41,257 nucleotides of DNA from Bacillus sp. ISL-41 (GTDB lineage Bacteria; Bacillota; Bacilli; Bacillales; Cytobacillaceae). Shown here in pieces: positions 1 to 41,257 of the stretch; position 1 is the stretch's first letter, and each line of letters begins with the position of its first letter. The notes below the pieces were generated by a model. That model was given only the letters and a program-made list of their open reading frames with translations, was not told the origin of the DNA and did not search any database. The DNA is taken from contig NZ_JAGGQP010000051.1 in assembly GCF_018613235.1 (NCBI RefSeq), positions 1-41,257 on the forward strand. Reading direction: 5' to 3'. Position numbers and translations under genes: made by a program.

Positions 1-134
1 CCAGTTTCTTCGTTTCTGGACATCGGCTATACTTTTCGATTTCGGTCTGCCCAATGAAGTCAAAGAACGACTTCACCGGTCAGCCCTCCAGCGCTTGTCG
101 GGGCTGACCAAGGCGCTTGCGCTTTTCTTCAAGT
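1..134 (+). repeat. Dispersed intergenic repeat B, copy 1 (cut by window edge)
   Basis: From about base 43 this matches, in opposite orientation, the sequence at 6026-6140. Shared blocks include the motif around CCCAATGAAGTCAAAGAACG and the end block AAGGCGCTTGCGC. The inner GTCGTTCTTTGACTTC-type sequence is self-complementary, so the element can fold as RNA. I recall very similar sequence scattered through many Bacillaceae genomes, but cannot search here. It ends just upstream of the leader of the tautomerase gene. No coding capacity is evident. Confidence 0.75.
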
Positions 135-253
135 ATAACTCATTCTGGTTTGAATGTGAAAAAGACAATCTTCCATCGGACTTGCGAATTTCCGCGAATT
201 ATGGAAAACTCAAATTAGATTCAATTATTACCTTTTAAGAGGAGGCAAAGCTT

Positions 254-439
254 ATGCCATACGTAACAGTAAAAATGATTGAAGGCCGCACAGAAGATCA
301 AAAGAAGGCACTAGTTGAAAAAGTAACCGACGCTGTCAGCGAAACAACAGGTGCACCAAAAGAGAAAGTCGTCGTGTTCATCGAAGAAATGTCAAAGAAC
401 CACTATGCCGTCGCAGGCAAGCGATTGAGTGACGAATAG
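254..439 (+). CDS. ywhB: 4-oxalocrotonate tautomerase family protein (YwhB-like)
   Basis: This 61-residue protein has the length of the small 4-oxalocrotonate tautomerases, which form hexamers and use the N-terminal proline exposed by Met removal as the catalytic base. The sequence begins Met-Pro-Tyr, so Pro-1 is present, and an Arg at about position 12 fits the substrate-binding arginine. It is very close in sequence to B. subtilis YwhB as I remember it. Its physiological substrate is not known; YwhB shows promiscuous tautomerase activity. A strong Shine-Dalgarno site (AGAGGAGG, about 238-245) fixes the start. The gene is monocistronic: a rho-independent terminator follows within 20 bases and a long repeat array lies beyond it. 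Confidence 0.9.
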   Translation: MPYVTVKMIEGRTEDQKKALVEKVTDAVSETTGAPKEKVVVFIEEMSKNHYAVAGKRLSDE

Positions 440-454
440 AATTAGAATGGACTA

Positions 455-488
455 AAGCTCAGAGGATTCTGGGCTTTTTTCTTTTTTT
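455..488 (+). terminator. Rho-independent terminator of ywhB
   Basis: The arms AAGCTCAGA and TCTGGGCTT pair around a GGAT loop, and a long T-rich tract follows from 475. It starts about 15 bases after the ywhB stop codon. Confidence 0.85.
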
Positions 489-1050
489 TACCGGTTTACC
501 TGCGCCTTCCCTTTTCCTGGCGCATGTTTCCTTTTCTTGTGACCGTTATCCGCGATTTCCTCTTTCACGGGCACTTGATTCCCTTTCTTGTGACCGTGAA
601 CCGCGATTTCCTCTTTCACGGGCACTTGATTCCCTTTCTTGTGACCGTGAACCGCTATTTCACGTTTTCACGGGCACTAGATTCCTTTTCTTGTGACCGT
701 GAAACACGGTTTTACCCTTTCACGGGCACTAGATTCCCTTTCTTGTGACCGTGATCCGCGATTTCCTCTTTTCACGGGCACTAGATTCCCTTTCTTGTGA
801 CCGTGATCCGCGATTTCCTCTTTTCACGGGCACTAGATTCCCTTTCTTGTGACCGTGAACCGCTATTTCACGTTTTCACGGGCACATGTTTCCCTTTCTT
901 GTGACCGTGAAACACGGTTTTCCCTTTTCACGGGCACATGTTTCTCTTTCTTGTGACCGTTATCCGCGATTTCCTCTTTTCACGGGCACTAGATTCCCTT
1001 TCTTGTGACCGTGAAACACGGTTTTCCCCTTTCACGGGCACATGTTTCCC
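486..1050. repeat. Tandem array of ten 51-52 bp inverted-repeat units
   Basis: The string TTGTGACCGT recurs at 537, 588, 639, 691, 743, 795, 847, 899, 951 and 1003, a spacing of 51, 51 and then 52 throughout. A degenerate unit precedes the first. In each unit the arms GTGACCGTGA and TTCACGGGCAC are complementary apart from one mismatch, so each unit can form a cruciform or RNA hairpin. Three loop types occur: A (CCGCGATTTCCTC), B (CCGCTATTTCACG) and C (AACACGGTTTT). Their order is A A B C A A B C A C, a higher-order repeat of four units. The array fills the gap between the convergent genes ywhB and ywgA. A 74-codon reading frame inside it is repetitive and is not a gene. Confidence 0.95.
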
Positions 1051-1062
1051 TTTTTTTATAAA

Positions 1063-1112
1063 AAAAAACCGAGCACACAACCCAATAAAAGGTCCCATAC
1101 TCGATCCATAAT
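1063..1112 (-). terminator. Probable terminator of the ywfO-ywgA operon
   Basis: Read on the minus strand, the arms CGAG and CTCG, helped by an inner ACC/GGG pairing, are followed by a run of eight T. It lies just beyond the ywgA stop. The stem is weak, so the call rests mainly on the T-tract and position. Confidence 0.5.
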
Positions 1113-1122
1113 AAAAATCCTC

Positions 1123-1638
1123 TTATGCTAATAATTGCCTGGACTTATTCTTCAAACTCGCGATATATGCGTATGCTTCATCAATTTCTTCGTCGGTGTA
1201 TTTCTGGCTCTTTTTCACGGTCTGGATTTTTTCCCGGACTTCGGCTTCTGGTAAGTTATCAAAATACAAAACAGTTGAAACGAGTTCAAGGAATCTTGCA
1301 TTCTGGTCGTTGATGTCGGTCAGGCAGTCGCCGAGGCATGGCATTTCGACGGTGTTCTCACCAAGGAATTCCTGGCCTGCTTCGGTCAACGTATAGCGGT
1401 ACTGATAGTAGCCGCCCTTTTTTTCCTTCACTTCATCCAAAAAGCCCATGTTGCAAAGCTCTTCCACCCTTAGTGTAAGTTCTTCTGAATATGGTCCGTA
1501 AAAATGGAACTGGAATCGTTCCTGGAAAGGAAACTCCATCTTTTTTGCGATATAGATCATTTTCTGCAGCTTTTTTCTGCCGATGACCTCTCCGGAAACT
1601 GAAATAGCATGTATGATTTTAGCGTGGTCTTTTAACAA
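1123..1638 (-). CDS. ywgA: YwgA family protein
   Basis: The 171-residue product resembles B. subtilis YwgA, a conserved Bacillus protein without an assigned biochemical role. The N-terminal half (about 1-95) looks like a winged-helix fold: a KLQKMIYI helix, then the segment FHFYGPYSEEL and a LTEAGQEFL stretch, as seen in YwgA and related DNA-binding-like domains. The C-terminal part is a helical, acidic region. The start codon is TTG, preceded by AGGAG about 10 bases upstream. The gene begins 18 bases after the ywfO stop, so the two are almost certainly cotranscribed, as their B. subtilis counterparts are near each other. A regulatory role is only an inference from the fold-like pattern. Confidence 0.8.
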   Translation of the reverse strand: MLKDHAKIIHAISVSGEVIGRKKLQKMIYIAKKMEFPFQERFQFHFYGPYSEELTLRVEELCNMGFLDEVKEKKGGYYQYRYTLTEAGQEFLGENTVEMPCLGDCLTDINDQNARFLELVSTVLYFDNLPEAEVREKIQTVKKSQKYTDEEIDEAYAYIASLKNKSRQLLA

Positions 1639-1656
1639 AACGCGTCAACTCCTGTA

Positions 1657-2973
1657 TCAAATGGTCCCATTGTCTAAGTTCAGCTCAAGAATCTGTGCAA
1701 TCTTTTCAATCTCAGGGCGTGCTTTCTCCTTTTCCAGGAAATCGGAAGGATAATATAGTTTATGGTCTGTACGCCTTTTGCCCGATATGGCATCGACAAT
1801 CTCAGACTCGCGTGACAGTTCGCGGATTTCCCCGTTTTTCTTCAGCAGATGGATCGGAAGCCTTTCCTCCTCTTCACCCGGACGGTAAAAATCATACGGC
1901 AGGTCTGATGATGAGTCGACAACCAGGTAATACTCAGGATCCAATCCCGCCTGCTCGAATAACACAGAAAGCTGAGCCAGCTTCTTGTATTCTTTGGCCG
2001 GGTCGAACTCGACGTATTTAAAGAGATTGCGGTTATTGAAGCGGCGGCACAAATCGCTCAGGATTGCGTCCTCTTCTTCCTCCCAGATCTGGAAATAGTA
2101 GAGGAATACGGCTTCATCCAATTTTAAATAGTCTTGCAGTGTCATACGATCCTCAAAGATTGAGTAAAAATGGTGCGGTTTATGTTTAAAAGTGTAGTTT
2201 TGCTCGTGAAGGTGTTTGGCACGGTGCAGGATTTTCGTCAGGATGACCTCGGCACTTCTTGTCACTGGATGGAAATAAACCTGCCAGTACATCTGGTAGC
2301 GGCTCATTATGTAGTCCTCGACAGCATGCATCCCGCTCTGCTTGATGACAACCTGGTCCTCACGCGGGCGCATGACGCGCAAAATCCGTTCCATATCAAA
2401 ATGTCCGTAGCTGACTCCGGTAAAATAGGCATCCCTTTGCAAGTAATCCATCCTGTCAGCGTCAATCTGGCTCGAAATCAGGCTGATGACAAGCTTGTTT
2501 TCATACGTTTTTTCAATAACCTCAGCGACCTTTTTCGGGAAGTCCGGTGCCACTCTTGTCAGCACCTGATTCACTTCGGTATCACCAAGGATGATTTCCC
2601 TTGTAAAATCCTCATGGTCAAGGTCGAATACCTTCTCGAATGAATGCGAGAAAGGCCCATGGCCAAGGTCGTGGAGCAGGGCTGCACATAGTGAGAGCAG
2701 TCTTTCTCCTTCGTTCCATTCCGGGCGGGAAGCAAACGCATTATCCACGATCCGGCGCGTAATTTCATAGACGCCCAGTGAGTGGTTGAAGCGGCTGTGT
2801 TCAGCTCCGTGGAAGGTCAGGTAAGTGGTGCCGAGCTGCTTGATCCTTCTCAGACGCTGGAACTCCTTCGTCCCGATCAAATCCCAGATCACCAGGTCAC
2901 GGACATGGACATAGCGGTGTACTGGATCTTTGAATACTTTTTCTTCAAGTAATTTTTCTTCCGAATATCCCAT
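1657..2973 (-). CDS. ywfO: HD-domain phosphohydrolase (YwfO family)
   Basis: The 438-residue protein has the metal-binding signature of the HD superfamily: a His in HSRFNHSLGVYE (about residue 60-70), the HD pair in LLHDLGHGPFSH (about 100-111) and a distal Asp in SQIDADRMDYL (about 168-178). This arrangement is that of the dGTPase-like or SAMHD1-like branch, in which related bacterial proteins hydrolyse dNTPs. The exact substrate of YwfO is not established. The C-terminal third is a helical, family-specific extension. A good Shine-Dalgarno (GAAGGAGA) sits 4-10 bases before the ATG. It heads a two-gene operon with ywgA. Repeat A copy 1 begins about 100 bases upstream, leaving little room for a native promoter between them. 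Confidence 0.9.
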   Translation of the reverse strand: MGYSEEKLLEEKVFKDPVHRYVHVRDLVIWDLIGTKEFQRLRRIKQLGTTYLTFHGAEHSRFNHSLGVYEITRRIVDNAFASRPEWNEGERLLSLCAALLHDLGHGPFSHSFEKVFDLDHEDFTREIILGDTEVNQVLTRVAPDFPKKVAEVIEKTYENKLVISLISSQIDADRMDYLQRDAYFTGVSYGHFDMERILRVMRPREDQVVIKQSGMHAVEDYIMSRYQMYWQVYFHPVTRSAEVILTKILHRAKHLHEQNYTFKHKPHHFYSIFEDRMTLQDYLKLDEAVFLYYFQIWEEEEDAILSDLCRRFNNRNLFKYVEFDPAKEYKKLAQLSVLFEQAGLDPEYYLVVDSSSDLPYDFYRPGEEEERLPIHLLKKNGEIRELSRESEIVDAISGKRRTDHKLYYPSDFLEKEKARPEIEKIAQILELNLDNGTI

Positions 2974-3076
2974 CGTTCTCCTTCTTCCTGATTAACTTGT
3001 TTTTATTATAGCCTGTTTCGTTCGGCAATTCATCTTGATTTTCTGCAAATTTTTACAAAAATTGCATATATCTATA

Positions 3077-3340
3077 CAGGGTTCTGTTGATTTCCGTTCC
3101 AGGCACTTCGCTTTCCTGGGAAGAAATATGAAAAAGCCCAACTGCCGGTTTTTTCAAAAATCAATTTCTTCCTTGGGGCCGGATCTGAGCCTCCTCGCCT
3201 CCGTTAACCTCTGCGGGGTCTCACCTGTCCGGCTGATCCCGCAGGACATTGAATTGCTTCCTCGAACCTACCCACACACGATGGAAATGCGTTAGCATTT
3301 TCGGAGGAGTCTTCGCGCCTTCCACTACAATCACCAGGTT
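3077..3340 (+). repeat. Dispersed 260-bp repeat A, copy 1
   Basis: This shares order and orientation with 10013-10271 and 38588-38849. All copies begin near CTGTTGATTTCCGTTCCAGG and end near CCTTCCACTACAATCA. The end is an imperfect inverted copy of the beginning, so the element has terminal inverted repeats of about 30 bp. Inside are two conserved small hairpins: AAAAAGCC...GGCTTTTT (the right arm carries one change in this copy) and AATGC-GTTA-GCATT. It has no reading frame of its own. The 100 bases that follow, to 3443, show nothing recognisable. Confidence 0.9.
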
Positions 3341-3443
3341 TTTTAATCATGCTATTTTAAAATGCTTTATCAGTCAAAAAGTACTCCATTACTTTACTTT
3401 CCAATTTCTAAGCAGGGTTAAACTAGTTTGCAAGTTTCCCTGG

Positions 3444-3484
3444 AAAAAAAATCACCTCTAAACGGTTGTTTAAAGGTGTGATTT
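3444..3484 (-). terminator. Rho-independent terminator of the DUF1450 gene
   Basis: On the minus strand AAATCAC.CCTTTAAAC pairs with GTTTAGAGGTGATTT around a short loop, followed by eight T. It lies about 40 bases past the stop at 3525. Confidence 0.85.
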
Positions 3485-3524
3485 ATTTAGGCTTTTCGGA
3501 GCCGTTATATGAAAGATATAAAAA

Positions 3525-3746
3525 CTACTTAAGTTTCTTCTGGACTTTTTCCATCAGCTCTTCTTCAGTCAGTGCAGCTACTGGCCGGTTGTTGACGAAC
3601 GCGAATGTCTTTTTCCTGCCTGGTCCGCAATATGACTGGCAGGCGATGTCGACAGTCGCTTCAGGATCCAGCTGTTTCAGCTTCGGAATCAATGTTTTAA
3701 GGTTTACGGCCTGACAATCGTCGCAAACACGGAATTCGTTTGCCAT
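3525..3746 (-). CDS. Small DUF1450 (YuzB-like) protein
   Basis: The 73-residue product begins [19 protein letters not shown] and has four cysteines: a CDDC pair at 8-11 and a later pair in [12 protein letters not shown]. This cysteine layout is that of the DUF1450/YuzB family, small thioredoxin-fold-like or ferredoxin-like proteins of Bacilli with unknown function. The paired cysteines suggest metal or redox chemistry, which is inference. The gene has its own terminator and no close neighbours on the same strand. The Shine-Dalgarno site (AAAGGG) is only moderate. A fragment of repeat B lies directly upstream. Confidence 0.8.
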
Positions 3747-3770
3747 TTAGGACAACCCTTTCTATAAATA

Positions 3771-3850
3771 CTGTCCAGCTCCAGCGCCAGTCTCATCATT
3801 CACAAGCAGCTCCCTGCAAAATCGGGAAAGCCTGTCTCTAAATATGGCGC
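3771..3850 (+). repeat. Fragment of repeat B
   Basis: The stretch CTGTCCAGCTCCAGCGCC equals, in inverse orientation, the outer end of repeat B at about 6187-6204. The rest to 3850 is more diverged. The remaining bases to 4020 are AT-rich and presumably hold the rsfA promoter; I could not identify a convincing sigma-F box. Confidence 0.5.
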
Positions 3851-4020
3851 CTCCGCTTTTCGTTTTAGACTAAAGCGTATTTTACCTCTTATTTAAAATG
3901 AATGCAAGCTGTTGAACAGGACCTATTGCTTATCTATTTAAATGAAAAACACGTATTTCAGGCAAAAAATCTACTATCCTTCCATTTTATGATGTATAAC
4001 CTTTCCAATTTCCGGACAAG

Positions 4021-4040
4021 ATTGAAATATAAGTTTCAAT
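4021..4040. promoter_or_regulatory. Perfect 7-bp inverted repeat upstream of rsfA
   Basis: ATTGAAA and TTTCAAT are separated by six bases (TATAAG) about 30 bases before the rsfA start. It could be an operator, possibly for autoregulation, or a 5' leader hairpin. Which of these is inference. Confidence 0.4.
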
Positions 4041-4071
4041 GTTGACCAAAGTAAAAGGGAGTTGAAGAAAA

Positions 4072-4938
4072 ATGAAGACACGCCAGGATGCCTGGACGGA
4101 AGAGAATGATTTATTGCTAGCTGAAACCGTGCTGCGACATGTAAGGGAAGGCAGCACACAATTGAACGCATTTGAAGAGGTGGGCGACAAGCTTGACCGT
4201 ACTTCAGCCGCCTGTGGATTCCGCTGGAACGCAGTCGTCAGGCATAGCTATGAAAAAGCACTGCAGCTTGCGAAAAAGCAGCGAAAACAGAGACAGAGAA
4301 TCCTAGGAAAGGACCAGGGAGGCAAAAAGAAACTGCTTTACAATCCTCCGGTGCCTGCGCTGGATGAAAGTTTGACAGGTTCTCTTCCAGCAATCGACCA
4401 GCCTGAAGCTCAGCCAACCTTCGACCTGTCCATGCTCGAGCAGGACGACAAGCAAATTGATGCAGCACTCATGGCTGAAATGCAAGATTTAGTGAACAAG
4501 AGTCAGGAACAAAAGGACTACTCTACTGAAGCCGCTGCGGAAATGTCAGAAGTGCCTGTACAGGAGACGCAGCCAAGAATAACCAAGACGACCCAAACAA
4601 CACCTGCCCGGCATACTGTGCCGCCAACAGGCCTGACAATGGGACATGTGATCGCTTATCTGCAAAGCCTGAACGGCTCATCGCTCCAGGTAGATATTTA
4701 TAAGAGCGAGAATGAAAGATTGAAGCGTGAAATCCATAGTTTAAGGAAACAGAACGAAGAGCTTCAGCAAAAGATAAACAGGCTTGAGGACAATACCAAC
4801 ACAATGCAAGAAGATTACGAAACTCTGATGAAAATCATGAACCGTGCCCGAAAGCTGGCTCTGTTTGAAGAAGAAGAGCGCCCGGCAACGAAGTTCAAGA
4901 TGGACCGGAACGGCAACCTCGAAAAAGTAGCCGAATAG
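4072..4938 (+). CDS. rsfA: Prespore-specific transcriptional regulator RsfA
   Basis: The 288-residue protein starts with a Myb/SANT-like domain (about residues 1-55: [16 protein letters not shown], then [17 protein letters not shown]), typical of the RsfA family. In B. subtilis RsfA is made in the forespore under sigma-F and tunes forespore gene expression. The middle (about 75-200) is low-complexity and probably disordered. Residues about 215-255 form a heptad-rich coiled coil ([19 protein letters not shown]), which suggests a dimer. It is somewhat longer than the B. subtilis protein as I remember it, mainly in the linker. The Shine-Dalgarno AAAGGGAG precedes the ATG. The gene is monocistronic and faces lipL. 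Confidence 0.9.
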
Positions 4939-5065
4939 AAATCTAGTTTGTAAATAGATAGATGGCAGATGGAGAAGAAGTGGCAACAGCCCCCTCTTAA
5001 GCTCTTAGGAGACTTTAAATTGGTACTGGTAGTAAATTAATAATTAGGTTTCCAAAAGAGCCTAA

Positions 5066-5095
5066 AAAAGCCGGAAAACATGGTTTCCGGCTTTT
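5066..5095. terminator. Bidirectional terminator between rsfA and lipL
   Basis: AAAAGCCGGAAA and TTTCCGGCTTTT form a perfect stem around ACATGG, with A-rich and T-rich flanks that serve both convergent genes. The 125 bases between the rsfA stop and this hairpin show no other feature. Confidence 0.85.
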
Positions 5096-5127
5096 GTGCT
5101 TTTTATAGATTTATTCTTTTCAGCTAT

Positions 5128-5973
5128 CTATTCTCGGGGCTCAAGAAATTTTTCATTCCGCTCGATGACCCGGTTGTAGTAATGATCAAACAGCTCAATC
5201 TCATGGCTGTCCAGATAGCCTGATACCAGCTCATTGCTGTTGGCATTCAGGAATTTCAAAAACCGCAGCATCACATCCTGAATCGTCATTTTTGTTCCGA
5301 ACAGTTCAGATAACGATGCCATTACTTCTGGCTGGACCTCCGGATAGATGAATTTGGTCTGCTCCCCTTTTTTAGAGCGGGCATAAAATTCACGGATTAG
5401 TTCAGCTCTCTGGCTGCCGCTCCCCGTGACACAAAGATAAATCTGCACGGCGACCCCTTTTTTCAGGCGGCGCTGCGAAATTCCGGCAAACTTTCTTCCG
5501 TCAATGCTTAAATCATAGCTTCCCGGACAGTATGACGCAGAAATCTCCCTTGCCTCTATATTTTTATTAAAATCAGCAAACATTTCCTTGATCAATAACC
5601 ACATAGCATCATAGCCGCGGTTGATATCGATCCCTTTTTCCTTCTCAGGCAAGATGAGAGATAGGTTCAGGACTCCTTCATCAAGCACAACAGCAAGCCC
5701 CCCAGAGTTGCGGACAATATATTGATAGCCCTGCTCTTCAAGATAATCCATTCCTTCCTGGAGATGCGGGAGACGTGTATCCTGGATGCCGAGGACGACC
5801 GTGTCATGGTGAACCCATGCTCTTGCCGTAGCCGGTGACAAGCCTGTGCCGACCGATTCGCATAATGTATCATCCGTCCCGAATGACTGAAGAGCATGGA
5901 AGTGTGCACCCAGCACGGACTGGTCGATCAACCTCCACTTATCCTGACGCAATAAATTGAGCGCCTCATCCAT
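5128..5973 (-). CDS. lipL: Octanoyl-[GcvH]:protein N-octanoyltransferase LipL
   Basis: LipL moves the octanoyl group from the glycine-cleavage H protein to the E2 subunits of 2-oxo-acid dehydrogenases, an essential step of lipoate synthesis in Bacillus. The 281-residue product has the BPL/LplA/LipB fold pattern: RNSGGLAVVLDEGVLN at about 88-103, the catalytic cysteine Cys149 in SYCPGSYDLSIDGRK, and the lysine at 161, close to Cys150 of B. subtilis LipL. The start used is the ATG at 5973 with the Shine-Dalgarno GAGGAAA. The open frame extends 53 codons further upstream, but that part is translated repeat B and is not protein. Confidence 0.92.
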   Translation of the reverse strand: MDEALNLLRQDKWRLIDQSVLGAHFHALQSFGTDDTLCESVGTGLSPATARAWVHHDTVVLGIQDTRLPHLQEGMDYLEEQGYQYIVRNSGGLAVVLDEGVLNLSLILPEKEKGIDINRGYDAMWLLIKEMFADFNKNIEAREISASYCPGSYDLSIDGRKFAGISQRRLKKGVAVQIYLCVTGSGSQRAELIREFYARSKKGEQTKFIYPEVQPEVMASLSELFGTKMTIQDVMLRFLKFLNANSNELVSGYLDSHEIELFDHYYNRVIERNEKFLEPRE

Positions 5974-6012
5974 CGTGATTTCCTCTTTTCTTTCTGTAGC
6001 TTTATCGTTGAT

Positions 6013-6021
6013 ATTATAGCA
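6013..6021 (-). promoter_or_regulatory. Extended -10 promoter of lipL
   Basis: The minus strand reads TGCTATAAT about 40 bases before the lipL start, a full extended -10 (TGnTATAAT). The place of a -35 box falls inside the GCGCTTGCGC end of repeat B and does not match consensus. Confidence 0.55.
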
Positions 6022-6025
6022 TATA

Positions 6026-6204
6026 AAGAAACGCGCAAGCGCCTTGGTCAGACCCGGCAAGCGTTGGAGGGCTGACCAGTGAAGTCGTTCTTTGACTTCA
6101 TTGGGCGGACCGAAACGACTCGAGCTGCTCAAAGCTACGCTTCTCGCAAGATACTCGAGGAGCCTTTCGGGGATGAAAACTGGCTAGGCGCTGGAGCTGG
6201 ACAT
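6026..6204 (-). repeat. Dispersed intergenic repeat B, copy 2
   Basis: In inverse orientation this matches bases about 43-134. It adds an outer part that starts CCAGCTCCAGCGCC on the minus strand. The internal sequence GTCGTTCTTTGACTTC is complementary to itself across a short distance. It separates lipL from pta. Confidence 0.85.
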
Positions 6205-6239
6205 TTCTCGAAGTGTATACCTAAACATTTTCATCAAGC

Positions 6240-6268
6240 AAAAAAGCCGATCGAAAAATCCGACCGGC
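6240..6268 (-). terminator. Rho-independent terminator of pta
   Basis: On the minus strand GCCGGTCG pairs with CGATCGGC (one G-U) around GATTTTT, followed by six T. It lies 15 bases after the pta stop. Confidence 0.9.
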
Positions 6269-6282
6269 CAAAATTCTTTATT

Positions 6283-7260
6283 TTACTTGCTTAGTGCCTG
6301 TGCTGCGGTAATCAATGCCAGCTTGTATACGTCTTCTTCGCTGCAGCCGCGGGACAGGTCGTTTACCGGACGGTTCAAACCTTGTAAAATCGGTCCTACT
6401 GCTTCAAATCCGCCTAGGCGCTGAGCAATTTTATAGCCGATATTACCTGCTTCAAGGCTTGGGAATACGAATACATTGGCATTGCCCATGATCACTGAAT
6501 CCGGGGCTTTCTTTTCTGCAACGGATGGAACGAATGCTGCGTCGAACTGGAACTCGCCGTCAACAATCAATAGCGGGTCACGAAGCTTTGCTTCTTCGAC
6601 TGCTTTTGAAACTCTTTCCGTTTCAGGAGATACAGCTGAGCCTTTTGTAGAAAAGCTTAGCATTGCCACGCGCGGTTCGACGTCGAACATTCTTGCTGTC
6701 TTCGCACTTTCAACCGCGATTTCTGCAAGGTCCTGGCTGTCAGGCGCGATATTGATTGCACAGTCAGCAAATACATACTTCTCATCTTCGCGTACCATGA
6801 TGAAGACACCAGAAGTCTTGCGCACGCCTTCCTTCGTCTTGATGATCTGCAATGCTGGCCTTACCGTGTCCGCAGTAGAGTGTGCCGCACCGCTTACAAG
6901 TCCGTCTGCTTTGTTTGAATACACAAGCATCGTGCCGAAGTAGTTTTCATCGAGAAGAATTTTGCGAGCCTGCTCTTCTGTCGCCTTCCCTTTCCGACGC
7001 TCTACGAATGCAGCGACAAGCTCATCCATCATCGCGAAGTTAGCAGGGTCGTAAATCTCTGCCGCCTCCAGCGATACATCCATTTCGGCTGCTTTTGCCT
7101 GGATCTGCTCAATATCGCCTACTAAAATTGGTGTTAATACTCCGTCTGCAGCCAGTCTTCCCGCTGCTGCCAGAATTCGTTCGTCGAGGCCTTCCGGAAA
7201 CACAATCCGTAAATTTTGTCCGCTTAATTTGGCTTTCAAGCCTTCAAATAAATCACTCAT
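6283..7260 (-). CDS. pta: Phosphate acetyltransferase
   Basis: Pta converts acetyl-CoA and phosphate to acetyl phosphate, the first step of overflow acetate formation with AckA. The 325-residue protein has the short, single-domain Bacillus form (PTA_PTB family). Recognisable segments are RIVFPEGLDERILAAAG near the start, VSGAAHSTADTVRPALQII (about 124-142) and the C-terminal QGLNRPVNDLSRGC (about 291-304), which contributes to CoA and phosphate binding. The Shine-Dalgarno is strong (AAAGGAGG). A sigma-A-like promoter and an adjoining cre-like site lie upstream, as in B. subtilis, where CcpA activates pta. The gene is divergent from hemQ and ends in its own terminator. Confidence 0.96.
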   Translation of the reverse strand: MSDLFEGLKAKLSGQNLRIVFPEGLDERILAAAGRLAADGVLTPILVGDIEQIQAKAAEMDVSLEAAEIYDPANFAMMDELVAAFVERRKGKATEEQARKILLDENYFGTMLVYSNKADGLVSGAAHSTADTVRPALQIIKTKEGVRKTSGVFIMVREDEKYVFADCAINIAPDSQDLAEIAVESAKTARMFDVEPRVAMLSFSTKGSAVSPETERVSKAVEEAKLRDPLLIVDGEFQFDAAFVPSVAEKKAPDSVIMGNANVFVFPSLEAGNIGYKIAQRLGGFEAVGPILQGLNRPVNDLSRGCSEEDVYKLALITAAQALSK

Positions 7261-7288
7261 GCTGACTCCTCCTTTAATCTATACTTAT

Positions 7289-7316
7289 AGCATACTTTAC
7301 CAACCTTAAAATTCAA
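7289..7316 (-). promoter_or_regulatory. Predicted sigma-A promoter of pta
   Basis: On the minus strand TTGAAT (7316-7311) and TATGCT (7294-7289) are separated by 16 bases, about 30 bases upstream of the start codon. Confidence 0.55.
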
Positions 7317-7319
7317 GAA

Positions 7320-7333
7320 TGTTACCGTTTACA
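7320..7333 (-). promoter_or_regulatory. cre-like CcpA site upstream of the pta promoter
   Basis: The minus strand reads TGTAAACGGTAACA, which fits the cre core TGNAANCGNWNNCW at every fixed position. It sits directly upstream of the -35 box, the position expected for CcpA activation rather than roadblock repression. Confidence 0.6.
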
Positions 7334-7446
7334 CCCCTGAAGTCTTTTTATTAAAAATTTTCAAGCATGTTTTCCTGCCCCTTTTACTATTTGCAATCTT
7401 TAACAAAATATCCTTTTTCCGTTCAGTATAAACAAACCAGGTTTTA

Positions 7447-7474
7447 TTGACATGACGAATGGAGAAACTATGAT
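7447..7474 (+). promoter_or_regulatory. Sigma-A promoter of hemQ
   Basis: A consensus TTGACA (7447-7452) is followed after 16 bases by TATGAT (7469-7474), 41 bases before the hemQ start. The stretch 7334-7446 between the pta cre site and this promoter shows nothing else; a long minus-strand frame through it is a shadow of hemQ. Confidence 0.7.
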
Positions 7475-7514
7475 ATGATATTGGTATATTGATGATTTTT
7501 AGGAGTGATATAAA

Positions 7515-8258
7515 ATGACTGAAGCAGCAGTGACTTTGGATGGCTGGTATTCCCTTCATGACTTCCGTACCGTCGATTGGACAACCTGGAAGATGCTCCC
7601 GGCAGAAGAGCGCCAGGAGATTATCCAGGAATTCCTCGGCCTTGTGGAAAAGTGGAATAAAACACAGGCAGAAAAACAGGGAAGCCATGCCCTTTATACT
7701 ATTGTTGGCCAGAAAGCAGATTTCATGATGATGATCCTGCGCCCTACTATGGAAGAATTGAATGAGATCGAGACAGAATTCAACAAGTCTAAACTTGCTG
7801 AATACACGATTCCCGCTCATTCTTATGTTTCCGTTGTCGAACTGAGCAACTACCTGCCAGCGGGCGAAGATCCATACCAGAACCCGCAAATCCTTGCGCG
7901 ACTTTACCCTGAGCTTCCAAAGGCGAAGCATGTTTGCTTCTATCCAATGGACAAGCGCCGCCAGGGCGAAGACAACTGGTATATGCTTCCGATGGAAGAC
8001 CGCCGCAACATGATGCGCAGCCACGGCATGATCGGCCGCCAGTATGCCGGCAAAGTAAAACAGATCATCACAGGTTCTGTAGGATTCGACGACTACGAAT
8101 GGGGCGTAACCTTGTTCGCAGACGATGTCCTTCAATTCAAGAAGCTTGTTTATGAAATGCGTTTTGACGAGGTCAGCGCACGATATGGTGAATTCGGTTC
8201 TTTCTTCGTAGGAAACCTGCTTGAAGAAGACCGTGTAGCAGCATACTTGAACGTATAA
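7515..8258 (+). CDS. hemQ: Coproheme decarboxylase HemQ
   Basis: HemQ (formerly YwfI, chlorite-dismutase-like) performs the final step of the coproporphyrin-dependent haem pathway of Gram-positive bacteria, decarboxylating Fe-coproporphyrin III to haem b with peroxide. The 247-residue length is typical. The catalytic tyrosine is Tyr143 in CFYPMDKRR, and the proximal haem ligand is His170 in [12 protein letters not shown]; both motifs are intact. The Shine-Dalgarno AGGAGTG at 7501 fixes the start. The gene is monocistronic, with a consensus promoter and a terminator, and is divergent from pta as in related Bacilli. Confidence 0.95.
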
Positions 8259-8271
8259 AATTTAAAAGTTC

Positions 8272-8301
8272 AATCCCCAGGCATATGTCTGGGGATTTTT
8301 G
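8272..8301 (+). terminator. Rho-independent terminator of hemQ
   Basis: AATCCCCAG and CTGGGGATT pair around GCATATGT and are followed by a T-tract. The next 190 bases to gerQ hold its presumed sporulation promoter; CATATGTA near 8371 resembles a sigma-E -10 but the -35 is unclear. Confidence 0.9.
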
Positions 8302-8495
8302 TGTTTCCTTATGGGTCATGAAAAGAATTTTCGTTCAAGAATGTTCGAGTCATAAAATCAAGCTTTCCTCATATGTATTGAATAGTGAGGATTCATTTTA
8401 CTTGTTCTCCCAACCTGTAAAAGCTCAACTTCACCATTTACATATATAAAGGTGAATTTGAAGGAAAGGAAAAATACTTTTAAGGAGGCTACACA

Positions 8496-9032
8496 ATGAC
8501 TCAATATAATAACCCATACTATAACTACAGAACCTACCCGCAAATGTATCAGCCGTACAGCGGCACAGAAGAACAGGCAACTGCTCAAGGACAGATGGGA
8601 CAGATGGGACAGATGCAACAAATGGGGCAAGCGGGATTCCCACAAGCCACACAATTCCCTGCCCAGTCTGGCGGTGCTATGCCAGGTGTTTCCGTGCCAG
8701 GTGGTGCTATGCCTGGTGCAGGTGCAGGCGCCCAGATCCCGGGAATGCTTCCAATCGAAGCATCTTATATTGAAAATATCCTTCGCCTTAATAAAGGCAA
8801 GCTCGCTACCGTCTATGCTACTTTTGAAAACAACACTGAATGGAACGCAAAAATATTCCAGGGTATCATTGAAGCCGCTGGTCGGGATCACCTGATTCTC
8901 AGTGATCCGCAAACAGGAAAACGGGTTTTGCTGCCGATGATTTACCTTGATTACGTCACTTTTGATGAAGAAATCGAGTACGATTATCCATTCGGCGGCG
9001 GATCTGGATTGACTGCTTATCCACCAAGATAA
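8496..9032 (+). CDS. gerQ: Spore coat protein GerQ
   Basis: GerQ (YwdL) is an inner coat protein needed to localise the cortex hydrolase CwlJ for calcium-dipicolinate germination; in B. subtilis it is cross-linked by the transglutaminase Tgl. The 178-residue protein has a variable Gln/Met/Gly-rich N-terminus (about 1-85) and a conserved C-terminal domain (about 86-170: IEASYIENILRLNKGK, then DHLILSDPQTGKRVLLPM). The DNA at about 8590-8616 holds three near-identical 9-bp repeats that encode GQM units, a likely slippage site. There is no lysine before residue 100, unlike B. subtilis GerQ, whose N-terminal lysines are the cross-link donors. The Shine-Dalgarno AAGGAGG is strong. Confidence 0.92.
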   Translation: MTQYNNPYYNYRTYPQMYQPYSGTEEQATAQGQMGQMGQMQQMGQAGFPQATQFPAQSGGAMPGVSVPGGAMPGAGAGAQIPGMLPIEASYIENILRLNKGKLATVYATFENNTEWNAKIFQGIIEAAGRDHLILSDPQTGKRVLLPMIYLDYVTFDEEIEYDYPFGGGSGLTAYPPR

Positions 9033-9041
9033 GAGGAAGTT

Positions 9042-9073
9042 AAAAGGAGCACACCATACGGCGTGCTCCTTTT
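9042..9073. terminator. Bidirectional terminator between gerQ and ywdK
   Basis: AAAAGGAGCAC and GTGCTCCTTTT form a perfect 11-bp stem, flanked by A and T tracts, between convergent genes. Confidence 0.9.
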
Positions 9074-9096
9074 CTTTGTATTCGAAACCGTTTTAA

Positions 9097-9468
9097 CTAT
9101 AAATACTTTACAGCCGCAATCATCAGCAATACCCAGGCTGCCAGGAAGGATACACCGCCAAGCGGGGTAATTGCACCAAGTACGCTTATCTTTGTGACAC
9201 TCAAGACATACAGGCTGCCGGAAAACAATACAATACCAATCAGCATCAGCCAGCCGGACCAGGATAGAAGCGCACTAGCCGGAAGCTTCCCTAAAAGAAC
9301 TCCTATGATTAAAATACCGGTTGCATGGAACATCTGGTATGTAACCCCTGTTTTCCATGTTTCTAAATATTTCGGCTCAACCTTGCCTTCCAGTCCATGT
9401 GCCCCAAATGCTCCAAGCCCGACTGCCAGAAAAGCATTGATGGCTCCAATCAAGATAAATAATTTCAT
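9097..9468 (-). CDS. ywdK: DUF423 membrane protein (YwdK)
   Basis: This small protein of about 123 residues has four predicted membrane helices and the DUF423 signature FGAHGLEGKVEPKYLETWKTGVTYQMFHATGI (read in two parts: FGAHGLEGK and YQMFHATG). Its function is unknown. I place the start at the ATG at 9468, which lies six bases after GAGGTG; a GTG at 9477 in the same frame would leave no space for that Shine-Dalgarno. The gene follows ywdI by 18 bases and is likely cotranscribed with it, as in B. subtilis. Confidence 0.88.
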   Translation of the reverse strand: MKLFILIGAINAFLAVGLGAFGAHGLEGKVEPKYLETWKTGVTYQMFHATGILIIGVLLGKLPASALLSWSGWLMLIGIVLFSGSLYVLSVTKISVLGAITPLGGVSFLAAWVLLMIAAVKYL

Positions 9469-9486
9469 CACTTTCACCTCTTAAAA

Positions 9487-9804
9487 TTAGAAATCGAAGA
9501 GCGAGTCTCCGTTTGCGCTATCTTCCATTTCCAGCTTTTTGGGCTGCGGAATCATAGTAGACTGCTGGTTTATCGGCATCTGCTGCTTAGGAATGCTATG
9601 CTGTGGCGGAATATGAGGGTGAGCTGCCTGTTTTACAGGTTCAGCATTCCCTCTGCTATGCTCTAACGGCTCATCAAGGACAAGCTCGCAAAGCGTTTTG
9701 ATCGAATGGATCCTTTCCCGCTTTACTGCATCCGAATCCGCTGATTTTGCCCGCATTAATTCTTCTTCCATTTTCAGCAGTAATTTTTGCAGTGAAATAT
9801 TCAT
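9487..9804 (-). CDS. ywdI: YwdI family protein
   Basis: The 105-residue protein matches the B. subtilis YwdI family by its N-terminal helix (SLQKLLLKMEEELMRAKSAD, about 4-23), the motif HSIKTLCELVLD (about 33-44) and its position next to ywdK and ung. The middle is Pro/Gln/His-rich and probably disordered, and the tail DSLFDF is acidic and hydrophobic, a form often seen in partner-binding peptides. No function is known. The upstream 200 bases hold a parS-like palindrome, and repeat A copy 2 separates this gene from ung, which it would follow closely in B. subtilis. Confidence 0.75.
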   Translation of the reverse strand: MNISLQKLLLKMEEELMRAKSADSDAVKRERIHSIKTLCELVLDEPLEHSRGNAEPVKQAAHPHIPPQHSIPKQQMPINQQSTMIPQPKKLEMEDSANGDSLFDF

Positions 9805-9919
9805 CGACTCACCTCCATAGGGTGTTATATATGTAAATCCTACGAATCATGTAATTATTGTACCGTTCCATTCTACAACAATTCACACGTTTTTTCGACT
9901 TTAGCTAAGAACCATGACA

Positions 9920-9933
9920 GTTCCACGTGGAAC
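9920..9933. promoter_or_regulatory. Candidate parS site for ParB/Spo0J
   Basis: GTTCCACGTGGAAC is a perfect 14-bp palindrome. In its 16-bp context (A...A) it matches the bacterial parS core TGTTnCACGTGnAACA except at the first base. Both half-sites are the TTCCACG variant that occurs in known parS sites. It lies in a non-coding stretch with no gene that needs an operator there, apart from ywdI about 115 bases away. The rest of 9805-10012 shows nothing clear; a weak hairpin lies near 9955-9980. Confidence 0.6.
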
Positions 9934-10012
9934 ATGTCGTTTTTTGTATATAAAAGAGCCCTGGTTCACAAGGCTTTGACTATTCAAACTTCTTTTTTAG
10001 TTTGGAGGATAA

Positions 10013-10271
10013 ACAAGGCTGTTCATTTCCATTCCAGGCGCTTCGCTTTCCGCGGGAAGATTTAAGAAAAAGCCCAAGTGCCGGCTTTTTCAAAGTGCAA
10101 ATTCTTCCTTGGCGTCCTGGGATCCTCCTCGGCGCAAGCGCCTGTGGGGTCTCCCACTGACCTTTCATCCCGCAGGACACTGATTGAACTTCCTCGAGCT
10201 GCCCACGCACGATGGAAATGCGTTAGCATTTTCGGAGGAGTCTACGCGCCTTCTATTACAATCAACAGGAC
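10013..10271 (+). repeat. Dispersed 260-bp repeat A, copy 2
   Basis: Same structure and orientation as at 3077 and 38588: terminal inverted repeats (GTTCATTTCCATTCCAGGCG against CGCCTTCTATTACAATCAAC), the AAAAAGCC hairpin and the AATGC-GTTA-GCATT hairpin. Reading frames across it are spurious. It sits between ung and ywdI. Confidence 0.9.
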
Positions 10272-10330
10272 TTACAAACTCAGTATGGAGTGTTACAAAT
10301 GCCTCTATTATTCTTATAAAGATGGAGCCC

Positions 10331-11020
10331 CTAACCTTCCAGTTTTTCAATTTGCCAGTCGATTTCTTGGTCACCCTGCTCTCTCAGCAGTTCGTTTACG
10401 TTGGAAAATGGTTTGCTGCCGAAGAAGCCTCTTCTTGCTGACAGCGGACTTGGATGGACAGACATGATGATTTTATGTTTGTCCTCATCAATCAGCTTCA
10501 ATTTACTTTGTGCCGGTTTGCCCCAGAGGATGAAAATCACCGGCTTTTTACGCTCATTCAACAAGGTGATTACTTTATCGGTAAAATGTTCCCAGCCTTT
10601 TCCCCTGTGTGAATTGGCTTCCCCTTCCCTTACTGTAAGGACCGTATTTAAAAGAAGCACTCCCTGGTCTGCCCATTTTTTCAGATAGCCATGGTCTGGA
10701 ATCTCACAGCCAAGGTCACCATTCAGCTCCTTATAAATATTCCGGAGCGAAGGCGGGATCTTGACACCGGGTTTCACCGAAAAGCTCAAGCCATGGGCCT
10801 GCCCGTGGCCATGATATGGGTCCTGTCCAAGAATCACCACTTTTACGTCCTCATAATCGGTGAACTTCAAAGCATTAAATATATCATCTTTTTCTGGATA
10901 GACTGTCTTAGTGCGATATTCTTCAATTAAAAACTCTCTCAAATCCAGATAGTAGGCCTTTTCAAATTCCTCAGCCAACAGCGGCTCCCAGCCATTATTT
11001 ATAAGTGCTATTGCGAACAT
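10331..11020 (-). CDS. ung: Uracil-DNA glycosylase (family 1)
   Basis: Ung removes uracil from DNA as the first step of base-excision repair. The 229-residue protein has the two diagnostic motifs: [18 protein letters not shown] (about 65-82), with the water-activating Asp67, and [18 protein letters not shown] (about 187-204), with the catalytic His. The segment [12 protein letters not shown] is the uracil-pocket strand. Only one in-frame ATG is available, but the AAGGGAG Shine-Dalgarno directly abuts it, which is unusually close; a non-canonical downstream start is conceivable. Length and N-terminal alignment with B. subtilis Ung fit the annotated start. Confidence 0.95.
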
Positions 11021-11081
11021 CTCCCTTCATTTCTATCAAACTACCCGTTTTCTGAAACTATATGTGAACAATTCCCAGCAT

Positions 11082-11106
11082 GTTTAAAAGTATCTGTACC
11101 GGTTAT
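11082..11106 (+). promoter_or_regulatory. Sigma-B promoter of the YflT-type stress gene
   Basis: GTTTAA (11082-11087), a 13-base spacer and GGTTAT (11101-11106) match the sigma-B consensus GTTTAA-N12/15-GGGWAT with one change in the -10. It lies about 80 bases upstream of a general stress protein gene, the expected target. Confidence 0.7.
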
Positions 11107-11185
11107 ATAAATAGTGTAGACGGTGAAGGCTAAAAAAGCTTCCCAAAACTAGTATAGGCAATAAAACTATAAGGAGGAAGATACT

Positions 11186-11515
11186 ATGATGAAAGTAGAA
11201 GTAGTAGAAAACGGAGTCCAAGCTACAGAAAAAATCAACTCTCTTGAAGCAGCAGGCTTTGGCAAAGAAAATATTTATGTCTTCGCACATGATGAAGATC
11301 GCAGCAAGCATTTGACAGATGCTATTGAAACAGGCGACATGGGCTTCAAGGAGCAAGGTTTCTTTGATTCCATCGGAAATATGTTCAAGTCCCGAGGAGA
11401 CGAGCTTCGCAATAAGTTCGAATCGCTTGGCCTTTCAAAGCAAGAGGCTGAGCAGTACGAAGTTGAATTGGACAAAGGCCGTCTAGTGCTAGTTGCGTCT
11501 GATGAAGTAAAATAA
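11186..11515 (+). CDS. General stress protein, YflT/GSP17M family
   Basis: The 109-residue protein belongs to the heat-induced YflT domain family (general stress protein 17M): MKVEVVENGVQATEKINSLEAAGF is the typical opening, a short ferredoxin-like alpha/beta unit, followed by an acidic helical segment and a final strand GRLVLVASDE. B. subtilis members are induced through sigma-B; their molecular role is unknown. A sigma-B-type promoter lies upstream here, which agrees. A strong Shine-Dalgarno (AGGAGGA) precedes two adjacent ATG codons, so the exact first residue is uncertain by one. A very stable hairpin ends the transcript. Confidence 0.88.
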   Translation: MMKVEVVENGVQATEKINSLEAAGFGKENIYVFAHDEDRSKHLTDAIETGDMGFKEQGFFDSIGNMFKSRGDELRNKFESLGLSKQEAEQYEVELDKGRLVLVASDEVK

Positions 11516-11563
11516 TAAACACAATCATATAGCATAACCGATCCATAAAGATCGTTTATATAG

Positions 11564-11592
11564 AAACCCCCTGCCGATTTGGCAGGGGGTTT
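11564..11592. terminator. Bidirectional terminator between yflT-like gene and moeB
   Basis: AAACCCCCTGCC and GGCAGGGGGTTT pair perfectly around GATTT. It serves the convergent stress gene and the 12-kb minus-strand cluster that ends at moeB. Confidence 0.9.
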
Positions 11593-11608
11593 GCGCGTGT
11601 ATAGGGAT

Positions 11609-12628
11609 TTATCCGAAAAATCTTTGATAGATGCTCCGTGCCTGAGCCAGGTCCTTTGTTCCATGAATGAGAGCACGTCCATCCTGAAAAATAACCATCC
11701 TGTTGTCAACCATGTCTACGGATACCAGGTATGGATTTCCCTTAACCTGATAGCCTAAATCCCTCATTTTTTCAGCGGTTTCCTGCAGGTTAAGCTGCTG
11801 CTGTTTCGGCGGCCTGATTTGGACAGTATCGCGTCCGCATAGAACCGTCGTCTTAGTCATGTTCTCGCCGTTTAAATAAGGATATTCAGGGTGTTCTCCG
11901 CAGCTCAGGCAACCCGGGTCCTTCGCTTTGGACATTTTCATGCTGGTGTACTGGTTGCGCCATAAATCAAAGCTGACAAATGACGTCCGCACTGCGTCCC
12001 AATCTTCAACGAGGATTTTCAGCGCTTCCGCTCCCTGATGGGCAATGACCATCTGCACTGCAGGTCCGATAATGCCTCCTGTATCACATGTCATCCCCTG
12101 CAGCGGAACGGTTTTCAGCAAACAGTTCAGGCAGGGCGTTTTTCCGGGAATGATCGAAAAACTCATGCCGAAACTACCAACGCAGGCACCATAAATCCAG
12201 GGAATCTGGTGTTTTTGTGAAATATCGTTAATCGCCATCCGTGTTTCAAAATTATCCGTGGCATCAATGATCAGATCGACTCCATCTACAAGCTCGGCTA
12301 ATTTTCCAGGAGTAGCATCGGCGATATAGGCATTGATTTCTACATCAGAGTTGATTGCTCTGAGCCTTTTTTCCGCCGCCGCGGCCTTGGGAAGCTTCTC
12401 GGCAACATCTTCCTCTGTATATAATTGTTGACGCTGCAAGTTACTCGCTTCAACATAATCACGGTCCACGATCGTCAGTCGGCCAACACCTGCCCTGACC
12501 AGCAGCTCAGCATTGCCTGAACCGAGCGCCCCGGCACCAATCATCAGTACATGCTTGCTGCGGATTTTCTCCTGTCCGGCCTTGCCGATAGGAGGAAACA
12601 GCGTTTGACGTGAATATCTTTCTGACAT
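11609..12628 (-). CDS. moeB: MoaD/ThiS adenylyltransferase MoeB (ThiF family)
   Basis: MoeB adenylates the C-terminal Gly-Gly of MoaD so that it can be thiolated for molybdopterin synthesis. The 339-residue protein has an E1-like domain: GAGALGSGNAELL (about 32-44) for ATP, LQRQQLYTEEDV for the Arg finger region, DATDNFETR (about 124-132), and two zinc cysteine pairs, PCLNC (about 170) and CLSC (about 244). The last 75 residues are an extra small domain found in Bacillus MoeB/ThiF proteins. A Shine-Dalgarno AAGGAGGGG precedes the ATG. It is the last gene of the formate dehydrogenase-Moco cluster. ThiF-type activity on ThiS cannot be ruled out, but the neighbouring moaD supports MoeB. Confidence 0.9.
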   Translation of the reverse strand: MSERYSRQTLFPPIGKAGQEKIRSKHVLMIGAGALGSGNAELLVRAGVGRLTIVDRDYVEASNLQRQQLYTEEDVAEKLPKAAAAEKRLRAINSDVEINAYIADATPGKLAELVDGVDLIIDATDNFETRMAINDISQKHQIPWIYGACVGSFGMSFSIIPGKTPCLNCLLKTVPLQGMTCDTGGIIGPAVQMVIAHQGAEALKILVEDWDAVRTSFVSFDLWRNQYTSMKMSKAKDPGCLSCGEHPEYPYLNGENMTKTTVLCGRDTVQIRPPKQQQLNLQETAEKMRDLGYQVKGNPYLVSVDMVDNRMVIFQDGRALIHGTKDLAQARSIYQRFFG

Positions 12629-12645
12629 GGGTTACCCCTCCTTGT

Positions 12646-12692
12646 AAAACAAACGCCCTGTTCCATCAACCATCAAGTCAACAGAACGGGCG
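12646..12692 (-). terminator. Possible attenuator hairpin between moaD and moeB
   Basis: On the minus strand CGCCCGTTC pairs imperfectly with GAACAGGGCG, followed by GTTTGTTTT. It could reduce read-through into moeB or protect the upstream mRNA. Confidence 0.35.
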
Positions 12693-12711
12693 CCGCAGTT
12701 GCTATGTCGGA

Positions 12712-12945
12712 TCAACCGCCAGATACAGGCGGAATGAAGGCGATTGTATCTCCTTCTTTAATGATTTCATCATTGGATGAAAATTCTTCGTTGATTGCTG
12801 TCATGGAAGTATCGAGCTTCTGTACGCCGTACTTTTCAGCAACCATTTCTTTTAACTCAGCAACTGTTTTGCCAGCTGCTTCCATTTCCACTGATTCATG
12901 GCCTGCTTCGTCTCGCAGGTGGGCAAAAAATAATATTTTATTCAT
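12712..12945 (-). CDS. moaD: Molybdopterin synthase small subunit MoaD
   Basis: The 77-residue ubiquitin-like protein ends in the required Gly-Gly (PPVSGG), which is adenylated by MoeB and carries the thiocarboxylate sulfur to MoaE. The fold pattern ILFFAHLRDEAG ... VAELKEMVAEKYG ... DTIAFIPPVSGG is standard. The start overlaps the end of moaE by eight bases, so translation is likely coupled and gives the two synthase subunits together. Confidence 0.95.
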   Translation of the reverse strand: MNKILFFAHLRDEAGHESVEMEAAGKTVAELKEMVAEKYGVQKLDTSMTAINEEFSSNDEIIKEGDTIAFIPPVSGG

Positions 12946-13402
12946 TGAGATCCTTCTCCTCCGGTTTCCCTGTCGGATATGGGACAGTTTCTAGTTGATT
13001 GCCGATCCATTCCTCGCCATCTTCCCAATGCTCTTTTTTCCAGATTGGGACGATTTCCTTGATGCGCTCGATTGCATAGCGATTCGCTTCATAGGCATCG
13101 TTGCGGTGCGGCGTGGATACAGCGATCACGACAGCGATATCCGTGATGTCGAGCTTGCCGACGCGGTGCGTAATCGCAACCTCGGCCCCGTTCCAGCGCT
13201 CCTGGATTTCCGTGCCGATCTGCTCGAGCTTTTTCACTGCCATCGGCTCATATGCTTCATATATAAGGTAAAGGGTTTTTTTGCCCTTTGTCAATTCACG
13301 GACAGTGCCAATGAAAGTCGTGATAGCCCCGGCTTCACGCTGGACCACTTTATCAATGACAGATTGAACGTTGATTGGATCTTTCGCTATTTCATAATTC
13401 AT
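12938..13402 (-). CDS. moaE: Molybdopterin synthase catalytic subunit MoaE
   Basis: MoaE converts cyclic pyranopterin monophosphate to molybdopterin using sulfur from MoaD. Conserved segments are GAITTFIGTVRE (about 24-35), LIYEAYEPMA, THRVGKLDITDIAVVIAVSTPHR (positions about 78-100) and the lysine-containing IKEIVPIWKKEHWEDGEEWI, which carries the catalytic Lys residues. I place the start at the ATG at 13402 (MNYEIAKDP), six bases after GAGGTG; an upstream in-frame GTG overlaps that Shine-Dalgarno. A 52-bp-period array lies just upstream, between this gene and the moeA fusion. Confidence 0.93.
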   Translation of the reverse strand: MNYEIAKDPINVQSVIDKVVQREAGAITTFIGTVRELTKGKKTLYLIYEAYEPMAVKKLEQIGTEIQERWNGAEVAITHRVGKLDITDIAVVIAVSTPHRNDAYEANRYAIERIKEIVPIWKKEHWEDGEEWIGNQLETVPYPTGKPEEKDLNE

Positions 13403-13450
13403 CAAAATCACCTCAATAAACTGATCCGGATCAGGATTTTTTATTTTTTA

Positions 13451-13601
13451 CGGACACTTTCTCTGGTTTCTGACTCCAGTTTGTCCGTTAGAGCTCTTCT
13501 ATCGGACACTTTCACCGGTTCCCGCCTCCGATTTGTCCGTTAGAGCCCTGCTATCGGACACTTTCCTCGGGTTCTGCCTCTGATTTGTCCGTTAGAGCCG
13601 C
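13451..13601. repeat. Three-unit 52-bp array with TGTCCG/CGGACA inverted repeats
   Basis: CGGACACTTTC recurs at 13451, 13503 and 13555, a spacing of exactly 52 both times. Each unit ends TTTGTCCGTTAGAGC. Across unit borders TGTCCGTTAGA pairs with TCTATCGGACA, forming hairpins of about 27 nt. The same family occurs at 25162-25272. This copy lies inside the Moco operon between two genes of the same direction, so it is transcribed. Confidence 0.9.
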
Positions 13602-13609
13602 ACAAAAAC

Positions 13610-15529
13610 CTAAAAATAAACCGGCTCTGGGTTCTCGACGACGGCATACCCGCCGATCTTGGCGACTTCGGCTCTGAAGGCTTCAGACTGGATCACGTTC
13701 CTTAACCAGATACCCTTTTCGCTTTCGAAAAATGCCTTTGTCATCAGTAAATCGTAGTTTTCATCAGAGACCGGGATGAAGTCAAGACCCATTGCCCTGG
13801 CTGCCGGGAAGATTCCGAGGCCTGCTGCATTGTCATTTCCTTTTACTTCAGCGGCGACGCTCAGGTGCGAGAACATTTCACGGTCGTAGCCGTTTACATC
13901 GTCTGCACTCAAACCTGCTTCTTTTAACAATAAATCAAACAATATGCGTGTGCCGGCGCCCTTTTGCCTGTTGGCATAATCTATGCCCTTTTCGGCAATG
14001 TCGCTGACGTTCTGTATTCCAAACGGGTTGCCTTTTGGAAGCAGCCACCCCTGGGTTCTTTTTAAAAATGGATAAAGGACTGCGTCTTGACCCGCAAGAA
14101 ACTTCCTTACGTAAGTAACATTATATTCCTTTGTCTCCGGGTCCAGCAAATGAATGCCCGCTACATGGGCTTCCCCTTTTCTGATTGCCATTAAACCGGC
14201 CATGCTGCCAACATGGGAAGAAACAATTTTCATGTCGGTACGCTGCTTCTTGAGCTGGGAGGACAGAAGGTCAATCGTCAAATCATGACTGCCGCTGAAG
14301 ACGATCGCGTTCTTGATCTCTTCGACAGGCCTGTACAGCTCGACCTCGACATTGTCTCCTTGTTCATATCCCAGCTCCTCAGGCGGTACGACGAGCAAAC
14401 CGTCCGCACGCACAAGCGACATGGTGACGCCCGCTGCGCGTGTCAGCGGATTGGCGACAAATTGTCCATCCACATAGCCGATATTCATTCGGACAAAGTC
14501 CTCAGCCCCCATCGTGGAGACGATCCTGCGGCCAAGCTTTACCTTGAGCTTTGGCCTTTCTGGTTCTGGTACACCTAGATATTTACAAACGAGCGGCCTT
14601 ACAAACCACTCAAGTGACATGTACGCAGAAACTGGATAGCCCGGTACACCGACGACTACCTTATCTTTAATTTTCCCGAGAATGACTGGCTTACCCGGCC
14701 TTGTTGCGACTCCATGGGTAAAAACAGTCCCAAGCTCCTCAAGAATATGGACTGTATAATCTTTTGATCCAGCGGATGATCCGGCATTGATGACGACGAT
14801 ATCCGATGTCTCCACCGCATTCAGGAGTGCTTCCCTGATTTTTTCCGGCTCATCCTTCACGATTGGGTGCAAATACGGGTTGCCGCCCCAATCTTCTACA
14901 TAATTGCTGAAAACTGTTCCATTGAATTCAATAATCCTGCCTGATGTAAGTGATGCGTCTGCACTGACAAGCTCATTTCCCGTCGGGATGATGGTCACCA
15001 GCGGCTTTTTGACGACGGCTACCTCGGTGATCTGGGCTGCAAGAAGCGCCCCAAGATCCGCAGGCCGCAGTCGATGTCCCTGTGTGAACAGCATTTCCTC
15101 CTGGACGATATCCTCGCCGATCGGGCGGATATGCTGCCATGGTGTTGCGGGCTCGATGATTTCAATCGTCTCCTCATCGATGACCTGGATGTTCTCCACC
15201 ATGATCACGGCATTATATTGAGGCGGAATCGCATTACCGGTATCAACGTATACAAATTGCTCGCCTTTTTTCAAATGAAGAGGGCGCTGTTCATGCGCTT
15301 CATATGTATCCTCTGCATTCACGGCAACGCCGTCCATCGCGGATGCATGGTAAAAAGGCATCGAGACATTGGCGAAAACAGGTTCAGCAGTTATCCGTCC
15401 AAGTGCAGAGGCAGCCGGGATCCACTCTTTTTCCTGAGGCAGGTCGAACGCGGCCAGCACTTCATTCCTGGCTTGTGCTCTCGGCTTGTCTTCAAGATAA
15501 ATTTTTCGATTATAGCGTATTTTATCCAT
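13610..15529 (-). CDS. MoeA-type molybdopterin molybdotransferase fused to a periplasmic-binding-protein-like domain
   Basis: The 639-residue protein has two parts. Residues about 1-405 are a full MoeA-like domain: PFYHASAMDGVAV (about 58-70), TGNAIPPQYNAVIMVE, the MPT-binding INAGSSAGSKDYT (about 252-264) and VVGVPGYPVSAYMSLEW (about 299-315). Residues about 415-635 are a PBP-like (PF12727-type) domain: AIVFSGSHDLTIDLLSSQL, AHVAGIHLLDPETKEYN, and a final FRAEVAKIGGYAV. Such fusions occur in Bacilli and archaea, and the second domain is thought to sense or bind molybdate or a cofactor-related ligand; that role is inferred. It lies 13 bases downstream of the single-domain moeA, so the cell makes two MoeA forms from one transcript. 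Confidence 0.9.
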   Translation of the reverse strand: MDKIRYNRKIYLEDKPRAQARNEVLAAFDLPQEKEWIPAASALGRITAEPVFANVSMPFYHASAMDGVAVNAEDTYEAHEQRPLHLKKGEQFVYVDTGNAIPPQYNAVIMVENIQVIDEETIEIIEPATPWQHIRPIGEDIVQEEMLFTQGHRLRPADLGALLAAQITEVAVVKKPLVTIIPTGNELVSADASLTSGRIIEFNGTVFSNYVEDWGGNPYLHPIVKDEPEKIREALLNAVETSDIVVINAGSSAGSKDYTVHILEELGTVFTHGVATRPGKPVILGKIKDKVVVGVPGYPVSAYMSLEWFVRPLVCKYLGVPEPERPKLKVKLGRRIVSTMGAEDFVRMNIGYVDGQFVANPLTRAAGVTMSLVRADGLLVVPPEELGYEQGDNVEVELYRPVEEIKNAIVFSGSHDLTIDLLSSQLKKQRTDMKIVSSHVGSMAGLMAIRKGEAHVAGIHLLDPETKEYNVTYVRKFLAGQDAVLYPFLKRTQGWLLPKGNPFGIQNVSDIAEKGIDYANRQKGAGTRILFDLLLKEAGLSADDVNGYDREMFSHLSVAAEVKGNDNAAGLGIFPAARAMGLDFIPVSDENYDLLMTKAFFESEKGIWLRNVIQSEAFRAEVAKIGGYAVVENPEPVYF

Positions 15530-15542
15530 GGTGCGGCTCCCC

Positions 15543-16775
15543 CTATCTTGTCAAAATGACTGGAACGTATTCGCCTTGAAAAATTCCTTCTTTTTCGGAT
15601 ACAATCTCGACGATTCCATCGCTTTTTACCAATGTCGTAATCAGGCCTGACTTGCCGATGATCGGCTCTGCCCACCATTCTCCATCCTTTTCCTCAAGTC
15701 TTACTCTGATGTAATCGGATCTTCCTGGTGAAGAGGCAATGTTTTTTACAATCCGGGCAAAAATTCGTTCAGGCTTATGCTCGATTTTCTCGCCCTTCAG
15801 CCTTCTGAAAACCCTTTCGCCAAACAGCTTAAAAATGATCATCGCAGATGCTGGATGACCCGGCAGTCCGATGACGGGCTTTCCGTCCGCAACAGCGAGG
15901 ATTGTCGGCTTCCCAGGCTTGATTGAAATTCCGTGGACAAAGACGCCCGGATCTCCAAGAGACTGGATGACTTCGGTTGTATAGTCCTTCGCGCCGACTG
16001 AGCTTCCGCCGGATAAAATCAGGCAGTCAGCCTGTTCATACAATTCGCGGGCTTTCTGGGCAAACTCATCATAGTCATCGCGTGTGATTCCGCCATAAAT
16101 GAGATCGATATCCCACTCATTGACCAGGCCCTTTACGGTCAAGTAATTGATGTCGCGGATTTGGCCTGTTTCAAGTGTTTTTGTTTCAAAAGGAACGATT
16201 TCGTCCCCTGAAGAAAGGTACGCAGCCTTCAGCTTTCGGTAGACTTTCACCTCAGAAATACCAAGTGCCGCCAGTGCTCCAAGCTCCTGCGGCCGCAATC
16301 TTGTCCCTTCGGATAACAGGACTTCGCCTTCCTTGATGTCCTCGCCTTTCCTGATGACATTCTCACCCGGTGCGATTTGCTTATACGTATTCAACAGCCC
16401 GCCAATTTCCTCGCAGTGTTCGATCATCAGTACGCTGTCACTGCCTGGTGGCAGCATTCCGCCTGTCGGTACGTAAATAGCCTCGCCCCTGCCTACCGGC
16501 TTTACCGCTTCCTCGCCCATATGGACTTCGCCGGCTACATTCAAGAAGCCTGGCATCGATTCAGATGAACCATATGTGTCACGGGCGATGACGGCATAGC
16601 CATCGACGGTGGAGCGGTCAAAACCAGGTACATTCTCGCCCGCAGTGATATCCTCTGCCAGGATGTAGTGAAGCGCCTCATCCAGCGGACGGATTTCGGT
16701 TTCCGTGATCTTGCCGATTTTCTCATCAATTAACGCAAAGGTCTCCTCAACACTTTTCACTTTGAAAAATTGCAT
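15543..16775 (-). CDS. moeA: Molybdopterin molybdotransferase MoeA
   Basis: MoeA inserts molybdate (or tungstate) into adenylated molybdopterin. The 410-residue protein has normal MoeA length and motifs: PGFDRSTVDGYAV (about 51-63), VPTGGMLPPGSDSVLMIE (about 106-123), LRPQELGALAALGI (about 165-178), ILSGGSSVGAKDYT (about 245-258) and PVIGLPGHPASAMIIF (about 294-309). Domain order is complete. It follows mobA by about 31 bases and is followed closely by the moeA fusion. Confidence 0.95.
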   Translation of the reverse strand: MQFFKVKSVEETFALIDEKIGKITETEIRPLDEALHYILAEDITAGENVPGFDRSTVDGYAVIARDTYGSSESMPGFLNVAGEVHMGEEAVKPVGRGEAIYVPTGGMLPPGSDSVLMIEHCEEIGGLLNTYKQIAPGENVIRKGEDIKEGEVLLSEGTRLRPQELGALAALGISEVKVYRKLKAAYLSSGDEIVPFETKTLETGQIRDINYLTVKGLVNEWDIDLIYGGITRDDYDEFAQKARELYEQADCLILSGGSSVGAKDYTTEVIQSLGDPGVFVHGISIKPGKPTILAVADGKPVIGLPGHPASAMIIFKLFGERVFRRLKGEKIEHKPERIFARIVKNIASSPGRSDYIRVRLEEKDGEWWAEPIIGKSGLITTLVKSDGIVEIVSEKEGIFQGEYVPVILTR

Positions 16776-16806
16776 GCTGACTTACTTCCTTTCTAGCACC
16801 TGAAAA

Positions 16807-17406
16807 CTATTGTCCGGACTCCGCCCATTTTCTTGCATTTTCATACTCTTCTGGATGATTCATATTGAAAAAGACTCGATCAAGGCTGCCCTCGAAATAA
16901 AGCTGCAGATCTGCCTCATCGAGGAAACGGACATTCAGCTTTTCAAGCATGTGCCTGATCCTCAAGTTTCCGTCTTCAATGCAGGACTTAGCCTCTCGCG
17001 CGATCCGTTTCTGGTATGCGGCAAAAAGCGGATGCTGACGGCCATGACTTACCGGCACGACCGCATCGTGGTGCTTAAGCGCTTTTACAAGGCTTGAGGC
17101 AAGCTCAGCGGATACAAATGGCATATCACAGGCTACAACGAAATTTTCCTCATAGTCTGATGCCTCAAGCCCTGCATGGATTCCCGCGAGCGGTCCGGAA
17201 CCCGGATACTGGTCTGTTACAATTTTTATATTTAAAAACTGATAGGTTTCAGGATCATTCGTTACTAGAATTATATCATCAAATACGTGCTGTAACTCAT
17301 CCTTAATTCTTTCAATATTCGTTTTTTCATGAAATTTCAGGAGAGCCTTATTCGTTCCCATCCTGCTAGATTTGCCGCCTGATAAAATGATCGCTCCGGC
17401 TTTCAT
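16807..17406 (-). CDS. mobA: Molybdenum cofactor guanylyltransferase MobA
   Basis: MobA attaches GMP to Mo-molybdopterin, giving the bis-MGD cofactor that DMSO-reductase-family enzymes such as FdhA need. The 199-residue protein opens MKAGAIILSGGKSSRMGTNK, the nucleotide-binding LxGGxSxRMGxxK motif, and has GPLAGIHAGLEAS (about 66-78) and VVACDMPFVSAEL (about 87-99). I use the ATG at 17406, seven bases after AAGGTG; the longer frame overlaps fdhE and lacks homology. Its position just before moeA and after fdhE links cofactor maturation to the enzyme. Confidence 0.93.
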   Translation of the reverse strand: MKAGAIILSGGKSSRMGTNKALLKFHEKTNIERIKDELQHVFDDIILVTNDPETYQFLNIKIVTDQYPGSGPLAGIHAGLEASDYEENFVVACDMPFVSAELASSLVKALKHHDAVVPVSHGRQHPLFAAYQKRIAREAKSCIEDGNLRIRHMLEKLNVRFLDEADLQLYFEGSLDRVFFNMNHPEEYENARKWAESGQ

Positions 17407-17422
17407 CCCACAGCACCTTCTT

Positions 17423-18232
17423 TTAGTTTGTCTGTTTTGTTTCTCCAGCAGATTTATACCCATTCTCCTGGGCAACAAAGTCCAGGTGGATAGTGTTCAG
17501 GTCAAGCATTGCTGGTGTTGGCTTTACGATATATTGTCTTGTATCGATTACTTTAGTATACCCTTGGCATTCTTCACAAATCTGGATTTGCGCGGCTGAT
17601 TCGCCTTCAATCGTCAGTACTTTCACTGTTTCATGATCGTTATTTCCGCAATGTGAGCAAGCTGTGCGGCGGTCATTCCAGTGCGCCGAACAACGCGGAC
17701 AGTGCAGTACTTTCTTCCCTTCTCCTTCTAGCTGTGCAAGGCGTACAGGTTCGCCACATACAGGGCAGCCAGCGCCGTGTACACCGTGATGGATTTCACC
17801 CTGGACCTTGGCAGCAGTCAGCTGAAGGTATGGACGGAGCACCGTTTCTGCCATAAATTGTGGAATCCAGCCATCCAGCCCATTTTCCTCAGCAAAACTC
17901 GCAAAGTAAATATAGTTAAAAGCAAATGCTTCATCGATCCATCTCTTAGCTGTCTCTTCATCCATCAGACTTTTAATAATCTGCATCGAACTTTCTATCT
18001 CTGGTTGATACTTCGATAAAAGCCCACCTATATCCTCTATCCACTGTAAGAATAGGGAAATATCAAAGTCAATAGCCGCTAACGCAGTGACAGGCACTCC
18101 TGCCTCCATCGCCGCTTTATCAATCTTTGGACGGACACAGTCAGGATCCAGGGATGTCTTCCATTGTTCCTGCAATTCGATGATATCCTTCTGCAATTTC
18201 TGATACTCTTTTGAGACAACGGACTTTTTCAT
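17423..18232 (-). CDS. fdhE: Formate dehydrogenase accessory protein FdhE
   Basis: The 269-residue protein is an FdhE homologue, needed in E. coli for maturation of respiratory formate dehydrogenases and thought to bind the catalytic subunit. The C-terminal half has four CxxC-type knuckles, GCPVCGEPV, HCPRCSAHW, ACSHCGNND and ICEECQGY (about residues 170-245), which would coordinate iron or zinc in rubredoxin-like sites. The N-terminal half is helical. It lies between the cytochrome b gene and mobA; a stem-loop precedes it in the mRNA. Confidence 0.88.
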   Translation of the reverse strand: MKKSVVSKEYQKLQKDIIELQEQWKTSLDPDCVRPKIDKAAMEAGVPVTALAAIDFDISLFLQWIEDIGGLLSKYQPEIESSMQIIKSLMDEETAKRWIDEAFAFNYIYFASFAEENGLDGWIPQFMAETVLRPYLQLTAAKVQGEIHHGVHGAGCPVCGEPVRLAQLEGEGKKVLHCPRCSAHWNDRRTACSHCGNNDHETVKVLTIEGESAAQIQICEECQGYTKVIDTRQYIVKPTPAMLDLNTIHLDFVAQENGYKSAGETKQTN

Positions 18233-18273
18233 TGCTGCAGCCCCTCTTTCGCTCTATTATTCTAAATTTTGAA

Positions 18274-18305
18274 GGGAATGGAGCCCTGTCAGAGCAGCCA
18301 TTCCC
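18274..18305 (-). other. Intra-operon stem-loop between cytochrome b gene and fdhE
   Basis: GGGAATGG and CCATTCCC pair across 16 bases that also contain partly complementary AGAGC/GCTC. There is no strong T-tract, so an mRNA-stability or processing hairpin is more likely than a full terminator. Confidence 0.5.
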
Positions 18306-18317
18306 TCTATTAATGTT

Positions 18318-19025
18318 TTACGCGCCTTTTTTCTTGTTCTTGTTTTTATCAAGGTCAGGGAAATTGCCCTTCTTGACTTCTTCTTCATACCATTCTGTAT
18401 AGTGATCCTTCGCCCACTCAGCAGGAACCTCACCTGTAATGACTCCAGTGTATCCCGGTCTTGAGTTTTTGTGGATGACACTCAGATAGATATGGCCGAC
18501 CACTACCGCTATTGCCAGACCGAAGCCAACATTATGGGCAACATACGCCCACTGGACGATTGCTTTCGGAAACAGGTCCGGGAACCACATTGGGAAGCCG
18601 GAACCGATGATCAGGATCGCGGTCAGGATCTGGATGATGGAGTTGATTTTTTCACCAGCGTTAAAGAATGTTTGTTTTACATGCTTGAACTTAAAGCCGA
18701 ATAGTTCTTTGACGAACTCAGTGAAAAACTGTATATCTCTTTTTTTCCAAGTAACAAGCTCTTTTCCCCAGCGCAGGAAGCCTTTAGGATCCATGATCAG
18801 CCAGATGAAAGTCGGCGTGATGAAGGTAATCGCGAAAATCCTGTGGAGCAGGCGCGCTCCTTCTGGTCCGCCTAATACTGGATAAAGCCAGTCAAACCAC
18901 TCTGTATACATTGGCAGGGCCGTGATATACAATGCAAAGAATGAAAGGGCGTTCACAGCATGCGCGATAACAAAACCTTTCGAGAAACGCTTAACCTTCA
19001 CACCTGAATACTGCGTATTACTCAT
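18318..19025 (-). CDS. Formate dehydrogenase cytochrome b556 (gamma) subunit
   Basis: This 235-residue membrane protein passes electrons from FdhB to the quinone pool. It has four predicted membrane helices (about 17-37, 57-77, 115-140 and 155-180) with conserved histidines in FVIAHAVNALSF, LLHRIFAI, VAHNVGFG and VGHIYLSV that fit the two b haems of FdnI/FdoI. The C-terminus is a soluble Lys/Asp-rich tail. The start chosen is the ATG at 19025 behind GGAGGTGG; it overlaps the end of fdhB by eight bases (ATGAGTAA), which implies translational coupling. Confidence 0.92.
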   Translation of the reverse strand: MSNTQYSGVKVKRFSKGFVIAHAVNALSFFALYITALPMYTEWFDWLYPVLGGPEGARLLHRIFAITFITPTFIWLIMDPKGFLRWGKELVTWKKRDIQFFTEFVKELFGFKFKHVKQTFFNAGEKINSIIQILTAILIIGSGFPMWFPDLFPKAIVQWAYVAHNVGFGLAIAVVVGHIYLSVIHKNSRPGYTGVITGEVPAEWAKDHYTEWYEEEVKKGNFPDLDKNKNKKKGA

Positions 19026-19845
19026 GGCTGCCACCTCCATCCTCTTCATGGCCTTTGCCTTCTTTATTGAATAGCTTATTGGATACGAATGCCCCTACAA
19101 GCGCCATGCTTGTCGCTCCAAGCATCATCTTGCCGATTGGCTGTGCGTAATCCTTCCAGACAACTGCTGATGTTGGAACTTTTGGTTTTTCAGGAAGTCC
19201 ATAGACAGATGGTTTTTCAGCAAGTACGTAAACCGTATGCGTACCGCCGACTCCTTCTGGGTTGTAAATCATTGCGTTCGGATACTTATCCTTGATTTCG
19301 CTCAGGCGCTTTTCAGCCTTCTTAAGCATTTCTTCTTGTGTGCCAAATTCCATTGCATCTGTGTGGCAAGTTGTCACACAAGCAGGCTGCATGCCTTCTT
19401 CAAGACGATCGACACACATTGTGCATTTCTGTGCCTTCTTGTATTCCTTGCCGTTCTTGTCTTTGTATGTCGCCAACTGGACAACATCGAATGGGCAGTT
19501 CTGCACGCAGTAGCCGCAGCCTACGCATTTGTCCGTATTGACATCCACTGTTCCGAAATCTGTGTAGTGCATGGCTTCTTCAGGGCAAACCTTAACGCAA
19601 GCCGCTTCCGAGCAATGGAAGCATGAAGAATGGCGGAAAAGGTAGTCCAGATTGCCTTTTGAATCTTCGTGTTCAATAAATGACAGGACGTTCCATGTGT
19701 TTGCTGTTACCTTTGCATGAGACTGGACGCTGCCCTGGAACTCTTCCGGTTCAGCCGGAAGATCGTTCCAGTTTTTGCAGGCGACCATACATGCGCGGCA
19801 GCCGTCACACTTGGTTACATCGACGTATTTAATATAGTCCGCCAT
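19018..19845 (-). CDS. Formate dehydrogenase iron-sulfur (beta) subunit
   Basis: This 275-residue ferredoxin-like subunit wires FdhA to the cytochrome. It has cysteine groups for four [4Fe-4S] clusters: CDGCRACMVAC (about 14-24), CFHCSEAACVKVCP (about 76-89), CVGCGYCVQNCP (about 107-118) and CTMCVDRLEEGMQPACVTTC (about 141-160). Near residues 240-260 one membrane helix (MMLGATSMALVGAFVSNKLF) anchors it, as in FdnH/FdoH. The start overlaps the fdhA stop by one base (TAATG). The tail after the helix is short and acidic. Confidence 0.94.
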   Translation of the reverse strand: MADYIKYVDVTKCDGCRACMVACKNWNDLPAEPEEFQGSVQSHAKVTANTWNVLSFIEHEDSKGNLDYLFRHSSCFHCSEAACVKVCPEEAMHYTDFGTVDVNTDKCVGCGYCVQNCPFDVVQLATYKDKNGKEYKKAQKCTMCVDRLEEGMQPACVTTCHTDAMEFGTQEEMLKKAEKRLSEIKDKYPNAMIYNPEGVGGTHTVYVLAEKPSVYGLPEKPKVPTSAVVWKDYAQPIGKMMLGATSMALVGAFVSNKLFNKEGKGHEEDGGGSHE

Positions 19846-22829
19846 TAGTCAGCCCTCCTTATATCACAGAGGAATGCCTTATATTCAGGAATGGTCGTAT
19901 TCGCATCCCCGATATGAGGTGTCAAGCGGTTTGCTGTATCCCCTGTTGCGATTCCTTTATAGCCAAAGTGCCAAGGCATGCCGACCTGATGCACCTTCTT
20001 GCCGTTCATCATATGAGGCTTGAAGCGCTTGGTAACCATTGCATAGGCTGTGATATCACCACGGGCCGAGCTGACAATGATCTTATCTTTGTTCTTGATG
20101 CCTTTTTCCTTTGCGAGTTCTTCACTCATTTCAATATACATATGGCCTGACAATTCGGACAGCCATTCCTGGTTCCGTGTCATCGAACCAGACTGCCAGT
20201 GCTCAGATACCCTGTAAGTCGTACCGACGATCGGGTACTTCTTGCTGTCGCCTTTCAGGTTGAACTCACCCTCGATGATGACAACAGCCGGGTTGATCTC
20301 CTGGCTTGAGAAGGTATTTTTCACCGGACTTTCAAACGGCTCGTAATGTTCAGGGAACGGTCCGTCATTCAGCGTAGGTGCGAAGACTCCCGCTACACCG
20401 CCGTTAATCATGATGAATGGATTCGTTCCGCCTGGATCAGCTGGTGCAACTGTTGGCTTGAAATCAGGAATGTCATTTCCAGTCCACTTCTTCTGGCTTT
20501 CATCCCACCAGATGACCGCTTTTTTGTCGCTCCAAGGCTTTCCGCTTGGATCAGCAGATGCACGGTTGTAAAGGATTCGGCGGTTTGCAGGCCATGCAAA
20601 TGCCCAGTTCAGGAAGTTCCCGCCGCCAGTATCCTTATTGTCACGGTTTTTAGCGCGGTTCTTGCCTTCCTCTGGATAGAAGCCTGAATAAATCCAGTTA
20701 CCAGAGCTTGTTGTACCGTCATCTTTAAGGTCGCCAAAGCCTTTCAATAATTTTCCTGTCGTCAGGTCATAGCCGTTGATTTCTTTTGCTACAAGGTCGA
20801 TATCCGGATGGTGGCCATCACCATAATTCCAGTACAGCGCATTGACCTGCTTGGCTGCAGCTGAACTTTCATTTTTGTAAAGGGCTTTGATATTTTTGAC
20901 CAGCATGTGGATGATTTCCAAGTCAGCCAAGGATTCTCCTTTTGGATCAATCGCCTTCCAGCGGTATTGCATCCAGCGTGAAGAGTTAGACACACTGCCC
21001 TCTTTCTCATAAGAGCTTGCTGCCGGCAGAAGGAACACTTCTGTATCGATCTTCGATGGGTCGCTGCCCGCTTCTTCTTGCCAGAAAGCAGATGTCTCGG
21101 TTTCCCAAAGGTCAACCGCTACCATCCATTTAAGATTGGACAGCGCTTCTTTTTCCTTGCCTGCATTCGGGCCGCCGACTACAGGGTTTGTTCCAAATAA
21201 GAACGCACCTTCCAGTTCGCCTTTATACATAGCGTTGAACAAGTTGATGTGAGAGTAATTCTTGTTTCCTTTTGGAAGGTACTGGTACCCAAATTCATTC
21301 GCTTTTGTCGCATTCGGGCCGTACCAGGCCTTCAGCATACTGACAAGGAACTTAGGTTTGTTGCTCCAGTAACCGCCAGAAGGTGTTTCCTTAGTGTTGT
21401 AACCTTCTAACGTTGCATGCTCAGGGATGGCAGTTGGAGTTCCAACATATCCTGGAAGCAGGTGGTATAGCAGGGCAAAGTCAGTAGATCCCTGTACATT
21501 GGACTCTCCGCGCATCGCGTTGATTCCGCCGCCAGGAAGACCGATATTACCAAGCAGCAATTGGATGATACCAAAAGCACGGACGTTCTGTGTTCCAACA
21601 GTATGTTGAGTTGTACCCATCGCATACATGATCGTTCCGGACTTCCCGATTTTGCTTGTTGAACAGAATGTCTCACAGACCTTCAGGTAATCTTCTTTTG
21701 GTGTTCCGGTTACTGCGATTACTGAATCGACATCATAGCGTGAGAAATGCTTTTTCATCAGCTGGAATACAGAGCGCGGATGTGTAAGGGTTTTATCCTT
21801 TTTCGGATTGCCTTCTTCGTCCGTTTCAAAAGCCCATTTCGTTTTGTCATACTTGCGGGTTGCTTCATCATACCCGCTGAACAATCCATCATTGAATTCA
21901 AAATCCTTCTTTACAATGAAGGATGCATTTGTATATTCAGCAACATACTCTCTGTGGATCAAGTTATTCTCTAACGCATAGTTGATCATTCCGCCCATGA
22001 AGGCAATATCTGTTCCTGAACGAAGCGAAGCATAGACGTCGGCCTTTGAAGATGTCCTCGTGAAACGAGGGTCAACAGAGACGATTTTGCCGCCTTTTTC
22101 TTTCGCTTTAGTCAACCATCTGAAAGAGATTGGGTGATTCTCGGCAGGATTCCCGCCCATGATCAATGCACAATCGGTATTTTGCAGATCGCTCCAATGG
22201 TTTGTCATTGCTCCACGCCCTACTGTAGGTGCCAGACCGGCAACCGTAGAACTGTGTCATATTCGTGCCTGGTGTTCGAGATAGACGACGCCAAGCCCTC
22301 TCATCATTTTCGCAAGCAGATAGGTCTCTTCATTATCAAGAGCTGCTCCGCCTAAGCTCGCAATGGCTTCGGTCTTATTGACAAACATGCCATTTTCTTT
22401 TTCAATGAATGTTTTGTCGCGTGTTTCCTTCGTACGTTTTGCAATTGTTTCATACATCCAGTCCCAGCTTTTCTCTTCCCACTTCTTGCTTCCAGGAGCT
22501 CGATATAATGGCTTTGTTAAGCGTTTTTCGGATGTGTAGACTTGTCTGATTGTTGTACCTTTACTGCAAAGTGTACCTTCGTTGACTGGGCTATCCGGAT
22601 CCCCTTCCGTATAAACCACAGTATTGTCCTTTGTGTGTACCAAGATTCCGCATCCTACGCCGCAGAATGCACAAATGGTTGGTGTAACAGTAGCTTTGGC
22701 AATCTTGAGTTCTTTTGATTTTGCGTGGACCTCTTTTTCGTTAAAGCCCAACTCGACAACCGCCAGGGTCGCCGCAGTGGCACCTGACAGCTTCAAAAAC
22801 TGCCGGCGATTCAGGTTGATTTCAACCAT
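19845..22829 (-). CDS. Selenocysteine-containing formate dehydrogenase catalytic (alpha) subunit
   Basis: The gene reads as one 994-residue protein if the in-frame TGA at 22259-22257 is decoded as selenocysteine (residue 191). Upstream and downstream parts share the frame and are separated only by this codon. Flanking residues, HQARI then UGA then HSSTVAGLAPTVGRGAM, are the exact catalytic motif of formate dehydrogenases, where Sec or Cys binds Mo. The N-terminus has a Tat signal (NRRQFLK, Arg8-Arg9) and a [4Fe-4S] site with Cys53, Cys56, Cys60 and Cys88. The C-terminal part has the molydopterin dinucleotide-binding domain (about 865-985). It is the bis-MGD enzyme that oxidises formate on the outer face of the membrane. 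Standard gene calling would split it into 190- and 787-residue pieces. A bacterial SECIS element follows the UGA. Confidence 0.93.
22219..22250 (-). promoter_or_regulatory. Bacterial SECIS element in fdhA
   Basis: Eleven bases after the UGA, the mRNA reads GGU-U-GCC-GGUCU-GGC-ACC: a six-pair stem with one bulged U and an apical loop that starts GGU. A lower stem CUAC/GUAG extends it. In E. coli fdhF the SelB-binding hairpin is GGU-U-GCA-GGUC-UGC-ACC, also 11 bases after its UGA. The bulged U and loop GU, the two features SelB recognises, are both kept, and the third-position changes keep the pairing (A-U to C-G). Confidence 0.88.
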
Positions 22830-22884
22830 CTCTCTCTCTCCTTCCCAATAGTTGCTTAGAACATCCCTAATCCCACAGGTGGTG

Positions 22885-23688
22885 TCAATTCAGTACTTGC
22901 TGGGCTTCCCCCCTTTCAAGTAAATCCTCAGAGGCAGCCGCCGGAGTTAGATCATCATTAATCCTCCTGGCAGATGTATAGACAGTCGCCATTTTCCCTC
23001 TCAAGTAGCCAACGACTTCAATGTTGAGGAAGCGGGCCAGCTGGATGGCCTGCTTTGTGGCCGCAGTGCGCGAGCCAATGACGGCAAAGCCAAATTTGGC
23101 AGCTTTTGAGAGCATTTCATATGAAACCCTTCCGGTCGTTAAAAGGACGAGCCGGTCGGGTTGCAAACGCTTTCGAATTGCGTGGCCAATAATCTTATCG
23201 ACAGCATTATGCCTGCCGATATCTTCCCGGACTTCAATGCTGCCATCCTCCAGGATGATACAGGCACCGTGCATGCCACCCGTTTCAAGGTATAACGGCG
23301 AATTTTGCGCAAATTCTGCGCGTTTTTTCAACAAATATGTCAGCGAATAGGTTTCATCGGAATTCACTTTATTGAACTTCTTAACGTCCGTCATCGAGAA
23401 GAAGGTCACTCCCCGTCCGCAGCCGGCAGTATAGTGCTTCTTTTTCGAGAACATCTGCTCAGGATCAAAGGAATTACATAATGCTACATCCAATGTGCCG
23501 GTCTTTTCGTTAAATTGGGCGCTGACAACATCCTCCGGCCCATCAATCAAACCTTCTGAAAAAAGGTAGCCATATACCCAGTCTTCCAAATCCTGATTTG
23601 TCAGCTGGAATACCGCAATCTCATACCCATTCAGCTTCAGGCTGATTGGATATTCTTCAGGACAGCCTTTCTTGATCATGTTCTTCAC
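22885..23688 (-). CDS. fdhD: Formate dehydrogenase accessory sulfurtransferase FdhD
   Basis: FdhD passes sulfur from a cysteine desulfurase to the bis-MGD cofactor, forming the terminal sulfido ligand without which formate dehydrogenase is inactive. The 267-residue protein has the family segments DWVYGYLFSEGLI (about 36-48), the cysteine loop TAGCGRGVTF (about 87-96), GGMHGACIILEDG (about 137-149), EDIGRHNAVDKIIG (about 155-168), LLTTGRVSYEM and GSRTAATKQAI. The catalytic loop has only one cysteine (CGRG) where E. coli has CGVC. It is the first gene of the minus-strand cluster; the promoter must lie in 23689-24100. Confidence 0.93.
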   Translation of the reverse strand: MKNMIKKGCPEEYPISLKLNGYEIAVFQLTNQDLEDWVYGYLFSEGLIDGPEDVVSAQFNEKTGTLDVALCNSFDPEQMFSKKKHYTAGCGRGVTFFSMTDVKKFNKVNSDETYSLTYLLKKRAEFAQNSPLYLETGGMHGACIILEDGSIEVREDIGRHNAVDKIIGHAIRKRLQPDRLVLLTTGRVSYEMLSKAAKFGFAVIGSRTAATKQAIQLARFLNIEVVGYLRGKMATVYTSARRINDDLTPAAASEDLLERGEAQQVLN

Positions 23689-23823
23689 CCCTTATCTGGT
23701 ACTTCATCTCCGGGCTCCGGTGCAACTATCGACTTCTTCCCTGCCATCATCGGTGTGATGGGATTGAAAGACTGTTATGAATCTTGCAAGCTATTATTCA
23801 GCTCTCTTTTAAAAATTAGGAAC

Positions 23824-23853
23824 CTTATATTAAAAAAACATTCCACTATGCAA
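23824..23853 (-). promoter_or_regulatory. Possible promoter of the fdhD-moeB cluster
   Basis: On the minus strand TTGCAT (23853-23848) and TATAAG (23829-23824) are 18 bases apart, about 140 bases upstream of fdhD. Just upstream is GGGT-ATTTA-ACCC (23869-23857), a possible activator half-site pair. Confidence 0.35.
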
Positions 23854-23856
23854 AAA

Positions 23857-23994
23857 GGGTTAAATACCCCTATGCCTTTAATGTACTGGAAATTACAAGG
23901 TTGTAACCGTTTCAATTGTTACAATAATATAGATGAAAATTGTCTATTTTTTAAACAAAGGCTGAATTTGAGATTTTTCATTTACGAAAAATCT
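23857..23994. promoter_or_regulatory. Three inverted repeats in the fdhD-pdxK intergenic region
   Basis: In this 549-base gap I see GGGT-TAAAT-ACCC at 23857-23869; TTGTAAC...GTTACAA at 23901-23924 with 10 bases between arms; and AGATTTTTC-ATTTAC-GAAAAATCT at 23971-23994, nine perfect pairs. The first two sit where upstream regulators of fdhD would bind. The third is a weak AT-rich hairpin followed by TTT. No FNR consensus (TGTGA-N6-TCACA) is present. An 87-codon plus-strand frame here has no Shine-Dalgarno and no recognisable protein. Confidence 0.4.
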
Positions 23995-24136
23995 TTTAGT
24001 GGGTCAATTTTCACATAGTCAACTGTAAATCAATTTATTTTTTCCCTCAGTAACTTTCATCACGTCAAAGCACTAATGCCACAAAATCGTCAAAAGTTAA
24101 TTTTAACCATTTAAAAAAAGATGCAAATCCAATCCT

Positions 24137-24164
24137 TTGTCTAAATCTATAGAATTGGTATAAT
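24137..24164 (+). promoter_or_regulatory. Sigma-A promoter of pdxK
   Basis: TTGTCT (24137-24142), 16 bases, then TATAAT (24159-24164) with an extended -10 TGG just before it. It lies 74 bases upstream of the pdxK start. Confidence 0.75.
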
Positions 24165-24237
24165 CATAAGAAAGTGATGAAGGTGACTTGTCTTGTATTA
24201 ATGAGCAGTCGCCATTCTTAAAATGGAGGTAGTATAG

Positions 24238-25062
24238 ATGAGTTTGAAAAAGGTGTTAACAATCGCAGGTTCCGATACAAGTGGCGGCGCTGGCATCCAG
24301 GCTGACCTTAAAACCTTTCAGGAGCTAGGCGTATATGGAATGACCGCTCTTACCACGATTGTGACAATGGATCCTAAAAATCACTGGCATCACGAAGTAT
24401 TCCCACAGCCAGTTGAGCTTGTCGAAAAGCAGCTTGAAACGGTTCTTTCCGTTGGAATAGATGCAATGAAGACAGGTATGCTCGGAACAGTTGAGATCAT
24501 CGAGCTATCTGCACGTAAAATCGATGAACATAAATTGGACAGGGTAGTCATTGACCCTGTAATGGTATGTAAAGGGGAAGATGAGGTCCTGATGCCCGAA
24601 AACACAGATGCAATGAGAGAATTGCTTCTGCCAAGAGCAACAGTTGTCACTCCGAACCTGTTCGAAGCATGGCAGCTGGCACAAACTGGGCCAATCCGCA
24701 CAATCGATGACATGAAGGAAGCAGCGGTGAAGATCCATGATCTAGGCGCTAAGAACGTTATGATCAAGGGCGGTAACAAGCTGAACCATGAAAAAGCCGT
24801 GGACCTGCTTTATGATGGAAAAGACTTCACTCTTTTCGAATCTGAAAAAGTCGAGACAAGCTTCACACACGGCGCTGGCTGCACATTCGCATCTGCGATC
24901 ACTGCACAGCTGGCAAAAGGCAAAACAGTACCTGAAGCATTGGAAGTGGCCAAAGGGTTCATCACCGAAGCCATCAAGCACGGCTTCAGGCTGAATGAAT
25001 ACGTAGGCCCAACTGCACACCTGGCGTACAACAAGTACGCAGGCGGCAATCGCGGGGAATAA
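24238..25062 (+). CDS. pdxK: Pyridoxal/pyridoxine kinase (ThiD-like)
   Basis: The 274-residue ribokinase-family protein opens with VLTIAGSDTSGGAGIQADLKTF, the HMP/pyridoxine-binding motif of ThiD-type kinases, and has the anion-hole motif HGAGCTFASAITAQL (about 211-225). The B. subtilis orthologue (YwdB, PdxK) phosphorylates pyridoxine, pyridoxal and pyridoxamine for PLP salvage and can also act on hydroxymethylpyrimidine. The CKGEDEVLMPE segment (about 112-122) is that of PdxK rather than ThiD, with DPVMVC just before. Shine-Dalgarno GGAGG. It is monocistronic with a good promoter and terminator. Confidence 0.9.
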   Translation: MSLKKVLTIAGSDTSGGAGIQADLKTFQELGVYGMTALTTIVTMDPKNHWHHEVFPQPVELVEKQLETVLSVGIDAMKTGMLGTVEIIELSARKIDEHKLDRVVIDPVMVCKGEDEVLMPENTDAMRELLLPRATVVTPNLFEAWQLAQTGPIRTIDDMKEAAVKIHDLGAKNVMIKGGNKLNHEKAVDLLYDGKDFTLFESEKVETSFTHGAGCTFASAITAQLAKGKTVPEALEVAKGFITEAIKHGFRLNEYVGPTAHLAYNKYAGGNRGE

Positions 25063-25073
25063 AGGCAAAACAA

Positions 25074-25124
25074 AAAGAGGCTGTCTTCAAAGCTCAACAT
25101 CTTGAGCTCTAGACAGCCTCTTTT
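25074..25124 (+). terminator. Rho-independent terminator of pdxK
   Basis: AAAGAGGCTGTC pairs with GACAGCCTCTTT, with an inner AGCTCAA/TTGAGCT stem, and is followed by TTTT. It is symmetrical enough to act both ways. Confidence 0.9.
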
Positions 25125-25161
25125 CTGTTGCTGAATGATATAAACATTAAAACACATGCAT

Positions 25162-25272
25162 TTGTCCGATAGAGACCTTCTAATGGACATTTTTCCAGGA
25201 ATTCCTCATATGTTTGTCCGATAGAGACCTTCTAACGGACACTTTTCTCGCAAATCCTCATGAATTTGTCCA
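25162..25272. repeat. 52-bp-period array with TGTCCG/CGGACA inverted repeats
   Basis: TTGTCC recurs at 25162, 25214 and 25266, exactly 52 bases apart. In each unit TGTCCGATAGA pairs with TCTAACGGACA (ATGGACA in the first), giving a hairpin of about 27 nt, followed by a variable filler of about 22 bases. It is the same family as 13451-13601 and lies between the convergent pdxK and DUF2512 genes. Confidence 0.88.
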
Positions 25273-25279
25273 ATAGTTA

Positions 25280-25636
25280 CTATATCTTCCGATTGATACG
25301 AAGAACCCGGTCTGCCATATAACTATGGAAGAACCATTCACCAGAGGCGATCAAAACGGACGCAAAAAGAGCTGCGAAAACAATGCCATCACTTTGCTCG
25401 AATAACATCAATCCAAGACCCCATATCACGAAAAATGAAAGGGCGAGGTCAGATAGAGAAGCGGTAAGATTGCTTGTTTTCGGAAGAATAAACAAGTCAC
25501 CGGCAAGATAGGAAATCGCTCCAAGAACGAGGGTAATGACGAGAATATCACCGATCCCAGCAAAACTGCCTATTAATAGAAGAAGAACAGCAAATGTCAT
25601 GATGCCTTTTATCAATAATGCCTTTGCGTGGTTCAT
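25280..25636 (-). CDS. DUF2512 membrane protein (YndM-like)
   Basis: The 118-residue protein has four predicted membrane helices (about 10-28, 30-48, 60-80 and 84-104) and the DUF2512 pattern, including GDILVITLVLGAISYLAGD and a C-terminal basic cap. The family is typical of Bacilli and has no known function; some members are linked to sporulation, which is only a weak guide. A strong Shine-Dalgarno (AAGGAGGG) precedes the ATG. It stands alone, convergent to pdxK. The 235 bases upstream to yojF show no clear promoter for either divergent gene. Confidence 0.8.
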   Translation of the reverse strand: MNHAKALLIKGIMTFAVLLLLIGSFAGIGDILVITLVLGAISYLAGDLFILPKTSNLTASLSDLALSFFVIWGLGLMLFEQSDGIVFAALFASVLIASGEWFFHSYMADRVLRINRKI

Positions 25637-25871
25637 AAGCTCCCTCCTTTTCCCTCACTATTTCCATTTACCTTCCTGATTAAACACTTTCTGTAAGAGC
25701 CACCTTGGAAATATATTCGAAACTAGAAGATACTTTATGCATTTATTCAGGCGTACATTTCGCTTTTAGAAGGATTTTTTAGTAATATAGATAAAAGTGA
25801 ATTAACATAGAAGGCCATTCATTCGGCTATTATAAACTGAAAACTTCTAAGCCCAGGAAGGAGGAACAAAG

Positions 25872-26219
25872 ATGGATCCGGTGATTTTATCCGAAGTCCA
25901 GGAAGCCCTGGACCGTTTTAAAGACAAAGAAGTCTATATTCATTTAGAAACAACAAATGGGGCGTACGCATCCCACAACAACGAATCATTCTTCTCATCA
26001 GGCGCTTATATCCGCAATGCGAAGGTAACCTATGAACGCGCGAAGATAACTGGTGAGGGCCCTTATCGGACTGGTTTGAAGATACCTTTTGGCTGGGTTT
26101 ACGCTGAGGGAATCACACACTACGAAATTGATGACAAAGGAAGGCTGCTGCTTGCCGGCCATGACTTTAACGGAAAGCTTGCCGTCGCCCTTGAAATAAG
26201 TGAAACACCGTTCGAATAA
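25872..26219 (+). CDS. yojF: YojF family protein
   Basis: The 115-residue protein belongs to the YojF (DUF1806) family. Typical segments are KDKEVYIHLETTNGAYASH, FFSSGAYIRNAKVTYERA and YRTGLKIPFGWVYAEGIT. In B. subtilis yojF lies next to yojG (bshB2), and the pairing is repeated here with 35 bases between stop and start, so a role connected with bacillithiol synthesis is plausible but not shown. A strong Shine-Dalgarno (AAGGAGGA) fixes the start. Confidence 0.9.
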   Translation: MDPVILSEVQEALDRFKDKEVYIHLETTNGAYASHNNESFFSSGAYIRNAKVTYERAKITGEGPYRTGLKIPFGWVYAEGITHYEIDDKGRLLLAGHDFNGKLAVALEISETPFE

Positions 26220-26254
26220 TTTATTTGGACTTGGCTGAAAGGAGAGATTTTACA

Positions 26255-26923
26255 ATGGAAAAAGAAAGGCATGTACTTGTCGTATTCCCTCATCCTGATG
26301 ATGAGGCATTCGGTGTTTCCGGAACAATCGCATCCCATATAAACATGGGAACGCCTGTCACATATGCCTGTTTGACACTTGGACAGATGGGACGGAATAT
26401 GGGGAATCCCCCGTTCGCAAACAGGGAAACTCTTCCTGCTATACGGAAAAAGGAATTGAAGGATGCAGCGCGCGCTATGGGTATCAATGATTTGCGCATG
26501 CTCGGGTTCCGTGACAAAACGGTTGAGTTCGAGGATGAAAATATGCTGACCAACCTGATGTCTTCATTGATCACAGAATTGAATCCTTCGCTCGTCATCA
26601 CCTTCTACCCTGGCTACTCTGTCCACCCGGACCATGAGGCAACCGGTGCGGCTGTGGTACGCGCAGTTGAAAAAATTCCCGAAGCTGACAGGCCGAAGCT
26701 CCATTGCGTCGCATTCTCACGAAACTGTGTCGAAGAGCTTGGCGAGCCGGATATCGTTTATGATATAAGTGCTGTCGCGGACATCAAGCTTGATGCAATC
26801 CGTGCACACCGCTCCCAGACAGAGCTGATGCTTGAAGAAATGGCTGATAAACTGAAGGAAAAGGATCCAAAAACGTTGGCCTGGCTCAACAATGAACGCT
26901 TCTGGACATATAAGTTTTCATGA
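26255..26923 (+). CDS. bshB2: Bacillithiol biosynthesis deacetylase BshB2
   Basis: BshB2 (YojG) removes the acetyl group from GlcNAc-malate, the second step of bacillithiol synthesis, overlapping with BshB1. The 222-residue LmbE-like protein has the zinc motif PHPDDEAF (about 11-18, His-x-Asp-Asp), FRDKTVEFED, and the third zinc ligand in the HPDHEATGAAV segment (about 127-137). I choose the ATG at 26255 (MEKERHVLVV), preceded by AAAGGAGAG; an upstream in-frame ATG lacks a Shine-Dalgarno and family homology. Confidence 0.92.
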   Translation: MEKERHVLVVFPHPDDEAFGVSGTIASHINMGTPVTYACLTLGQMGRNMGNPPFANRETLPAIRKKELKDAARAMGINDLRMLGFRDKTVEFEDENMLTNLMSSLITELNPSLVITFYPGYSVHPDHEATGAAVVRAVEKIPEADRPKLHCVAFSRNCVEELGEPDIVYDISAVADIKLDAIRAHRSQTELMLEEMADKLKEKDPKTLAWLNNERFWTYKFS

Positions 26924-26925
26924 TA

Positions 26926-26953
26926 AAGTCCACCCTAATAAGGTGGATTTTTT
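26926..26953 (+). terminator. Rho-independent terminator of yojF-bshB2
   Basis: TCCACC and GGTGGA pair around CTAATAA and are followed by six T. It abuts the stop codon of the convergent minus-strand gene. Confidence 0.85.
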
Positions 26954-27288
26954 CATTTTCGTTCATAAACTCCCTCAATCATCAAGCCTTTTACGAATAC
27001 AACCTTTTCCTCCGGCTCCCCTTTAATCTTCCATACCGATTCCTTGAATCCGAGGAATTTGCTGTTATCAGTTTTGCCAATCAAGCGGTCGATTTCAAAG
27101 GTTTTCTCGCCATTATTATAATACTTTTGATAAGTTTCATAGCCTCGGTGGAACTCTTTGTCTTTATGGACAATTACTCCGTCTGTTCGATTCATGTATA
27201 CATCTAAACTCACATCATAGAAATAAAGCCCAACGATCAGAAGAACCGGAACAAGAAACAGCACCATACGCTTCTTTTTAAAAAACAA
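26953..27288 (-). CDS. Small membrane-anchored hypothetical protein
   Basis: I do not recognise this 111-residue protein. It has a basic N-terminus (FFKKKR), one membrane helix (about 8-24) and an extracytoplasmic domain rich in Lys, Glu and aromatic residues. That is the layout of small Bacillus membrane proteins such as the DUF3139-like group; I would not assign it. The start is a TTG behind GGGGGAG; the ATG seven codons further in is an alternative. It is divergent from the ABC transporter operon. Confidence 0.6.
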   Translation of the reverse strand: MFFKKKRMVLFLVPVLLIVGLYFYDVSLDVYMNRTDGVIVHKDKEFHRGYETYQKYYNNGEKTFEIDRLIGKTDNSKFLGFKESVWKIKGEPEEKVVFVKGLMIEGVYERK

Positions 27289-27399
27289 GAGATCACTCCC
27301 CCCTATTTTTGAAAATTTTCAGTTATCTCCACCTCGTATGATAGCATATAAACCCAGAAATAGGCATTTGTGAGACAATGTCGGTTTTTATCTTTATTT

Positions 27400-27415
27400 G
27401 TGAGTGATTACTCAC
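27400..27415. promoter_or_regulatory. TetR-type operator 1
   Basis: GTGAGTGATTACTCAC is a palindrome with six-base arms. The core AGTGATTACTCACT is repeated exactly in operator 2. It ends next to the predicted -35 box of the exporter operon. Confidence 0.7.
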
Positions 27416-27444
27416 TATACAAAATCAAATATCTGCGTTATGCT
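27416..27444 (+). promoter_or_regulatory. Predicted promoter of the ABC-tetR operon
   Basis: TATACA (27416-27421), 17 bases, then TATGCT (27439-27444). The -35 is poor, but the two operators bracket it closely. Confidence 0.5.
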
Positions 27445-27450
27445 TTCAGT

Positions 27451-27466
27451 AAGTGATTACTCACTT
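27451..27466. promoter_or_regulatory. TetR-type operator 2
   Basis: AAGTGATTACTCACTT is a palindrome with six-base arms that shares the 14-base core of operator 1. It lies at about the transcription start, where binding would block initiation. Confidence 0.7.
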
Positions 27467-27490
27467 TTATAAAAGGATGGTGAAAATCCC

Positions 27491-28213
27491 ATGATTGTTT
27501 CAATTAAAAATGTAAGTAAAAGCTATGGGAATCATAAGGTTTTAGAAAATATCAATCTAGAGATTGAGAGCGGAGAAATTTTTGGACTGCTTGGCCCGTC
27601 AGGAGCAGGAAAAACGACTCTGATCCGGCAGCTAGTAGGTCTTGAATCGCCAAGTGAAGGAGAAAACTATCTTTTCGGCGAAAAAATGCCTTCACTGAGG
27701 CTGATTGAAAGGATTGGCTATATGGCTCAATCGGACGCACTCTATACTGAATTGTCTGCGAAAGAAAATCTTGAATTCTTTGCTTCCTTGTTCGGTCTCA
27801 AGGGCACGCACCGGAAAAAACGTATTTTAGAAGTATTGCAGCTTGTCGACTTATCTGATCATCTAAACAAACTGGTAACCAATTATTCTGGCGGCATGAA
27901 GCGTCGTCTATCGCTCGCTTCCGCACTGCTTCATGAACCAGAATTGTTGATCCTCGATGAACCGACTGTCGGCATTGATCCTGTTCTGCGCCAGAGCATT
28001 TGGTCAGGTTTCTATGATTTGAAGGCAGAGGGAAAGACGCTGATCGTTACAACACATGTCATGGACGAAGCCGAAAAATGCGACAGGCTGGGACTGATTC
28101 GAGATGGCCGTCTGATCGCGGTCGGCACTCCTGCAGAATTGAAGGAAAAGACTGGTTCTGCCAGCGTTGAAGAAGCATTTTTAGCATACGGAGGTGTCCA
28201 GCATGAGAATTAG
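27491..28213 (+). CDS. ABC transporter ATP-binding protein (ABC-2 exporter)
   Basis: The 240-residue ATPase has Walker A GPSGAGKT (35-42), the Q-loop in GYMAQSDALYTELSAKENL, the signature YSGGMKRRLSLA (about 137-148), Walker B LLILDEPTVGID (about 157-168) and the H-loop TTHVMDEAEKCD. This is the YhcG/YadG-type class of ABC-2 exporters for drugs or antimicrobial compounds. It overlaps the permease gene by 11 bases and is followed by a TetR gene, so export is probably induced by the substrate. The actual substrate is not evident. Confidence 0.93.
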   Translation: MIVSIKNVSKSYGNHKVLENINLEIESGEIFGLLGPSGAGKTTLIRQLVGLESPSEGENYLFGEKMPSLRLIERIGYMAQSDALYTELSAKENLEFFASLFGLKGTHRKKRILEVLQLVDLSDHLNKLVTNYSGGMKRRLSLASALLHEPELLILDEPTVGIDPVLRQSIWSGFYDLKAEGKTLIVTTHVMDEAEKCDRLGLIRDGRLIAVGTPAELKEKTGSASVEEAFLAYGGVQHEN

Positions 28214-29228
28214 AGCTTTAGTGATCAGGATCATCCGGCAGTTCCTAAGGGATAAAAGGACACTTGCAATGATGCTTGTCGCCCCGCTCCTGATCCTGAC
28301 GATGCTCCACCTTGTTTTTAACGGTGAAAACTATGTTCCAAAGGTCGGTTTTGTGGATGCTCCTGCTGTTGTAATGGAGAAGATGGACCTCGAGGATGCC
28401 ACAGTGAAAGAATATGACTCTGCAAAAATGGCAAAAGATGATGCTTTGGTACGAAAAATTGATGGGTATATCACCTTTAATGGCCCTATAATAGATAAAA
28501 TCGTTTTAGAAGGAAGCGACCCAACAGTTAATGGTTCGGTTATGAAATGGATCCAGCAAGCAACGAAGCCATTGACGTCATCACAGGGAAATCTGGCTGT
28601 CGATTATCTTCATGGCTCAGACGATATGGGACAGTTCGATTATTTCGGACCGGTTCTATTAGGGTTCTTCGCTTTCTTTTTCGTCTTTATCATTTCCGGG
28701 ATTTCTTTTTTACGGGAAAGAACTAGCGGTACACTGGAAAAATTACTTTCAAGCCCGATAAGGAAGTGGGAAATCGTCGTTGGCTATGTACTCGGATTTG
28801 GGCTTTTTACGATGCTGCAGGCGACCCTGATTGCCTGGTATGCCATCTATGTCCTCGGCATGCTGATGGAAGGATCCTTCATCTATGTATTATTGATTAC
28901 CTTAATGCTGTCAATGACAGCGCTGACGCTCGGTACACTTTTGTCCGCATTCGCAAACAATGAGTTCCAGATGATTCAGTTTATCCCGGTCATCATCGTA
29001 CCGCAGTTCTTCTTTTCCGGACTGATCAATCTCGATACGATTTCCGATTGGCTGAGCTGGCTCGGGCCAATTACGCCGCTCTATTATGCTGCCGAAGCAT
29101 TGCGTGATATTATGGTAAGAGGATACGGATGGGATGCCATCTACGGGAATATGCTGATGCTGGCCGGATTTTCAGCACTGTTCATCTTCCTTAATATTTT
29201 GGCATTGCGGAAACACCGCGCAGTTTGA
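28203..29228 (+). CDS. ABC-2 type transporter permease
   Basis: The 341-residue membrane protein has the ABC-2 layout: one N-terminal helix (about 18-37), a large outside loop (about 40-150), and five helices in the C-terminal part. The typical motif ISFLRERTSGTLEKLLSSPI (about 172-191) marks the coupling region, followed by VVGYVLGFGLFTMLQA, and FIPVIIVPQFFFSGLINLDT. I use the ATG at 28203 (MRIRALV), which overlaps the ATPase gene; the frame is open slightly upstream without a start that has a Shine-Dalgarno. It works with the preceding ATPase. Confidence 0.92.
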   Translation: MRIRALVIRIIRQFLRDKRTLAMMLVAPLLILTMLHLVFNGENYVPKVGFVDAPAVVMEKMDLEDATVKEYDSAKMAKDDALVRKIDGYITFNGPIIDKIVLEGSDPTVNGSVMKWIQQATKPLTSSQGNLAVDYLHGSDDMGQFDYFGPVLLGFFAFFFVFIISGISFLRERTSGTLEKLLSSPIRKWEIVVGYVLGFGLFTMLQATLIAWYAIYVLGMLMEGSFIYVLLITLMLSMTALTLGTLLSAFANNEFQMIQFIPVIIVPQFFFSGLINLDTISDWLSWLGPITPLYYAAEALRDIMVRGYGWDAIYGNMLMLAGFSALFIFLNILALRKHRAV

Positions 29229-29249
29229 CCGCGGCGAAAGGAGCAACAC

Positions 29250-29909
29250 ATGAGTGACCAAGACTTAATCATTGATGAACTAATCGATGGCGAAGACCTG
29301 ACCGAGAAGCAAAGGAAAATCATCATATCGGCGATTGAATCCTTTGCCGAAAAAGGGTTTTCCGCCACTTCAACCAGCGAAATCGCCAAAAAGGCAGGCG
29401 TTGCTGAAGGTACGATTTTCAGACACTATAAAACAAAAAAGGATTTGCTGCTGGCGATTGTCGCTCCAATGATGGCAAAGTTTGTGGCACCTCTTTTTAT
29501 AAAAGATTTAAAAAGGGTCCTGGACCAGGACTATGAGCATGTTGAAGATTTTCTCAGGGCAATGCTGGAAAACCGCCGGGGGTTCTTGATCAAAAACCTC
29601 TCTACAGTCAAAATTTTAGTGCAGGAAATTCCTTTCCACCCGGAATTGAAGGATTTATTCAAGGAACATATCGCCCTTAAAGTTTATGCACTGTTCGAGA
29701 AGCTTGTTGAGCATTATCAGGAAAAAGGCCAAATCATTCAGATCCCTGCCTACAGTGTGTTCCGGATGATCTTCTCCTCCATCTTTGGCTACTTGATCGC
29801 TAGGTATATGATCCTGCCTGAAGCAGACTGGGATGATGAAGCAGAAACAGAGCGGACAATTCAATTCATTATGCATGGGTTGGCAGGACCGAACAGCAGC
29901 AAAAAATAA
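29250..29909 (+). CDS. TetR family transcriptional regulator
   Basis: The 219-residue protein has a TetR-type HTH at about residues 25-70: IISAIESFAEKGFSATSTSE, IAKKAGVAEGTIFRHYKTKK. The C-terminal domain (about 75-215) is helical and diverged, as expected for a ligand-binding domain. It is the third gene of the exporter operon, and twin palindromes in the operon promoter are its likely targets, giving autoregulation and substrate-induced export. The first 18 residues are an acidic extension. Shine-Dalgarno AAAGGAG. Confidence 0.9.
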   Translation: MSDQDLIIDELIDGEDLTEKQRKIIISAIESFAEKGFSATSTSEIAKKAGVAEGTIFRHYKTKKDLLLAIVAPMMAKFVAPLFIKDLKRVLDQDYEHVEDFLRAMLENRRGFLIKNLSTVKILVQEIPFHPELKDLFKEHIALKVYALFEKLVEHYQEKGQIIQIPAYSVFRMIFSSIFGYLIARYMILPEADWDDEAETERTIQFIMHGLAGPNSSKK

Positions 29910-29939
29910 AACCGGGCTTGGGTGCCCGGTTTTATTTTG
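29908..29939 (+). terminator. Rho-independent terminator of the exporter operon
   Basis: AAAACCGGGC and GCCCGGTTTT pair around TTGGGT, followed by ATTTT. It begins at the tetR stop codon. Confidence 0.9.
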
Positions 29940-29969
29940 ATTTAAAACTGGAAAAAATCATGGATAATT

Positions 29970-30090
29970 TCCAATTCGCTATAAAAATTTTGATTTCGCT
30001 ATAAAAATCAGATTTTCGCTATATTATTCGATTTTTCGCTATATAAATGGGATTTTCGCTATATAATTGAAATTATCGCTATAAAAAAAG
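29970..30090. repeat. Six-unit tandem array with exact 20-bp period
   Basis: TCGCTATA recurs at 29976, 29996, 30016, 30036, 30056 and 30076, all exactly 20 bases apart. The unit consensus is GATTTTCGCTATATAAATnG, with filler bases varying. It lies between the convergent tetR and sugar dehydrogenase genes. The remaining bases to 30187 contain ATAAACC...GGTTTAT near 30110-30140, which may form a weak hairpin with a T-tract on the plus strand. Confidence 0.88.
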
Positions 30091-30187
30091 ATTCTCGTTC
30101 TCTTTTTATCGATAAACCAGCCCATCTTCTAGGTTTATAGAGCCTTTTTTTATAAAACTGCTTTAGAAATCAAAAAACCTCACTCAA

Positions 30188-31288
30188 TTACTGCAATTCA
30201 TCAACTTTTACGCGATAAAGCTTGTCATCGCCTTCTCCTGGGGTGCCGCGGCCATCGGTATTGTTACTGATAAAATATAAATGATCACCTCCCACGATGA
30301 CATCGCGGATTCGGCCTAATCCTGTGACTACTTCTCTCGTTGTTTTCGCTGCAGGGTCGAACTCACGGAGTGCGTTGCCTCTCAATGTCGCGACATATAA
30401 CTTTCCGCCATGTGCCGCCATCCCTGATGGTGCCCATGTATTGCTTCCTGAATGGAAAATTGGCGTTTCCATGCCCTGCTTTGTGTCATCACCGGTCATC
30501 TCCGGCCAGCCATAGTTTTTGCCTGCCTCGATCAAATTTATTTCATCCTGTGCGGATGGGCCGTGTTCGCTGGCATAGAGTATTCCATCCTCCGACCAGG
30601 CAAATCCCTGCGGATTGCGGTGGCCATAGCTGTATACATAGGAACCTGCAAAAGGATTATCTGCCGGAACCGATCCATCAAGATTCAGACGGAGGATCTT
30701 GCCGCCAAGCGAACCTAGATCTTGGGCGATTTCCGGATTGGTTGCCGCATCGCCTGCCGTGGCGTAAAGCTTTCCATCCGGCCCGATTTTTAGCCTGCCT
30801 CCGTGATGGAAGCGTCCGCTCGGGATGTTATCGAGCAGCAGCTTGCCTTCCACCCATTCATCATTTTTCAAGATCAATTCGACAATCCGATTGAACTGCC
30901 CGGTGCCATTCTCGTATGTATAGTAAGCAAATGCCTTGTTGGACTGTTCGAAGTCAGGCGCAAGCACAAAGCCCAGAAATCCAGCTTCTGCTGCCTGTGA
31001 CAATTCCTTAATAAAAGAAACCTTCTGCCGCTCTGAGTTGCCGCCCTCCACTTTTACAATCGAACCCGGGCGTTCGCTTAAGTAAAATGTCTCGCCAATT
31101 TTATTAATGGACCAAGGCACTTCGAGATTTTCCGCAACAACCTCGAGTTCGTCAGCCTGGGCAACAGCCTCTTTGCCTTCTTCTGGTTTTTGACCAACTT
31201 CACCTGCAGGTTTTGTTTGATCACCGCCGCCCGAACATCCTGCCATCAACATCAGCATTGCCAGTAACACATACAAGAATCTTTTCAT
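30188..31288 (-). CDS. Lipoprotein aldose sugar dehydrogenase (PQQ-dependent, GSDH family)
   Basis: The 366-residue protein has a lipoprotein signal (FLYVLLAMLMLMAGC, Cys18 as the lipidated residue) and a low-complexity linker to about residue 45. The rest is a six-bladed GSDH propeller like soluble glucose dehydrogenase and E. coli YliI: VPWSINKI, HHGGRLKIGPDGKLYATAGDA (about 161-181), YVYSYGHRNPQGFAW, YASEHGPSAQDEIN and a final NTDGRGTPGEGDDKLYRV. It would oxidise aldose sugars outside the membrane if PQQ is supplied; PQQ synthesis genes are not seen, so the true cofactor use is unknown. Shine-Dalgarno AAGGAGAGG. It follows the HAD gene by about 53 bases and may share its transcript. Confidence 0.88.
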   Translation of the reverse strand: MKRFLYVLLAMLMLMAGCSGGGDQTKPAGEVGQKPEEGKEAVAQADELEVVAENLEVPWSINKIGETFYLSERPGSIVKVEGGNSERQKVSFIKELSQAAEAGFLGFVLAPDFEQSNKAFAYYTYENGTGQFNRIVELILKNDEWVEGKLLLDNIPSGRFHHGGRLKIGPDGKLYATAGDAATNPEIAQDLGSLGGKILRLNLDGSVPADNPFAGSYVYSYGHRNPQGFAWSEDGILYASEHGPSAQDEINLIEAGKNYGWPEMTGDDTKQGMETPIFHSGSNTWAPSGMAAHGGKLYVATLRGNALREFDPAAKTTREVVTGLGRIRDVIVGGDHLYFISNNTDGRGTPGEGDDKLYRVKVDELQ

Positions 31289-31341
31289 GACACCTCTCCT
31301 TGGTTTTCATAACGTTTTGAAAATCAATCCTGCAATCAATT

Positions 31342-32202
31342 TCAATCTTCCAACACCTTCATGATTGCTTTTCCTACACCGCTTTCTTCATTCGTTAATG
31401 TCACTTCGCCGCATAAAGCCTTGATTTTCTCCGCTGCATTCCCCATTGCGACCGGTTTGCCGACCCTCTCGAGCATCGATACATCATTGAAATTGTCACC
31501 AAGCGCCATCGTTTCCTCCATGGTGATTCCTCTTGATGCTGTGAATTTTTCCAGAGCAACGCCTTTTTGAGCGTCCAGGCTTGTGATTTCGATATTCTCA
31601 CGGCCGGATGAACTGACCGCTAGCCCTGTGATTTCCTTCAGGCCATTCCTTGCAGCCTCAAGCTTGGCATCATCCAGCGAAAAAGCGAGCAGCTTGTAAA
31701 TTTCATATTGGTCGTCCTCGAATAATCGGTCATAATGTTCTATCTTCGTAATCAGTCCTTTGTGCATCCTTTCCTCAGCAGCCTCAGCAATTTTTTCAAT
31801 CGGCACTTCAGGGTTTGCGGTTGAAAAAATATCAACGATAATTGAGATTGCCTTGTCCTCATCTTCAGTAAAGGTACCTTTGTTTGTATAAACCTCGAAA
31901 TACACACCGCTTTCGACAAGCCTTAGTGCTGCCTGCCGGGCCTTCGCTTTATCGAGCGGACTTGATGAAACGATTTCCCCATCCTCGGAACGGACCTCGG
32001 CTCCATTTACACAAATCATCGGCAGTTTAAGGCCTGACTCCTCAAGCACGAACCTTGCTTCCTGATAGGAACGGCCGGTTGCGACTACAACCTCGATTCC
32101 GTTCTCTTTTGCTTTTAAAACTGCTTCCTTATTTTCCGCAGTGATCTGCTGGGTAGCAGTCAAGAATGTTCCATCCATATCTGTTGCTATGCACTTAATC
32201 AT
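31342..32202 (-). CDS. Cof-type HAD hydrolase
   Basis: The 286-residue protein is a HAD phosphatase of the Cof/YwpJ (IIB cap) subfamily: motif I DMDGTFL (about 7-13), motif II VVATGRSYQEA, a cap domain at about 85-190, motif III Lys near 200 and motif IV ALGDNFNDVSML (about 228-239). Such enzymes dephosphorylate sugar phosphates, FMN or PLP with overlapping specificity. I use the ATG at 32202 (MIKCIATDMDG), preceded by GAAGGTGA; the frame is open 12 codons further. It is divergent from the alpha-glucoside operon. Confidence 0.88.
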   Translation of the reverse strand: MIKCIATDMDGTFLTATQQITAENKEAVLKAKENGIEVVVATGRSYQEARFVLEESGLKLPMICVNGAEVRSEDGEIVSSSPLDKAKARQAALRLVESGVYFEVYTNKGTFTEDEDKAISIIVDIFSTANPEVPIEKIAEAAEERMHKGLITKIEHYDRLFEDDQYEIYKLLAFSLDDAKLEAARNGLKEITGLAVSSSGRENIEITSLDAQKGVALEKFTASRGITMEETMALGDNFNDVSMLERVGKPVAMGNAAEKIKALCGEVTLTNEESGVGKAIMKVLED

Positions 32203-32418
32203 GTTTTCACCTTCAGTTATTTTTTTCAGTATTAACAATCATGATAGACCATCAAACTCACGACAGCAAATAATACGTGTATATACTAATTTTCCAATTA
32301 TTATGACCATAATGTACCCCTTCCATTTCAGGCTTGAACTAATAATCTATAAATTTAAATATCTTAAAAACTTACATATTGTCATTGTAAAATTCATATG
32401 CTATTATGAATCCGAAGC

Positions 32419-32432
32419 TGCAATCGTTTGCA
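32419..32432 (+). promoter_or_regulatory. cre-like operator 1 of the alpha-glucoside operon
   Basis: TGCAATCGTTTGCA fits the cre core TGNAANCGNWNNCW at every fixed position and is nearly a perfect palindrome, so CcpA or the operon's own LacI-family regulator could bind. Confidence 0.6.
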
Positions 32433-32457
32433 TATCAGGGCAGCATTAAATCAGCAT

Positions 32458-32491
32458 CAGTAAAAATCCAATTAATTCAAGGTTTTTACTG
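32458..32491. promoter_or_regulatory. Inverted repeat in the HAD/binding-protein intergenic region
   Basis: CAGTAAAAATCC pairs with GGTTTTTACTG with one extra base, across 11 bases. It lies between the divergent genes and could be a hairpin or a regulator site. The rest of 32203-32418 is AT-rich with nothing recognisable. Confidence 0.35.
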
Positions 32492-32506
32492 CTTATAACC
32501 CTAATA

Positions 32507-32520
32507 TGTAAGCGTTTTAA
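32507..32520 (+). promoter_or_regulatory. cre-like operator 2
   Basis: TGTAAGCGTTTTAA keeps the TGNAANCGNT half but lacks the final C of the cre core. It lies about 110 bases upstream of the binding-protein gene. Confidence 0.4.
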
Positions 32521-32566
32521 AGGTGTTGTATTAAATCAATATCAGCTAGAGTTTGATGCAAAAATA

Positions 32567-32580
32567 TGCAAACGCTTTCG
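32567..32580 (+). promoter_or_regulatory. cre-like operator 3
   Basis: TGCAAACGCTTTCG matches the cre core except its last base. It lies 54 bases before the binding-protein start, near the expected transcription start. Confidence 0.5.
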
Positions 32581-32633
32581 GAACGCATGTGGTTGCATGC
32601 AAAAAAAATATAAAATTTGGGGGTATCTCAACA

Positions 32634-33941
32634 ATGAAAGCAAAAAAGCTATTTCCAGCAGTTCTTTCTCTTGGACTTTTGATTGGCGGAGGTCTTGCAG
32701 GATGTTCATCAGGCGATGACAAGACATCTGGAGAAGGTGGAAAAGACGGAGAAAAAGTAACCGTTGATATTTTCCAATTCAAGGTTGAGTTCAAGGATCA
32801 GTTCGAAGATATCGCAAAAGCTTATGAAGAAGCTAACGAAGCTGTTGATATCAACATTACAACTGTCGGCGGCGGCGAAGATTACGGCGCTGCTCTAAAA
32901 TCCAAGTTCGCTTCAGGCAATGAACCAACCATCTATAACGTAGGCGGACCGCAGGACGTTGCAGACTGGGAAGATAAGCTTGCTGACCTTTCTGACACAG
33001 ATGCTGCAAAGGCTGCTCTTAGCGGAACTCTTGAAGGCGTAACAAAAGACGACAAAGTACTTGGACTTCCATATAACCAGGAAGGCTATGGCTTCATCTA
33101 TAACAAAGCAATTTTTGAAGAAGCGGGCATCGATCCAAAGAGCATCACTAGCTACAGCGCATTAGAAGAAGCGGTTAAAACGCTGGACAGCAAGAAGAAG
33201 GACCTGGGTCTTACTTCTGTATTCGCTCTTCCTGCAAAAGAAACTTGGGTAACAGGACTTCACCTGTCAAATGTGTTCCTTGCACCTGAGTTTGACCAGA
33301 ATGTCATCAACGCTTTTGAATCAAAGGAAGTTACTTTTGAACATGGCGATGCATTCAAGAAGATTCTTGACCTGCAAAACGAATACTCAGACCAGCCTAC
33401 TGTAAGCCTTGACTATGCTAAGCAGGTTGAAGAGTTGTTCTCTACCGGCAAAGCGGCAATCATCCAGCAAGGTAACTGGGTAGCAGGTTCAATCGCAGGT
33501 ATCGACGAAGAGCTTGCTAACAGCGGCGTAGGCATCCTTCCGATCCCTGTTGAAGGCTACAAAGAAGATTCAATTCCTGTAGGCGTGCCAATGTACTGGG
33601 CTGTAAACAGCAACAAGGACGAAAAAGAAGTAGCGGCAGCTAAGGAATTCCTTGATTGGCTATACACTTCTGAAGAAGGTAAAACTGCTGTAATCGAAGA
33701 CTTCAAATTCATTCCTGCTTATGAAGGATATGATGCTGGCAAGATCTCTGATCCACTAGCAAAAGAAATCTATGAATACTCTTCAGCTGGCAAAACATTG
33801 GCTTGGACATTCATGGGTTACCCAACTGGATGGGGACAAGAAAAGCTTGGCATCAACATTCAAAAATATGTGAGCGGCGAAATGACTTGGGACGAATTAG
33901 TAGAAGAGTCTTCCAAAGCTTGGGCAGAAGCTCGTAAGTAA
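32634..33941 (+). CDS. Sugar ABC transporter substrate-binding lipoprotein
   Basis: The 435-residue protein is a cluster-B (family 1) binding protein for oligosaccharides. It has a lipoprotein signal (LSLGLLIGGGLAGC, Cys24 as lipidation site) and then a mature domain with the family patterns VDIFQFKVEFKDQFEDIAKAYEEAN, NVGGPQDVADWEDKLADLSD, GLPYNQEGYGFIYNKAIFEE and AAIIQQGNWVAGSI. I take the ATG at 32634 (MKAKKLF) because it begins the signal peptide; 27 upstream codons overlap the operators. The neighbouring alpha-glucosidase points to maltose, maltooligosaccharides or isomaltose-type sugars. An attenuator-like hairpin follows, which would make this gene more strongly expressed than the permeases. 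Confidence 0.92.
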   Translation: MKAKKLFPAVLSLGLLIGGGLAGCSSGDDKTSGEGGKDGEKVTVDIFQFKVEFKDQFEDIAKAYEEANEAVDINITTVGGGEDYGAALKSKFASGNEPTIYNVGGPQDVADWEDKLADLSDTDAAKAALSGTLEGVTKDDKVLGLPYNQEGYGFIYNKAIFEEAGIDPKSITSYSALEEAVKTLDSKKKDLGLTSVFALPAKETWVTGLHLSNVFLAPEFDQNVINAFESKEVTFEHGDAFKKILDLQNEYSDQPTVSLDYAKQVEELFSTGKAAIIQQGNWVAGSIAGIDEELANSGVGILPIPVEGYKEDSIPVGVPMYWAVNSNKDEKEVAAAKEFLDWLYTSEEGKTAVIEDFKFIPAYEGYDAGKISDPLAKEIYEYSSAGKTLAWTFMGYPTGWGQEKLGINIQKYVSGEMTWDELVEESSKAWAEARK

Positions 33942-33956
33942 TAAGTGTTAACTAAA

Positions 33957-34003
33957 GAAGGAAACAGAACGGCTGCGGCTGTTTTGTTTCCTATCTTTTT
34001 TCC
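33957..34003 (+). terminator. Partial terminator between binding-protein and permease genes
   Basis: GGAAACAGAAC pairs with GTTTTGTTTCC (one G-U) around a GC-rich loop, followed by TATCTTTTTT. In sugar ABC operons such hairpins let through only part of the transcription. Confidence 0.75.
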
Positions 34004-34073
34004 TTGAAGCTGTATTGCATTCGCTTCGGAAAATTTACTTCCCCTGATATCACAAAGATAGGAGGATTTACAG

Positions 34074-34934
34074 ATGCGAAACCGGAACCTCTGGTACTGG
34101 CTTTTCCTGGCTCCAGCTCTACTTGCGCTTGCTGTCGTGGTCATTTTGCCGCTGGCATACGGTGTGTACTACTCATTTACTGACTGGAACGGGATCAAGA
34201 CACCTTCATTTGTAGGCCTTGAACATTATAAAGCGCTTTTTGCTGAGGAAGAATTCAGAGATGCATTATGGTTCACAACAAAGTTCACTGTTGTTTCTGT
34301 GTTCCTGATCAACTTTTTCGGTCTTTCACTTGCATTGCTTGTCACGCAAAAATTCAGGACGAATAATATCCTGAGAACGATTTTCTTCATGCCAAACCTT
34401 ATTGGCGGACTGATTTTAGGTTTTATCTGGCAGTTCATTTTCACAAAGGTTTTTGCAAGCGTCGGAGAACTGATCGGCGTTGAGGCTTTGGAGGGATGGC
34501 TGTCCACCGAGACAACAGGCTTCTGGGCAATGGCGATTCTGATGAGCTGGCAGATGGCTGGTTACATCATGGTCATTTATATTTCATTCCTGGAAGGAGT
34601 GCCGCAGGAATTGCTTGAAGCAGCCGAAATTGATGGTGCGAACAGCTTCCAGCGTTTTTATCATGTCACCTTCCCGCTGGTCATGCCTGCGTTCACTGTC
34701 AGCTTGTTCCTGACACTTTCCAACTCGTTTAAGCTTTATGACCAGAACCTGTCACTCACTGGCGGCGGACCATACAACTCCACTCAGATGGTCGCGATGG
34801 AAATTTTCAAAACGGCATTTGTTGAAAACGCGATGGCATTCGCTCAGGCAAAGGCGGTCATTTTCTTCCTGATTGTTGCGGCTATTTCGCTTACACAGGT
34901 TTATATCAATAAAAAACGGGAGGTCGAGATGTAA
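34074..34934 (+). CDS. Sugar ABC transporter permease (MalF type)
   Basis: The 286-residue membrane protein has six predicted helices and the binding-protein-dependent transport (EAA) loop EAAEIDGANSFQRFYHVTFPLVMP (about 183-206; EAA...G region), which docks on the ATPase. The opening WYWLFLAPALLALAVVVILP and GVYYSFTDWNGIKTPSFVGLEHY are characteristic of the MalF/UgpA class. A strong Shine-Dalgarno (TAGGAGG) precedes the ATG. It pairs with the next gene, which it overlaps by one base. Confidence 0.93.
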   Translation: MRNRNLWYWLFLAPALLALAVVVILPLAYGVYYSFTDWNGIKTPSFVGLEHYKALFAEEEFRDALWFTTKFTVVSVFLINFFGLSLALLVTQKFRTNNILRTIFFMPNLIGGLILGFIWQFIFTKVFASVGELIGVEALEGWLSTETTGFWAMAILMSWQMAGYIMVIYISFLEGVPQELLEAAEIDGANSFQRFYHVTFPLVMPAFTVSLFLTLSNSFKLYDQNLSLTGGGPYNSTQMVAMEIFKTAFVENAMAFAQAKAVIFFLIVAAISLTQVYINKKREVEM

Positions 34935-35755
34935 TGAAAAAGAAGAAGCAGAGCAGAATCATTCTTGAAATTCTCGGCATCATCCTTGCCCTGATCTGGC
35001 TTTCCCCGTTTTACCTGATGATCGTCAATTCTTTCAAGACGAAAAGAGAAATGTTTGAGGATACCTTAAAGCTTCCCGATGTTTTTTCATTCGAGAATTA
35101 CACAGTAGCCTTTGAGCGTTTGGATTTTCTAAAAACCTTTTTCAACTCTGTATTGATTACATTGCTGGCTGTGTCTGTTATCATCATTTTTTCATCAATG
35201 GCTGCCTATGCCCTTTCAAGACGCGGCGGGAAAACCAGCGGGATTATCTTCATGCTGTTTGTTGCAGCAATGCTCATCCCATTCCAGTCTGTCATGATTC
35301 CACTGGTGTCCATTTTTGGTAAGCTTGAAATGCTCAACAGAGGCGGACTGATTTTCATGTACCTTGGTTTTGGCGCAAGCTTGTCCATTTTCCTTTACCA
35401 CGGGACATTGAGCGGGATTCCGAAGTCGCTCGATGAAGCGGCAACAATCGATGGTGCGAACCGGTTCCAGATTTTCTGGCACATCATTTTCCCGATGCTA
35501 AAACCGGTGTCCGTTACAGTAGCCATCTTGAACATCATCTGGATCTGGAATGACTACCTGCTTCCTTCCCTTGTCATCAATAAGCCGGGAATGGAAACAA
35601 TTCCGCTTAAGATGTTCTTCTTCTTTGGGGAATATACTAAACAATGGCATTTGGCACTGGCAGGACTGACGATCGCGATCATTCCGGTCATCATTATTTA
35701 CTTCTTCCTCCAAAAGCAAATCATCAAGGGAGTTTCAGAAGGCTCGGTAAAATAA
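34934..35755 (+). CDS. Sugar ABC transporter permease (MalG type)
   Basis: The 273-residue membrane protein has six predicted helices and the EAA loop LDEAATIDGANRFQIFWHIIFPML (about 161-184). The N-terminal LIWLSPFYLMIVNSFKTKREMF and the C-terminal QKQIIKGVSEGSVK are typical of the MalG/UgpE class. Start and stop are coupled to the previous gene (TAATG). No ATPase gene is present in the operon, so the complex probably uses a shared MsmX-type ATPase coded elsewhere. Confidence 0.93.
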   Translation: MKKKKQSRIILEILGIILALIWLSPFYLMIVNSFKTKREMFEDTLKLPDVFSFENYTVAFERLDFLKTFFNSVLITLLAVSVIIIFSSMAAYALSRRGGKTSGIIFMLFVAAMLIPFQSVMIPLVSIFGKLEMLNRGGLIFMYLGFGASLSIFLYHGTLSGIPKSLDEAATIDGANRFQIFWHIIFPMLKPVSVTVAILNIIWIWNDYLLPSLVINKPGMETIPLKMFFFFGEYTKQWHLALAGLTIAIIPVIIIYFFLQKQIIKGVSEGSVK

Positions 35756-35779
35756 TCGATACTATAGGAGAGACGACCA

Positions 35780-36805
35780 ATGGCAGTCACAATCAAAGAT
35801 GTAGCGAAGGCAGCCGGTGTGTCACCATCTACCGTTTCCAGGGTGATAGCAGATCACCCTCATATCAATGAAGGAACGAAGAAGCGTGTACGGAAGGTGA
35901 TGGAGAAACTCGGGTACCACCCGAACTTCCAAGCACGAAGCCTGGTTGTAAGGAGTACTGAGACAATCGGTATCGTTATGCCAAATTCGGCTACCCAGGC
36001 ATTGCAAAATCCATTTTTCCCTGAGGTTATCAGGGGCATCAGTATGAAAGCCCATGAACATCAATTCGGAGTTTATTTAACGACTGGCATCACCGACGAG
36101 GAAATCTTCCAGCAGGTTGTATCGATGGTGCAGGGCCGCAGGGTTGACGGCATCATCCTCCTGTATTCAAAGACGGATGACAAAATCATGAACTACTTGC
36201 TGGAGCGTAAGTTTCCGTTTACCGTCATCGGGCGCCCGAGTATGAACGCTGAGCGGATCACCTATGTCGACAATGACAATATTTATATTACCAAACAGGT
36301 TACTGACTATCTGATCAATCTGGGCCACCAAAAAATTGCTTTTATTGGTTTCAACTTAGAGCATGTTTTTACAATTGACCGGCTGGAGGGCTATAAGCAA
36401 GCCCTGTACGAAGCTGGCATCCCATTTGACGACAAATATATTATCCACGAGCAATGCTTAAAATCCGAAGGAAAAGAAGGCATCACCAGATTCCTGTCCT
36501 CACATGAGCCGCCTACTGCTTTGGTAGTGGCAGATGATTTTACCGCCATCGAGCTTATGAGTTATTCCGAGGAACTGAATATCAAGGTGCCGGAAGAAAT
36601 CTCAATAGTAAGCTTCAATGATGTACCGCTCGCGGAACATATGAAGCCGCAGCTGACTTCTGTTAATATCGACATCTTCCAGTTAGGTTTCGAAGCGGCT
36701 AACTGTTTAATAGAAATCATCAAAAATCCGGCTGCATTGCCAAAAAGAGTGACAATCCCGGCGAGAATGATTGAACGAAAATCATGCAGTCCAATTCATA
36801 AGTAG
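35780..36805 (+). CDS. LacI family transcriptional regulator
   Basis: The 341-residue protein has a LacI HTH and hinge at about residues 1-55 (VTIKDVAKAAGVSPSTVSRV ... ADHPHINEGTKKRV) and a periplasmic-binding-protein-like sugar domain (about 60-335), with DGIILLYSKTDD, VDNDNIYITKQVTDYLINLGH and FNDVPLAEHMKPQLTSV. The context suggests it represses the operon in the absence of alpha-glucosides; it resembles MalR-type regulators. Likely targets are the cre-like palindromes at 32419-32580. Shine-Dalgarno TAGGAGAG. Confidence 0.92.
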   Translation: MAVTIKDVAKAAGVSPSTVSRVIADHPHINEGTKKRVRKVMEKLGYHPNFQARSLVVRSTETIGIVMPNSATQALQNPFFPEVIRGISMKAHEHQFGVYLTTGITDEEIFQQVVSMVQGRRVDGIILLYSKTDDKIMNYLLERKFPFTVIGRPSMNAERITYVDNDNIYITKQVTDYLINLGHQKIAFIGFNLEHVFTIDRLEGYKQALYEAGIPFDDKYIIHEQCLKSEGKEGITRFLSSHEPPTALVVADDFTAIELMSYSEELNIKVPEEISIVSFNDVPLAEHMKPQLTSVNIDIFQLGFEAANCLIEIIKNPAALPKRVTIPARMIERKSCSPIHK

Positions 36806-36879
36806 TTCTTGGACAGCACAAAATGACTAATATAAAATAACTGAATACATCAGGATCATACAAAGAAATGAGGGTTCAC

Positions 36880-38532
36880 ATGAAACACAAATGGTGGAAA
36901 GAGGCTGTTGCCTACCAGGTATATCCAAGGAGCTTCATAGATTCCAACGGCGACGGCATCGGCGACTTACAAGGAATGATTTCAAAGCTTGATTACTTAA
37001 AGGACTTAGGGATCGATGTGATCTGGATTTGCCCGATGTACAAATCCCCTAATGACGATAATGGCTATGATATCAGTGATTACCAGGATATCATGGATGA
37101 ATTCGGGACGATGGAAGATTTTGACCAGCTGCTTGCTGAAACGCATAAACGCGGCATGAAGCTGATCATCGATCTTGTCATCAACCATACAAGCGATGAG
37201 CACAAATGGTTCATTGAGTCCCGTGAATCCAAGGATAGCCCCAAGCGCGACTGGTATATTTGGCGTGATGGCAAGGACGAAGCCGAGCCGAACAACTGGG
37301 AAAGCATCTTTGGCGGTTCTGCCTGGGAATATGATGAGAAGACGGACCAGTACTTCCTTCATATCTTCTCCCGGAAACAGCCGGATTTGAACTGGGAAAA
37401 CAAAGAAGTCCGTACTGCATTGTACGACATGATCAATTGGTGGCTTGATAAGGGCATTGACGGTTTCCGCGTCGACGCAATCTCCCACATTAAAAAAGAA
37501 GAAGGCTTGAAGGACATGCCGAATCCTGAAGGAGTAAAGTATGTTTCTTCTTTTGACAAGCATATGAATGTCGACGGGATCCAGACATTCCTAGAGGAAT
37601 TGAAGGAAGAAACATTCTCTAAATACGACATCATGACAGTCGGCGAGGCAAATGGCGTCAGCATCGAGGAAGCTGATCTTTGGGTCGGCGAGGAACAAGG
37701 AAAGTTCAATATGGTATTCCAGTTTGAACACCTTGACCTGTGGGACTCTGAAAAGAAGGCACTTGACCTGGCAAAATTGAAGAAAACTTTTACCCGCTGG
37801 CAAAAAGGGCTTGAAGGCCACGGCTGGAATGCATTATTCATCGAAAACCATGATAAAGCCCGGATCGTTTCAACCTGGGGTGATGACAAAGAGTACTGGC
37901 GCGAAAGTGCGACAGCGCTCGCAGCGATGTACTTCCTGATGCAAGGGACACCATTCATCTATCAGGGCCAGGAAATCGGCATGACCAATGTCCAGTTCCC
38001 TTCGATCGAGGATTATGATGATGTCGCGATCAAGAACCTTTATAAAATCCGACGCGAAAACGGTGTGCCGCATGAAGAGATCATGGATTTCATCTGGGCT
38101 ACAAGCCGCGACAATTCCCGGACGCCGATGCAATGGTCAGATGCTGAAAATGCCGGTTTCACAACAGGCAATCCTTGGCTTGGCATGAACCCGAATTACA
38201 CAGATATCAATGTCGAAGCCCAGCTCAAAGACCCGAACTCCATCCTTCATTTTTACAAAAAAATGATTGAGATGAAGAAGGCTAATGAAATTTTCACCTA
38301 TGGCACATACGATTTGGTTCTTGAAGACCATGCCCAAATCTATGCCTATACAAGAACATTGGACGACAAGCAAGCCCTGGTCATCTCAAACATTTCCGGC
38401 GAGCAAGCAGACTTCGAATTCGATGGATTCCCGCTTGAATCAAGCCAATTGCTACTGAACAACTATAAGGATGAAGAACAGGAATCTTTATACACATTGA
38501 AACCTTATGAAACAAGAGTATATATGAATTAA
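36880..38532 (+). CDS. GH13 alpha-glucosidase (oligo-1,6-glucosidase/maltase family)
   Basis: The 550-residue intracellular enzyme hydrolyses terminal alpha-glucosidic bonds of imported oligosaccharides. It has the full GH13 set: DLVINHTS (about 98-105), the nucleophile Asp199 in GFRVDAISHI, the acid Glu256 in TVGEANGV and Asp325 in IENHDKAR. The residue after the nucleophile is Ala200; in this family Val at that place marks alpha-1,6 specificity and Ala/Thr is associated with alpha-1,4, so maltose-type substrates are likelier. I use the ATG at 36880 after GAGGG; an ATG four codons upstream lacks a Shine-Dalgarno. A strong terminator ends the operon. Between the LacI stop and this start only about 70 AT-rich bases occur. 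Confidence 0.93.
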   Translation: MKHKWWKEAVAYQVYPRSFIDSNGDGIGDLQGMISKLDYLKDLGIDVIWICPMYKSPNDDNGYDISDYQDIMDEFGTMEDFDQLLAETHKRGMKLIIDLVINHTSDEHKWFIESRESKDSPKRDWYIWRDGKDEAEPNNWESIFGGSAWEYDEKTDQYFLHIFSRKQPDLNWENKEVRTALYDMINWWLDKGIDGFRVDAISHIKKEEGLKDMPNPEGVKYVSSFDKHMNVDGIQTFLEELKEETFSKYDIMTVGEANGVSIEEADLWVGEEQGKFNMVFQFEHLDLWDSEKKALDLAKLKKTFTRWQKGLEGHGWNALFIENHDKARIVSTWGDDKEYWRESATALAAMYFLMQGTPFIYQGQEIGMTNVQFPSIEDYDDVAIKNLYKIRRENGVPHEEIMDFIWATSRDNSRTPMQWSDAENAGFTTGNPWLGMNPNYTDINVEAQLKDPNSILHFYKKMIEMKKANEIFTYGTYDLVLEDHAQIYAYTRTLDDKQALVISNISGEQADFEFDGFPLESSQLLLNNYKDEEQESLYTLKPYETRVYMN

Positions 38533-38540
38533 ATTTTAAT

Positions 38541-38573
38541 GGGAGTGCCTAATATGATGGCACTCCCTTTTTT
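38541..38573 (+). terminator. Rho-independent terminator of the alpha-glucoside operon
   Basis: GGGAGTGCC and GGCACTCCC pair perfectly around TAATATGAT, followed by six T. Confidence 0.95.
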
Positions 38574-38587
38574 ATGGCTCTGTTATT

Positions 38588-38849
38588 CAGTCTGTTGATT
38601 TTCGTTCCAGGCGCTTCGCTTTTCGCGGGGAAGAATTAAGAAAAAGCCCAACTGCCGGCTTTTTCAAAAAATCAAATTCTTCCTTGCAGTCGGAGAGCCT
38701 CCTCGGCGCTTCATGCGCCTGCGTGGTCTCCCCAAGACTTGCTCATCCCGCAGGACATTGATTAGCTTCCACAAATCATCCACGCACGATGGAAATGCGT
38801 TAGCATTTTCGGAGGGGTCTTCGCGCCTTCCACTACAATCAACAGGGCT
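38588..38849 (+). repeat. Dispersed 260-bp repeat A, copy 3
   Basis: Same orientation and structure as at 3077 and 10013, with terminal inverted repeats CTGTTGATTTTCGTTCCAGG against CCTTCCACTACAATCAACAG, the AAAAAGCC/GGCTTTTT hairpin and the AATGC-GTTA-GCATT hairpin. It lies directly left of the rearranged acetyltransferase. Confidence 0.9.
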
Positions 38850-38879
38850 TAAGAACACATAGGGCTTTAACAGAGCATC

Positions 38880-39323
38880 AGTGATGATGGCAGCTACGAA
38901 TTTGATTCATTTTCGCTTATCTGGGAAAAAGAAGGAGTCACTCCATACTTCATTATCGCCGGCGGAAAACTGGCAGGCTTTGTCCTGATTCTCGAAGCAC
39001 CTTTTTGCAATTCCTTGTGTTCTTCAAAACCAATTCCATGCTGCTGGTAAATCTTATTCCAAAATCGGACTGCAGGCTTGTTCTGAACAAGCTGAGAGAT
39101 GTAATAGCTTCCTTTGTTTTGACTAAATATTTCAGATACGGATGCTTTTGCGACTCCTATCCCCCGGTATGGATTGAGAATGAAAAAGTCATTGATCACT
39201 TTATCTACTTTTTTCGTTCTGCAAATCTTTTGTATAAGCGGACAAATCATGCAGGTATAGTGAATATAAATTGTGCAATAATTCCTTTTTATCTGAGCCA
39301 ACTTTTTCCAAAATAATTTTCAT
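38880..39323 (-). pseudogene. GNAT acetyltransferase pseudogene, scrambled by inversion
   Basis: Three pieces of one GNAT gene are present. The N-terminal piece is on the minus strand, 39323 to about 39217: MKIILEKVGSDKKELLHNL, continuing LYLHDLSAYTKDLQ, with a Shine-Dalgarno (GGGAG). The C-terminal piece follows on the minus strand, about 39213 to 39005, in another frame: KKVDKVINDFFILNPYRG, then NKPAVRFWNKIYQQHGIGFEE. The missing middle lies on the plus strand at 38880-39005: SDDGSYEFDSFSLIWEKEG, then VTPYFIIAGGKLAGFVLILE. Joined as N-middle-C they make a normal GNAT of about 150 residues without a clear gap, except for the lost extreme C-terminus. As it stands no intact enzyme can be made. 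The substrate of the family member is unknown. Confidence 0.85.
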
Positions 39324-39490
39324 TCTTATTCTCCCTCACTAAATAAGGTAATAGTCCTATTAAGAATTCACTCAAAATAGGAGGAATCCTGCTGAAAAAA
39401 ATTGAATTTTACATGAGGGTGGCGGATTGACGTTTAGCTTGCTTGCTTTAGGAGAATATAACACAGGAAGGAATTGGGGAGAGAAAAGTG

Positions 39491-39519
39491 TTGGCAAAAC
39501 AGGGGTTATGCATTAAAAT
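39491..39519 (+). promoter_or_regulatory. Predicted sigma-A promoter of the YjiH-family gene
   Basis: TTGGCA (39491-39496), 17 bases, TAAAAT (39514-39519). Transcription would start near 39526, which leaves room for the TTG start at 39562 and its Shine-Dalgarno but hardly for the ATG at 39538. Upstream, 39324-39490 has only a TCCTATT/AATAGGA inverted repeat around 39354-39383. Confidence 0.5.
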
Positions 39520-39561
39520 AATTTTTGGCTTATAAATATGTATTTTAAGGGTGAAATCATT

Positions 39562-40923
39562 TTGGAAAAACCATTACGTAAAAGAAGATCTACCGGGGAC
39601 TTTTTAGCATTTATCATTCCCTCGTTAATAGGAATATTTTTCTTTATGTTACCAATCTCCTATAATGGAGAAATCACGATACCAATCGCCGTCTTATCCG
39701 GATGGCTCCAGGACTTGCTTGGCGGGACGCTGCCTGCGATCATGACTGTGATCATTGTTCTGACGTTAATTGGAACATTATTAATTAAAAGCGTTAGACC
39801 AGAAGTCCTTAATCGCAATCATTTTCTTAAATCTTTATTCGATGTTCCCACTGTCTGGCTCATTGCCCGTATACTCGGAGCTATTTTTGCAGTTATGACT
39901 TTGTTTCAATTAGGACCGGAAGCAGTCTGGTCAGCTAACACAGGCGGACTGCTGCTGAACGACCTTTTGCCAATCCTTTTCTCTGTGTTTCTTTTTGCAG
40001 GATTGTTCCTGCCTTTATTGCTGAACTTCGGTTTGCTTGAATTGTTCGGCACCTTGATGGCTAAAATCATGCGCCCCATTTTCACATTGCCTGGCCGCTC
40101 TTCCATCGATACTCTCACATCATGGCTTGGCGACGGCACAATCGGGGTCCTTCTGACAAGCAAGCAATATGAAGAAGGCTATTATACGAGAAGAGAAGCA
40201 GCCGTCATCGGGACGACATTCTCTGTTGTCTCCATCACTTTCAGCCTTGTCGTCATTTCCCAGGTTGACCTGGCTCATATGTTTGTTCCATTCTACTTGA
40301 CTGTGACACTGGCTGGTGTGGTTGCAGCCGTCATCCTTCCGCGAATCCCGCCTCTTTCCAGGAAGCCGGATACGTATTATGTGGAGCAGAACAACGACTA
40401 CTCTGAGGAAAATATTCCAGATGGCTATACACCTTTCTCCTGGGGTATGACACAGGCTGTCGAAAAAGCCAGCAGCAATAAAAGCTTCAAGGATTTCCTG
40501 CTTGCCGGTGTCCGCAATATCCTTGATATGTGGATGGGTGTTGCGCCGATCGTAATGGCGCTTGGAACACTTGCGCTGATTGTCGCTGAATACACACCAG
40601 TATTCCAATGGCTTGGAATGCCGTTCATTCCGCTGCTTGAGCTAATGCAGGTTCCTGAGGCGAAGGCTGCATCAGAAACTTTAATTGTCGGCTTTGCGGA
40701 TATGTTCCTTCCATCCGTTATCGGCGCAGATATCGCAAGCCCGATGACAAGGTTCATCATTGCGTCGGTTTCCGTTACACAGCTGATCTATATGTCTGAG
40801 GTTGGCGGCCTGCTGCTTGGATCAAAAATCCCTGTCAGCTTCGGAGAATTGTTCATCATTTTCCTTCAGCGTACATTAGTGACATTGCCAATCGTAGTAC
40901 TGGTTGCACATATCATTTTTTAA
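39562..40923 (+). CDS. YjiH family membrane protein (nucleoside-recognition/gate domain)
   Basis: The product of about 453 residues has around ten predicted membrane helices and two gate-domain-like regions typical of the YjiH family, for example NLLELFGTLMAKIMRPIFT-like text at about 155-175 with the motif RPIFTLPGRSSIDTLTSWLG, and MPFIPLLELMQVPEAKAASE with DIASPMTRF further on. The family is related to nucleoside transporters and spore maturation SpmA/SpmB proteins; the transported substrate is unknown. I prefer the TTG at 39562 (LEKPLRKRR), eight bases after AGGGTG; the ATG at 39538 has no Shine-Dalgarno and almost no leader. It is monocistronic. Confidence 0.85.
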   Translation: MEKPLRKRRSTGDFLAFIIPSLIGIFFFMLPISYNGEITIPIAVLSGWLQDLLGGTLPAIMTVIIVLTLIGTLLIKSVRPEVLNRNHFLKSLFDVPTVWLIARILGAIFAVMTLFQLGPEAVWSANTGGLLLNDLLPILFSVFLFAGLFLPLLLNFGLLELFGTLMAKIMRPIFTLPGRSSIDTLTSWLGDGTIGVLLTSKQYEEGYYTRREAAVIGTTFSVVSITFSLVVISQVDLAHMFVPFYLTVTLAGVVAAVILPRIPPLSRKPDTYYVEQNNDYSEENIPDGYTPFSWGMTQAVEKASSNKSFKDFLLAGVRNILDMWMGVAPIVMALGTLALIVAEYTPVFQWLGMPFIPLLELMQVPEAKAASETLIVGFADMFLPSVIGADIASPMTRFIIASVSVTQLIYMSEVGGLLLGSKIPVSFGELFIIFLQRTLVTLPIVVLVAHIIF

Positions 40924-40982
40924 ATGATGAATATGAACGTGAATTAATCTTAATACAACCGAAAAGATTTAAAACTGCGAAG

Positions 40983-41012
40983 ACCGGGTGGCGAGATGCC
41001 ATCCGGTTTTTT
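40983..41012 (+). terminator. Rho-independent terminator of the YjiH-family gene
   Basis: ACCGGGTGGC and GCCATCCGGT pair (one G-U) around GAGAT and are followed by six T. Confidence 0.9.
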
Positions 41013-41041
41013 ATGGTTAGGCAATTATTTCTTAAATATAG

Positions 41042-41245
41042 ATTGGAATCCTGAAAAAACGGATGAAAAATCCGCCGAAATGGACCGGATTTTGCGAAAA
41101 TGGAAAGGAATTCCCCGATAATGGACTATTAATGGCTGGGGATTCTATTGGAATGGTCCTGGTTCTTCGAAAGCGGTTCGGAATTCCGCGAAAATGGGCT
41201 GGAATTCTGCGAAATCGAACCATAATTCCGCGAAAACTTTACGAC
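41042..41245. repeat. Degenerate 21-bp-period tandem array
   Basis: AATTCYGCGAAA recurs at 41182, 41203 and 41224, exactly 21 apart, and weaker copies (GCGAAA near 41094, CCGATA near 41115) keep the same spacing. On the minus strand the unit reads ATTTTCGCGGAATTCCnnCC, which shares its ATTTTCGC head with the 20-bp array at 29970. About nine units run almost to the window end. A single similar unit, TTTCCGCGAATTATGG, lies at about 189-204. Confidence 0.75.
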
Positions 41246-41257
41246 CCCCTAATTCTT

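Follow-up and report, generated by a model that had tools for sequence, protein, structure and literature searches.

The most widespread bacterial selenoproteins named by Peng et al. 2016, in the part of that paper that was available, are FdhA and SelD (PMC5029168), and the same part mentions Bacillales only for selenouridine. SelW-like proteins stand on a selenoprotein list of 2006, and Table 2 of that survey, which was accessible in excerpt, lists three selenoproteins, from three families, for the whole of Bacillales (PMC1794560). Partial texts of two further papers mention an enzyme of the SelA type from two species of Aneurinibacillus (PMC7996765) and, as a remark in a review, a "SelB from Bacillus" that was tried in Escherichia coli (PMC8659212). 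In a literature search that lay mostly outside subscription papers, none of the papers listed joined Mesobacillus selenatarsenatis to selenocysteine (Sec), and none of them joined Neobacillus, Mesobacillus or Cytobacillus to a selenoprotein; both of these absences are weakly supported.

The reference for the RNA element described here is the fdhF SECIS of E. coli. A 42-mer of this element occurs in 5368 of 5426 E. coli genomes, and it fell under fdhF in the three matches listed. A similar hairpin was found in the genome of Bacillus sp. ISL-41, within a stretch of 41,257 nucleotides of contig NZ_JAGGQP010000051.1 that was analysed at its full length (hereafter the window). The two hairpins have in common the UGA followed by 11 nt, a bulged U, a GGUC(U) loop and a short GC-rich stem. 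The stem in the window contains one extra C-G pair adjoining the loop, and its lower stem is different. An fdhF-like hairpin with this spacing, bulge and loop had been proposed in an earlier reading of the DNA letters (the sequence-only reading), and the comparison upheld it apart from the additional pair. The protein encoded in the window carries a Tat signal and belongs to the FdhN type; the E. coli fdhF product is of the FdhF type.

Results

A formate dehydrogenase gene with an in-frame UGA

The fdhA frame contains a single internal stop, the TGA at codon 191, beyond which 803 codons are open (Table 1). The protein matched TIGR01553 (formate dehydrogenase-N alpha) over residues 6-991 with 1302.4 bits, passing the curated cut-off of 814.2, and contains the Pfam domains TAT_signal, Molybdop_Fe4S4 (for [4Fe-4S]), Molybdopterin and Molydop_binding. 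The Tat signal (PF10518, 25.8 bits against a cut-off of 22.7) spans residues 5-24 and includes NRRQFLK. Residue 191 aligned with the modified residue X of PDB 1h0h, in EHQARIXHSATVA, and this residue is taken here to be Sec. Matches were also obtained to PDB chains titled selenocysteine-containing formate dehydrogenase and, along almost the entire length of FdhA, to PDB 1kqf. The alignment agrees with the sequence-only reading, in which the one in-frame TGA had been assigned to the Sec/Cys codon.

Among the 1751 TGAs of the window that are bounded on both sides, only two have at least 100 open codons per side, namely codon 191 of fdhA and a TGA at 29226 on the plus strand. The latter was rejected as a recoding site, as it is the stop separating two ordinary ORFs. 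By eye, these flanking ORFs resemble an ABC permease and a TetR-type regulator.

The hairpin begins 11 nt 3' of the UGA and is formed by G22245-G22244, a bulged U22243 (the first U of UU), UGCC, the loop GGUCU (22238-22234), GGCA and CC (22229-22228); it is the putative SelB-binding element. The region aligned with Rfam SECIS_3 along all 59 positions with 58 bits (E 4.6e-11) and did not reach the gathering score of RF01989, which is 63 bits. In a search of the whole genome, in which scores were computed for 150 of 585 first-look candidates, the fdhA match stood at E 1.2e-12, and the one other match at E<=1 was weak (18 bits, E 0.6). The apical hairpin was predicted to fold at -7.7 kcal/mol (z -1.58). 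The 41-nt element was no stabler than its shuffles (z -0.09), and fold stability was rejected as proof of the element, the stability of the 41 nt lying within the shuffle range. The lower stem, CUAC/GUAG, is probably dispensable, because its letters have changed in many relatives. The evidence for a SECIS from this one sequence alone is moderate; that from conservation is decisive.

Table 1 Features of the formate dehydrogenase locus, with positions in the window.
Feature	Position	Strand	Basis
SECIS region, match to Rfam RF01989 SECIS_3	22204..22262	-	58 bits
Apical SECIS hairpin GGU-UGCC-GGUCU-GGCA-CC (putative SelB-binding element)	22228..22245	-	Fold, codon invariance, pair counts
Lower stem CUAC/GUAG beneath the apical hairpin	22220..22249	-	Predicted fold
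UGA codon, candidate Sec residue 191	22257..22259	-	Conservation and alignment to 1h0h
fdhA	19845..22829	-	Formate dehydrogenase-N type alpha subunit, 994 aa with candidate Sec191
fdhB, Fe-S beta subunit	19018..19845	-	TIGR01582 230.6 bits (cut-off 334.7, so below it); Pfam Fer4_11 above its own cut-off
fdhC, membrane cytochrome b gamma subunit	18318..19049	-	TIGR01583 91.8 bits (cut-off 115.85); Ni_hydr_CYTB over cut-off
fdhE-like accessory protein	17423..18232	-	FdhE_C 30.7 bits, cut-off 27; TIGR01562 49.4 bits, below cut-off
fdhD, formate dehydrogenase accessory sulfurtransferase	22885..23688	-	TIGR00129 165.6 bits and PF02634, both over cut-off
mobA-like nucleotidyltransferase	16807..17478	-	Pfam NTP_transf_3 over cut-off
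moeA-like molybdotransferase	15543..16775	-	Best NF011068 and NF007960, both below cut-off
Second MoeA-type gene, long form, 639 aa	13610..15529	-	NF011068 724.3 bits, over cut-off
moaE	12938..13411	-	PF02391 over cut-off
ThiF/MoeB family protein	11609..12628	-	PF00899 over cut-off

A Tat-exported enzyme of three subunits, encoded next to Moco genes, had been described by the sequence-only reading, and the profile matches confirmed both the subunit type and the adjoining Moco genes. FdhB and FdhC nonetheless appear to be divergent beta and gamma subunits, as TIGR01582 and TIGR01583 are their best NCBIfam matches and lie below the curated cut-offs. The gene order fdhD-fdhA-B-C-E-mobA-moeA recurs in at least 18 named loci from Bacillaceae and at one locus labelled Chryseobacterium, in a comparison covering 41 of 80 named loci. 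A further locus of this kind, L139, ends before fdhD.

Selenocysteine machinery and further UGA-containing genes

A search of the genome (4.6 Mb, completeness 99.98) for selA, selB, selC and selD, which the sequence-only reading had put forward as a check, found all four. SelA scored 479 bits (TIGR00474, 563 bits), SelB scored 360 bits and comprises a GTPase, a beta-barrel and two winged-helix domains, and SelD scored 400 bits with TIGR00476 over cut-off. The tRNA-Sec encoded by selC scored 67.4 bits and has the anticodon UCA; the 11 further matches of this search were weaker, none of them above the gathering score, and those scanned with ARAGORN were located among ordinary tRNA genes. In 14 control genomes the SelA search was positive only for E. 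coli and M. jannaschii, and B. subtilis was negative.

At least four UGA-containing selenoprotein candidates were found in the genome besides fdhA (two FdhF-type formate dehydrogenases, SelD and a SelW-like protein), each bearing the same type of hairpin with an RGUYU loop. The UGA of SelD is at codon 18 (U18), in the N-terminal region. The SelW-like CXXU protein is encoded between selA and selD with its UGA at codon 14 (U14), and its ORF is over cut-off for TIGR02174 and PF10262. Across 31 selA loci, selD covering this codon was present in 18 and selW-like in 20, with TGA every time; at the remaining loci selD or selW-like was not found within the fetched stretch. The hairpins of these two genes have loops such as AGUUU and show paired changes, for example from CCGCG/CGCGG to CUGCG/CGCAG.

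The second formate dehydrogenase (contig C5; 686 aa, FdhF type, TIGR01591 784 bits) was found through the weak 18-bit SECIS_3 match, and its UGA137 is followed by GUCGCC-GGUCU-GGCGAC. The third (contig C39; TIGR01591 792 bits) was obtained from the family search, is 52% identical to the C5 enzyme and has the hairpin GUCACC-GGUCU-GGUGAC. By eye, its gene adjoins fdhD-like and MFS-transporter-like genes. Between the C39 and C5 stems both arms have changed and residues differ (A/T and A/V), with all pairs intact; this protein difference, which appears to preserve the stem, is a single instance but a telling one. TGA was present in all 31 of the FdhF-type loci that were read, out of 141 match rows (hand count).

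When the shared hairpin was modelled over 17 nt and the model run against the genome, with 150 of 932 first-look candidates scored, the five candidate genes ranked top, a ranking that is partly by construction because the model was trained partly on these elements or their relatives. The seven matches of this search consisted of the five genes and two weaker places on contig C33. The two places were rejected, since the TGAs upstream of them lie at distances of 43 and 28 nt and are flanked by 30/23 and 11/26 open codons.

Beyond fdhA, four or more genes in the genome very probably rely on the same Sec machinery to have their UGA decoded. For a reading of the UGA without that machinery, by Trp or Cys suppression or by a general reassignment of UGA, no supporting point was found. 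It is very improbable in view of the complete dedicated selA/B/C/D set, the membership of all the UGA-containing genes in families known for Sec, the SelB-type hairpin at each of them, and the use of TGA as an ordinary stop as well (for example at 29226-29228).

Conservation of the UGA codon

The region of codon 191 was read in 70 loci from the GTDB family, of which 30 were given by the search and 40 chosen for diversity, with both Cys forms included. TGA was found in 68 of these and TGT or TGC in two; in the readable named loci TGA was found in 76 of 79. TGA was also present in 123 of the 125 FdhA match rows covering residue 191 (hand count), its position within the row having been checked for the 70 family loci. 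Only four of 128 FdhA match rows were without a stop (hand count), namely two fragments starting past residue 191 and the two Cys forms.

If the TGA had arisen by nonsense mutation, or were a TGC or TGT misread in sequencing, fdhA would be a broken gene. The frame split by a single stop does have the look of a pseudogene, Cys is encoded at codon 191 in five of the 149 readable loci pooled from the family and named sets, and in one relative (G089) fdhA is seemingly split across two frames. Set against this are the identical TGA in the other 144 of the 149 loci (the sets overlap, some genomes being in both), the long open frame after it and the invariance of the hairpin codons in 62 of 62 orthologues, and the probability of a broken gene is regarded as negligible.

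Selection on the hairpin

Synonymous conservation was assessed across 62 Sec orthologues sharing 60% identity or more, with 490 informative codons and 306 seven-codon windows. The 12 best of the 306 all begin at codons 190-201. Codons 195-199 (ACG GTT GCC GGT CTG) are identical in all 62 orthologues, and of the 13 invariant informative codons in fdhA seven fall within 187-199. An in-register RGUYU loop was present in 75 of 99 distinct Sec sequences; it was absent in register from 24 (26 loci), none from Bacillaceae. Of the 75 in-register sequences, 74 preserve every one of the four apical pairs, and the pair types vary at three of the four positions (for example U-A, C-G or G-C at one, and C-G or U-A at another). 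An outlier, locus L142, retains one of the four. The two outer pairs of the hairpin are broken in 14 and 25 of the 75 sequences, respectively. Exchange of Sec and Cys at residue 191 among homologues, suggested by the sequence-only reading, was indeed found. In the two full-length Cys homologues of the GTDB family, which are 68% identical to the FdhA of the window, stem and loop have been lost, and the region folds at about -2 kcal/mol as compared with -7.7 for the hairpin of the window.

A conserved stem-loop shortly after the UGA, with G-U in its loop, is under selection at the RNA level. That the hairpin is a mere by-product of the conserved peptide TVAGLAP is scarcely conceivable: synonymous codon redraws with the peptide kept did retain the four apical pairs in 14% of cases (six pairs and the loop in 0.5%), and the bulged U, as the invariable second base of a Val codon, is no proof by itself, but the synonymous sites of the hairpin do not vary among the 62 orthologues, both family Cys homologues lack the hairpin, and the stems of paralogues are kept despite different codons and even different amino acids.

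Distribution and phylogeny

SelA was matched in 182 of the 193 genomes of the GTDB family; ten of these matches were weak (E above 1e-30), leaving strong matches in 172 of 193 species (hand count). SelD was matched in at least 181 of the genomes and SelW-like proteins in at least 160, with one genome (G032) lacking the TGA among the SelW-like matches listed. FdhA of the type found in the window was matched in 121 of the 193, and FdhF-type formate dehydrogenases in 130 with TGA in every row. The sequence-only reading had considered Sec use rare in Bacillaceae, a claim that did not survive these counts, in which strong SelA matches, SelD and formate dehydrogenases of the Sec type are typical of the GTDB family. 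SelA was also common in the order, exceeding the cut-off in 181 of 397 sampled genomes and 67 of 135 genera; 165 of the 181 positive genomes lie outside the family of the window (hand count). Sec use looks like a frequent feature of a large group of Bacillus relatives from soil and sediment.

The best named relative was M. selenatarsenatis SF-1 (NCBI family Bacillaceae), with an FdhA of 98% identity, in a search that may leave out very near records. Further named loci came from Neobacillus, Cytobacillus and Evansella. A quick tree (SH-aLRT only, midpoint root) was built from 78 rows chosen by rule from 150 loci. The Bacillaceae FdhA orthologues formed one clade (SH-aLRT 100) beside other Bacillota, and because of this placement a gain of fdhA from Proteobacteria is not favoured. 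Five distant paralogues from the GTDB family were placed outside the clade. A contig labelled Chryseobacterium was placed inside it. The two family Cys forms made up one clade nested among Sec forms, and each of the assemblies with a Cys form (G006 and G184) contains a Sec form as well.

Discussion

On this evidence fdhA is almost certainly a functional selenoprotein gene, in which UGA191 would be decoded as Sec by SelB together with the downstream hairpin. The overall interpretation given by the sequence-only reading was sustained for the Sec mechanism in each respect tested, and failed in its claim of rarity. At the level of sequence, the UGA, the hairpin with its conservation, the full sel set and the recurring gene order are established. 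In the proposed mechanism, a ribosome on the fdhA mRNA would arrive at UGA191, where the hairpin just 3' of the codon would tether SelB with Sec-tRNA(Sec), and Sec would be inserted. Sec191 would then serve as the Mo/W ligand of the FdhABC formate dehydrogenase, which would be Tat-exported and membrane-anchored and would pass electrons from formate to the respiratory chain. SelB binding, Sec insertion, enzyme activity and the direction of the reaction are what we infer from these features. Recoding of the fdhF UGA in E. coli has an efficiency of just 30-40%, according to the part of the source that was available (PMC4513850), and a truncated product is therefore also expected here.

A wider proposition has two parts, and we lean, with some reserve, towards the two holding jointly. 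First, a large clade of spore-forming Bacillaceae (Mesobacillus, Neobacillus, Cytobacillus and related genera) would possess Sec decoding by inheritance and almost without exception, and many of its genomes would carry several selenoproteins on one hairpin class. Second, in one formate dehydrogenase paralogue the RNA stem would have shaped residues flanking the active site.

These results shift the map of Sec use among Gram-positive bacteria, as one genome contains five candidates and 172 of 193 species of the family have a strong SelA match (hand count), and the accessible excerpt of the 2006 survey credited three selenoproteins to Bacillales (PMC1794560). M. selenatarsenatis is described, in the available portion of one paper, as a facultative anaerobe using selenate and arsenate (PMC12016495), and for this reason the clade may supply convenient hosts for the study of Sec decoding. 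Sec and Cys versions of a single enzyme, occurring naturally within the same assembly, may add material for such study. In gene calling on these genomes, UGA is not to be trusted at face value.

Comparison with known systems

The locus resembles E. coli FdnGHI (the TIGR01553 type) in that an alpha subunit with a Tat signal is followed by genes for an Fe-S beta subunit and a cytochrome b gamma subunit. It differs from that type in the sub-cut-off matches of its beta and gamma subunits and in having fdhD, fdhE, mobA and moeA in the same gene row. The enzymes of Carboxydothermus, Carboxydocella, Syntrophomonadaceae and a Firmicutes MAG (loci L133-L136, L141 and L142) are 53-61% identical to that of the window and contain Sec, and the core ACGGTTGCCGGTCTGGC occurs in four of the six. 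Five of them (L133-L136 and L141) were placed in the tree, branching beside the Bacillaceae clade, and L142 was outside the tree set. A search at E 1e-8 for fdhD and mobA in the sequence flanking L133, L134, L135, L141 and L142, 4 kb to either side, gave no match; the upstream stretch of L136 is too short to judge. In comparison with the known SelW-like (Rdx, CXXU) and Sec-SelD selenoproteins, the versions in this genome show no notable difference, and both of their genes adjoin selA. The kind of system is one already known, and its breadth in these Bacillus relatives seems under-reported within the literature searched.

Sequence context of the UGA codon

The codon directly 5' of the UGA, codon 190, was ATA in all 62 family orthologues in the codon comparison. 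Across the wider locus set, ATA was found at this position in 105 of the 144 Sec loci, whereas all five Cys loci had a different codon there. The ATA codon may contribute to recoding as an upstream context element.

In 26 named Sec formate dehydrogenase loci (for example L144, L149, L166 and L186) the RGUYU loop was absent from the fdhA register, and many of these loci had GCTCTGGCAGAGTC in common in its stead.

Features of the window and of related genomes
Feature	Location	Remark
fdhA codon 190	window 22260-22262	directly 5' of UGA
Two MoeA-type genes, side by side	window 13610-15529 and 15543-16775	one is a long form
Third Sec formate dehydrogenase candidate of the genome	G000 C39:75496-77529 (L232 2485-4536)	paired stem kept
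fdhA of relative G089	C1:4542231-4545213 (L114)	divided between two overlapping frames

Variation among relatives and paralogues

Cys and Sec forms of the same FdhA were found together within a single assembly in each of the genomes G184 and G006 (loci L078 and L079 with L087 and L090), the G006 assembly having a completeness of 88% and a contamination of 4%. Both Cys forms lacked the hairpin, and they grouped as one clade in the tree. The fdhA of G089 is apparently a broken copy.

A Bacillaceae fdh gene row was also seen on a contig labelled Chryseobacterium sp. ISL-80 (Bacteroidota; L156), which is probably mislabelled or contaminated. Because its FdhA was only 80% identical to that of the window, compared with 94-95% for fdhB, fdhC and fdhD, these identities hint that fdhA may have been exchanged by itself among Mesobacillus-like strains.

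Between the C39 candidate and the second formate dehydrogenase of the same genome, two amino acids and both stem arms were changed, with stem pairing retained. In all five distant Sec formate dehydrogenase paralogues of the family (L094-L097 and L113; 42-47% identity), the loop AGUUU replaced GGUCU.
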